From: an uncultured Rubrobacteraceae bacterium
GTDB lineage: Bacteria > Actinomycetota > Rubrobacteria > Rubrobacterales > Rubrobacteraceae
DNA length: 41,323 bases
Direction of reading: 5' to 3'
Assembly (NCBI GenBank): GCA_902806065.1
Contig: CADCVE010000014.1
Span: 1 to 41,323 of the forward strand
Part shown: positions 1 to 41,323 of the stretch, piece by piece
Position numbering within the stretch: the stretch's first letter is position 1
How the letters are laid out: each line of letters begins with the position of its first letter
Made by a program: the position numbers and the translations under genes
The notes under the pieces: model-generated
What the model was told of the DNA's origin: nothing
Databases searched by the model: none
Seen by the model: only the letters and a program-made list of their open reading frames with translations

Positions 1-280
1 CCAGCCCCACAAGCTCGTCGACCTCTTCGGCGTGGGCGGTCAGCATGATGATCGGGACACCCGAGTCCCGCCGCAAGCGCCGGCAGACCTCCAGCCCGTC
101 CAGCTCCGGCAGCATCAGGTCGAGCACGACCAGGTCCGGCCGCGCTTCGTGGAAGCGCTCCAGCGCCTTCCGTCCGTCCCCGGCGCTCACGACCCGGTAG
201 CCGTCGTGTTCGAGGTACTCGCGCATGACCTTCACCAGCTTCGGCTCGTCGTCGACTACCAGTATCGTGCGCTTGCCCAT
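1..280 (-). CDS. Response regulator, OmpR-like receiver (3' end cut by window edge)
   Basis: The visible 93 residues form a CheY-like receiver: acidic pocket VVDDEP near residues 8-13, phospho-acceptor Asp in VVLDLMLP at about residue 54, and the conserved Thr in IIMLTAH. Strand beta1 begins directly after the ATG, as is usual. The output domain lies outside the window, so the OmpR assignment is inferred from receiver style (DGLEVCRRLR). It is downstream of the DUF305 gene on the same strand with about 130 bases between them. A metal- or envelope-stress two-component system is a reasonable guess, and it is a candidate regulator for the 11-bp TGTGAA repeats upstream of the DUF305 and DUF4396 genes. 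Confidence 0.9.
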   Translation of the reverse strand, partial: MGKRTILVVDDEPKLVKVMREYLEHDGYRVVSAGDGRKALERFHEARPDLVVLDLMLPELDGLEVCRRLRRDSGVPIIMLTAHAEEVDELVGL

Positions 281-412
281 CTTTCGTCCTACGCCTTCCT
301 TGGCCGAGTAAGTCCCGGTGTTCTTTCTACCCTGTCTCGAGCTCGAACCGCGTTGCTTCAGGTCTCCTTAGTGCTCGTGGTGCGGCTCGCCGGCCTCCGT
401 TGTCGGGCCTTC

Positions 413-1294
413 CTACTCCCCGGTCGAGGCTTCGATCTTGTCCAGGTAACCCTGCATCAGCTCGATCTCCGCCGACTGCTCGTCACGGATCGTTTGGGCG
501 AGCTCCTTGAGCTCAGGGTGCTCGGCGTTCCCGTCGAGTGCTTCGTCAGCCATGTCGACGGCCATCTGGTGGTGTGGGATCATCATGCGCAGGAACATGG
601 CGTCTGTCGCGTCGCCGCTCATCATCCCCTGCATCGAGCCGCCCATCATCCCGCCGCCCTTCATCCCTTCCATCATGCCAGCGGGCATCCTGGACGTCTG
701 CCCGGCGTCGGGGTACCATTCCCCACGCCATTCCTGCATCTGCTCTATCTGCTCGGACTGGCTCTTTTGGATGTTATCGGCGAGCTCCCGGAGCTCGGGC
801 CGCTCGGAGTCGGAGATCATGTGCTTGGAGGACATGATCGCGCCCTGATGGTGCATGATCATCTGGTCGATGAACTGCAGGTCGAATGGCTGCTCCTCGT
901 CGAACGAGCCCATCACCTGACCGCCGGACATGCCCTGCTCACCCATCATCGAACCCATGCCTCCCTGGCCACCCATCATCGAGCCCATCATGCCACCGTT
1001 TATCATGCTGCCCATGCCGTTGCCGTCCGTTTCGGACCCCGCGTCTTTTCCGCCCATCATGGAGCCTCCCTGAGCGTAGACCGCCCCGGCTCCGACAGTC
1101 AGTAGCGCAGCGGCGGCCAGACCAGCCACCAAGAGCTTCGACTTCGCGCCACGGGCTCGCGCGGCAGCACCATCGCTCTTGAGACCTTCCAACGACCTCT
1201 CGTACTCCTCGGCGTCGAGCTCGCCTCTGGCGAAACGCCCCCGCAGGGTCTCCTCCACCGATTCGTACCTTCTACCGTTCGCGTCGTTTGTCAC
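413..1294 (-). CDS. DUF305 protein with SHOCT-like N-terminus and Met-rich linker
   Basis: Starts at GTG with GAGAGGA about 9 bases upstream. Residues 15-40 (RFARGELDAEEYERSLEGLK) resemble a SHOCT helix. A transmembrane or signal-anchor helix follows at about 52-75, then a Met/Gly-rich stretch with repeated MMGG and GSMM. The rest is a DUF305 four-helix unit with two His-pair motifs, MIMHHQ and MIPHHQ, separated by a second Met-rich insert (MMEGMKGGGMMGG). DUF305 includes the cyanobacterial periplasmic copper protein CopM, so metal (Cu/Ag) binding outside the membrane is the likely role. The two HH motifs suggest a duplicated or split domain. The function is inferred from family and composition only. 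Confidence 0.88.
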   Translation of the reverse strand: MTNDANGRRYESVEETLRGRFARGELDAEEYERSLEGLKSDGAAARARGAKSKLLVAGLAAAALLTVGAGAVYAQGGSMMGGKDAGSETDGNGMGSMINGGMMGSMMGGQGGMGSMMGEQGMSGGQVMGSFDEEQPFDLQFIDQMIMHHQGAIMSSKHMISDSERPELRELADNIQKSQSEQIEQMQEWRGEWYPDAGQTSRMPAGMMEGMKGGGMMGGSMQGMMSGDATDAMFLRMMIPHHQMAVDMADEALDGNAEHPELKELAQTIRDEQSAEIELMQGYLDKIEASTGE

Positions 1295-1332
1295 GGTCCA
1301 CCAATTCCTCTCGGGATTTCGTTTGTGTTCCT

Positions 1333-1375
1333 AGTGTAAGCCGCCGATGTGAAGGACCCGTGAAAGAGTTGCGAA
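1333..1375 (-). promoter_or_regulatory. Three 11-bp-spaced repeats plus -10 upstream of the DUF305 gene
   Basis: On the plus strand TGTGAA (1348), CGTGAA (1359) and TGCGAA (1370) recur every 11 bases. Read in gene direction these are TTCGCA, TTCACG and TTCACA. Exactly 9 bases after the last repeat lies TACACT (1333-1338), a good -10. Direct repeats of 11 bp are typical of OmpR/PhoB-type regulators. The same layout precedes the DUF4396 gene. Confidence 0.6.
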
Positions 1376-1512
1376 GATCCTATGCGTGATCGCGATGAGC
1401 ATGGAGCCGCCAACCGGTCGGGCTCTGCTGCGGGGCCTGGAGAGCTGGCGGGTGGCGGTGCGAAGCACGTCGCCAAGACGACCTTCCATCTTCCGTCACC
1501 TTCTGGCAAGTA

Positions 1513-1545
1513 ATCGAGCGAGGGTCGCGGAGACCCTCGCTCGAT
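1513..1545 (-). terminator. Hairpin terminator, 14-bp perfect stem
   Basis: Arms 1513-1526 and 1532-1545 are perfect complements with a 5-base loop. It lies just downstream, on the minus strand, of the truncated permease reading frame. There is no real T-run, as with several other hairpins in this window, so it may act in either direction. Confidence 0.6.
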
Positions 1546-1569
1546 TTCATTCCCGGATCACTAGCACGT

Positions 1570-1905
1570 CTACGAGTAGCGCTCCCGTTTGGCGTCAAAG
1601 AGGCTAGAGGAGGTGTTGCCGTAAGAGCCGGTGATGACGCTCAACAGAACAAGGCCGGGAAGGATGAAATCAAGGTAGGGCACCCCCTCCACCTCCCGGA
1701 TGCGGCTCCCCAGCCCGTATCCGAAGACAACGATATAAAGCGCCAAGGTCAGGAGGGGCGCGAGCAATGTTTGAGTCCACACTCGCATGAACCGCCGGAT
1801 CTCCCGAGAGAGGAGCTTCTGGAAGGGTATGCCGAAGACCCAGAGCTTGGACGCATCTTCGGCTTCGGCGTTCTTTTTCTGACCAGCCTTACTCGACCTC
1901 GGTGC
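1570..1905 (-). pseudogene. Truncated ABC-2 transporter permease (N-terminal fragment)
   Basis: The reading frame encodes a typical ABC-2 permease N-terminus: LLSREIRRFMRVWTQTLLAP, then TM helix LALYIVVFGYGLGSRI, then GVPYLDFILPGL and an SSSLFDAKRERYS ending at a stop. A complete permease has about 250 residues and six helices; only about the first 90 remain. The only ATG (1788) falls inside the conserved N-terminal region, and the homologous part continues upstream of it without a start codon. No partner ATPase is nearby. It is best read as a decayed gene. It lies in the same frame as, and immediately after, the tandem TAG stops of the glutaredoxin-like gene. Confidence 0.75.
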
Positions 1906-1908
1906 CTA

Positions 1909-2151
1909 CTATAACCCGATAGCCCGCGCCAGCCTCTCCCGGTCGAATCCGACTACCACCTCGTCGCCCCCGACGACGGTGACGGGCGTGGTCATTGTCC
2001 CCAGCCGCTCCAGCTCAGCCATCGCCTCCTCGTCTTTGGCTACGTTCCTAATACTGGGCTCTACGCCCCTCTCCCGGAGGAACTCCTCCGTCCTGTCGCA
2101 GAACAGTCAACCCGGCTTCTGCACATACAAGACCACGTCGCCTTCTTGCAC
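1909..2151 (-). CDS. Glutaredoxin-like protein with in-frame TGA at the first catalytic Cys (candidate selenoprotein)
   Basis: Translation from GTG at 2151 gives a thioredoxin-fold sequence: VVLYVQKPG, then TGA (2109-2107), then LFCDRTEEFLRERG, ending with the cis-Pro loop TMTTPVTVVGG and a terminal helix before tandem TAG stops. In glutaredoxins the position of the TGA is the nucleophilic Cys of CxxC, so decoding would give UxxC. A perfect 6-bp hairpin (2090-2085 with 2080-2075, loop AGTT) begins 16 bases after the TGA, and its loop begins 22 bases after it. This fits the bacterial SECIS pattern of a short stem with G in the first two loop positions. An AAAGGAG lies 12 bases before the GTG; an in-frame TTG at 2163 is an alternative start. 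A nonsense mutation in a dying gene is the competing reading, because the next gene is truncated. Confidence 0.6.
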
Positions 2152-2353
2152 CGTAATCGACAACTCCTTTAGCCGCTTTCATGTAGAAGACACTACCCAG
2201 GGCAACATACGTATAAACAGATACATGGAACCTAACCAGGTGACTCACGAGAGGCGTCTGGTGGCCGACCGAGCTTTAGGCGGGGTACGTCGTGCGGTCA
2301 CGAAGTATGTGGCGGGGAGGACACCGCGGCGCGGCGAATGTGGAGACCCGCGA

Positions 2354-2386
2354 AGCGCCCGGTCGCCAAAGGAGCGGCCGGGCGCT
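2354..2386 (-). terminator. Hairpin terminator downstream of the DUF4396 gene
   Basis: Perfect 9-bp GC-rich stem (2354-2362 with 2378-2386) and a 15-base loop, about 70 bases beyond the stop codon of the minus-strand DUF4396 gene. It lacks a T-run. Confidence 0.5.
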
Positions 2387-2454
2387 ATTGCGAGGTTCGT
2401 GGGGACTTACGGAAGTGGGAGATCGTCAGGAGCGAAAGACAGGGCTCTCCGCGC

Positions 2455-3174
2455 TCACGCAGCCGTCTTGATGCCCCGCCGGACGAGCCACAGCACCGCC
2501 GGGTAGCCGGTCAGGAACCCCAGGATCAGGCCGATCTGCATGAGGAACAAAAAGGTCACGTCGCTGGGAGGGGGCATAAAGAACAAGAAGTGCAGGACCA
2601 GCATCCAGCCGCCCATGCCGACGTCGAAGGCGAGGACCGTCACCAGGGCTATCAGCAGGGCCACCCCGAGCCCTTTGCCCGAGGGTAGGCCGCGCGCCGG
2701 CACGGTCGAGAAGAAGTACTCGAAGACGAACAGGAGTGCTGTAGCAATCACGGCGATCACCAGGATCATCGCCCATAGGTCCAGGCCGGCGATTGTTAGA
2801 CCCGAGACGACGACCAACGGCACGCCGAGGACGTGTCCCACGGCCGAGGCGGCGCCGCCGGGGGTCCCCCCGGTTACTGCCGCAGCGGAAAGGCTCTTTT
2901 CGGGGGCAACGCCGTGCTCCGTCCGCCACTTCTCGCTCCGCGGGCGACCCCATCGGTTGTAGGCCCAGAGCGCCAAGGGTCCGAGGTAGAGGGCGGTTAT
3001 GGGCCATACCGCTCCCATGACGCTCGTACGCTGACGGTAGCCGCGACCATAGATGTCGTAGAGAATTGCGACCGCGCATAAGATCGCGATGCCCACGAAA
3101 ATCCAGGAAATTACCGTCAACCATGTGGGGATCATCGGCGCCATGGCGCCCATATCCATACCGTCCATATTCAT
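2455..3174 (-). CDS. DUF4396 multi-pass membrane protein
   Basis: 239 residues with hydrophobic segments at about 17-40, 52-72, 117-150, 170-190 and 205-235. The N-terminus is Met/Asp-rich (MNMDGMDMGAMAPM). It contains the family motif VWPITALYLGPLALWAYNRWGR (longer than quoted blocks; key residues are WP, ALYLGP and the YxxxGR end) that defines DUF4396. The biochemical role of the family is unknown. The Met-rich N-terminus and a promoter layout shared with the DUF305 gene suggest a link to metal, perhaps copper, handling. The ATG is preceded by GAAGAGAG. A second long reading frame on the same strand overlaps it but has no recognisable homology. Confidence 0.88.
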   Translation of the reverse strand: MNMDGMDMGAMAPMIPTWLTVISWIFVGIAILCAVAILYDIYGRGYRQRTSVMGAVWPITALYLGPLALWAYNRWGRPRSEKWRTEHGVAPEKSLSAAAVTGGTPGGAASAVGHVLGVPLVVVSGLTIAGLDLWAMILVIAVIATALLFVFEYFFSTVPARGLPSGKGLGVALLIALVTVLAFDVGMGGWMLVLHFLFFMPPPSDVTFLFLMQIGLILGFLTGYPAVLWLVRRGIKTAA

Positions 3175-3264
3175 AGTACGAACACTCTCTTCTCGAAGCT
3201 CACTGGCATCTATCGTCTCCTCTCGGCTCGGCTCTTCTTACAAAGATCAGGCTCTTCATGCAAC

Positions 3265-3307
3265 AGCATAGCCTCTCGCTGTGAAGAAGCTGTGAAGAAG
3301 CCATGAA
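3265..3307 (-). promoter_or_regulatory. Three 11-bp-spaced repeats plus -10 upstream of the DUF4396 gene
   Basis: Plus-strand hexamers TGTGAA (3280), TGTGAA (3291) and CATGAA (3302) recur every 11 bases. In gene direction the last TTCACA is followed after 9 bases by TATGCT (3265-3270), a plausible -10. Repeat spacing and distance to the -10 match those upstream of the DUF305 gene. Confidence 0.6.
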
Positions 3308-3381
3308 AAACCAGTGTAATCGGCGGCCAGCTTGCGCTCGCCGCTCTACCTACCGAGCCTTGTCCCACAAATGAGGCGAAG

Positions 3382-3415
3382 GGCCGGAGGCCGTCCATCA
3401 AGGCGGCCTCCGGCC
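3382..3415. terminator. Hairpin terminator, 12-bp perfect stem
   Basis: Arms 3382-3393 and 3404-3415 pair perfectly around a 10-base loop. It is about 65 bases past the end of the minus-strand small gene at 3482-3748. No T-run is present on either side. Confidence 0.55.
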
Positions 3416-3481
3416 TGTCTCGAAACGCTTCGTCCTTCTTTCGTATTCTAGTGTAGTGCTGCGGCTACCAGCCGCCAGTCC

Positions 3482-3748
3482 TTAGGGGTAGAACCCCATC
3501 AGGGAGGTCGGTTCCTCGTTGCCGTCTACAATCTTCCCCGGCTTTGTCAGGTGCTCCACGATCCGCTCGTGCAACTCATCAAGCTCGAATGAGCCACCGG
3601 ATGATCCGCCCGGTTTGATGGGACTTCCCTCGACGGCGTACCATTCGTTGGCCTCGGCGTACCTCACGACTACCTCAATGATCCCCGTTTCGGTGGAGCG
3701 CGTGGCGATCTCCAGATCACCGGTTATGACGCCTACCTCTTTGGTCAT
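3482..3748 (-). CDS. Small hypothetical protein (about 88 residues)
   Basis: No family recognised. The frame reads MTKEVGVITGDLEIATRST and contains a Gly/Ser-rich turn (KPGGSSGGSF) followed by an amphipathic helix (LDELHERIVEHLTKPG). The likely fold is a small beta sheet (ITGDLEIATR, GIIEVVVRYAEANEWYAVEG) plus one helix. There is no signal peptide or membrane segment, so it is probably cytosolic. The ATG at 3748 was chosen because GGTGA lies 5 bases upstream. An in-frame GTG at 3814 would add 22 residues but has no clear ribosome binding site. A strong hairpin follows it. Confidence 0.6.
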   Translation of the reverse strand: MTKEVGVITGDLEIATRSTETGIIEVVVRYAEANEWYAVEGSPIKPGGSSGGSFELDELHERIVEHLTKPGKIVDGNEEPTSLMGFYP

Positions 3749-3936
3749 GACGTCACCGGCGGGCGAGGTGATGGTCGGGCGCGCCCTGTCCTTGCCCGAG
3801 TCCGATCCCCTCACGTGCAGGCGCCAAGCAAATCTTCTGGCGCCGTTCTCTCGCCGGGGTTCACGCTTAATCGCACTGAAGTGTACTGTGTTCTACCTTG
3901 GGGAAAACTAGAGCGACCGCCAGGCACGGGAGACAG

Positions 3937-3960
3937 GCCGAGCGGCAAGACTCGCTCGGC
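3937..3960 (+). other. Hairpin in the leader of the lipoprotein gene
   Basis: An 8-bp perfect stem (3937-3944 with 3953-3960, loop GCAAGACT) sits about 70 bases upstream of the lipoprotein start. It could be a terminator for leftward transcripts or a 5'-leader structure. No known riboswitch consensus was matched. Confidence 0.3.
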
Positions 3961-4028
3961 GATGCCACAAAGCAAGACCATCGAGTATTCAGAAGTCGGA
4001 CAACCAGGATTTTCGGAGGTTTTGCTAC

Positions 4029-4763
4029 ATGGTAACCAGGAGAGTTGACGGGCGTGGGGGCCACCACAGCGGCTTCTTTCGGGCACAGGCTGCCGGGGCC
4101 ATAGTACTGATACTTGTCGCTACGGCATTCTTGACCTCTTGCGCCAACCTCAACTTGGACGGCGAGACCACGGACGGCGACACCACCGCGGAGGGCGGCG
4201 CTACAGACAACGGCACTACAATCCAGGACGGCACTATGGTAGAGGACACCACCGTGATGGAGGAGACCGCCACAACGGAAGAAACCGCCACGATGGAAGA
4301 GACCATGATGAAGGAGAGCACTACCAAGGGTGGCGAAACTACGGCGGAGAGCACCACCAGGGGCGGCGGTACAACCGAGGGCACTAACAAGAGTAGCAGC
4401 ACCGTCGCTACCGGGGAAGCGATAACAGATGTACGAACCATCATCACCGAGCAGGACAAGCAGTTTCTTGTGGGCAGACGGGTACGGCTCAGAGAGGCGG
4501 GCGTACGGAGCGTCATAAACGCTCAGAGTTTCTTGCTCGGCCCAAGCGACACCCGGCAGATATTCGCCGTACTCGAAGGGGAACAGGCCCAGGGGGCGGG
4601 CGTTACGGCGGGAGAGACGCTCTCGGTGGATGGGGAGATAAGGCAACTTCCGAGCACGGAGGATGCCCGACAGAGATTCGGCGTAACCGAGACGGAGGCG
4701 GCGCTGCTACAGAGCCAGGAGATCTACCTGAGTGTGGACAGGCTTGAGGTAACGCAGAGATAA
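4029..4763 (+). CDS. Lipoprotein with Thr/Glu-rich spacer
   Basis: The N-terminal signal has a hydrophobic core AGAIVLILVATAFLTSC with lipobox LTSC, so the mature protein is probably membrane-anchored. A low-complexity Thr/Glu/Gly spacer (repeats of EETAT, TTEE, TKGGETT) runs from about residue 43 to 125. It is followed by a compact globular part, ITDVRTIITEQDKQFLVG to the C-terminus, which looks like a small beta barrel (QFLVGRRVRLREAGV, QIFAVLEGE, LSVDGEIRQL). GGAGG lies 9 bases before the ATG. No enzymatic motif is visible. Exposed low-complexity spacers of this type often keep a domain away from the membrane. Confidence 0.8.
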   Translation: MVTRRVDGRGGHHSGFFRAQAAGAIVLILVATAFLTSCANLNLDGETTDGDTTAEGGATDNGTTIQDGTMVEDTTVMEETATTEETATMEETMMKESTTKGGETTAESTTRGGGTTEGTNKSSSTVATGEAITDVRTIITEQDKQFLVGRRVRLREAGVRSVINAQSFLLGPSDTRQIFAVLEGEQAQGAGVTAGETLSVDGEIRQLPSTEDARQRFGVTETEAALLQSQEIYLSVDRLEVTQR

Positions 4764-4935
4764 GCCTGAGCGCAGGTGACCTCCGCTCCTCACCGGCATA
4801 GCTGACAGGGGCGTGGTCCGCATCGTGCTCGACTAGTAGCTTCCGCCGAACCCAGCAGCATACCGGCGGTTTTCGAGGGGTAGGAAAGCGTCGAGCAAGA
4901 CGAGCAAGCGAGTTAGCGAACTGGGAGGTACCAAG

Positions 4936-5226
4936 ATGCACGATCCGCCGCAACGACAACACTTTCGTGAAGTGCTCAGGGACTTGATAGCGAAGAAGTC
5001 CGCCGGGGGAGCTTCAGCTACCGTGAGTAGGGAAGAGGTGGAAGACGTAGGCGCCTCCCTGGGCATGAAGTCGGACGAGGCATGCCAAGAATTTTTGGCC
5101 GTCTACGGAGAGCTGTGGACGTCGAGGGCTGGCAGCCTGGCGGCTAGCAGGGTCGAGACCGACGAGAGTAGGACATACCCCCCACCTAGAAACTGGTCGT
5201 CCTTTGACGACGTGGTGCTGGCATGA
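4936..5226 (+). CDS. Hypothetical cytosolic protein, 96 residues
   Basis: No family recognised. It is preceded by a strong GGGAGGT 7 bases before the ATG. The N-terminal two thirds are helical and charged (REVLRDLIAKKSAGG, SREEVEDVGASLGMKSDEACQEFLAVYGELW), suggesting a small helical bundle. The C-terminal tail (RTYPPPRNWSSFDDVVLA) is Pro-rich and probably disordered. There is no signal peptide or membrane segment. It lies between the lipoprotein and the inositol-monophosphatase-like gene, with about 170 bases on either side. Confidence 0.6.
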   Translation: MHDPPQRQHFREVLRDLIAKKSAGGASATVSREEVEDVGASLGMKSDEACQEFLAVYGELWTSRAGSLAASRVETDESRTYPPPRNWSSFDDVVLA

Positions 5227-5285
5227 GATCCACCCGGCGGGTGAGACAGCGTCGCATTCTAGGGTGTACGGGGAGGTTGGAGCGC

Positions 5286-5323
5286 CGAGCGATGAGCCTT
5301 ACGACCGGCATCGCTCGTGCCGG
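5286..5323 (+). other. Two mutually exclusive hairpins upstream of the inositol-monophosphatase-like gene
   Basis: A 9-bp stem (5286-5294 with 5309-5317) and a second 6-bp stem (5305-5310 with 5318-5323) share bases 5309-5317, so only one can form at a time. It could be a terminator for the preceding gene or an attenuator. Nothing else supports regulation. Confidence 0.3.
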
Positions 5324-5399
5324 CGTTGGTGGAGATGAGGTCCTACGAGAGCCCGCGTTACTCTGGATCGCGTCACGAATGTAAGGAAGGGTCGGCGTC

Positions 5400-6197
5400 T
5401 TGACGAAGGAGTTGGAGACGGCAATCGCAGCGGCCAAGGCGGCGGGAGAGGTAGCGAGGGCCAGCTTCGGTAGACTGCAGTCTGTCGAGCATAAGGGGGA
5501 GGCGCACCTTGTCGTCGAGGCGGACAAGCGAGCCGAACAGAAGATCAAGGAAGTGCTCGGGGAGGCCTTCCCGGACTACGGGATACTGGCCGAGGAGGGT
5601 GGGGAGACAGAGGGTGAGGGCAACGCCCGCTGGATAGTCGATCCTATAGATGGCACGACTAACTATGCTCACGGCGTCCCATTCTTCGTCACCTCGATAG
5701 CCTTGAAGAGAGCGGGCAAGGTGGTTTTGGGAGTGGTGCACGACCCGATGCGCCAGGAGACGTACGCCGCCGAGCGTGGCAACGGCGCCACCCTGAACAG
5801 CGAGTCAATACGGGTATCCGGTACCAACGACCCAGCCCAGGCGCTCTTGGGGACCAGTTATCCCGACAAGCCAGAGGAGATGTCGGTGGGTCTAGACCTT
5901 TTTGGCAGGTTCTCGAACCTTGGGCGAGGCATGAGACGCTTGGGCTCCGGGGCGCTGGACCTGTGCTACGTAGCGGCGGGTGTTTTGATCGTCGAGGAGG
6001 CGGGTGGCGAGGTCACAAATTATCAGGGTAGTAAGGTGGATCTGGAAGAGGGCAAGCAGGGGCTGGTGGCGAGCAACACCATTTTGCACCAGTCACTCGT
6101 GGATATCACGAACCAAGAAAGAGTTTTGCAAAGGGCGGAGATCTGGGGCGCTGAGGTGAAATCGGTCACGCTGCCCGCGCCAGCCTACGCAGCATGA
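5400..6197 (+). CDS. suhB: Inositol-1-monophosphatase-like protein with internal deletion; 3' end replaced by IS sequence
   Basis: TTG start with AAGGAAGG upstream. The sequence carries the metal site GILAEEGG (about residues 60-67) and motif WIVDPIDGTTNYAHGVPFF (about 79-97) of the inositol monophosphatase/CysQ family. After GSGALDLCYVAAG it jumps directly to VLIVEEAGG. Relatives have about 18-20 extra residues there, ending in a PWDxAAG motif whose Asp binds metal. The loss lies between two VAAG-coding repeats, which suggests slippage or recombination. The last 20-25 residues come from the inserted IS5-type element (left inverted repeat at 6115-6136). The frame is intact, but the enzyme is probably inactive or redirected. 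Confidence 0.85.
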   Translation: MTKELETAIAAAKAAGEVARASFGRLQSVEHKGEAHLVVEADKRAEQKIKEVLGEAFPDYGILAEEGGETEGEGNARWIVDPIDGTTNYAHGVPFFVTSIALKRAGKVVLGVVHDPMRQETYAAERGNGATLNSESIRVSGTNDPAQALLGTSYPDKPEEMSVGLDLFGRFSNLGRGMRRLGSGALDLCYVAAGVLIVEEAGGEVTNYQGSKVDLEEGKQGLVASNTILHQSLVDITNQERVLQRAEIWGAEVKSVTLPAPAYAA

Positions 6198-7095
6198 GCC
6201 GGCTCATCGCTCCGTAGATCATGGCCTCGGCCACCTCGGGAAGCCTCTCGTAATCCTTGCTCAGACGCCGAACCTGGCTCAGCCACGCGAAGGTCCTCTC
6301 GACCACCCAGCGTCGGGGCAACACTCGGAAGCCGCGCGGCTTCTCCTCCAACCCGTAGCGCCACAGCTGTCTGTCGCGGTGGTAGGGCACCTCCACGCGC
6401 CAGCCTAGCTCTTCCTCGACCCACCGGCGAAACTCGCCCGAGTAGGCTCCGTCGGCCCACACCAGCTCCAGTCGCGGGAGCTCTCCTCCCAAGCTCTTTG
6501 CCAGCAGGTGTCGTCCGCCGTCCCGGTCTGGTAGGTCGGCACCATGGACGCGCGCGGCCAAGACGAGCCCGTTGGTGTCCACCAGGATGTGGCGCTTTCG
6601 ACCGGCGAGGCGCTTGGCCCCGTCGTCGCCACGTTCGGGTCCGCCAGCCCGGCCGGTCTTGACCACCTGGCTGTCGATCACCGCCGCGCTTGGGTCCCGG
6701 GCACGCCCTTCGCGAGCCCGGACCTCGGTTCGAAGCGCGTCGTGCACTCTCCGCAGCCTGCCGTCCAGCCGCCACTTGCGAAAGTGGTAATAGACGGTTT
6801 GCCAGGGCGGGTACTCCCGCGGGAGCATCCGCCAGGCGCATCCCGAGCGTAGCAGGTAGAAGACGGCATCAGCGACCCGCCGGGTGGGCCATTTGGGTGG
6901 TCGACCGCGCCTCTCGGGAGATGCGAGCAGCGGCTTGAGCAGTACCCACTCTTCGTCGGAAAGGTCGGATGGGTAAGGGTGGCGGGTGCTGGGCATAGCG
7001 ACCTCCGGAAGCTCGAGTAACACGCGTTCGCCCAAGATATTAGCCCGTACAACGCTCGGAAGACCCACCGATTGCCCTTTGCAAAACTCTCTCTT
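6115..7095 (-). mobile_element. IS5-family insertion sequence
   Basis: The terminal inverted repeats are 22 bases (6115-6136 and 7074-7095) with one mismatch, sharing the core GAGTTTTGCAAAGGGC. The total is about 980 bases with one transposase gene on the minus strand. It interrupts the 3' end of the inositol-monophosphatase-like gene. No clear target duplication could be read at the borders, so the exact ends are uncertain by a few bases. Confidence 0.85.
6166..6996 (-). CDS. IS5-family DDE transposase
   Basis: 276 residues from the ATG at 6996, chosen because GGAGG lies 5 bases upstream; an upstream in-frame start at 7068 has none. The N-terminus has the DUF4096-type start (YPSDLSDEEWVLLKPLL) and helices typical of this family (RRGRPPKWPTRRVADAVFYL). 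Catalytic residues are visible: first Asp in AAVIDSQVVK, second Asp in LVWADGAYSGEF, and Glu in RRWVVERTFAWLSQ. The arrangement with YRRLSKDYERLPE-like residues near the end is characteristic. Length and motifs are complete, so the copy may be active. Confidence 0.93.
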   Translation of the reverse strand: MPSTRHPYPSDLSDEEWVLLKPLLASPERRGRPPKWPTRRVADAVFYLLRSGCAWRMLPREYPPWQTVYYHFRKWRLDGRLRRVHDALRTEVRAREGRARDPSAAVIDSQVVKTGRAGGPERGDDGAKRLAGRKRHILVDTNGLVLAARVHGADLPDRDGGRHLLAKSLGGELPRLELVWADGAYSGEFRRWVEEELGWRVEVPYHRDRQLWRYGLEEKPRGFRVLPRRWVVERTFAWLSQVRRLSKDYERLPEVAEAMIYGAMSRLMLRRLARAA

Positions 7096-7136
7096 AGACC
7101 CCTGAGGGCAGGTGTGCGCCGGCAGAGCGAAGCTGC

Positions 7137-7565
7137 CTAGTATTGATTAGATCCTAAACCAAAGAACAGACGATAAGCGCCGTACCCCAACGCGGCGGCG
7201 CATACCAGGCTCGCTAAGATGATCAGGGCCTTCACTGCGGGGGGCGAGCTCGTCCACACGCCTGCAGCCCAGCGTGCCAACCTCCTCAGCCTTACCTCGG
7301 CCCAGTCCATAAAGCGGGCGATGGGCCGAAACTCGCCGGCAACCAACCCTAACCCCAGCAGCACGATGAGCCAGCCTGGGCCCGGCCCGGGCACGGCGAC
7401 GATGCCTCCGAGCACGATCAGGATACCCCCAAGCACGCTGATGACCACCCTGAGGTCGAACCTGCCGCTCTTGCTCTGCTGGCGGCGGCGGTAACGGTCC
7501 TCGAACCGGTGGCCCGGCTCGCTCTCCTTAAAGCTTTGCAAACTTTCTCTTATCTTCTCGATCAT
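7137..7565 (-). CDS. PGPGW / TIGR02611-type transmembrane protein
   Basis: The ATG at 7565 gives 142 residues; the open frame extends upstream to 7724 but that part looks non-coding. A charged N-terminus (EKIRESLQSFKESEPGHRFEDRYRRRQQ) precedes a TM helix containing VVISVLGGILIVLGGIVAVP and the signature PGPGPGWLIVLLGLGL. A third hydrophobic helix (AVKALIILASLVCAAALGYG) is at the C-terminus. These match the putative transmembrane PGPGW family, whose function is unknown. It lies immediately beside the IS5-type element. Confidence 0.8.
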   Translation of the reverse strand: MIEKIRESLQSFKESEPGHRFEDRYRRRQQSKSGRFDLRVVISVLGGILIVLGGIVAVPGPGPGWLIVLLGLGLVAGEFRPIARFMDWAEVRLRRLARWAAGVWTSSPPAVKALIILASLVCAAALGYGAYRLFFGLGSNQY

Positions 7566-8065
7566 GTACCCGCACTCGTGCCCCCGGCACGGCTCGTCTA
7601 ACCGCAAAATTCCGAGGAGAAACAGAAAGTTAACCCAGCTCGGTGAACCTGTAGTCTGTGTCATGGGCGGTCTGAAGATAACCTGCGGCGAAACCGTCTG
7701 CAACGTCAACGGTGTGGGGCACACCGAGGTGGCGCCGGAGTCTAATAGAGAGGCGTTCTTCGAGGTTCTGTATCGTTCGTTGGGAGAGCTGGTAGCTTAG
7801 AGGGCTTCTTACGACACCCGGATGGATTCCGTAGACTCCGGCGCGGCGCCCGGGGGTGCTCGATCTTTTACCGTGATCTATGAGAAGAATTTAGCTAGAT
7901 TCTCTTTGAAGTGTCCGATACTGAGCCAGTTTGTTCGCAAACATGCCTGCTCATCGACGATTCACTTTGGCTTCATCGCTAATTCATCGTCTCCGGCTAT
8001 TAATTGCGATAGGAGCAACCCACGCAGTGAGGTTGCGGGAGAACGAGGCCAAAAGGAGGCATATC
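7566..8065. other. Gene-poor stretch upstream of the PAP2-like gene
   Basis: About 500 bases without a convincing gene. It holds the start region of the PGPGW gene and one operator-like dyad at 7886-7903 (AGAAT, TTAGCTAG, ATTCT), which lies upstream of the PAP2-like gene. Open frames here lack ribosome binding sites and homology. Confidence 0.4.
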
Positions 8066-9229
8066 GTGCAGAACCCAGAATGCACACCTTTCCCGCCTGT
8101 CGTCGATGGCCGTGGCAATCGCCGTTACCGCTTGCCGGGCCCTCAAGTCGAGCCTGGCGCGGCTTACTGGACTGCGGGGCCCTGTACCGTGCCTCGTGTC
8201 GTCACAATCTCCGAGCTTGTGGCTCTCTCCGACGACCCGAACAACAGGGAGTGTTATTTCGAGCCTTATCCCTCCGACAAGAGGGTGTTGGATGACGAGA
8301 TCAAAGAGCTCAAAGAACTGAAACGCTTGCGCGACGATCCCAACGCTGTTGCTTCGGATGCGCCGAGTAGGAGGCGCCTGCCCATCAGCAAGTTCCTTCA
8401 GTATCGGCCGCAACCGCTGGGCGCCGTCTTCTGCCTGGAGCGTGACCAGAAGCCGCTAGAGACGCTCGCGCAGCAATGTACGCTCGATGAGCAGGACGAG
8501 CCTCCCGTCATCCAGACCGGGCGGGAACTGGCCCGCTGGTTCGAGAACGAAACGCCGGGCCTCGGTCACCGTCACGCGCTCAACTGCCTCATTCTCAGTT
8601 GCAGCCTGTCCCCACCGCGTCAGGCGCGCATCTGGATGGCGTTGGACGTGGCCATCTACAGCGCGCTGTTGGCGGCGTGGTACTACAAGTGGGCCAGCGA
8701 CCGCCCCTGCACCGCCTACCGGCCGCGGCCCATAGAAGTCGAGGATGATCTCGACGTTCTGTTCGACAGGTGCGTCAACAGAACGGGGTGCGAGGACGAC
8801 GGCGCCAGAACGACCCCGAGACCTTCACCGGGAACTCCGCGGCATCCGTCCTATCCGTCCGGTCACAGCACACATGCCGCGGCGGGTAGCGAAATACTGA
8901 CATATTTCTTCCCCGACGGGAAGGATGAGCTCGACAAGCTGGCCGACAACGCGGGCATGGCACGCTTGTGGGCCGGCATCCACTACCGCTCCGACCACGA
9001 GCAGGGCCTGAAACTGGGGCGCTGCGTGGCGCGGCTGGTTATTTCACAGCTGGAGTCCGACGGGGTACCCCTTCCCGGGGATTTGACCCCGATCACTGTA
9101 GCCCCGAGCAAGGGAGAGGTGCGAAGAGCGGCCTACGCGACCCGCGGGGAGTGCCTTGAGGAGGCTTCCCCAGAGGACAAACGGCGCTGTAAGCCGCCGC
9201 CGCAGGACCCGGGTTGCGAGGATAGCTAG
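8066..9229 (+). CDS. PAP2-superfamily phosphatase / vanadium-haloperoxidase-like protein
   Basis: GTG start chosen because AAAGGAGG lies 7 bases upstream; the frame opens earlier, at 7931. The three conserved acid phosphatase/haloperoxidase blocks are present: KWASDRP (about 208-214), YPSGHSTHAA (about 263-272) and ARLWAGIHYRSDHEQG with His about 306 and Asp about 310. These residues bind phosphate or vanadate. At 387 residues, with a long N-terminal part rich in Pro and Arg, it resembles bacterial vanadium-dependent haloperoxidase relatives more than small membrane PAP2 enzymes. No signal peptide is evident from this start. It is a single gene followed by a hairpin. Confidence 0.85.
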   Translation: MQNPECTPFPPVVDGRGNRRYRLPGPQVEPGAAYWTAGPCTVPRVVTISELVALSDDPNNRECYFEPYPSDKRVLDDEIKELKELKRLRDDPNAVASDAPSRRRLPISKFLQYRPQPLGAVFCLERDQKPLETLAQQCTLDEQDEPPVIQTGRELARWFENETPGLGHRHALNCLILSCSLSPPRQARIWMALDVAIYSALLAAWYYKWASDRPCTAYRPRPIEVEDDLDVLFDRCVNRTGCEDDGARTTPRPSPGTPRHPSYPSGHSTHAAAGSEILTYFFPDGKDELDKLADNAGMARLWAGIHYRSDHEQGLKLGRCVARLVISQLESDGVPLPGDLTPITVAPSKGEVRRAAYATRGECLEEASPEDKRRCKPPPQDPGCEDS

Positions 9230-9285
9230 GTGATACCACTCTAAACACGCGGCAGAGACACAGTAGCAGTACGATGCTAGAAGGA

Positions 9286-9315
9286 CCGGGAGTCTTACCT
9301 GTATGGGGCTCCCGG
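9286..9315 (+). terminator. Hairpin terminator after the PAP2-like gene
   Basis: A 7-bp perfect stem (9286-9292 with 9309-9315), 57 bases after the stop codon. It is followed by a C/T-rich stretch but no clean T-run. Confidence 0.45.
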
Positions 9316-9448
9316 CCCTCTCTCGTGCTGCGGCCGATTCATCTTCCGTTGAGAGAGCCAACCAGTTAGATAGGTTTCGGGGTTGGCCTCGCTCCCGGGA
9401 CAAGCTTGCTCGCGGTGGACCGACATCGTCGCGCCGGATCCCGTCAGG

Positions 9449-9454
9449 TAGAAT
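9449..9454 (+). promoter_or_regulatory. -10 element for a probable leaderless response-regulator transcript
   Basis: TAGAAT is 8 bases before the ATG at 9463 and no ribosome binding site lies between them. Transcription would begin at or next to the start codon. Confidence 0.4.
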
Positions 9455-9462
9455 CGATTTTT

Positions 9463-10143
9463 ATGGAGAGCAGGCGGCCACGGGTGCTGGTTGTGGACGA
9501 CGAACGGCACATCGTGGACCTCGTCACCATGGGGCTGGAGGGACGGGGGATGGAGGTAAGGGGGGCTCTGGACGGCCTGGCCGCCCTGAAGGACTTGGAA
9601 GAGTTCCGGCCGGACGTCATGGTGCTGGACCTCATGCTCCCGGGGCTCTCCGGGCTGGAGGTCTGCCGGAGGGCAAGGACCAAGAGCAATGTTCCGATCT
9701 TGATCCTGAGTGCTCGAGACGCGGTGACGGATAGGGTGAGCGGTCTCAACCTCGGCGCCGACGACTATATGGTGAAGCCCTTCGCCTTCGAGGAGTTGGC
9801 AGCCCGGGTGATCGCTCTCCTGCGGCGGAGTGGGGCTCCTCCGGGGCAGATCCTGCGCTACGCGGACCTCGAGCTGGACCAGGCCGCCCGGGAGGTGCGT
9901 CGAAACGGACGACCGGTAGACCTCACGGGAAGAGAGTTCGCCCTGTTGCGCTTCTTCATGGAGCATCCCCGGCAGGTCGTCTCGAAAAACCAGCTTCTAG
10001 AGGCGGTCTGGGGCTACGATTACTTCGGCGACTCCAACGTAGTGGAGACGTACGTCTCCTACCTGCGGCGCAAGATCAACGCCCCGGACGAGCTCGACCT
10101 GATCCAGACGATCCGTGGTTCCGGGTATCGGTTGGGCGGGTAG
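9463..10143 (+). CDS. OmpR-family response regulator
   Basis: 227 residues. Receiver: acidic pair at 12-13 (VVDDER), phospho-acceptor Asp56 (VMVLDLMLPG), and Lys105 in DDYMVKPFAFEEL. The C-terminal winged helix is complete: REVRRNGRPVDLTGREFALL, then VSKNQLLEAVWG and the recognition region SNVVETYVSYLRRKI. The ATG has no ribosome binding site but a -10-like TAGAAT 8 bases upstream, so the transcript may be leaderless. The histidine kinase follows 8 bases later, so the pair is co-transcribed. Paired AAGGTTC repeats downstream (11585-11602) are a candidate binding site. Confidence 0.95.
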   Translation: MESRRPRVLVVDDERHIVDLVTMGLEGRGMEVRGALDGLAALKDLEEFRPDVMVLDLMLPGLSGLEVCRRARTKSNVPILILSARDAVTDRVSGLNLGADDYMVKPFAFEELAARVIALLRRSGAPPGQILRYADLELDQAAREVRRNGRPVDLTGREFALLRFFMEHPRQVVSKNQLLEAVWGYDYFGDSNVVETYVSYLRRKINAPDELDLIQTIRGSGYRLGG

Positions 10144-10151
10144 GGGACGGC

Positions 10152-11576
10152 GTGCAGACCCTGCGCTGGCGGCTGACGCTGTGGTACGGAGGCATGGCTG
10201 CCGCGATCCTCATCCTCCTCGCGTCCATCTTGTACTTGAGCGCGAGGTCTTCGCTCATTGCTATCCGACAGGATGACGTGAGGGATACGGCCGACTCCGT
10301 CAGCCAGGTCCTGGAGGAGACCGGCACCCCCGCTTCAGCGGTCGGAAACGTACGGCGCAAGGACGTTCGGACGGTCTGGGCGATCGGGGAGGTGCGCAGA
10401 GAGGATGTCCAGGTGGTCCTCCGGGACGCGGACGGCGGCTTTCTGGCAGCAACGCCGGGCGGTGCCAGGAATGCCCCCGAGACCGATAACTCCGATGCTA
10501 CCTATCCTGAGGTCAGTCGGGACGGACGCTACCTTACGACGACCTTCGACTCCGAGGAGGTGCCTGGTGCGACCGGTATGGTCTACACGGTGCTCCCAAC
10601 GTGGGACCCGGTACTCCAGAGGCTCTTTTTGACTGAAGTAGCCGCGGTGGCGGCGGCTATCGCGTTGATAGTAGGCTTCGGACCCAGGCTGGCCAGGGGC
10701 GCTCTCAAGCCGCTCGAAAACGTGAGCACCGTCGCCGGGGAGCTCCGCCGGGGGAGGCTCGGGAGCCGGGTGAATTTGCCGGAGCTCAAGAGTCGGCGGG
10801 ACGAGGTCGGGGAGTTGGCAAGCTCGTTCGACGCGATGGCCGAGAGTCTGGAGAGGCTCTTCGAGGCCGAGCGCGAGTCCAAGGAGACCCTCAGGCGCTT
10901 CGTCGCAGACGCCTCACACGAGTTGCGCACTCCCCTGACCACCGTCCTCGGCTACCTGGACGTGCTGGAAGAGAGCGGAGATACGGACCCCAAGGTTCGT
11001 CACCGGGTCTTTCAGGTGATGAGGGAAGAGGGTGGCCGCATGGCCCGCCTGGTGGAGGACCTGCTCGTCCTGGCGCGCCTGGATGAGCATCGGGAGATGC
11101 CTACGGAGATAGTGGACCTGGCCGCGCTGGCCCGCGAAGCCGCGGATAACTATCCGGATCGCCGTATCGGGCTGGTGGCCCCCGACACGGTCGTCTCGGT
11201 GCTCGGCGACCGGGAGGCTCTGAGGAGGGTGATCTCGAACCTGCTCTCCAACGCCATAAAGCACACGCCCCCGGAGAAGAATATTCTGGTCTCGGTAGAC
11301 CATGAAGACCGGGAGGCCGTCCTGTGCGTAGCTGATGAAGGAGCGGGTATCCCGGAGGAGGCCCTGCCCCACGTATTCGAGCGCTTCTACCGGGCGGAGA
11401 GTTCCCGGGCGGGTGAAGGCACCGGACTCGGGCTGGCCATAGCCCGGGAGACTATCGAAGTCCTGGAGGGGCGGATAGAGGCCCGGAGCGCCCCGGGCGA
11501 GGGGTCGGTCTTCACCGTTCGTCTCCCGCTCGTGAAGAAACTCCCACAGAGAGAGAAGCTCTCAGAGAAAAACTAA
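10152..11576 (+). CDS. Sensor histidine kinase
   Basis: 474 residues, GTG start. TM1 at about 9-30 (WYGGMAAAILILLASILYL) and TM2 at about 157-180 enclose an extracytoplasmic domain of about 125 residues with no recognised ligand motif. A HAMP linker follows (KPLENVSTVAGELRRG), then the HisKA dimerisation helix with phospho-His in FVADASHELRTPLTT. The ATPase domain has all boxes: N box NLLSNAIKHTPP, G1 DEGAGIPEE, G2 GEGTGLGLAIA. It is the cognate kinase of the preceding OmpR-type regulator. The signal is unknown; an envelope-exposed sensor is likely. Confidence 0.95.
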   Translation: MQTLRWRLTLWYGGMAAAILILLASILYLSARSSLIAIRQDDVRDTADSVSQVLEETGTPASAVGNVRRKDVRTVWAIGEVRREDVQVVLRDADGGFLAATPGGARNAPETDNSDATYPEVSRDGRYLTTTFDSEEVPGATGMVYTVLPTWDPVLQRLFLTEVAAVAAAIALIVGFGPRLARGALKPLENVSTVAGELRRGRLGSRVNLPELKSRRDEVGELASSFDAMAESLERLFEAERESKETLRRFVADASHELRTPLTTVLGYLDVLEESGDTDPKVRHRVFQVMREEGGRMARLVEDLLVLARLDEHREMPTEIVDLAALAREAADNYPDRRIGLVAPDTVVSVLGDREALRRVISNLLSNAIKHTPPEKNILVSVDHEDREAVLCVADEGAGIPEEALPHVFERFYRAESSRAGEGTGLGLAIARETIEVLEGRIEARSAPGEGSVFTVRLPLVKKLPQREKLSEKN

Positions 11577-11584
11577 GTCTCTCC

Positions 11585-11602
11585 AAGGTTCCTCTAAGGT
11601 TC
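11585..11602 (+). promoter_or_regulatory. Paired AAGGTTC repeats, 11-bp period
   Basis: AAGGTTC occurs at 11585 and again at 11596, an 11-bp period typical of OmpR-family binding sites. It lies between the two-component system and the next gene, with TTTTAGCAT just after it as a possible -10. Regulation by the adjacent response regulator is an inference. Confidence 0.45.
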
Positions 11603-11649
11603 GGGTTTTAGCATCTTGTCACAACCCACCGTAGAGGAGGTCCTCCGTT

Positions 11650-12102
11650 ATGAGCGTCAAAAGCCTGGCCGTCTCGCTAGCGGATATGTTCGCCCCCAGG
11701 ACGGGCGTGGCTTATGCGCTAGCGCGGCCCTTGGCATACCGCCGTTATTCAGAACCTCGAAGCAGTACCCTGGGGAGGGCGCAAGGACTACGGTTGCAGA
11801 ATGTCCGCGAGCTTTCGTTCCCCGGGAAGCTGGAGCAATGTCAGGTAGGCCGGGAGACGGAGCAACCCTGCCCCAACCCGGCGACGGTGGAGATCCGGAG
11901 CGTGCCCTTCTGCGAGCGTTGCGCCCGCGAGCAGGAGGCGTACTTTACGGTGGGTGAGATCACGCAAGAGCTAACGGACGACCGGACGAGGCGAGCCCAC
12001 AGTGCCCTCGACGAGCCACTCGCCGAGGCGTTGGATCACATGAGATGGGGATTCGACGAGCGCTTCCATGAAGTGGAGCAGTATGTGGAGGTCGTGAAAT
12101 GA
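11650..12102 (+). CDS. Hypothetical protein with Cys cluster
   Basis: 150 residues, ATG preceded by GAGGAGG. No family recognised. The N-terminal 50 residues are basic, without a clear signal peptide. Residues about 64-91 contain four Cys (EQCQVG, QPCPNP, PFCERCARE), a plausible small zinc ribbon. The C-terminal part is helical and acidic (HSALDEPLAEALDHMRWGFDERFHEVEQYVE). The gene directly follows AAGGTTC repeats and the two-component pair, so it may be a target of that system. Another frame over the same DNA (11616-11957) lacks a comparable ribosome binding site. Confidence 0.6.
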   Translation: MSVKSLAVSLADMFAPRTGVAYALARPLAYRRYSEPRSSTLGRAQGLRLQNVRELSFPGKLEQCQVGRETEQPCPNPATVEIRSVPFCERCAREQEAYFTVGEITQELTDDRTRRAHSALDEPLAEALDHMRWGFDERFHEVEQYVEVVK

Positions 12103-12120
12103 AACGGTAAGCGCGGCACG

Positions 12121-12169
12121 CGGAGAGCGCATTGCAAAAGACCGCGCACCCTTCGGAACTAGCTCTCCG
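12121..12169 (+). other. Long-loop hairpin upstream of the sulfatase operon
   Basis: An 8-bp stem (12121-12128 with 12162-12169) encloses a 33-base loop. It may end the previous transcript or form part of the leader of the operon starting at 12229. Confidence 0.3.
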
Positions 12170-12228
12170 CCAACGTCTGTTTTTGCAAGTCGTACGCTGG
12201 CAACCCAAGCGGAAAAGGGAGATTCTGG

Positions 12229-13284
12229 ATGAGAAGACTGATGATAATCGTGATAGCGTTAGGGATGCTGCTGGTGACCGCGATGCCGTCGCTCGCAGAC
12301 GAGCCCAAGGCTGGCGGTGCCAACGGCAAGGTGGGCGGAATGCCGTTTCAGTGGAAGGCGACCTCGCCCTCGACCAACGAGGGGGACCGGTACGACCTCA
12401 CCGTGACCAACACCAGCGACGAGGTTCAGGAGGCCCGGGTCCGTGCCTTCATAATGGACCACAGCAACCACACCAACACGGACGTGGTGGACGAACAGGT
12501 CGAGATCCAGCCCGGTGAGGAGCGCGAGTTTACGGCGCTCAACGACTACGGCGCCGCCAACCACTTCAACACGTTCGTCGGTAGCGAGAACCGGGACCTA
12601 GATCTGGCCGTGTCGCTGACCGACGCCAAGGGGGAAGAAACGGCACGGTTTACCGACGCGGCGTTTACGGTCCAGGAAAAGGCAGCCGCCGGCGCGAAGG
12701 GCAAAGCTAAAGGCAAGGGCAAAGGCGAAAAGGCGGAGGGGCATACCCACGACGACGGGTTCGCGGCTCTAGGAGACACGGCGCGTCTGGCACCATTGTC
12801 TCTCGGACTTCTCGGTATGACCGGACTTGGTCTGTATACAATTCGCCGCCGGCAGAATTATGCTGGTGTCGCCGGTGGACTTGCCGAATCAGTAGCCAGA
12901 CCAGTCTCCTGGAGAGCGGTCGCGGTCGTCGGGCTCGCCCTCAGCGCCGCTTTGCACATCGGTCTTGCTCCCGCGCATTTCGAGGAGGCGGTCATCCAGG
13001 GAGTCTTCTTCGGTGGCGCGGGCGTAGCCACGGCGGTCGTCGCGGCGGCCATCCTAGTGTGGCCCTCGCGCCTGGCTTACCTGGCTGGAGCGGGGATGAT
13101 GCTCGCCCTGATCGTGCTCTGGGCGGTCTTTCTGCTCGTGCCTCCACCCGGAGCAGAGGCCGTTGAGGCCGTGGATCCCATAGGATTGCTTACCAAGGCG
13201 ACGGAGCTCATGGCGGCAATCGCCTGCACCGCACTGTGGTCCCGGACCGGCCGCAACAACGAACCAGCCCGAGACCAATCGTAG
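12229..13284 (+). CDS. Exported protein: secreted domain joined to C-terminal membrane helices
   Basis: 351 residues, ATG with GGGAGA 7 bases upstream. A signal peptide (IIVIALGMLLVTAMPSLA) is followed by an immunoglobulin-like beta domain (about 30-145: YDLTVTNTSDEVQEARVRAF, a CARDB-like pattern). Next come a Lys/Gly linker (GAKGKAKGKGKGEKAEG), a His/Asp stretch (HTHDD) and a sorting-like hydrophobic helix with basic stop (LSLGLLGMTGLGLYTIRRR). Four more TM segments make up the C-terminal half, which looks like a fused membrane protein. The stop is 1 base before the first sulfatase start, so it is probably the first gene of the sulfatase operon. Function unknown; it may anchor or scaffold the module at the surface. 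Confidence 0.75.
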   Translation: MRRLMIIVIALGMLLVTAMPSLADEPKAGGANGKVGGMPFQWKATSPSTNEGDRYDLTVTNTSDEVQEARVRAFIMDHSNHTNTDVVDEQVEIQPGEEREFTALNDYGAANHFNTFVGSENRDLDLAVSLTDAKGEETARFTDAAFTVQEKAAAGAKGKAKGKGKGEKAEGHTHDDGFAALGDTARLAPLSLGLLGMTGLGLYTIRRRQNYAGVAGGLAESVARPVSWRAVAVVGLALSAALHIGLAPAHFEEAVIQGVFFGGAGVATAVVAAAILVWPSRLAYLAGAGMMLALIVLWAVFLLVPPPGAEAVEAVDPIGLLTKATELMAAIACTALWSRTGRNNEPARDQS

Positions 13285-13285
13285 G

Positions 13286-14791
13286 ATGAAGCCGGATCGA
13301 CTTCTGGATGGAGTAGACGCCGCCCCAACAAGGGGCGGCGACGGTTCCCTGGTAAAGGCGGTGTTCCTCGTAATCGTGGCGTGCCTGGCGGCCTTGCTCG
13401 TCGCCGGGTGTGCAGCAATAGGGGCTAGCGAGATCTCTCAAGAAGAAGCGGCGGTGGAGACTCCCGATGAGCAACCCAACATCCTGTTCGTCCTCACCGA
13501 CGACCTCGACTACGCCTCCGTCGAGAAGATGCCAAATACAAACTCCTTACTCGCCGAACAAGGCGCCTCTTTCGAGAACGCCTCCGTGAGCCAGTCGCTG
13601 TGCTGCCCTTCGCGGGCGACCATTCTTACCGGCCTCTACGCGCACAACAGCGGCATACAGGGCAACAAGCCGCCACACGGGGGCTTCGAGAAGTTCCGGG
13701 ACGAGGGGGGAGAGGCGGATACCATCGCCACCCGCCTGCGGGAGGAGGGCTACCGCACCGGCTACCTCGGCAAGTACCTGAACGAGTACGGCCGGGACGA
13801 CCCTACTTATATCCCGCCGGGATGGGACGAGTGGTACGGCAAGCTGAACGAAACGAAGCTCTACGACTACGGGATCAACGAGAACGGCGAAGAGGTTTCC
13901 TACGGCAGCGAGCCCGAGGACTACTACACCGATGTCCTCTCCGGGCAGGCTAACGATTTCGTGCGACACGCTGCGCCGGAAGAGGAGCCCTTTTTCGCCC
14001 TGGTGGCGCCCACGGCGCCGCACGGACCGGCTACGCCCGCCGAGCGTCACGAGGGAGAGTTCGCCGGGGAGGAGGCCCCCAAGCCTCCGTCCTTCAACGA
14101 GGAGGACGTCTCCGACAAACCGTCCTGGAGGCAAGAGGACGAACTCCTATCGGAAGAAGAGATCGACGGGATAGATACCTATCATCAGAAGCGCCTGGAG
14201 TCGCTGCTGGCGGTGGACGAGATGGTCGGTTCGCTCGTTGAGGAGTTGGAAGCAGCGGGCGAGCTCGACAACACTTACATAGTGTTCACCTCCGACAACG
14301 GCTGGTTCGCGGGCGAGCACCGATTCGAGAGTGGCAAGGACCGCGCGTACGAGGAGTCGGCCCACGTGCCGCTCCTGGTTAGGGGGCCGGGCGTGCCCGC
14401 CGCTTTGACGGTGGAGGAGCTTACCCTGAATACCGACTTCGCTGCGACCTTCGCGGAGCTTGCGGGCGTAGAGTCCGGCGAGACCGACGGACGTTCTCTG
14501 GCGCCGCTGATGCGCGGCGAAGACACGCCGAGTTGGCGCTCGGCTGTCCTGCTGGAAGGGTTTGTCGGCAAGGGTGATCGTGTCTTCGGGGCTGTGAGGA
14601 CCGGGACGCACAAGTACGTCGAGTACGGTAACGGGGAGGAGGAACTCTACGACCTCGAAGCCGACCCCTACGAGCTGGAGAGCCTGCACGAGAGCGCCGA
14701 CCCCGACCTGATCGAAGACCTGAAAACGAAGCTGGAGGCGCTGAGGGACTGCTCCGGCGATGATTGCCGGGAGGCCGAAGATGCTGAGTAA
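13286..14791 (+). CDS. Lipoprotein sulfatase, copy 1
   Basis: 501 residues. The lipobox LLVAGC puts the lipidated Cys at about 42. The type I sulfatase fold is intact: metal-binding VLTDDLD (about 70), formylglycine site CCPSRAT with the first Cys at about 106, GYLGKYLN, APTAPHGP, and the second metal motif FTSDNGWFAGEH. Sequence style is that of N-acetylglucosamine-6-sulfatase-like bacterial enzymes. The C-terminus carries a Cys pair (CSGDDC), also present in the two paralogues. The Cys-type site needs a formylglycine-generating enzyme, which is not encoded in this window. The likely substrate is a sulfated glycan outside the cell; the exact one cannot be read. Confidence 0.92.
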   Translation: MKPDRLLDGVDAAPTRGGDGSLVKAVFLVIVACLAALLVAGCAAIGASEISQEEAAVETPDEQPNILFVLTDDLDYASVEKMPNTNSLLAEQGASFENASVSQSLCCPSRATILTGLYAHNSGIQGNKPPHGGFEKFRDEGGEADTIATRLREEGYRTGYLGKYLNEYGRDDPTYIPPGWDEWYGKLNETKLYDYGINENGEEVSYGSEPEDYYTDVLSGQANDFVRHAAPEEEPFFALVAPTAPHGPATPAERHEGEFAGEEAPKPPSFNEEDVSDKPSWRQEDELLSEEEIDGIDTYHQKRLESLLAVDEMVGSLVEELEAAGELDNTYIVFTSDNGWFAGEHRFESGKDRAYEESAHVPLLVRGPGVPAALTVEELTLNTDFAATFAELAGVESGETDGRSLAPLMRGEDTPSWRSAVLLEGFVGKGDRVFGAVRTGTHKYVEYGNGEEELYDLEADPYELESLHESADPDLIEDLKTKLEALRDCSGDDCREAEDAE

Positions 14792-16376
14792 CCGCCGGGC
14801 GCCGGAGAGGTGCCGGAGAGTAGCCGTGCCGAAGCTCGCGAGGGTGCGCTTCGGGATGGGATGGTGTCGTGGGAAGAGCCTGCTGAGGGCTACGCTACTC
14901 GGGGTCCTGGCGTGCCTGGCGGGGCTCCTGGTCGTTGGCTGCTCGGGGGCCGGGACCGGGCAGGAAGAAGGGGTGGCGGAGGTCGCTGCCGAGCAGCCCA
15001 ATATCGTCTTCGTCCTCGCGGACGACCTGGATCTCGCCTCCGTCGAGCAGATGCCGAATATAAACTCCCTGATCGCCGGTGAAGGCGCCACCTTCGAGAA
15101 TACCTCGGTGAGCTACCCGATATGCTGCCCCTCCAGGGCAACGATGCTTACTGGCCTCTACTCCCACAACCACGGCGTGAGGGGTAACAAGCAGCCGGTC
15201 GGCGGCTTCGAGAAGTTCCGCGACGGGGGAATGGAGGAGGGCACCATCGCCGCCCGCCTGAAGGAGGAGGGCTACCGCACTGCCCTGATCGGCAAATATC
15301 TCAACGGCTACGGCCAGGGGGACCCCACATACGTGCCGCCGGGTTGGGACGAGTGGTACGCAAAGCCGGGCCGCTTCGAGTACTACGACTATGAGTTGAA
15401 CGAGAACGGCGAGATGGTCTCTTACGGGAGTGAGGAAGAGGAATACCTCACCGACGTCCTCTCCGGCAAGGCCACGGACTTTGTCGAGCGGGCGACGTCG
15501 GAGGACCAGCCCTTCTTCGCCTACGTTGCCCCGATCGCGCCCCACAGCCCCTCAACCCCCGCCGAGCGCCACAAAGGGGCGTTCTCGGGCGAAGAAGCGC
15601 CCCGGACCCCGTCCTTTGACGAGGAGGATGTCTCCGATAAGCCCTCCTGGATCCAGGATCTCGCCCCCCTCTCGGAGAATGAGAAATCAGGGATCGACGC
15701 CCGCCACCAGGAGCGTCTGGAGTCGATGCTGGCGGTGGATGACATGGTTGGCTCGCTCGTCGAAGAGCTGGAGGCAGCCGGGGAGCTCGAAAACACTTAT
15801 ATATTCTTTACCTCTGACAACGGCTTCCACCTGGGCACACACCGCATGAAACACGGCAAGAAGACGCCGTACGAGGTGGCGGCCCGCGTGCCCCTCTTCG
15901 TCCGCGGCCCCGGCGTGCCCGCGGGGTCCACGGTGGAGAACCTGGCCCTCAACAACGATCTGGCGCCGACCTTCGCCGATCTCGGGGGCCTGGAGGGATT
16001 CGAGGCTGATGGGCGCTCGCTGGCGCCGCTGATGCACGCCGAAGATACCCCGTGGCGCTCGAACATCCTGTTGGAGGCGTTCCTCGACGGTAAGAGCGCC
16101 GATGGAGAGGGTGACGCGGAGACGGACGGCGAAGAAGGAGGCGAGGGCAACCGCACGGACCAGACCGCCTTTCAGGCCGTGAGGACGGAGGAACACAAGT
16201 ACGTCGAACACGAGAACGGTGAGAGGGAGCTCTACGACCTGCGAAACGACCCCTACGAGCTGGAGAACCTCTACGAGACGGCGGACCCGGCCCTGATCGA
16301 GGACCTCCAGGCGAGGTTGGCGGAGTTGAAAGATTGCTCAGGCGACGAGTGCCGCGAGGCCGAGGACGCGGGGTAG
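14781..16376 (+). CDS. Lipoprotein sulfatase, copy 2
   Basis: 531 residues from the ATG at 14781, which overlaps the previous gene by 11 bases and has GGGAGG 6 bases upstream. An earlier in-frame ATG (14760) lacks one. A long basic N-region precedes the lipobox VVGC (Cys about 54). Sulfatase motifs: VLADDLD, CCPSRAT (first Cys about 115), LIGKYLN, FTSDNGFHLGTH. An acidic Gly/Asp/Glu insert (GEGDAETDGEEGGEG) occurs near residue 440, where copy 3 has a Lys-rich insert and copy 1 has none. It ends with the shared Cys pair (CSGDEC). It arose by tandem duplication with copies 1 and 3. Confidence 0.92.
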   Translation: MLSNRRAPERCRRVAVPKLARVRFGMGWCRGKSLLRATLLGVLACLAGLLVVGCSGAGTGQEEGVAEVAAEQPNIVFVLADDLDLASVEQMPNINSLIAGEGATFENTSVSYPICCPSRATMLTGLYSHNHGVRGNKQPVGGFEKFRDGGMEEGTIAARLKEEGYRTALIGKYLNGYGQGDPTYVPPGWDEWYAKPGRFEYYDYELNENGEMVSYGSEEEEYLTDVLSGKATDFVERATSEDQPFFAYVAPIAPHSPSTPAERHKGAFSGEEAPRTPSFDEEDVSDKPSWIQDLAPLSENEKSGIDARHQERLESMLAVDDMVGSLVEELEAAGELENTYIFFTSDNGFHLGTHRMKHGKKTPYEVAARVPLFVRGPGVPAGSTVENLALNNDLAPTFADLGGLEGFEADGRSLAPLMHAEDTPWRSNILLEAFLDGKSADGEGDAETDGEEGGEGNRTDQTAFQAVRTEEHKYVEHENGERELYDLRNDPYELENLYETADPALIEDLQARLAELKDCSGDECREAEDAG

Positions 16377-16380
16377 CGCC

Positions 16381-17508
16381 GTGCGCCGAGGTCTTGAGAA
16401 GAGCGAGCCGGTGACCGGGAGTAGGGAAGGATGCTCGCTGGCGGGCACTGTAGCCCCGCGTCGCCTGACACGACGCGACTTCTTGAGAGTAGGCGGAGGC
16501 GCGGCGATCGGAGCGTGCGCACTACCTTCGCTAGCGTGCGGACGGGCGGCTCGCTCAGCGGACGCCGGGCAAGGGGACTCGACCAGCCGCGGGCCAGTGG
16601 GTCTATGGTACGAGGCCAATAACATGGGGACGGCGGGCGGTATGCCGCCGGACTTCGAGGAGAAGTTCTATCGGCCGGAGACCTGGGCACAGGCGAGGGA
16701 GGCCATAGACGTGTACTACGTGCGGGCGGCGACGCTGCTGAACCCCGACAACGGTCTGGACGACTCTTTTCTCGGGGACTTCTTCGTGCCGGTGTTGGAG
16801 GGGTCTGGCGTCGAGATCGCGCTAGACGCCGTCGGGGCGGGCTTTCTCCTCGCTCGCCCGGCTAACTCTACCGCGCGGATCGAACGGGAGGTGGCGCTAA
16901 TGGAGAAGCTGGGGAAGATGGGCGGACGGGTGGGTTACGTCGCCTTGCAGAGCGTACTGTCAAAGCCGCTCAGGAAGGAGAGCAAAGTGGTGGAGTACCC
17001 GATGCAGCAGCGTATCGAGGACGTGGTGGGGTACGCGAAGGCGGTGCGGGAGCGGCTACCGGAGATCGAGCTAGGCATCCTAGACGCGCTCCCTACCAAG
17101 GGCCTGGAGTATCGGGAGCCGTACGGCCAGCTCGCCACCGCGCTCGATAAGGATGGCCTGAAGCTGGACTTCGTCCACCTGGATTGTCCCTACGAGCATC
17201 CCCAACAGGGAACCAGAATCACGTGGGAGGGTGTGAAGGAGGTCGAAACCTTCGTGAAGCAGGACGTCGGGGCGCGCTTCGGCCTTGTCTGCACGAGCCG
17301 CACGGGCGGCGAGGCGTCGGACGAGGCCTGGCACGATAACGTCCTGGACGCCCCGAAACAGTACGCGGAGGCGGACGGCAACCCCAACGAGTACGTTGTC
17401 ATGAGCTGGTTCCCGTACCCTGCCTCCAGCATCCCCGAGTCTGCGGGAGCAGACACGTTTACGGAGACGAAGACGGTACTTGCCTTTTCTCGGGGACTCG
17501 GCCGGTGA
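16381..17508 (+). CDS. Tat-type lipoprotein resembling a TIM-barrel glycoside hydrolase
   Basis: 375 residues, GTG start 4 bases after sulfatase 2. The N-terminus has a twin-arginine signal (LTRRDFLRVGGGAAIGA) and a lipobox-like PSLAC, so export in folded form and lipidation are likely. The mature part has alternating strand-helix units (GLWYEANNMG, IDVYYVRAATLL, VEIALDAVG, VGYVALQSV, IELGILDALP, LKLDFVHLDCPY, FGLVCTSRTGG, EYVVMSWFPYP) typical of a (beta/alpha)8 barrel. Acidic residues at strand ends (ALDAV, ILDAL, VHLDC) could be catalytic. No specific family was recognised, and the glycosidase role is inferred from fold and from its position between sulfatases. Confidence 0.7.
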   Translation: MRRGLEKSEPVTGSREGCSLAGTVAPRRLTRRDFLRVGGGAAIGACALPSLACGRAARSADAGQGDSTSRGPVGLWYEANNMGTAGGMPPDFEEKFYRPETWAQAREAIDVYYVRAATLLNPDNGLDDSFLGDFFVPVLEGSGVEIALDAVGAGFLLARPANSTARIEREVALMEKLGKMGGRVGYVALQSVLSKPLRKESKVVEYPMQQRIEDVVGYAKAVRERLPEIELGILDALPTKGLEYREPYGQLATALDKDGLKLDFVHLDCPYEHPQQGTRITWEGVKEVETFVKQDVGARFGLVCTSRTGGEASDEAWHDNVLDAPKQYAEADGNPNEYVVMSWFPYPASSIPESAGADTFTETKTVLAFSRGLGR

Positions 17509-19094
17509 GTGGGTGCTTCTTGATAAAGAAGACGCTGCTCGAGGCTCTGGTGGGATGTATGGCGGTCTCCTTCTTGCTCCTGGTGGGTTGCTCGGGGTCC
17601 GAGCGGGACGAAGAGGGAGAGAAGGCGGAGGTGACGGGTACGGAAGAGGCGGAAGCGCCTGCCGTAGGAGAGGCTTCCGGCGACCGGCCGAACATAGTCT
17701 TTGTTCTTACAGACGACCTGGACTATGGCTCCGCCGAGAAGATGCCGGAGATCAACTCTCTTTTGAGGGACGAAGGTGCCTCCCTGGAGAGTACCTTTAT
17801 CAGCCACCCGATATGTTGCCCCTCGCGTTCGACTATCCTCACCGGTCTCTACGATCACAACCACCAGGTGATCAGCAACAGGTACCCTGACGGGGGATTC
17901 CGGAAGTTCCGCGAGCAAGGACACGAGGAGGAATCGATCGCCGTAAGCCTGCAAGATGGCGGCTACCAGACCGGTTTCTTCGGTAAGTACCTCAACGGAT
18001 ACACTCAGGTCGACCCGACTCACGTCCCTCCCGGATGGGATGAGTGGTACGGCAAGCTGGAAGAGCAGAAGCTCTACAATTACAGGCTCAACGAGAACGG
18101 CGAGGAGGTCTCTTACGGAGACGAACCCGAGGACTTCTTTACCGACGTAATCTCTGGTAAGGCGACGGAGTTCGTCCAAAGCGCGGCGCCAGAGGATCAA
18201 CCCTTCTTCATGTATGTGGCCCCGACGGCACCCCACGGACCCGCGACCCCCGCGGAGCGCCACGAGGGCGCCTTCGCCGGTGAGGAGGCTCCCCGTCCTC
18301 CGTCTTTCGACGAGGAAGACGTCTCGGACAAACCGTCCTGGCTCCAAACCAGCTCTCCCCTCTCCGAACCCTCAGTCTCCACAATCGACAGCCGTTATCA
18401 GAAGCGCCTGGAGTCGATGCTAGCGGTGGACGAGATGGTCGGCTCTCTCGTCGGAGAGCTAGAGGCCGCCGGGGAGCTCGACAATACCTACATATTCTTT
18501 ACCTCCGACAACGGCTTCGAGCAGGGCGAGCACCGCATAAGCGGAGGGAAGGACCGCCCCTACGAGGAGTCCGCTCGCGTGCCTTTCTTCGTCCGGGGGC
18601 CGGGGGTAGCTCCCGCATCAGAGGTCGAAGAGCTGGCCGTAAACACGGACTTCGCCCCAACCTTCGCGGACCTGGCGGGCGTGGAGTTTCCGGCGGACGG
18701 GCGCTCCCTGGCGCCGCTGATGCGTGGCGAAGAACCCGCGTGGCGTTCGTCCATTCTGATAGAGAGGTTACCTCCCTCTGAAGGTGGTGGTGAGGAAGCA
18801 AGTGGCAAAGCCAAAGCCAAAGGAAAGGGCAAAGCCAAATCTAAAGGAAAAGCTAAAGAAAAGGTAGAGGGCATCAGCTCACCTCCGTACGAGGCCGTAA
18901 GGACGGACACCTACAAGTACATCGAGTACGAGAACGGCGAGACGGAACTCTACGACCTCGAAGCCGACCCCTACGAGCTGGAGAGCCTGCACGAGAGCGC
19001 CGACCCTGACCTGATCGAAGACCTCAAAGCGAGGCTCGCGACGCTCGAAAGCTGCTCGGGTGAGGAGTGTAAGGAGGCCGAAGACGCCCCATAG
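17505..19094 (+). CDS. Lipoprotein sulfatase, copy 3
   Basis: 529 residues. The GTG start overlaps the previous stop in a GTGA, so translation is coupled. Lipobox LLVGC (Cys about 29) and type I sulfatase motifs VLTDDLD, CCPSRST (first Cys about 104), FFGKYLN, APTAPHGP and FTSDNGFEQGEH are present. Near residue 435 a Lys/Ala/Gly-rich stretch (SGKAKAKGKGKAKSKG and on) is inserted before the C-terminal subdomain, at the site of the acidic insert in copy 2. It ends with the shared Cys pair (CSGEEC). It is probably the last gene of the operon. Confidence 0.92.
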   Translation: MSGCFLIKKTLLEALVGCMAVSFLLLVGCSGSERDEEGEKAEVTGTEEAEAPAVGEASGDRPNIVFVLTDDLDYGSAEKMPEINSLLRDEGASLESTFISHPICCPSRSTILTGLYDHNHQVISNRYPDGGFRKFREQGHEEESIAVSLQDGGYQTGFFGKYLNGYTQVDPTHVPPGWDEWYGKLEEQKLYNYRLNENGEEVSYGDEPEDFFTDVISGKATEFVQSAAPEDQPFFMYVAPTAPHGPATPAERHEGAFAGEEAPRPPSFDEEDVSDKPSWLQTSSPLSEPSVSTIDSRYQKRLESMLAVDEMVGSLVGELEAAGELDNTYIFFTSDNGFEQGEHRISGGKDRPYEESARVPFFVRGPGVAPASEVEELAVNTDFAPTFADLAGVEFPADGRSLAPLMRGEEPAWRSSILIERLPPSEGGGEEASGKAKAKGKGKAKSKGKAKEKVEGISSPPYEAVRTDTYKYIEYENGETELYDLEADPYELESLHESADPDLIEDLKARLATLESCSGEECKEAEDAP

Positions 19095-19115
19095 GCCACC
19101 CGAGGGCCTTCTATT
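19092..19115 (+). terminator. Weak hairpin at the end of the sulfatase operon
   Basis: AGGCC and GGCCT pair around a short loop directly at the stop codon of sulfatase 3, followed by TCTATT. The stem is only 5 bp. Confidence 0.3.
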
Positions 19116-19176
19116 CGACCACGTCATCCAGGGAAACACGCGGCCTGCCAGCCTTCTAATCTCCCTTCCGGCGATG

Positions 19177-19182
19177 TATAAT
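19177..19182 (+). promoter_or_regulatory. -10 element of a probable leaderless peptidase transcript
   Basis: A perfect TATAAT ends 8 bases before the ATG at 19191, with no ribosome binding site between. Transcription would start at or next to the start codon. No strong -35 is visible. Confidence 0.5.
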
Positions 19183-19190
19183 GTTTCATT

Positions 19191-19985
19191 ATGATTTATA
19201 AACTTGGTGTTGAGGTTTGTGAGCCTGAGGGGAAGCCGGTGCGTTTACGGCTGCGGAGGATGGTGGTCTCGATCTCCTTCCTGTCAACCTTCCTGATGCT
19301 GATGTTGCTGGTATATGGCCTCGTCGGGGCATTCGCCGTTGAAGGCACTCCCGCAGTAGCGCCCACGGCAACCCCCGCAACAGCTCCTGCGGCAACTCCC
19401 GCGGCAACCCCTGTGGAAGAGCCCCTCGTGATCGACGAGGCTGCCTTTGTGCAGGACGTGCTCTCGGATGCGAACGCTTACTGGACTGAGGAGTTCGCGC
19501 GGCTCGGATATCCGTATAGGTCCGCGAACCTGGTGCTTGTTTATGATAAGCCGATCGAAGCTGAGTGTGGTCCCCTTTATCCCGAGTACGGGCCTGCCTA
19601 CTGCGGGTATGATGGGACGCTCTACTACCCGCTTAGTTGGGCTGTACCGGGCGGCCAGCCTCTAGAGGAGTACGGTTACTCCGCCGTGGCCATGGGGATG
19701 GCCCACGAGACGGGCCATCACGTACAGATGCAGATGGACGAGCTCGGCATCCGTAGCTTGGATGGCTGGACTCCGGTGCAGAACGAGTTGCAGGCCGATT
19801 GCCTCGCGGGCATGTGGAGCAGGCGAGCCGACGCGCGTTTCGGGGACGGGGGTACCGAGGCCATCCTGACCGTTCTCACGGAGTTGGGCGCCGCGACGCA
19901 TGGCACCGCCGAGCAGCGAATCGCCGCTTTCGAGGACGGTTACTATACCGGTGAACTCTCCCGTTGCCTCGCTCTGACGGGCTAA
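19191..19985 (+). CDS. Putative neutral zinc metallopeptidase (YpfJ family), membrane-anchored
   Basis: 264 residues. A basic cytosolic N-terminus and one TM helix (about 25-48) are followed by an Ala/Thr/Pro spacer (PTATPATAPAATPAATP, about 57-74) and the peptidase domain outside the membrane. The zinc motif is AHETGHHVQ (His172, Glu173, His176), with the third-ligand region NELQADCLAGMWS, as in the YpfJ/zinc_peptidase family. Cys near CGPLY, YCGY, ADCL and SRCL could form disulfides. The perfect TATAAT 8 bases upstream and absence of a ribosome binding site suggest a leaderless mRNA. The substrate is unknown. Confidence 0.9.
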   Translation: MIYKLGVEVCEPEGKPVRLRLRRMVVSISFLSTFLMLMLLVYGLVGAFAVEGTPAVAPTATPATAPAATPAATPVEEPLVIDEAAFVQDVLSDANAYWTEEFARLGYPYRSANLVLVYDKPIEAECGPLYPEYGPAYCGYDGTLYYPLSWAVPGGQPLEEYGYSAVAMGMAHETGHHVQMQMDELGIRSLDGWTPVQNELQADCLAGMWSRRADARFGDGGTEAILTVLTELGAATHGTAEQRIAAFEDGYYTGELSRCLALTG

Positions 19986-20076
19986 CAACCGCCAAACCCC
20001 CTCACAACGTCTGACAAAGTACGGGCGGAACCGGCGAGCCGCGAACGACGGCTATTTCGGAGAGAGAAGACCTCGG

Positions 20077-20490
20077 ATGACAGTGGAAGTGATCGGGGTG
20101 GACCACACCTTCGTGTCGGTCGGGGATCTAGGGCGTTCCGAGGAGTTCTACGATCGCGTCATGGCTATCTTGGGCTTCCGCAAGGGCGAGAGCGCCAGTT
20201 CGCGTACTCCCTGAGGCCGGCCAGGGAAGATGCTCCCGGGCACGACCGTACGCGCCCGGGCTGCACCATCTCTGCTTGCGGATGGTAGACGAGCCGCCGT
20301 TGACCGCGTGGCGAGGGAGCTTCGGGAGGCGGGTGTCGAGGCTACGGAGCCGCGCTACTACCCGGAATACGCTCCGGACTACTACGCGACATTCTTCGAA
20401 GCCCCCGACGGTATGAGGTTTGAGGTAATGAACTTCCGTGAAATCAGGCGCAAGGTGAGGTACGACTGGGAGGCCAGGGCCGGCCTGTGA
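20077..20490 (+). pseudogene. Broken VOC (glyoxalase/bleomycin-resistance) family gene
   Basis: The first 45 codons encode a normal VOC N-terminus (VIGVDHTFVSVGDLGRSEEF) with the metal-binding His, then hit TGA at 20212-20214. The next part continues in another frame (YSLRPARED, GLHHLCLRM). The C-terminal part is in a third frame (VDRVARELREAGVEATEPRY, FFEAPDGMRFEVMNF, from about 20300). The segment normally between LGFRKG and YSLRPA is also short. At least two frameshifts and a deletion make this a pseudogene. It would have encoded a VOC protein of about 150 residues. Confidence 0.8.
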
Positions 20491-20590
20491 GGGTTGGCGA
20501 ACGACTCCGCCGCCGATACTCCCTCCGTAGGTTGTAGAGGTTATAGCAAGATTTGATTCCCGCACCTCTAGAGGCGTCCGGTCAGCTCTT

Positions 20591-21391
20591 TCAAGCCCTC
20601 TTTCTAACGATGCCTTCCAGCAGGGTGCGGTTGGGTACGCGGTAGAGGTAGCCGTCTTCGGAGCGCAGGATCACGGCGGAGTAGCCAAGCTCTTCGACGG
20701 TGCCTTCGATGCCCTCCACAAAGACCTCATCTCCCACGGCCAACCCTTCCTGAACGTAGCGGCCAGCGGCGATATTGCCCGAGAGGGGGACGAGACCCTG
20801 GCCCAGGGCGAGAGCGGTGACGAGCCCCGCGGTGGCGAGCAGGATCACGGCAATGAGGATGAGGAAGGAAGTTTCGAGGCCGAGCTGTCCGGCGGCCAAG
20901 AGGCCGGTTATGGCGACTACGGTGACGAAAACTATGCGGCGGAAGACGTTTGCACCGCGCAGGCCCGCGTTCTCGGCGCTGCGGGCGACGAGGTCCGCCA
21001 GCCAGCCCGCGGCCATGACCCCCGCGATGATGATGACGAGGGCCACGAGAAGCCGGCCGGAGAGGTCGACTATCTTATCCATCGTCTGTTCGAGCGAGGA
21101 GAGGCCGAGGACGCTCAGGGAGCCCGCGACTCCGATCAGGAGCACGGCCCAGAAGAGTACTAGGCCGAGTAGCTTCGAGGGGCCGCCATCGTAGCCGAGC
21201 TGCCCGAGCGACTCCGCCGCCCCGGTCCGCTGTGCGATCTCCTCCAGACCCAGGGTTTCGAGGAGACGAGCCGTCAGGCGTTGCAGCACCACGGCGACTA
21301 TAAGCGCCACGACCATCACCACTAGAGCGCCGACGAGCCGCGGGATGAACTCGGCCATCGCTTCCCCAAAGTCGGCCAGTATCTCCTCCAC
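20591..21391 (-). CDS. MscS-type small-conductance mechanosensitive channel family protein
   Basis: 266 residues from GTG at 21391, chosen because AAGGAGG lies 5 bases upstream and the preceding stop is 10 bases away. Conserved TM-helix repeats (RLVGALVVMVVALIVAVVL, LLGLVLFWAVLLIGVAGSL, LVALVIIIAGVMAAGWLADL) belong to the TM_helix/MscS-related class. Two further hydrophobic helices precede a short beta domain (AVGDEVFVEGIEGTVEELGYSAVILRSEDGYLYRVPN), the start of the MscS beta domain. The large C-terminal cage is absent. It is third in an operon with an ECF sigma factor and a putative anti-sigma protein, suggesting response to envelope or osmotic stress. Confidence 0.85.
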   Translation of the reverse strand: MEEILADFGEAMAEFIPRLVGALVVMVVALIVAVVLQRLTARLLETLGLEEIAQRTGAAESLGQLGYDGGPSKLLGLVLFWAVLLIGVAGSLSVLGLSSLEQTMDKIVDLSGRLLVALVIIIAGVMAAGWLADLVARSAENAGLRGANVFRRIVFVTVVAITGLLAAGQLGLETSFLILIAVILLATAGLVTALALGQGLVPLSGNIAAGRYVQEGLAVGDEVFVEGIEGTVEELGYSAVILRSEDGYLYRVPNRTLLEGIVRKRA

Positions 21392-21401
21392 CAATTCCTC
21401 C

Positions 21402-21749
21402 TTAGATGCCTTGTCCGGCGGCGCCGGGGAGCCTGAGATGCAGATAATAGACAAAAGCGTCGAGGTAGGCTCGCCCGACGCCAGCGAAGAAGCTCTCCGC
21501 CTGCCTGAAAAAGGCCGAGAGGGCAGCCTGCCGGAGGGCGTAGTCGATCACGGCCTGCGGTACCTCGGGAGACTCTTCGCCGATGACGCCCATCAGGGCG
21601 ATCATTCTGAGGTAGGACTCTGCCATCCTGAGCGCCTCCGGGTCTTCGAGGATCGTCTGCTCCACCTCGCGAGCCTCCTCGGGCGAGAGCTCGCTCGCGG
21701 CGTAGGCTCCGATCTTCTCCAGGGTCTCCCAGTGGTTCGAGCCGTTCAC
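21402..21749 (-). CDS. Putative anti-sigma factor
   Basis: 115 residues. The GTG start overlaps the sigma-factor stop in a GTGA, so translation is coupled. The N-terminus (WETLEKIGAYAASELSPEEAREVEQTILEDPEALRMAES) resembles the anti-sigma zinc-finger-like (ASD) region, but the HxxxCxxC zinc ligands are missing. The C-terminal half (VIDYALRQAALSAFFRQAESFFAG, FVYYLHLRLPG) is helical with no clear TM span, so it may be soluble. The assignment rests on gene position and the ELSPEEAREVE pattern. Confidence 0.7.
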   Translation of the reverse strand: MNGSNHWETLEKIGAYAASELSPEEAREVEQTILEDPEALRMAESYLRMIALMGVIGEESPEVPQAVIDYALRQAALSAFFRQAESFFAGVGRAYLDAFVYYLHLRLPGAAGQGI

Positions 21750-22312
21750 CGCGAACCCTCCCCCGGCTGCCGGGAGAGCGCCACGAGAAGGGAGGCCCGT
21801 CCCCTGCTGACCCAACCCTTCGCCGTGCCCTCGGGGACCTCCAGGATCTGGGCTACCTCCGCGTAGCTCAAACCCTCCATGTGCCGCAAGACCAGCGCCG
21901 CCCGGTGTTCCGCTCGCACGTACTCCAGCGCGTGCAGAAGCTCGCCGCGGCGTTCGGCGGCCAGCGCGGCGGTCTCCGGGTCGTCCTCGATGCTAATGTT
22001 AACCGGCAGGTACGTAAGCTCGTCGCTAACCTCCCGCGCCTCCCTAGCCTGCTCCTTGCGCAGGACACTCAAGCAGGTATTTACCGTTATCTTGTAGAGC
22101 CAGGTGCTAAAGGCGCTCTCACCCCTGAACTTCCTTATATTTCGCCAGACCCTGATCCAGACTTCCTGGCTGGCGTCCTGGGCCTCCCTGGTGTTTAGTA
22201 TCCGTACGGCCACCCGGTAAACGAGCCCCGAGTAGCCATGGACCAACTGCGCGAAGGCCTGGACGTCCCCGTCCGCGGCCTTTGCCGCCAAGTTTTGGTC
22301 CTCAACGGTCAT
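21746..22312 (-). CDS. ECF sigma factor
   Basis: 188 residues. Region 2: FAQLVHGYSGLVYRVAVRIL, then DASQEVWIRVWRNIRKFRGE and STWLYKITVNTCLSVLRK, which bind core polymerase and the -10. An acidic linker with EDDPETAALAAE follows. Region 4: LEYVRAEHRAALVLRHMEGL, SYAEVAQILEVPEGTAKGWVSRGRASL is a complete helix-turn-helix for the -35. It begins the three-gene operon with the anti-sigma protein and MscS-type channel. A candidate self-recognised promoter lies upstream. Confidence 0.95.
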   Translation of the reverse strand: MTVEDQNLAAKAADGDVQAFAQLVHGYSGLVYRVAVRILNTREAQDASQEVWIRVWRNIRKFRGESAFSTWLYKITVNTCLSVLRKEQAREAREVSDELTYLPVNISIEDDPETAALAAERRGELLHALEYVRAEHRAALVLRHMEGLSYAEVAQILEVPEGTAKGWVSRGRASLLVALSRQPGEGSR

Positions 22313-22377
22313 GCGAGAGACGCCCTCCGCCGCGCTACCACTCTGAATGGTCCGCCATCGAATAACTGAACGCTCTC

Positions 22378-22426
22378 AAGATAACAGACTCGCGCCCCGC
22401 CGCCAAAGTTACAGGAAGATAACAGA
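22378..22426 (-). promoter_or_regulatory. Candidate ECF-type promoter and 11-bp direct repeat upstream of the sigma gene
   Basis: In gene direction TGTAACTTT (22413-22405) resembles the AAC core of ECF -35 elements and is followed after about 15 bases by AGTCTGTT (22390-22383), resembling a GTC-type -10. An 11-bp direct repeat, AAGATAACAGA on the plus strand, occurs at 22378-22388 and 22416-22426; the first copy overlaps the -10. Confidence 0.4.
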
Positions 22427-22560
22427 AGCACCTCTTAGCGTAGCCGATAAGCTCTTAATTTCGAGATTCCGTGCGGAAGCTGTAACGAAACCGTCCCCCC
22501 GGTAGTCTCAGTTACTACTGACGTGAAAGCAGTCGTCTTTCTGTTGTGAGGAGTGATGAA

Positions 22561-22944
22561 GTGTACAGCATAGAGGTGCGGGAGAGGGACGAGGAGAACA
22601 TACTGGTCGAGCTCTGGGGTGAGTTTGACCGGCATGCTCTGGAGGAGTTACGGGAGACTTTGGACGGAGTACTGGAGTTGCGGCGGCCGACGATAGTGGA
22701 CCTCTCCGGGGTAGAGTTCCTCGACATAGGAGCCACGCGCGAGATGACGATCCGGTCTCGACTCTACGCTCACCACCTGACCCTGACCAACCCCTCCTGG
22801 CAGGTGTCCCGGAGCGTGGCGGCTTGTGGGGTCAAGGACTGGTTCGGTTTTAGCGTTGGAGCTGAAGACCCTCCGGAACCACCGGCGATGGCGTCCTCTA
22901 GCTCCTCTAATCAAGGAGACGCGAGAGGACGCCGCGCGGCTTGA
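22561..22944 (+). CDS. STAS-domain protein (anti-sigma-factor antagonist-like)
   Basis: GTG at 22561 with GAGGAG 7 bases upstream gives VYSIEVRERDEENILVELWG; an earlier GTG (22546) is less likely. The STAS fold is clear: ILVELWGEFDRHALEELRET, then TIVDLSGVEFLDIGATREM and GVKDWFGF. At the usual phosphorylation site (DSSGLG in SpoIIAA) the sequence is LDIGATRE, without the Ser, so classical kinase control is unlikely. The Ser-rich tail after residue 105 overlaps the 3' end of the convergent membrane-protein gene by 38 bases. It is divergent from the ECF sigma operon. Confidence 0.85.
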   Translation: MYSIEVRERDEENILVELWGEFDRHALEELRETLDGVLELRRPTIVDLSGVEFLDIGATREMTIRSRLYAHHLTLTNPSWQVSRSVAACGVKDWFGFSVGAEDPPEPPAMASSSSSNQGDARGRRAA

Positions 22945-23446
22945 CGGCCGAGGTCTCGATCACGGTCGAGGCCGCGATCACGCCGATGAGGAGCGCCAGG
23001 GCGGAGGGTCCGGTCAGCGCGATCAGGCGCTGAGACTGCGCAGCCGCGTCGGGTGTCTCGGGCGCGGGCTGCGTCCCCGCCTCTACCGGCGTGTCACCCT
23101 CCTGGGACTGGCTCGCGATCCTGGCCCCCAGGATGCCCGAGGCGATGCCGTTGATCGCCGCCCCGCCGAGCATCAAGTTCTTGAGGCGCGTGAGACCCGG
23201 TGCCCGAAGCTCGCCATCCGCCTTCAAGCCGCCCAACCTCCAGGACAGCAGCGTCGCGGCGATGGCCAGGAAGTTGACCGCGTTGAAGCGGCCCCAGGCC
23301 TCGTTCAGGACCCGCCCGCGCTCACCCTTATCGCTGATGCGGCTAATGGTTGGGTTCAGCGCGATCTGCCCGAAAAGAGCGCCCCCAAACCACGTCGCAA
23401 GGCCGAGATTGTGGCTGATCTTGGAAATGTTCGATGGCTCCGTCAA
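22907..23446 (-). CDS. Hypothetical membrane protein
   Basis: 179 residues from TTG at 23446, with AGAGGAG 5 bases upstream; the frame is open to 23518. The N-terminus is NISKISHNLGLATWFGGALF, followed by ERGRVLNEAWGRFNAVNFLA. Hydrophobic helices lie at about 15-35, 57-72, 95-112 and 145-165, with a Pro/Glu-rich loop (DTPVEAGTQPAPETPDAA) between the last two. No named family is recognised. It overlaps the STAS gene end to end. Confidence 0.7.
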   Translation of the reverse strand: MTEPSNISKISHNLGLATWFGGALFGQIALNPTISRISDKGERGRVLNEAWGRFNAVNFLAIAATLLSWRLGGLKADGELRAPGLTRLKNLMLGGAAINGIASGILGARIASQSQEGDTPVEAGTQPAPETPDAAAQSQRLIALTGPSALALLIGVIAASTVIETSAVKPRGVLSRLLD

Positions 23447-23583
23447 AGCTTCTCCTCTCATCTCTGGTAGCTCTTCTACGTTCCCCTCGCCAACCCGCAG
23501 CAAACAAGCAACATTCATCCTGGCTTTGACGCCGGCAGCTTGTCCAACCTCGCAACCGTAACCTTTGCGGCGCCTTTAGTGTC

Positions 23584-26500
23584 TCAATATCCTGGTAGCT
23601 GCCACTCCTTAGCCTGCCGGCAAGCTTCCCGGAGCACCCGCTGCCCTATGGGGATAATCAAACCTATCTCCTCGGCCAGGGGCACGAACTCGTCGGGGGT
23701 AACCAGGCTGCGCTCCGGATGCTCCCAGCGCACCAGCGCCTCTATCCCGATGATCTGCTCGGTCTCCAGAAGTATCACCGGCTGGTAGTGTAACCTGAAC
23801 TCGTCACGCTCCAGGGCGCGCCTCAGGTCGTTCTCCAGCCTCAGGCGCTCGATAACTCTGGACTCCATGCTTGGAGCGAACATCCGGTAGCGCGCTTTGC
23901 TCTCCTCCTTGGCCCGGTACATCGCGATGTCCGCGTTGCGCAACAGGTCCTCGGGTAGATCGTGGCTCGGGTCGCTGAAGACGATACCAATACTGGGGGT
24001 GACGAATACTTCCTGGTCGCTGAGGGTGAAGGGCATCCGAAGCTCCTCTACGATCCGCTCTGCCACGTACGCCGCCTTCCCAGCAACCTCGACGTCTTCG
24101 AGCAGTACAGCGAACTCGTCTCCGCCCAAGCGTGCGATGGTGTCTTCGGGCCGCAAGCAACCCCGCAGACGGGCGGAGACCGCCACGAGTAGATCGTCCC
24201 CCACGTGGTGCCCCAGGGTGTCGTTGACGAACTTGAAGTTGTCCAGGTCCACGAACAGCACCGCGACCTTGCCTTCCCGCCTCCCCAGGCGAGACAGGGC
24301 GTGCTTGAGTCGATTCAGGAACAGAGCCCTGTTGGGCAGGCTGGTTAACAGGTCGTGGAACGCCCGGTACTCTAGCCGTTCCTCCAATGCCTTGCGCTCG
24401 GTTATGTCCTGGTACTGGGCGACGAAGTGGCCGGGGTTGCCCTCCGTGTCCCGCACCAGGGAGACGTCCGAGAGCGCCCACACCACCGACCCGTCTTTGC
24501 GCACGTAGCGCTTCTCGATGCCCGCCGTCTTGGCTCGACCATCCAGCAACCGCTTGGTGTGGTCCCGGCTCTTCTCGCGGTCGGCCGGGTGGGTAATCTC
24601 GAGCGAGCTCTTACCCAGTAGCTCCTCTTCCGGGTAGCCGAGCATCTCGCAAAAGGCACGGTTGACTTTCAGGTAGCGATTGTCGAGCCCAACCAGGGCA
24701 ACGCCGGTCGAGGCGTTCTCGAAGGTGCTACGGAAGCGCGCCTCGCTCTCTTCAAGCTTCTCCTCCGCCCGCTTACGCTCGGTGATGTCCCTGATGATCA
24801 CCTGTGTGGCTGGTTTGCCGCCGTAAGAAACGGAGAGACCCGCTATCTCCACGTCGATGATGCGTCCGTCGAGTCCGATGAGCTTTTCCTCAGCGAGTTC
24901 CGCAAACATCCCCTGCTCCTGAATGCGCCGGACCCTCTCCCGTGCAAACTCCCGGTAGTCGGGGTGGACGAATCCCATTACGGGCTTGCCGAGGAGCTCC
25001 TCCGGGCCGGTCGCTCCGAAGAGCTTGGCCCCCGCGGGGTTCACGTACACGAACCTGCCCTCACTGTGGACGGCAATCGTTTCGGGGGAGTGCTCTACCA
25101 GGGACCGGTATCGTTCCTCGCTCTCTTTTAGCGCCTCCTCGGCCTCCTTGCGCTCGGTGATGTCGCGGGTGGAGACGAGCATCATCTGCCTCCCGCCGTA
25201 ATCGACCGAGCCCACGCGCACCTCCACCGGAAAGGTCGTGCCGTCCTTGCGCCGGTTCATCTCCTCGTGGCTGACCACGAAGGTCCCCGGCTCGCCACCC
25301 ATGGCGCGCTGCCAGAGTGTGCCGCCCTCCTTCTCTCTCCGTGCCTGTTCCTCCTTGGTGAGCATGTTGCAAGAGACGTCTCTTACGGAGAGCGAGAGCA
25401 ACTCCTCGCGCGAGTAGCCTAAAAGGAGGCACGCTCGCGAGTTGCAGTCGACGAAGCGGCCTTGCTCGTCATGCACGAACACGGCGTCGACGGACTGCTC
25501 GAAGAGTTGCCTGAAGCGCTCCTCGCTCTCCCTCAGCGCTTCCTCAGCCCGCTTGCGCTCGGTAATGTCGATCATGAACCCTTGCCAGTAGCGGGAGCCG
25601 TCCGCCTCCTCTTCCTCGACCATCACCGATTCGTTGCGCACCCACACTGTCCGTCCATCGCGATGAAGCACACGATACTCCGTCGTGAAGACCTCACCCG
25701 GCTCGCCGCTTCGCTCGTCCTCGGACTGCATCCGCTCCCGATCGTCAGGATGCACCATAAGCCACCTGAGATCCGGGTCCTTACACTCCTCGGGAGAGTA
25801 ACCCGTTAGGGTTTCTATTCGAGGGCTCATGTACATTGCGGAATCGAGGCTTCCGATCTCCTGAGTGTAGACGACCGCAGGCATCCGCTCGACTAGCGTG
25901 CGGTACCTGGTTTCGGTTTGCCGTAACCGCTCCTCGGCGCGCTTGCGCTCGGTAACGTCCTGGTTTGTCTCCAGAACAAACTCTGACGCTCTACTGCTAC
26001 GTGCTAAAACATGCCGGCTTTCCACTATGACTCGTCGGCTGTCACGAGCGTGATGGACCAGCTCACCCTCCCAGTGCCCCTCGGTCTGCAACTTGCGCTC
26101 AAGCTCCTCCAGGGAGAAGGGGTGGATTGTCTTCAGTAGATCGTGGCTGCTTTGACCTATCGCCTCCTCTTTCGACCATCCATAGAGGCGCTGCGCTGCC
26201 TCATTACAATATATGATCCTGCCGTCTAGCCTCCGTGTGAAGACCGCATCGTGCGTCTGTTCCAGCAGGACGGCCTGCTGCTCTACCTTTTCCTCTGCCC
26301 ACACCCGCTCTGTAACGTCGCGAGAGTTGACGACGATTCCCCTCACGCTCGGGTCGTCGAGCAGGTTGTTGCAGATCCCCTCGAAGTACCGCCACGAGCC
26401 GTCCGCGTGCCGAAACCTCACCTCTACCGGACCGTAGCTCCCCAAGTTCTCCAAGAGCTTGCCGAAGCGCCTCCGCGCCTGCTCTACGTCCTCGGGGTGG

Positions 26501-27426
26501 ACGTGCTCGAACACCTTTGTCCCGATCAACTCTTCGGGCCGGTAGCCCATCGCCCTCTCCACGGCCGGGCTCTGGTAGCGAATGGTACCGTCGGCTTCGA
26601 GGACTGTAATAACGTCCGAAGCGTACTGGACGAGTACGGCGTGTAGCCGCTGCTCGCTCTCCCTCAAGGCCTCTTTGGCCCGCTTGTGCTCGGTAACGTC
26701 CATGAGTAGACCGTCCCAAAGAACGTCGCCGTTAGCCTGCAGTTGCGGACGGGAAGTACCCCGGAGCCACTTCTTTGCCCCCGAGCGAAGGGTGACCCGA
26801 CCCTCCCACTCCCACGGCGAGAGCGCGGCCGCCGATGCCTCCACCGAGCGCTCAAAGTTCGGGCGGTCCTCGGGGTGGATGATGTCGATAACTAGTGCGG
26901 GATCTTGCTGGATCTTCCGCGGCTCCAGGCCGTACAACTCTCGGCTACCCTCGCTGACGAAGGGGAACCCCACCGAGCCATCAGGGCGCAGGACAAACTG
27001 GTAGACCATCCCGGGGGCGTTCGCCGTGATCCTCGCGTAGCGCGCCTCGCTCTCCCTGAGCGCTTTCTCCGCCCTCTTGCGCTTGGTGACGTCATGGAAG
27101 TAGACCAATAGCCCGACCTCCGAGGGATAGGCCTTCACCCCGAACCAGGCCTCCAGGGGAGGGTAGTACTCCTCGAACTGGACAGTCACTCGCTTCTTCA
27201 CCGCCTTGTGATACTCCTGGTAGAACGTTGACCCCACGGCCTCCGGGAACTCCTCCCACACGTTCTTGCCGAGTAGCTCCTCACGGCTCCTGAACAGAAC
27301 CCGCTCCGCTTCGGAGTTCAGGTAAGTGAACCGCCACTTTTTATCCAGGGCGAAGACGGCGTCGGTGATACTCTCCAGAATCTCGAAACTGTCCTCGCCG
27401 AATCTCAGTGGTTCTCCTCCTGCCAA
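23584..27426 (-). CDS. Eight-PAS GGDEF protein with truncated EAL domain
   Basis: 1280 residues. Eight PAS modules of about 120-135 residues fill positions 10-1005; each ends in a DITERKRAEEALRESE-like helical linker. The GGDEF domain (about 1015-1175) has LGGDEFAVL at about 1101 and the product-inhibition site RPED five residues before it, so diguanylate cyclase activity is expected. The EAL domain starts normally (HYQPVILL, IGIEALVRWEHPE) but stops after about 73 of 240 residues (ACRQAKEWQLPGY). The asparagine, ExT, DDFG and lysine elements of the active site are lost, so it cannot degrade c-di-GMP. No TM segment is seen. The start is uncertain: TTG at 27426, or CTG at 27408 behind AGGAGG. 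Confidence 0.93.
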   Translation of the reverse strand: MAGGEPLRFGEDSFEILESITDAVFALDKKWRFTYLNSEAERVLFRSREELLGKNVWEEFPEAVGSTFYQEYHKAVKKRVTVQFEEYYPPLEAWFGVKAYPSEVGLLVYFHDVTKRKRAEKALRESEARYARITANAPGMVYQFVLRPDGSVGFPFVSEGSRELYGLEPRKIQQDPALVIDIIHPEDRPNFERSVEASAAALSPWEWEGRVTLRSGAKKWLRGTSRPQLQANGDVLWDGLLMDVTEHKRAKEALRESEQRLHAVLVQYASDVITVLEADGTIRYQSPAVERAMGYRPEELIGTKVFEHVHPEDVEQARRRFGKLLENLGSYGPVEVRFRHADGSWRYFEGICNNLLDDPSVRGIVVNSRDVTERVWAEEKVEQQAVLLEQTHDAVFTRRLDGRIIYCNEAAQRLYGWSKEEAIGQSSHDLLKTIHPFSLEELERKLQTEGHWEGELVHHARDSRRVIVESRHVLARSSRASEFVLETNQDVTERKRAEERLRQTETRYRTLVERMPAVVYTQEIGSLDSAMYMSPRIETLTGYSPEECKDPDLRWLMVHPDDRERMQSEDERSGEPGEVFTTEYRVLHRDGRTVWVRNESVMVEEEEADGSRYWQGFMIDITERKRAEEALRESEERFRQLFEQSVDAVFVHDEQGRFVDCNSRACLLLGYSREELLSLSVRDVSCNMLTKEEQARREKEGGTLWQRAMGGEPGTFVVSHEEMNRRKDGTTFPVEVRVGSVDYGGRQMMLVSTRDITERKEAEEALKESEERYRSLVEHSPETIAVHSEGRFVYVNPAGAKLFGATGPEELLGKPVMGFVHPDYREFARERVRRIQEQGMFAELAEEKLIGLDGRIIDVEIAGLSVSYGGKPATQVIIRDITERKRAEEKLEESEARFRSTFENASTGVALVGLDNRYLKVNRAFCEMLGYPEEELLGKSSLEITHPADREKSRDHTKRLLDGRAKTAGIEKRYVRKDGSVVWALSDVSLVRDTEGNPGHFVAQYQDITERKALEERLEYRAFHDLLTSLPNRALFLNRLKHALSRLGRREGKVAVLFVDLDNFKFVNDTLGHHVGDDLLVAVSARLRGCLRPEDTIARLGGDEFAVLLEDVEVAGKAAYVAERIVEELRMPFTLSDQEVFVTPSIGIVFSDPSHDLPEDLLRNADIAMYRAKEESKARYRMFAPSMESRVIERLRLENDLRRALERDEFRLHYQPVILLETEQIIGIEALVRWEHPERSLVTPDEFVPLAEEIGLIIPIGQRVLREACRQAKEWQLPGY

Positions 27427-27845
27427 CGCCCGGCAATCCCGCCGAAGCCTCTGGCGGACCGTGCTGAGAAACCATCATTGACCGAGGCCGCGTAAGCACT
27501 CAAATGCTCTCACATTCTTTCGCAGAATCCACGAACATACTAGAGTTACCATCTCTGGCGGCAGTTGTCTCACCTCGTGTCTACTGATGAGTCAGGCGCG
27601 GTACCGAGAACCTCCCGGATCTCACACCAGCGTCGACCGCACTTCGGGGAACTCTACGCCCAGTAGGACGCGGAAGTGTAGTTGCGGGGTATGCGTTCCA
27701 TCGAACGTATATGAGACGTTCTGCTCGGTTGCCAGCATTCTGCGTTGGTACTTCGTTGTTCATAACAGCGACAAGTATGGCACAGTGGGTGTCGAGGATG
27801 CGTGTGTTTGAAGTCCTAGCTCCAGGGCCTTTACTCGTTCCAGGC
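27427..27845. other. Intergenic stretch between the two c-di-GMP genes
   Basis: 419 bases with no supported gene. Short open frames on both strands lack ribosome binding sites and homology. The missing EAL part of the eight-PAS protein is not found here. Confidence 0.5.
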
Positions 27846-29735
27846 TCAGGTAGGTCTCTTCCCGGCGGGATCGGGTGGTGGACTAGAGGTGTTCCGGTTT
27901 AGGTCCGAGTCGACCAGCAGGCCGGCTTCTTCGCTCGGGAGGGGCCTGGCGAAGTAATATCCTTGAGCGAAGTCGCATCCTATCTCTCGCAAACAGGCGA
28001 GTTGCTTCTCGGTCTCCACGCCTTCAGCTACCACTCTCTCACCCAGGGCGTGCGCGAGATTTACAACCGCCGACACTATCGCCTCGTTCTTCGGGTCCTC
28101 GCCGAGGCCCTGAATCATCGAACGGTCTATCTTCAGGAAATCGACCGGGAAGCGCCTGAGGTAGGAGAGTGACGAGTAGCCCGTCCCGAAGTCGTCTATC
28201 GTCAGGTTTACGCCCAGGTCTTTGAGCTTTTGTAGCTTGGCGAGGGTGGACGGCGCGTCGTCCATAACGACGCTCTCGGTAATCTCCAGATCCAGGCTGG
28301 CGGGGTCCAGGCCGGTCTCTCGCAGGATCGCCGCGACCTCCTCGACGAGAGCGTGATGCTGGAACTGTCTGGCCGAGAGGTTTACGCACGTCTTCAGGGC
28401 CGATCTGCCCGGGGAACGATCCTGCCACAGGCGCGTCTGGCGGCAGGCCTCCTCTAACACCCACCTCCCGATCGGGACGATCAGGTCGGTCTCCTCCGCG
28501 ATCGTAACGAACTCATCGGGAAGTACCAGCCCCCGCTCCGGGTGCTCCCACCTGAGCAGCGCTTCCAGGGCGACAACCTCACCGGACCCGAGCGCCACCT
28601 TGGGCTGGTAGTGAACCCTGAACTCTTCCCTCTCCAGGGCTCGGCGGAGGTCGCTCTCCAACTCCAGGCGTTCGAGGGCCGCTATGGTCATGCTCGGGTC
28701 GAATACTGCGTGGCGGGCTCTGCCGACGGCCTTGGCTTGGTACATCGCGGTGTCCGCGTAGCGCAGTAGCACCTCCGGAGGCTCATCGCCGGAGGTGCTC
28801 AAAACGATCCCGATGCTGGTGGTGATGAACCTGGCGCGCCCTTCCAGGTAGAAGGGCGCTCGCATGGCCTCCTGGATTCGCTCCGCTACCCGCACCGCAC
28901 CGCTCACGCTTGCGACGTCTTCGAGAAGGACGGTAAACTCGTCGCCGCCGAAGCGAGCTACCGTCCCCTCAGCGCCCATGCTCTCCTCCAGGCGTTCGGC
29001 GACCGCCAGCAGTACCTGATCTCCTGCCTCGTGGCCCAGGGAGTCGTTGATGACCTTGAAGTTGTCCAGGTCCATGAACAGCACAGCAACCTTGCCTTCC
29101 CGCCATTCGGTTCGGGCGAGCGCGAGGTCGAGACGGTCCAGGAACAAGGTCCGGTTGGTCAGACCGGTCAGGGGATCGTGAAACGCCTGGTGCATTAGCT
29201 GCTCCTCGAGCTCCCGCCGCTCGGCGATCTCCTGCTGCAACCGGGCGTTGGATTCCGCGAGCCGCGCGGTCCGCTGCCGTACCTTATCCTCCAACTCGTC
29301 GTGTGCACGCTGCAGCGCCTCCTCGGCCTGCTTGCGCCTGGTGACGTCGTTCTGCACCCCGATGAAGTTGATGAGTTGCCCGTGATCGTCGTGTACGGGG
29401 GAGAGCCTGAGCTCGTTCCAGAACAGCGTGCCGTCCTTGTGGTAGTTGCGCAGGAGCACCACGCAATCCCGCTCCTCTCGGATGGCGGCGCGTACCTCTT
29501 CCAGAACCGGTTGGTCACCGTCAGACCCCTGCAAGAACCGGCAGTTGTGGCCGAGCAACTCCTCGGTAGAGTAGCCGGTCATAAGCTCGAAGCTGCGGTT
29601 GACGTATATCAGCGGGTTGTCTGGCTGGTTCGGATCGCTGATGACGATGCCGTTGCTGCTGGCGGCGATGGCCTGGTATAGCAGGCGAAGCTCCTGCTCG
29701 GCCTGCTTGTGCTCACCGTTTGTTTTCTTCGGCAT
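27846..29735 (-). CDS. LOV-GGDEF-EAL protein (blue-light-type c-di-GMP enzyme)
   Basis: 629 residues from the ATG at 29735. The N-terminal PAS is a canonical LOV domain: PLIYVNRSFELMTGY, LGHNCRFLQG with the flavin-adduct Cys at about 65, and LSPVHDDHGQLINFIGVQND. A coiled coil (about 135-180) leads to GGDEF (RFGGDEFTVL, 263-267) without an RxxD inhibition site. The EAL domain is complete: ALEALLRW (391-393), NLSARQF, LEITESVV, IDDFGTGYSSLSYL, FLKIDRS, AEGVET. Both activities look possible, with blue light as likely input. TATACT lies 6 bases before the ATG and no ribosome binding site is visible, suggesting a leaderless transcript. No membrane segment. Confidence 0.93.
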   Translation of the reverse strand: MPKKTNGEHKQAEQELRLLYQAIAASSNGIVISDPNQPDNPLIYVNRSFELMTGYSTEELLGHNCRFLQGSDGDQPVLEEVRAAIREERDCVVLLRNYHKDGTLFWNELRLSPVHDDHGQLINFIGVQNDVTRRKQAEEALQRAHDELEDKVRQRTARLAESNARLQQEIAERRELEEQLMHQAFHDPLTGLTNRTLFLDRLDLALARTEWREGKVAVLFMDLDNFKVINDSLGHEAGDQVLLAVAERLEESMGAEGTVARFGGDEFTVLLEDVASVSGAVRVAERIQEAMRAPFYLEGRARFITTSIGIVLSTSGDEPPEVLLRYADTAMYQAKAVGRARHAVFDPSMTIAALERLELESDLRRALEREEFRVHYQPKVALGSGEVVALEALLRWEHPERGLVLPDEFVTIAEETDLIVPIGRWVLEEACRQTRLWQDRSPGRSALKTCVNLSARQFQHHALVEEVAAILRETGLDPASLDLEITESVVMDDAPSTLAKLQKLKDLGVNLTIDDFGTGYSSLSYLRRFPVDFLKIDRSMIQGLGEDPKNEAIVSAVVNLAHALGERVVAEGVETEKQLACLREIGCDFAQGYYFARPLPSEEAGLLVDSDLNRNTSSPPPDPAGKRPT

Positions 29736-29741
29736 TGCCGG

Positions 29742-29747
29742 AGTATA
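29742..29747 (-). promoter_or_regulatory. -10 element upstream of the LOV-GGDEF-EAL gene
   Basis: TATACT in gene direction, 6 bases before the ATG at 29735, with no ribosome binding site between. This suggests transcription from the start codon. No convincing -35 was found. Confidence 0.4.
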
Positions 29748-30234
29748 TAGGGTAATGGTGATCTCAGGCTGTCGATCACGCGCAAACCTGTTCTCGATCT
29801 GGATAGCTGCTTGAGGCGAAGTATCTGCTCCTGGGTCCACCGCAGACTGTGCCCCGGGTTCGGGTGCTCGCAGGCACGATCGAACTATCACGCTCCCGGG
29901 GGTTGCCCGACGATTGAACCCGTGCCGACTTCGAGCGGGACGCCGCCCCGAGGTATCGTGCGACCAGCAAATCGATCAGGCAGCCGGCGCAGCGAGCTAA
30001 TCGGCGTTGGGCTTTAGGGCCGCGCCGGTGACCCTTGCGGGGTCTTGATCCGCCGTATCTTCCGCTAGCTGACCGGGCTCCTTGTGGCTCGGAGAGCAGA
30101 AGCTATTTCGAGACGGCGGGTCCTTCCGGGCCTGCCCTCTCTCGGACCTTTTTATTAAAGCCGTTGCCCGTTTGTGCCGACAACTGTAGTGAGGCTCGTT
30201 ATCCTCTAGTGAAAACGGGTCTCATCCATCATTA

Positions 30235-30333
30235 GCCGGGCTGGTAAACATTACCCCCTCCTAACGAGCCGGCCCGGCTCTTCTCCGCCGGGGGCTGGCC
30301 GTCCTCTTCCTCTCACCAGGCCCCGGCCTTTTT
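30235..30333. ncRNA. C-rich hairpin element, copy 1 (possible small RNA or leader)
   Basis: On the plus strand a 7-bp stem (30235-30241 with 30272-30278) presents ACCCCCTCCTAA in its loop. A second stem follows (30291-30298 with 30317-30325, one bulge), ending near T5 at 30329-30333, like an intrinsic terminator. The first part is repeated at 37795-37850 with compensating changes in the stem. Read on the minus strand, the same conserved block is TTAGGAGGGGGT(A/G)ATG followed by a 9-codon frame, so it could instead be a leader with a very strong ribosome binding site, 500 bases upstream of the LOV gene. Confidence 0.35.
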
Positions 30334-30361
30334 CACTGTTCACCGTTGGGACCCGCCGAAG

Positions 30362-30397
30362 AATCATACTTTCGGTCGCCCGAAATCATACTTTCGG
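30362..30397 (+). promoter_or_regulatory. Paired 14-bp motif, 22-bp period, upstream of the acidic exported protein
   Basis: AATCATACTTTCGG occurs twice (30362-30375, 30384-30397), separated by TCGCCCGA. The same pair, in the same orientation relative to its gene and with the same 22-bp period, precedes the small exported protein at 38897-39196. It ends 72 bases before this gene's ATG. It is likely a transcription-factor site; the factor is unknown. Confidence 0.55.
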
Positions 30398-30469
30398 AGG
30401 ACACAGACCCGGAATTGAGATGCGAATATCGCTCTCAGGTCATTTAAGCTCCCTATATAGGAGGAACGC

Positions 30470-30811
30470 ATGAGGAAGATGATGTTGCTGGCGGCGATGC
30501 TGGCGATGGCGCTGATGATGATGGCTCCCGCTACCGCGATGGCCGAGGATCTCGATTTCGACGGCTTCGACGACCAGGAGGAATTCTACGAAGAGTTCTA
30601 CTTCCCGTTCTTGTTCGGGGGCGGGATCGACGACGTAGACTGCGACGGCTTTGACGACGACTTCGACGGTGGGATAGACGAGGACGTCGTGTGCGTCGTT
30701 GAGTTCGACGACGATTTCTACGGCTTCGGCGGCTTCGACAACTACTATGACGACTTCGATTTCTTCGATGACTACGACTCCGACGGCACCATCATCCAGA
30801 ACGTCGGCTAA
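30470..30811 (+). CDS. Small exported acidic protein rich in Asp, Phe and Tyr
   Basis: 113 residues, ATG with TAGGAGG 6 bases upstream. A signal peptide with a Met/Ala-rich core (LLAAMLAMALMMMAPATAMA) is followed by a mature part made mostly of Asp, Phe, Tyr, Gly and Glu (DLDFDGFDDQEEFYEEFY, FDDDFYGFGGFDNYYDDFDF). Only two Cys (VDCDG, VVCVV) and almost no basic residues are present. No family recognised. Repeated DxDGxD-like patterns (DVDCDGFDDD) could bind calcium, but a classical EF-hand is not clear. A perfect terminator follows, and a paired 22-bp-period motif lies upstream. Confidence 0.8.
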   Translation: MRKMMLLAAMLAMALMMMAPATAMAEDLDFDGFDDQEEFYEEFYFPFLFGGGIDDVDCDGFDDDFDGGIDEDVVCVVEFDDDFYGFGGFDNYYDDFDFFDDYDSDGTIIQNVG

Positions 30812-30839
30812 GCAGCCCGGATAATCAGTACTCTCTCGG

Positions 30840-30871
30840 GAGAGGGCGGGTCCTTTAGGACCCGCCCTCTC
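30840..30871 (+). terminator. Strong hairpin terminator after the acidic exported protein
   Basis: Perfect 14-bp stem (30840-30853 with 30858-30871) and loop TTTA, 28 bases after the stop codon. Confidence 0.8.
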
Positions 30872-30938
30872 TTCGTGCCTGTATGCACCCGCGCGTTCCG
30901 CACCCCGAAGACCGCAACGTTCTCGCGGAACAGGCTAA

Positions 30939-31430
30939 CGGACACGGAAGGAGATCCCCCAGCTCACCAAGTGCAAGTCTGAAGACAGCTCACCCTCGAT
31001 CTCCCCGGACGGCAGGAAGATGGCCTTCGCTAGCAACCGGGATGGGGACTTCGAGATCTACGTGATAAAGGCCAACGCCCCGGAGAGCGCCACCAACCGC
31101 CCGGCGAAGCTCACCAACAACAAATCGGTGCAAGACCTGTCGCCCGACTGGTCGCCGGACGGCACCAAGATAGTCTTCGAGAGAAACAACAGCATTGTGG
31201 AGCAGGTCTACCTCATGAAAGCCGACGGCACCCGGCAGAAGCAACTCTCCGACGGCATGACGCGAGAAGGCCAACCCTCCTTCTCGCCCGACGGCAAGAG
31301 CATCTCCTTCCTCAGCTTCCAGGATGGCAACGCCGAGGTCTTTCAAATGGCGGCGGACGGGACCAACCGGGAGAACCTCACCGACAATGCAGCTTTCGAT
31401 GCCCAACCCTCCTGGCAACCCCTGCCGTAG
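30939..31430 (+). pseudogene. 5'-truncated TolB/PD40-type beta-propeller fragment
   Basis: The frame after an in-frame TAA encodes PD40 repeats: SPSISPDGRKMAFASNRDGD, IYVIKANAP, LSPDWSPDGTKIVFERN, VYLMKADGTRQKQLS, PSFSPDGKSISFLSFQDGN, VFQMAADGTNRENLT and a terminal QPSWQPLP. These repeats form exported beta-propeller domains like TolB. The repeat beginning QLTKCKSEDSSPSISPDG lies before the first ATG (31020), and the upstream repeats and signal peptide are missing. This is probably the C-terminal remnant of a longer gene. If translated from the ATG it would give 136 residues without export signal. Confidence 0.65.
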
Positions 31431-31580
31431 CGGTACGGGTGGCCGCGGCCGTCAGGCCACCGCTTCTCTTCGAACAACGGCTCGATGATCGCCCACTAGA
31501 CGGTCAGGTCCATGCCCATCCGGTACGACGGGTCGACCGTAACCGTTATGAAAAAACGTCCAAACTAACATTGATCGGAG

Positions 31581-31586
31581 TACACT
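31581..31586 (+). promoter_or_regulatory. -10 element of a probable leaderless reductase transcript
   Basis: TACACT lies 6 bases before the ATG at 31593; the only purine-rich stretch (GGAG) lies upstream of it. Transcription would begin at the start codon. Confidence 0.35.
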
Positions 31587-31592
31587 TACGTA

Positions 31593-32153
<561 letters not shown>

Positions 32154-32284
32154 CTATCGGGCTTGTTAGCCCGAGTCGGCCGCATCACGGAGCAACTCGG
32201 GCCAGGCCTGCGAATCCGCTAATCGACGACACGTCCTAGCCTAGGACACGGCTTCGCGGTCTACGAACAAAGGGTATTGGTGAG

Positions 32285-32305
32285 GGGCCGGCTTTTGCCA
32301 GGCCC
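32285..32305 (-). terminator. Hairpin downstream of the small lipoprotein gene
   Basis: An 8-bp GC stem with one bulged base (32285-32292 with 32297-32305) and a 4-base loop, about 70 bases beyond the lipoprotein stop on the minus strand. On the plus strand the loop is TTTT. Confidence 0.4.
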
Positions 32306-32373
32306 TGGATCACGAACCTCTTTTGCTCCACACATGCTCGCCCTCGCCCCGGCTCTACCCTTTGCACGGTCTG

Positions 32374-32655
32374 CTAGGGCTCCTGCCCTTGTATCTTCTC
32401 CCTTACCTCTTCTGGCATCTTCTCTTTTATCTCTTCTGGTAGGTTGTCGTAGGAGGGGACTCCATCTACCTTGACCTTTGTTTCTTTCTGCGCCACTGTG
32501 GCTTCTGCCGGCTGCTGTGCTACCGTCGTTTCCTGTTGCGGCTCTTCTTCTCGAGAGGGCTGCTCTTCTTTGCTCTCCTGTCCGTTGCATGCCGCTGCCC
32601 CGAACGACGAGATGAAAACCATACCCAAGAAGAAGATGACGAGCTTCCTTTTCAT
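32374..32655 (-). CDS. Small lipoprotein, Glu/Gln-rich
   Basis: 93 residues, ATG with AAAGG 5 bases upstream. Signal MKRKLVIFFLGMVFISSFGA ends in lipobox AAAC. The mature part is highly charged and probably disordered (QESKEEQPSREEEPQQE, Thr/Val/Ala/Gln repeats), then a short helical region with two similar units (LPEEIKEKM and MPEEVREKI). No family recognised. A membrane-anchored exterior protein is expected. Confidence 0.75.
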   Translation of the reverse strand: MKRKLVIFFLGMVFISSFGAAACNGQESKEEQPSREEEPQQETTVAQQPAEATVAQKETKVKVDGVPSYDNLPEEIKEKMPEEVREKIQGQEP

Positions 32656-32995
32656 GTTTGCCTTTCTTGAGAACTGCTGACTACCAGCGAAGGACTACAG
32701 ACACCACGCAGATGCTTCGGAGAGACGGTTCTTGCTACTACCTCCCCTGTATATCGTGCTGGGGCGCGAGCTATTCAGGTGGGACCTGAGCTTGTTTAGC
32801 GTCTGGTGTGGACGGCTGGCGCGGAGGTGTCCTTCAGCTCGAACCGGCCTGCTTGCACGATCAAGATACCGTGCCTCGAAGCTGGCCTGCTCTTCCTCGA
32901 TCATGAGGACTTTAAGGATAGTACCAACGGCCTAGGGGCGGACCCCCGAAGGAGTCCGCCCCTTGAAAAGGCCCTACCTGAAGATGTGGCTTCTC
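32656..32995. other. Intergenic stretch between small exported proteins
   Basis: 340 bases. Apart from the hairpin at 32934-32963 and the lipoprotein promoter region nothing is supported. A minus-strand open frame of 69 codons (32695-32904) has no ribosome binding site or homology. Confidence 0.4.
32934..32963 (-). terminator. Hairpin terminator after the Trp/Tyr-rich exported protein
   Basis: Perfect 10-bp stem (32934-32943 with 32954-32963), 10-base loop, about 30 bases beyond the stop of the minus-strand gene. Confidence 0.6.
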
Positions 32996-33235
32996 TCAGG
33001 CGTACCAGTATCCCCAATCGGGATTCCAGAAGGCGTCTATGTAGACTTCCTCGTCACCATAGTCGCACGTGTAATACCACAGCTCATAGTCGTAGTACCG
33101 CCAGAGATACCGATCCCAGTCCCACTCACATACTGGTGTTTCCGGTCCTTGACTCGGTGTCTGAGCCATCGCTGGTAGGGCACTACCTACCATCAACATC
33201 GCGGCTACTATAAGCATCAAGATTTTGACCTTCAA
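32996..33235 (-). CDS. Small exported Trp/Tyr-rich protein
   Basis: 79 residues from TTG at 33235, chosen because AAGGAGG lies just upstream and the signal peptide then starts cleanly (KVKILMLIVAAMLMVGSALPAMA). A frame start at 33256 adds seven unlikely residues. The mature part of about 55 residues has 7 Trp, 10 Tyr and 1 Phe (about one third aromatic) and many Asp/Glu: CEWDWDRYLWRYYDYELWYY. Two Cys may form a disulfide. No family recognised. It shares composition with the exported proteins at 33739-34278 and 38897-39196. Confidence 0.7.
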   Translation of the reverse strand: MKVKILMLIVAAMLMVGSALPAMAQTPSQGPETPVCEWDWDRYLWRYYDYELWYYTCDYGDEEVYIDAFWNPDWGYWYA

Positions 33236-33535
33236 GCCCCCTCCTTCTGGTCGCATCGCTTGCTGACTCTCTGATTGTGATAGGTATCATACGTCCCCGA
33301 AGGGCCAACCGCACCCGCAAAAGACGTTATCTCTTTCCGGGCGCCAATATATAGGGCAAGCCCTCTGGATCGCCCCTACTTATAGGGCTCATTGTCCCTG
33401 TCTACCGGGCTGCCGAGAGGGTGTTCACGCCGGTACCATGTCCTGCTACGGTTTATAGCGTCGTGTAGCATGAGCGGGGCGAGATGGGGAAGGGGCGTAC
33501 CCCTTGCGCTCCCCCGGATACCGGATATATTTCTA

Positions 33536-33685
33536 ACTAGAAGCCATCTCATAAATACTCATCCTGCTGGCAACGGCGTGCTCTCAGGAAGCACCGACCT
33601 TCCAAAACGGCTGAAAAGCGTCGTTCTTGCGTTGGCCGGAATGTCCTGCTCACCACTCGTTTCTATTTATGAGATGGCTTCTAGT
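33536..33685. mobile_element. MITE-like element with perfect 22-bp inverted repeats
   Basis: ACTAGAAGCCATCTCATAAA (with two more bases, 33536-33557) is exactly complementary to 33664-33685. The 106 bases between hold no gene. If the element proper begins at GAAGCC, it is flanked by TA on both sides, a duplication seen with several IS families. It ends about 50 bases before the Tyr-rich exported protein gene. Confidence 0.6.
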
Positions 33686-33738
33686 AAGTATGGTGAGGGA
33701 GGGAGCTCATCTCTCCGCGGGAACATCGAGGAGGTCGC

Positions 33739-34278
33739 GTGGATATTTCTGCTACGGCGATAGGGGCCGGAAGAATGCCCCGCAAGACGAGGGCGTGGGC
33801 GATCCGGCTGGCCCTGGCGCTCGTGGTCGGGATGGCCTTCGTGGTGGGGTCTAGCGAGGAGGCTCAGGCCGTCTCGGAGGCGGAGCGTTTCCGGTTCTCC
33901 TCGGGCCTGTGTATCGGTGAGAAGTCGTCGACCTACGTGTGGTCGCCTAATGGGGGGCTCTACGGCCAGTCGGTGACGAGGACCTACTCCGGCGATTGCT
34001 CGACGCGCATCTCCAAGCGGGCGGACGAGGTGGCGGGGCGGGCGATCATCTACAAGTGGAGCAACTATTACAGGGACTGGTACGAGTGCCGCGATACGGG
34101 CTGGGACTACAACCCGGACAGGACCTCGATGCTGGTGGTCTACGAGTGGTTGGGCGGCTACTATGACAGGGTCTGCGGCCCGGGCTACTACGGCACCATG
34201 TCGTATGGTTCGGTCTGGCACAACGGCCGCTGGCATACTACCCCGGGCGTGTGGTCCGGGAGCGACTATTACTACTAG
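33739..34278 (+). CDS. Exported Tyr/Trp-rich protein with four Cys
   Basis: 179 residues. GTG at 33739 has GAGGAGG upstream; an in-frame ATG at 33775 is an alternative that gives a more usual signal peptide. Signal: RKTRAWAIRLALALVVGMAF, cleavage likely after AQA. The mature part has four Cys (GLCIG, GDCST, YECRD, RVCGP), probably two disulfides, and ends in a Tyr-rich tail (WSGSDYYY). Repeats of Tyr, Trp and Gly (YKWSNYYRDWYE, YEWLGGYYDR) resemble the other aromatic-rich exported proteins here. No family recognised. Confidence 0.75.
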   Translation: MDISATAIGAGRMPRKTRAWAIRLALALVVGMAFVVGSSEEAQAVSEAERFRFSSGLCIGEKSSTYVWSPNGGLYGQSVTRTYSGDCSTRISKRADEVAGRAIIYKWSNYYRDWYECRDTGWDYNPDRTSMLVVYEWLGGYYDRVCGPGYYGTMSYGSVWHNGRWHTTPGVWSGSDYYY

Positions 34279-34503
34279 CGAGGGAGAGACCGGGTATACG
34301 AGGCCCCGTCGCGGTAATACAACGTGAAACCACGATAATCAGGTAAGTAGAGGTCGTATTCGAGCCTGAAGCCCTCCCTGGGCTTCCCGGCTCGACGCCT
34401 GTGGGGCTGGTCTCCGAGGTGTTGGAGATTTTTTCGTTAATCCTTGCCAAAAGGCTAAAGTTTTTCTCTTTTCGTGCCGATAACTAGCTAGACAGTGCGC
34501 TTT

Positions 34504-34589
34504 GCAGCCCACTGACAAAGGCAAACCCGCCGTGAGGCGGGGGCGCAAAGCCCACGGCTCTCGGCACGCACCGAGAGGGCCGGGCTGCC
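34504..34589 (+). ncRNA. GEMM cyclic-di-GMP-I-type riboswitch
   Basis: P1 pairs GCAGCCC (34504-34510) with GGGCTGC (34582-34588). The first internal stem begins after GGCAAACC and is closed by a GNRA loop (CCCGCC, GTGA, GGCGGG). The conserved GGCGCAAAGCC follows, then a second stem (CTCTCGG with CCGAGAG). These are the hallmarks of the GEMM-I class. c-di-GMP is the most likely ligand given the neighbouring GGDEF/EAL genes; the cGAMP variant was not excluded. No T-run terminator is seen downstream, so translational or Rho-based control is likely. Confidence 0.88.
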
Positions 34590-34616
34590 AAAGAGGAAGC
34601 AAACCGATAAGGAGGT

Positions 34617-34739
34617 ATGGCGCACGGTGACGAGACCCCTCACCAGCTACGACGAGTAGCGGCATCCGCCGGGAGTACGGCATTGCCAGAAGCATCCGAA
34701 CTAAACCCTGACTTACGTGGAAGAAGGAGAAAGACGTGA
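34617..34739 (+). CDS. Short open frame (40 codons) between riboswitch and exported protein gene
   Basis: ATG preceded by AAGGAGGT at very short spacing (1 base). The peptide begins MAHGDETPHQLRRVAASAG and ends in RGRRRKT. Its TGA overlaps the GTG start of the next gene in a GTGA, the typical sign of translational coupling. It lies in the riboswitch expression platform and may be a regulatory leader peptide; it could also be chance. Confidence 0.4.
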   Translation: MAHGDETPHQLRRVAASAGSTALPEASELNPDLRGRRRKT

Positions 34740-35221
34740 AGAAAGCAATGATCCTGTCGGTAGTCGCGGCGCTGGTGTTGGCGCTTATGGCCGGAACCGC
34801 AATCGCGAAGCCCGACAAGAGCAAGGGCAAGGGCAAGGGCAAGGGGCCCACGGCGGTAACTTACGTCTTCAAGGGTATTGTGACCGACGTCACGACGCCT
34901 ACCACCGACCCCGAGACGGGAGAGACGGTGGGCTCCAACGCCATCACGGTGGACGTGACCGGCGGCAACAACGCCACCAAGCAGCTTCTCGGCAGCCAGA
35001 CCTTCTCCGTCAACGAGGCGGCGACCAAGGAGGCGACTAAGATCAGCCTCAACGACGAGGAAGGGGCGACCCTGAGCCAGATCCAAGAGGGCTACGAGGT
35101 AGTCGTGCAGTCCAAGGCCCCGGCCGGAACGACGAGCGGCTTCGTCGCCCGCATCATCTCCGCCGAGACCCCCGAACAACCAGTGGAGCCGGAGCCGGCG
35201 CCAACCGAGCCCGCCGCCTAA
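34736..35221 (+). CDS. Exported protein under GEMM riboswitch
   Basis: 161 residues, GTG start with AAGGAG 7 bases upstream. Signal peptide AMILSVVAALVLALMAGTAIA, then a Lys/Gly stretch (KPDKSKGKGKGKGP) and a compact beta-rich domain (YVFKGIVTDVTTPT, NAITVDVTGGNNATKQLL, QTFSVNEAATK, GYEVVVQSKAPAGTTSGFVA), an OB-like pattern seen in DUF5666-type proteins. The C-terminal tail is Pro/Glu-rich (PEQPVEPEPAPTEPAA). The upstream riboswitch suggests control by c-di-GMP, so a surface, matrix or biofilm role is plausible but inferred. A strong terminator follows. Confidence 0.8.
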   Translation: MKKAMILSVVAALVLALMAGTAIAKPDKSKGKGKGKGPTAVTYVFKGIVTDVTTPTTDPETGETVGSNAITVDVTGGNNATKQLLGSQTFSVNEAATKEATKISLNDEEGATLSQIQEGYEVVVQSKAPAGTTSGFVARIISAETPEQPVEPEPAPTEPAA

Positions 35222-35244
35222 GCGCCTTCCGCTAAAGCTTCTCC

Positions 35245-35268
35245 GGCGCCCCTCCGGGGGCGCCTTTT
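35245..35268 (+). terminator. Intrinsic terminator after the riboswitch-controlled gene
   Basis: Perfect 8-bp GC stem (35245-35252 with 35257-35264), 4-base loop TCCG, followed by TTTTG. It is among the best intrinsic terminators in the window. Confidence 0.85.
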
Positions 35269-35271
35269 GTT

Positions 35272-35460
35272 TGCGCCGACGCCCGCTCTCCAACCGCCCA
35301 CCCCGCAACCCCAGGCGCAACCAGCGTCGATCACCCGGCAGGCCGGGCAAGAATCCGAGGGCGGCTACGTAGACCAGTCGTACGAGATCCGCTAGCGGCG
35401 AAGTAGCCCAAATGCCTCGAACACGATGCGAGGGCCGGGTTCTTACCCGGCCTCTCCCTT
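35272..35460 (+). other. Short Pro/Gln-rich coding remnant followed by a hairpin
   Basis: A frame from about 35270 to 35395 reads PALQPPTPQPQAQPAS, then ends GYVDQSYEIR before TAG. It looks coding but has no start codon or ribosome binding site and may be the tail of a lost gene. A hairpin (35433-35440 with 35445-35452) followed by CCCTTTT closes the stretch. Confidence 0.3.
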
Positions 35461-35566
35461 TTGAAGATCTTGGTGCAAAGTCACTCGGTTGCTACTATCA
35501 TGGCCTGAAGGATTCGCGCGTTTAGAGGCGCTTTCGGAGCCCGGTCTATTTGGTCTCGAATTCCTA

Positions 35567-36088
35567 CTATTGTGGCTGCCCTATCCCACCACTACATGGT
35601 GCTCCAGGCTCGGGATTCTGCGGGCCCTGCTCAAAGGCGCTAACGAACTGCTCCAGGCGCGGGTCATAGGCCTCTTCGAGCCAAAGCTGCTCGCCCCAGG
35701 CGGAGGCCACCACCGGCGTGGGCAGCCCGGGGTAGGGGCTCACCAGTAAGTGGGTGTGTCCGCTTGCGAGCGCTCGCAGCGCCTCGACCTCATCCGCGGG
35801 TAGATCGGGACTGTAAGTGATCCAGACGGCACCGTGCTCCAGGGAGTGCACGGCGTTCTCGTTGCGCACCGGCTCCTCGTAGAAGCCGCAGTTCTGCAAT
35901 ACCGGGTCATGATCCCCGCCGACCGGCGGGATCTGCTCGTAGAAGACGGGCTCCGTCCTGTGGTATTGGCTCAGAACCCAGAAGCTTTGCACACCCTCCG
36001 GGGGCGCTGTTTGAGCGAAAGCCGGAGCGACGGCCACGAGCAACATCGACAGCATCGTTCCCAACAACGCCAACTTCTTCACTAACAC
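35567..36088 (-). CDS. DUF3105 exported protein
   Basis: 173 residues. GTG start (36088, or 36082) with AGGAGGAGGG upstream. Signal peptide LALLGTMLSMLLVAVAPAFA. The mature domain matches DUF3105: YEQIPPVGGDHDPVLQNCG, EEPVRNENAVHSLEHGAVWI, LASGHTHLLVSPYPGLPTPV, VASAWGEQLWLEEAYDPRLE and a terminal PEPGAPC. Conserved His (GDH, HSLEHG) and Cys residues suggest metal or redox chemistry, but the family has no assigned function. It is a lone gene. Confidence 0.92.
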   Translation of the reverse strand: MLVKKLALLGTMLSMLLVAVAPAFAQTAPPEGVQSFWVLSQYHRTEPVFYEQIPPVGGDHDPVLQNCGFYEEPVRNENAVHSLEHGAVWITYSPDLPADEVEALRALASGHTHLLVSPYPGLPTPVVASAWGEQLWLEEAYDPRLEQFVSAFEQGPQNPEPGAPCSGGIGQPQ

Positions 36089-36404
36089 TGTGCCCTCCTC
36101 CTAGGGAGACTTTGATAACTACATGGCTAGCATACCATCAGCATCTGAGGGTGGGGTAAGGCCTTTAAGCCATCTCCGGACTACTGAAGTCGGCAGAGGT
36201 GCTCTTTAGTAGTCCGAGGGCGACGAAGGTGGACGGGTGGCGCTAAGTGTTCAACCTGGAAAGAGCACCCAGTCCGTGGGCGAGGGCAGCGTAGACTGGC
36301 TCCCTGTTTTTCAAGGAAAACTTTAGGAAGTAATTGCTGAAGGCAAGGCAGGAGGTCCCGCCGGAGCCCAGAATAGAATCTCTGGGTACAAAAAGTTTCG
36401 CCTG
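36089..36404. other. Intergenic stretch with one hairpin
   Basis: 316 bases. CGGACTACT and AGTAGTCCG (about 36178-36216) form a 9-bp stem with a 20-base loop; a smaller CCCAGA/TCTGGG stem lies near 36370-36390, just beyond the LuxR gene. No gene is supported. Confidence 0.4.
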
Positions 36405-37073
36405 CTAGCCGGTGCGGCGCACTAGTCTCACGGCTTGGGTGCGATTCTTCACCCCAAGGATCTTGTAGGCGCCGCGCAGGTGCTGCTTTATGGTCGATTC
36501 GGTGAGGAAGAGGCGCTTCGCTATCTGCGCGTTGGAGAGATCTTCGGCGACGAGTTCCACGATCTCCCGCTGGCGGGTAGAGAGGTCATCTAGATTCCCA
36601 GAGTCATCCTCTTCTGCGATCATGTACTCGAGGAGCCCTCTGGGGGCGGCAATCTCTCCCTTTGAGACTACTTCGAGGGCACGGAGTAGTTGCTCGGGAG
36701 GCATCTCGGCGTGGACGAATCCACGAGCGCCGCACCGTAAAGCTGCTTCAGCCAGCTTCGGGTCGTTTCGCGAGGCGAAGACCAGGATCGGCGCCTCAGG
36801 GCTCGCCTCGCGCGCCAAAGTCTCGGGGAAGGCCTCCGCGTCGTTCTCCTGCACGCAGAGTAACGTGCAGTGGGGAAAGTCTTCGTATGGAGGCTCAGTT
36901 CCGTAGAGGATCCCGGCCTTCTGCAGAATACGAGCGAGCCTCACACTCACTATCGAGTAGGGACAAATCACCCGCACAAACTGAACCCCTGCTGGCTCAT
37001 TGTGTGCGGCGTATCGCGCCGTCGGTTGCCTAACCGTACCGGCTTTTTGTCCATTGCCATTCCCTGCCACCAT
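36405..37073 (-). CDS. LuxR-family transcription regulator with degenerate receiver
   Basis: 222 residues. The C-terminal LuxR-type helix-turn-helix is complete: LSTRQREIVELVAEDLSNAQ, IAKRLFLTESTIKQHLRGAY, KILGVKNRTQAVRLV. The N-terminal 120 residues fold like a NarL-type receiver (ILVFASRNDPKLAEAALRCG, RGFVHAEMPPEQLLRALEVV), but the phospho-acceptor position reads TLLCVQE and the acidic pocket is absent, so it is unlikely to be phosphorylated. It may be constitutive or bind a ligand. It could control the paired 22-bp-period motifs nearby; that is speculation. Confidence 0.88.
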   Translation of the reverse strand: MVAGNGNGQKAGTVRQPTARYAAHNEPAGVQFVRVICPYSIVSVRLARILQKAGILYGTEPPYEDFPHCTLLCVQENDAEAFPETLAREASPEAPILVFASRNDPKLAEAALRCGARGFVHAEMPPEQLLRALEVVSKGEIAAPRGLLEYMIAEEDDSGNLDDLSTRQREIVELVAEDLSNAQIAKRLFLTESTIKQHLRGAYKILGVKNRTQAVRLVRRTG

Positions 37074-37464
37074 TTACTTCTTCTCACCTCACAAACTGCT
37101 GCTTCTACCGACGTCTTCTCGGAATACGATCCGTGCTGGAGTTATCGGTACAAACCGCGTAAAGCTTTAGCGGTGTTTCGTCCGGCTGCATAGAAGAAGG
37201 GCTGGAGCCCCGAAAAACCTCGGCCTCCCTACCGGTCAAAGAATCCTAATCCCCGCTACATCGGCCTCCCGACCGGCTACAAGCAACAATAAGCAACATG
37301 CCAAATATGACGACGTGACCGATAGCCAACCCCCCAGCAGACGGCTACCCATGCCGTTTCGATCTCGACCGGGGGACCGCCGGTCTTGTTGGTCTCTGAG
37401 GAAGAGGAGCAATAAAACCACGGTAGTGGAGTCTGTCAGAAGGGGCATCTCTACGCCGCAAGAG
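37074..37464. other. Intergenic stretch upstream of the LuxR gene
   Basis: About 390 bases with no supported gene. A 16-base near-repeat CGGCCTCCC(T/G)ACCGG occurs near 37223 and 37262, and AAGCAACA twice near 37280-37300. Their meaning is unknown. Confidence 0.35.
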
Positions 37465-37771
37465 ATGCGCGAGGATTCTTCGCTCACCGTGGTTATCTCA
37501 CGCCGACATAAGCCGTACCGCCCTGGAGTTCCTGGGGCTTCCGGAAGCCGTGACGCCCTGGTACGACCCCCAGAGGGGCCGGGTGGGTTTCAAGGCCGCG
37601 AAAAAGAGCGACGAGGCTGCTTACTCGGTGAGGAGTGCCGGTGCGAGATCGCTCCAAGGCCTGGTATCCGGCGAGAAGTTCTGCAACCACTACGGCATAC
37701 TCCACGAGGAGCCTAAATCCTATCCGGCGAGTCTGGAGGACGGGTTGCTAGTTATTACCGTTAGCGATTAG
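37465..37771 (+). pseudogene. Small gene broken by a single-base frameshift
   Basis: From ATG at 37465 the frame reads MREDSSLTVVIS. Removing one base (C at 37501) joins it to ADISRTALEFLGLPEAVTPW, YDPQRGRVGFKAAKKSDEAA and, near the end, FCNHYGILHEEPKSYPASLE, DGLLVITVSD, giving a coherent 101-residue protein. The remainder alone could start at GTG 37550 (73 residues). No family name is recognised; the mixture of a short beta strand, a helix and YPASLEDGLLVI suggests a small alpha/beta protein. A sequencing error at 37501 would also explain it. Confidence 0.55.
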
Positions 37772-37790
37772 GTCTACGGTGTCTCTTTGA

Positions 37791-37860
37791 GACTGGCTGG
37801 ACAGCATCACCCCCTCCTAAAAGCCCAGCCCGACTCTTCTCGCTTGGGGTCCGACTCTAG
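37791..37860. ncRNA. C-rich hairpin element, copy 2
   Basis: On the plus strand GGCTGG (37795-37800) pairs with CCAGCC (37825-37830) around a loop with CACCCCCTCCTAAAAG. Sequence and layout match copy 1 at 30235-30280, including the following GACTCTTCTC. On the minus strand it reads TTTTAGGAGGGGGTGATG followed by a short frame of 19 codons. Function unknown; small RNA or leader. Confidence 0.35.
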
Positions 37861-37928
37861 CCATGGTTTTCGACCCTTCTGCCATATGTTCGTAGCCCGC
37901 GCTAAGATTTATTACTGTAAGCTATGGG

Positions 37929-37947
37929 GTACAGTGGGGTACTGTAC
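37929..37947. promoter_or_regulatory. Operator-like dyad over a start codon
   Basis: GTACAGT and ACTGTAC (37929-37935, 37941-37947) flank GGGGT and include the proposed GTG start at 37934. It could bind a repressor or form a hairpin hiding the start. Confidence 0.3.
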
Positions 37948-38449
37948 AAACTGCGGATACCGAATAGATGCTGCCAGGGATCTCTGTCCTAGATGCCAAC
38001 GGGCCTTGCTCAGGGTGTCTCCTCAACGCCGGCAACGTGCGCGGCCTCCTGCTAACCCTCCACGAGCGTCGCGGAAATCACCGTCATCGACTGGGCCAAG
38101 AAAACTCGCGGGGATGGTTGCGGCCGCGTTCGAGCGGCTGAGACTAAGAGAGGTGAAGGGGCAGATGCTCGTGTTACTGGCGTTAGGTCTTCTGTTTGTG
38201 TTGGTGGCGGTGTTCTCCTCGTTCTCCTCGATGCGCGGTGGGGAAGAGTCCGGGGGCGAGATGCGAACAAAGAGCCTCGTATACGATGCCGGCCCTAACG
38301 GCAGGATAGGACTGTACTGGATGGACAACGAGGCGAACATGCGCAAGGCGACCTCCGAAGAACTCAAGCGCTGTGAAGAGCTGTATCCGGACGAGGAGAT
38401 ACCTGTCTGCCAGATGACCTACTACGAGCAGGACGCGAAGGAGCAGTAG
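37934..38449 (+). CDS. Zinc-ribbon membrane protein
   Basis: 171 residues from GTG at 37934, chosen because the zinc ribbon then begins the protein (GYCTNCGYRIDAARDLCPRC, CxxC and CxxC). The open frame extends to 37787 but the extra part overlaps a repeated non-coding element. A basic Pro-rich linker (RRQRARPPANPPRASRKSP) leads to one TM helix (MLVLLALGLLFVLVAVFSSF, about 90-110) and an exterior domain of about 60 residues (YDAGPNGRIGLYWMDNEANM) with two Cys. No enzyme motif; zinc-ribbon plus single TM proteins are common and mostly uncharacterised. Confidence 0.7.
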   Translation: MGYCTNCGYRIDAARDLCPRCQRALLRVSPQRRQRARPPANPPRASRKSPSSTGPRKLAGMVAAAFERLRLREVKGQMLVLLALGLLFVLVAVFSSFSSMRGGEESGGEMRTKSLVYDAGPNGRIGLYWMDNEANMRKATSEELKRCEELYPDEEIPVCQMTYYEQDAKEQ

Positions 38450-38840
38450 GTTTTTCCGAGGCATCTCGGTTCTTTTGATCACTCTATGCTCCCTAATAGC
38501 CTCGCGCTTTCCGCCAGGTAACAAGCGAATCAGGCACAGGCGGCCCCGCTCTGTTGTTAGAAGGCTCCGGTGGACGGCGGCCAGGGCGAAAAGGAGCGCC
38601 ACCACGCTGTTATTGCCCTCAGAATACTATGAGCTTGCGTCAATAGGTGAAGGCCGGCAATGAAGAGAGGTGCATCCCAACTGTAACGCTCTCGACCTTT
38701 TCCTCGTCTGACGCAGTAGTTCGGCAATATTGGTCGACGTCAAAGCAAGGGCAGAGTGCTGTTTACTAAAATCCGCGTCCGAGGGACGTGCCTTGAGGAC
38801 CAAGTAGGAGGGGAAGAAAGACCCGCACCCCGGAAGAGAG
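38450..38840. other. Intergenic stretch
   Basis: About 390 bases with no supported gene. A plus-strand TAGGAGGGG near 38805 has no good open frame behind it. Confidence 0.35.
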
Positions 38841-38882
38841 AAAGAGAGCGCAGGCCGGTCTAAGTGAACCTACGCTCTCTTT
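38841..38882. terminator. Bidirectional terminator
   Basis: AAAGAGAGCG (38841-38850) pairs perfectly with CGCTCTCTTT (38873-38882). The A-rich left arm and T-rich right arm suit both directions; it ends the minus-strand exported protein gene 14 bases after its stop. Confidence 0.7.
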
Positions 38883-38896
38883 GTCCCCTTGTAACA

Positions 38897-39196
38897 CTAG
38901 CACTGTCTCCACTCATAGTCGTAGAAGAACCAGTCACCGTAGTAGTCACTCCAGGTCCAGGTCTCGTACAGATGCCAGTGGGTCTCGCCGCCGTAGGAGT
39001 TCTCGTAGTCCCCGTGGCCTAGATAGCCCTCCCACGTATATGCGCCGTAGCTACCAGCACCATAACCGTAGTCGGTATAGTGGTTAGCGTGGCCGCAATA
39101 CTCGTAAGGGTGTGGACCGTCGTGGGCGTACGCAGCACTACCGACCCCCAACGTGGTCAGCAGCCCGAACACCGCAATTAGCACAACCTTCCTCAT
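38897..39196 (-). CDS. Small exported Tyr/Trp/His-rich protein
   Basis: 99 residues. The ATG has an exceptionally good ribosome binding site (AAAGGAGGTGA). Signal peptide VVLIAVFGLLTTLGVGSAAYA. The mature part is dominated by Tyr, Gly, His, Trp and Asp (HDGPHPYEYC, YTDYGYGAGSYGAYTWEGYL, HWHLYETWTWSDYYGDWFFY) with two Cys, one at the very C-terminus. No family recognised. A paired 22-bp-period motif lies 86 bases upstream, as for the acidic protein at 30470-30811. A perfect terminator follows. Confidence 0.78.
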   Translation of the reverse strand: MRKVVLIAVFGLLTTLGVGSAAYAHDGPHPYEYCGHANHYTDYGYGAGSYGAYTWEGYLGHGDYENSYGGETHWHLYETWTWSDYYGDWFFYDYEWRQC

Positions 39197-39282
39197 TATT
39201 CACCTCCTTTCTCGGACGATCAGCGGGTGAACGCTCTTGCCTATGCCAATACCATAGCCGCACCGGGGGACAACCGCGTCCA

Positions 39283-39318
39283 CCGGAAGTATGATTATGG
39301 GCATCCTAAAGTATGATG
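39283..39318 (-). promoter_or_regulatory. Paired 14-bp motif, 22-bp period, upstream of the Tyr/Trp/His-rich protein
   Basis: On the plus strand CCGGAAGTATGATT (39283) and CCTAAAGTATGATG (39305) are 22 bases apart, separated by ATGGGCAT. In gene direction they read as ATCATACTT-type motifs in the same orientation as the pair upstream of the acidic protein (30362-30397). The spacer core GCCC is also shared. Confidence 0.55.
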
Positions 39319-39330
39319 TCGCTCGCGCCG

Positions 39331-39624
39331 TTACCCCGAGTAGCAGGCCCCGTAACGAATCTCGGGAAACCCTCGCGGGCAGCTACCATTAGGCATTATC
39401 AGCACGGGTCCGGTCGTGGGTCCGCGAGCGTTCATTAGCGTGCCCGGATAATCTGGAATAGGCGTAGGAGACTTTGGAGCAGGGGTGGGAGTCTTGGGAG
39501 CAGGAGAGGGATTGTTGGGTGGTGTTGCGGGAGTCTTCGGCGCTGGCGGGGGTGGGGTTTGCGTCTTTGGAGCAGGAGATGGGCTGGGGCTTGGAGTAGC
39601 CGAGCCGCCAGTCTGGTTGTTCTG
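39331..39624 (-). pseudogene. Truncated inverted paralogue of the Excalibur-domain protein
   Basis: The frame after an in-frame TAA reads TGGSATPSPSPSPAPK, more Pro/Lys/Thr repeats, then PGTLMNARG, GPVLIMPNGSCPRGFPE and ending ACYSG. The gene at 39879-40469 on the opposite strand ends with PGTLMEAGG, GPVPVMPSGGCPEEFP and ACYAS, so the two share this C-terminal domain. The N-terminal signal and Excalibur domain are absent and no start codon is present. A longer frame over the same DNA (39389-39721) is probably not coding. Confidence 0.65.
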
Positions 39625-39878
39625 TTACTAAGCGTTTACGTAGCCGCAGTAACCGAACTACCCCTTGGCACCCTCGGGGTGGGACTGCTGCCGCGGCGAG
39701 GAAGCCGCCAAAGAGGACCAAGACTCATCCGTTTTCCCCGCTCGGCGCTGTCGGCCCTGTCTGTTTGGCGAATTCATCCCCTGCCGCATAGCCTTCCCTC
39801 CTCGTGCAGATTATACTCGGTGCCGTTCGTCTCGTATAGAATTCATCTGTCCGACAAGTAGTGAGGGGAGCAGAAGAG

Positions 39879-40469
39879 TTGTTGCATACGAAACCGGTGG
39901 CGAAGGTGCTCATCCTCTTCTTGGCCGTGGCCGTCGGGTTTGCACTACTTTTGGGCTGGGAAGCCTTGTCCGAGAGTGGCAACGCTCGCCCCACCGTGAG
40001 CGCGACCGCTGTCGCCCAGACGAGTGACGACTCAGAGGAAGACCTCTCCGGGGAGGATATCCTCGACTGCCCAGACTTTGAGGATCAACAGGAGGCCCAG
40101 GAGTCGCTGGAGGCCGACCCCTCGGACCCAGACAACCTCGACCCCAATGGGGACGGGCAGGCTTGCGAGGAGGAGTTCGGCGACGAGCCCGGTGGCTCGA
40201 CGGCTGGTGGCTCCACTACAGGTAGTTCCACTACAGGTGGCTCTACGACCGGCGGCTCTACGAATGCCACCCCCAAGACGCCCCTTCCCCCGCCGAAAAC
40301 CCCACCACCTTCACCAAAGACGCCCCCGCCTTCTCCACCGCCGCCACCTAATCCAGGTACGCTCATGGAGGCTGGAGGTGCCATCGAAGGTCCCGTCCCA
40401 GTAATGCCGAGCGGTGGATGTCCCGAGGAGTTCCCGGTAAAGAAGGGTGAGGCCTGCTACGCGTCTTAG
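39879..40469 (+). CDS. Exported Excalibur-domain protein with Pro-rich linker
   Basis: 196 residues from TTG at 39879, with GGGGAG about 8 bases upstream; a GTG at 39861 lacks one. The signal/anchor is AKVLILFLAVAVGFALLLGW. The Excalibur calcium-binding motif is visible: LDCPDFEDQQEAQESLEADP, then DPDNLDPNGDGQACEEEF, with the DxDxDGxxCE core (about 87-97). Gly/Ser/Thr repeats (GGSTTGSSTTGGSTTGGS) and Pro/Lys repeats (PPPKTPPPSPKTPPPSP) lead to a C-terminal domain with two Cys (SGGCPEEFPVKKGEACYAS). It is likely calcium-binding and surface-exposed. Confidence 0.85.
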   Translation: MLHTKPVAKVLILFLAVAVGFALLLGWEALSESGNARPTVSATAVAQTSDDSEEDLSGEDILDCPDFEDQQEAQESLEADPSDPDNLDPNGDGQACEEEFGDEPGGSTAGGSTTGSSTTGGSTTGGSTNATPKTPLPPPKTPPPSPKTPPPSPPPPPNPGTLMEAGGAIEGPVPVMPSGGCPEEFPVKKGEACYAS

Positions 40470-40481
40470 GCGGTAGGCTAG

Positions 40482-40643
40482 CCGATAAAGGACGCGCCTT
40501 CGCACCTACAGGCGCTTGAAGAGATCGAGCGTAACGGTATATCTGGGCTTGTGAAGGTCCTGCGGGAGGAGGGCCTAGACGGCGTCAGGTACGCTCTGTG
40601 GGATGCTACAGGGTGGCACCGTGACTACTCTCCGGCGGCCTAG
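40482..40643 (+). pseudogene. Start-less coding remnant
   Basis: The open frame encodes KDAPSHLQALEEIERNGISG, LVKVLREEGLDGVRYALWDA and TGWHRDYSPAA before TAG. It looks coding (helix plus compact end), but no start codon is present before it except a GTG at 40551, and it directly follows an in-frame stop. It is likely the 3' remnant of a gene. No family recognised. Confidence 0.35.
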
Positions 40644-40685
40644 CGCAGCCGGGCTACGAAGGAACAGAAGCGAGTAGGATGGGAG

Positions 40686-40823
40686 ATGGCGGTGAGAATA
40701 GAGAAGATTATCTGCGTGATCCTGCACGAGGCGCACGAGCGGCAAGTGGAGGAGGTCATGAGACTCTCGCCGAGGGGCCGGAGGGCTTCTACGGGAGTGG
40801 CGTGGACCGATGACCGCGAGTAA
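40686..40823 (+). CDS. Small hypothetical protein, 45 residues
   Basis: ATG with a GGATGGGAG-type purine stretch upstream. Sequence begins MAVRIEKIICVILHEAHERQ and continues VEEVMRLSPRGRRASTGVAW. It overlaps the DUF385 gene by 14 bases, suggesting coupling. No family recognised; low confidence because it is short. Confidence 0.35.
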   Translation: MAVRIEKIICVILHEAHERQVEEVMRLSPRGRRASTGVAWTDDRE

Positions 40824-41226
40824 CCAGGGCGGATACCCGCCGGTCGAGGGTGCCGAGCCGCCCGAGAAGCTGGCTAAGGTCGTCAACCCGATTGTGAAGA
40901 TCTTACTTCGCTCGCCGCTCCACCGGCTGATCAGTAAACACCTCATGCTGCTGGCCTTCGAGGGGCGCAAGACCGGCAGGACCTATAGCGTGGTGGTCGG
41001 ACGTCACAAGGTAAACGACACCCTGGTGGTGCCTACGGGCACCACGGGGAGGCGGTGGCGGCTGAACTTCCGCGGTGGGGCGCCGGTCGTCGTCACGATG
41101 GGAGGTAGGCGCCTGCACGGCCGGGGTGAGCTGGTCGAAGACCCTGAGGAGGTCGCGCGTATCCACCGGCTGCTCCTGGACAGGTTGGGCCTGAAGAACG
41201 CGCGGCGCCTACAGCGGTTTGCGTAA
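40810..41226 (+). CDS. DUF385-type nitroreductase/deazaflavin-dependent oxidoreductase family protein
   Basis: 138 residues. It matches the F420H2-dependent Ddn/DUF385 fold: VNPIVKILLRSPLHRLISKH, LLAFEGRKTGRTYSVVVGRH, DTLVVPTGTTGRRWRLNFRG, APVVVTMGGRRLHGRGELVE and a helical C-terminus (VARIHRLLLDRLGL). The RKTGR segment and the WRLNFRGG turn are typical cofactor-site features. Substrate unknown. F420 use is an inference from the family and from the actinobacterial background. Confidence 0.88.
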   Translation: MTASNQGGYPPVEGAEPPEKLAKVVNPIVKILLRSPLHRLISKHLMLLAFEGRKTGRTYSVVVGRHKVNDTLVVPTGTTGRRWRLNFRGGAPVVVTMGGRRLHGRGELVEDPEEVARIHRLLLDRLGLKNARRLQRFA

Positions 41227-41254
41227 CGACTGACGGGCGTGCGATGCTTTGCGC

Positions 41255-41323
41255 GTGAATGCCTACTCGAAGGACCTAAGGATGAGGGTGCTAGCAGCCG
41301 TCGACCAGGGTGACCCCTACTTG
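41255..41323 (+). CDS. IS630-type transposase N-terminus (cut by window edge)
   Basis: GTG at 41255 opens VNAYSKDLRMRVLAAVDQGD, which matches the start of IS630-type helix-turn-helix transposases (xxYSxDLRxRVLAAVDxG). Only 23 codons are visible. An insertion sequence probably continues to the right. Confidence 0.6.
   Translation, partial: MNAYSKDLRMRVLAAVDQGDPYL

Follow-up and report, generated by a model that had tools for sequence, protein, structure and literature searches.

Selenocysteine (Sec)-containing glutaredoxins are listed among the bacterial selenoprotein families (PMC1794560, PMC13188914). The closest described system is Grx1 of Clostridium (Alkaliphilus) oremlandii, which is natively a selenoprotein and has been proposed as the reductant of Sec-MsrA (PMC7642778). 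These sources bear out the remark in the initial annotation of the locus studied here that such proteins exist in other bacteria. In 2006, five selenoproteins were attributed to Rubrobacter xylanophilus (PMC1794560), and the tRNA-Sec of this species has been described (PMC5330540); among the papers searched, few name Rubrobacter together with selenoproteins or selenocysteine. The window analyzed here, a stretch of 41,323 nucleotides from an uncultured Rubrobacteraceae bacterium, carries on its reverse strand a gene that, at a probability of roughly 0.96, encodes an 80-residue Sec-glutaredoxin with a UxxC motif, whose UGA would be decoded via SelB and a hairpin within the coding region. The reading frame, the single conserved TGA, the Sec machinery, the conserved hairpin, and the fold were all established computationally. 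The type of protein is already known, so that the Rubrobacteria represent a new lineage of a known bacterial selenoprotein type, and existing knowledge of Sec decoding is unchanged.

The coding sequence extends from position 2151 to 1909 (minus strand), from a GTG start (2151–2149) that lines up with the start codons of its relatives, ATG or GTG, to a TAG stop (1911–1909). The sequence AAAGGAG (2170–2164), 12 nt 5′ of the start codon, is a probable ribosome-binding site; promoter and terminator scans found nothing. The translation, VQEGDVVLYVQKPG-U-LFCDRTEEFLRERGVEPSIRNVAKDEEAMAELERLGTMTTPVTVVGGDEVVVGFDRERLARAIGL*, contains one internal stop, a TGA at codon 15 (2109–2107) in the first position of the CxxC motif, and the catalytic motif reads U15-LF-C18, with the resolving cysteine C18 encoded by TGC (2100–2098). 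The remaining frame is intact, conserved among relatives, and free of further disabling changes. With Cys at codon 15, the protein matched the Pfam glutaredoxin family (PF00462; 53.3 bits vs. a gathering threshold of 22.9, E = 3.2e-14), in agreement with the earlier description of a thioredoxin-fold sequence interrupted solely by a TGA at the CxxC nucleophile.

A structural model built on ten sequences of the clade to which the window protein belongs (clade A, see below) had a mean pLDDT of 86, with two of the five models being poor. Its order of strands and helices is that of glutaredoxins, and U15 is placed just ahead of the first helix. The matches of a fold search were glutaredoxins, including C. 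oremlandii Grx1 (7c10; 37% identity, rmsd 1.2 Å), which was also the best sequence match in the PDB (E = 1.8e-19). C. oremlandii Grx1 (7c10/7c12) and the window protein are alike in size, fold, the position of the U/CxxC motif, the cis-proline (TTP in the window protein), and the C-terminal VVVGFDR motif, whose GFD is found near the C-terminus of the window protein; they differ in that Grx1 stems from an anaerobic Firmicute and has the motif UPHC as opposed to ULFC/UMFC here. Among the NCBIfam models, GlrX_YruB (TIGR02196) scored highest and matched over near the full length (5.7e-15), but the window protein falls outside this family by cut-off definition (55.6 bits vs. 88.55). The UXX-star families (NF041212, NF041211, NF041114, and NF047338) also comprise small Sec-containing glutaredoxin-like proteins with detectable similarity; in contrast to these, the window clade retains the second Cys (UxxC), and all four models scored below cut-off, NF041212 reaching 43.8 bits with the window protein and 56.3 bits with the clade B copy of the same genome (cut-off 66). 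NrdH-redoxin (TIGR02194; 1.9e-09, 37.6 bits vs. a cut-off of 85.75) shares fold and size with the window protein, but no nrdEF neighbors were seen. Since both the window protein and the clade B copy remain under the cut-off of every NCBIfam glutaredoxin and UXX-star model, automatic annotation probably misses the window protein, and annotation of the group is probably poor. The gene, which a standard pipeline would predict as two fragments or not at all, joins the likely selenoproteins.

The distribution of the gene was determined in 39 genomes of the class Rubrobacteria and in a phylum sample of 396 genomes. Within the class, 23 loci in 18 of the 39 genomes contain a single TGA, always at the codon equivalent to that of the window gene, whereas Cys occupies this position in three loci (L034, L035, and L042) and Ser in one (L018). 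The comparison of orthologs suggested by the initial annotation, Cys versus TGA, is thus answered overwhelmingly in favor of TGA. All nine contigs from a named collection (Rubrobacter or Rubrobacteraceae records, or an Actinomycetota MAG) also carry the TGA. Outside the class, the phylum sample yielded no TGA-containing match at E ≤ 1e-11, and the sole match, in genome G043, has no stop. Phylogenetic analysis resolved two sister clades, one containing the window type (clade A, motif U[LM]FC except for the divergent L033, which has UVPC) and the other with the motif U[PGA][ASP]C (clade B). As the Cys forms are nested within clade B and the Ser form within clade A, Sec was likely the ancestral state in both clades and was replaced about three times, although several inner forks of the tree are poorly supported. 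Two sister Sec clades indicate that Sec-glutaredoxins are a lasting trait of the Rubrobacteria. A plasmid search returned as its sole match a degenerate glutaredoxin copy with three TGA and one TAA codons, a relict on a plasmid of Rubrobacter marinus (L047; NZ_CP045122.1, 52800–52973). Two scans of viral contigs turned up no relatives, giving no sign of a phage gene.

The source genome, that of a Rubrobacteria-class actinomycete (3.75 Mb in 112 contigs, 95% complete), contains all four components of the Sec machinery for which a search had been proposed. On contig C94, selA is directly followed by selB and then by the tRNA-Sec gene, about 43 bases past the SelB match. SelA (TIGR00474) scored 500 bits (cut-off 268), SelB 354 bits (cut-off 242), and tRNA-Sec 66.5 bits (47), the latter also being called as tRNA-SeC with the anticodon tca by ARAGORN. 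SelD (contig C48; 353 bits) itself has one in-frame TGA (AG-U-ASK) with an 8-bp hairpin behind it. On contig C65, a gene resembling the formate dehydrogenase alpha subunit (L096) carries a TGA in ARI-U-HSATVPGLG, which is the known Sec site of this family, and again a hairpin follows; the match of this gene to the family model falls into separate pieces and scores below the family cut-off. With TGA at the expected sites in two glutaredoxins, SelD, and the formate dehydrogenase-like gene, Sec is predicted to be used in at least four proteins of this genome, two of them glutaredoxins. Among the 39 class genomes, SelB was detected in 29 (21 of 22 when limited to good genomes) and tRNA-Sec likewise in 29, and one or the other was found in 17 of the 18 genomes with a TGA-containing glutaredoxin gene, the exception being 75% complete. 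Since almost every member of the class has the machinery, its association with this gene is statistically weak (Fisher p = 0.049). Genome G016 of the family has two tRNA-Sec genes (C49:139475–139565 and C19:10563–10652), one of which is located apart from selB.

The second Sec-glutaredoxin of the source genome (L019; C57:2047–2271) belongs to clade B and is 40% identical to the window protein. Its only TGA falls at the equivalent codon (QPG-U-GPC), and a hairpin follows at the distance seen in the window gene. A third, intact paralog of 79 residues (L018; C8:1614–1832) is 67% identical to the window protein over the match and clusters with the UMFC copies of other genomes, away from the window copy. 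In its motif, QPG-SMEG, Ser replaces Sec and Gly replaces the second Cys, so that the protein is Cys-free, and its hairpin is lost; its role may be non-redox.

The initial annotation had pointed to a 6-bp hairpin with an AGTT loop 16 bases past the TGA, and such a structure, CGGAGG-AGTT-CCTCCG, is indeed found within the coding sequence at 2090–2075 (loop 2084–2081). Published criteria for bacterial SECIS elements (bSECIS) demand an apical loop of 3–9 nt, an upper stem of 4–16 bp, a G among loop positions 1–2, a spacing of 16–37 nt between UGA and apical loop, and a minimum free energy of −7.5 kcal/mol or lower (PMC13188914). The window hairpin falls within all of these limits: it combines a 6-bp stem with the 4-nt loop AGUU, the loop reading AGUU or GGUU across all members of clade A; its stem begins 16 nt and its loop 22 nt past the TGA, and its energy is −9.4 kcal/mol for the 16-nt hairpin and −11.0 kcal/mol for 27 nt. 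When the 46 nt directly 3′ of the TGA were folded freely, an alternative structure won (−17.4 kcal/mol) and the conserved hairpin had a probability of 0.07. When the first 9 nt after the TGA were left out, because a ribosome at the UGA would cover these bases, the hairpin was the lowest-energy fold, each of its pairs having a probability of 0.93 or more. The first nucleotides after a UGA lie inside the ribosome standing at this codon.

The hairpin is located 15–16 nt past the TGA in all 23 TGA genes, and the GU in its loop is conserved. Compared with 2000 folded synonymous recodings of the hairpin codons per gene, the native hairpins had z-scores from −0.47 to −3.30 with a mean of about −2, values that are not independent since the genes are related; the window hairpin was only modestly more stable than its own recodings (z = −1.40, fraction 0.116). 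In clade A, 54 of 54 stem cells are paired and two pairs have changed on both sides (G-C to U-A and G-C to A-U), whereas pairing fell to 44–70% in a control in which the partner was slid along. The clade B stem is paired in 95 of 96 cells, with one doubly changed pair. The pairing register differs by one base between the two clades, but the distance from GU to TGA is the same. The conserved hairpin is lost in the Ser form L018 (z = 0.08) and the Cys forms L034 (−0.54) and L035 (−0.52), where it would be expendable because a Cys or Ser codon needs no SECIS, and the sequence of the Cys form L042 adopts a different fold instead. Repeated replacement of Sec by Cys and one replacement by Ser, accompanied by loss of the SECIS hairpin, provide a compact natural series for studying Sec gain and loss. 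The Rfam search of the region returned no RNA family above threshold. The hairpin overlaps the codons for EEFLR, as had been held against it; this overlap is real but carries no weight against a SECIS, as bacterial SECIS elements normally sit inside the coding region. Sequence and folding criteria thus support the hairpin as a SECIS element with predicted SelB binding. Together with the Sec machinery and the TGA-containing orthologs, the conserved hairpin strengthens the case for the selenoprotein that had been put forward as a candidate.

Judging from the machinery, the hairpin, and its conservation, SelA and SelD would make Sec-tRNA-Sec, which would be carried by SelB; with the ribosome at the UGA (2109–2107), loaded SelB would bind the hairpin (2090–2075) and Sec would be inserted, upon which translation would run on to the stop at 1911–1909. 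By analogy to the chemistry of the family, the selenolate of Sec15 may attack a target at a disulfide or mixed disulfide, Cys18 may resolve the intermediate, and the oxidized form may be recycled by a low-molecular-weight thiol or a flavin reductase. A Sec-MsrA partner as proposed for C. oremlandii is unsupported here: the only MsrA found in the source genome has no internal TGA, so that the partner must differ or a Cys-containing MsrA is used.

An unlikely alternative is a selenoprotein whose function is not that of a glutaredoxin, for example an NrdH-like electron donor, a peroxiredoxin helper, or a metal or metalloid binder as suggested for UXX-star proteins. It would fit the nearest NCBIfam models (GlrX_YruB, UXX-star, and NrdH), all of which score below cut-off, and the C-terminal GFD, since classical glutaredoxins carry a glutathione-binding GG-D signature at this place. 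ZIP-like or Nramp/DtxR-family genes near some relatives (L085, L088, and probably L091) point in the same direction but are not general, and are a weak functional lead; the neighborhoods of the relatives revealed no common partner. The UxxC motif, the cis-proline, and the structural closeness to C. oremlandii Grx1, a proposed MsrA reductant, favor a glutaredoxin function instead. More speculatively, and rather doubtfully, clade A (U[LM]FC, UVPC in one member) might be a distinct, Rubrobacteria-specific selenoprotein family that diverged from the other Sec-glutaredoxin clade to work with a partner of its own, possibly under metal or metalloid stress; the Cys-free SMEG paralog on contig C8 would then belong to the same pathway without a redox role.

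Far less probable is a pseudogene, in which a point mutation from TGC to TGA or a sequencing error would have disrupted a Cys-containing glutaredoxin with a hairpin arising by chance. A single base change would produce the identical codon, and the R. marinus relict illustrates that copies with several stops exist. However, TGA occupies the equivalent codon in 23 loci of two clades, the rest of the window frame is intact and conserved, and the genome has the Sec machinery; a one-off mutation, the objection raised initially, or an error is untenable because an independent paralog in the same genome shares the TGA position. That UGA is subject to general read-through, or encodes another residue under a variant code, has nothing specific in its favor and is extremely improbable given that UGA terminates the neighboring DUF4396 gene, where it works as a stop because it falls three residues past the Pfam domain, that the hairpin, its loss in Cys and Ser forms, and tRNA-Sec point to SelB-dependent decoding, and that nested lineages swap UGA for Cys codons in the usual Sec-Cys exchange.

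The neighborhood of the gene is not conserved among its orthologs. The adjacent 72-residue open reading frame (1570–1788, minus strand) resembles the start of a membrane permease, has no Pfam match, and is apparently truncated as described initially, but with neighbors varying in this way its state carries no weight against the gene. Proteins with the domains DUF305 (413–1294) and DUF4396 (2455–3174), both encoded on the minus strand, flank the gene and contain Met-rich stretches.
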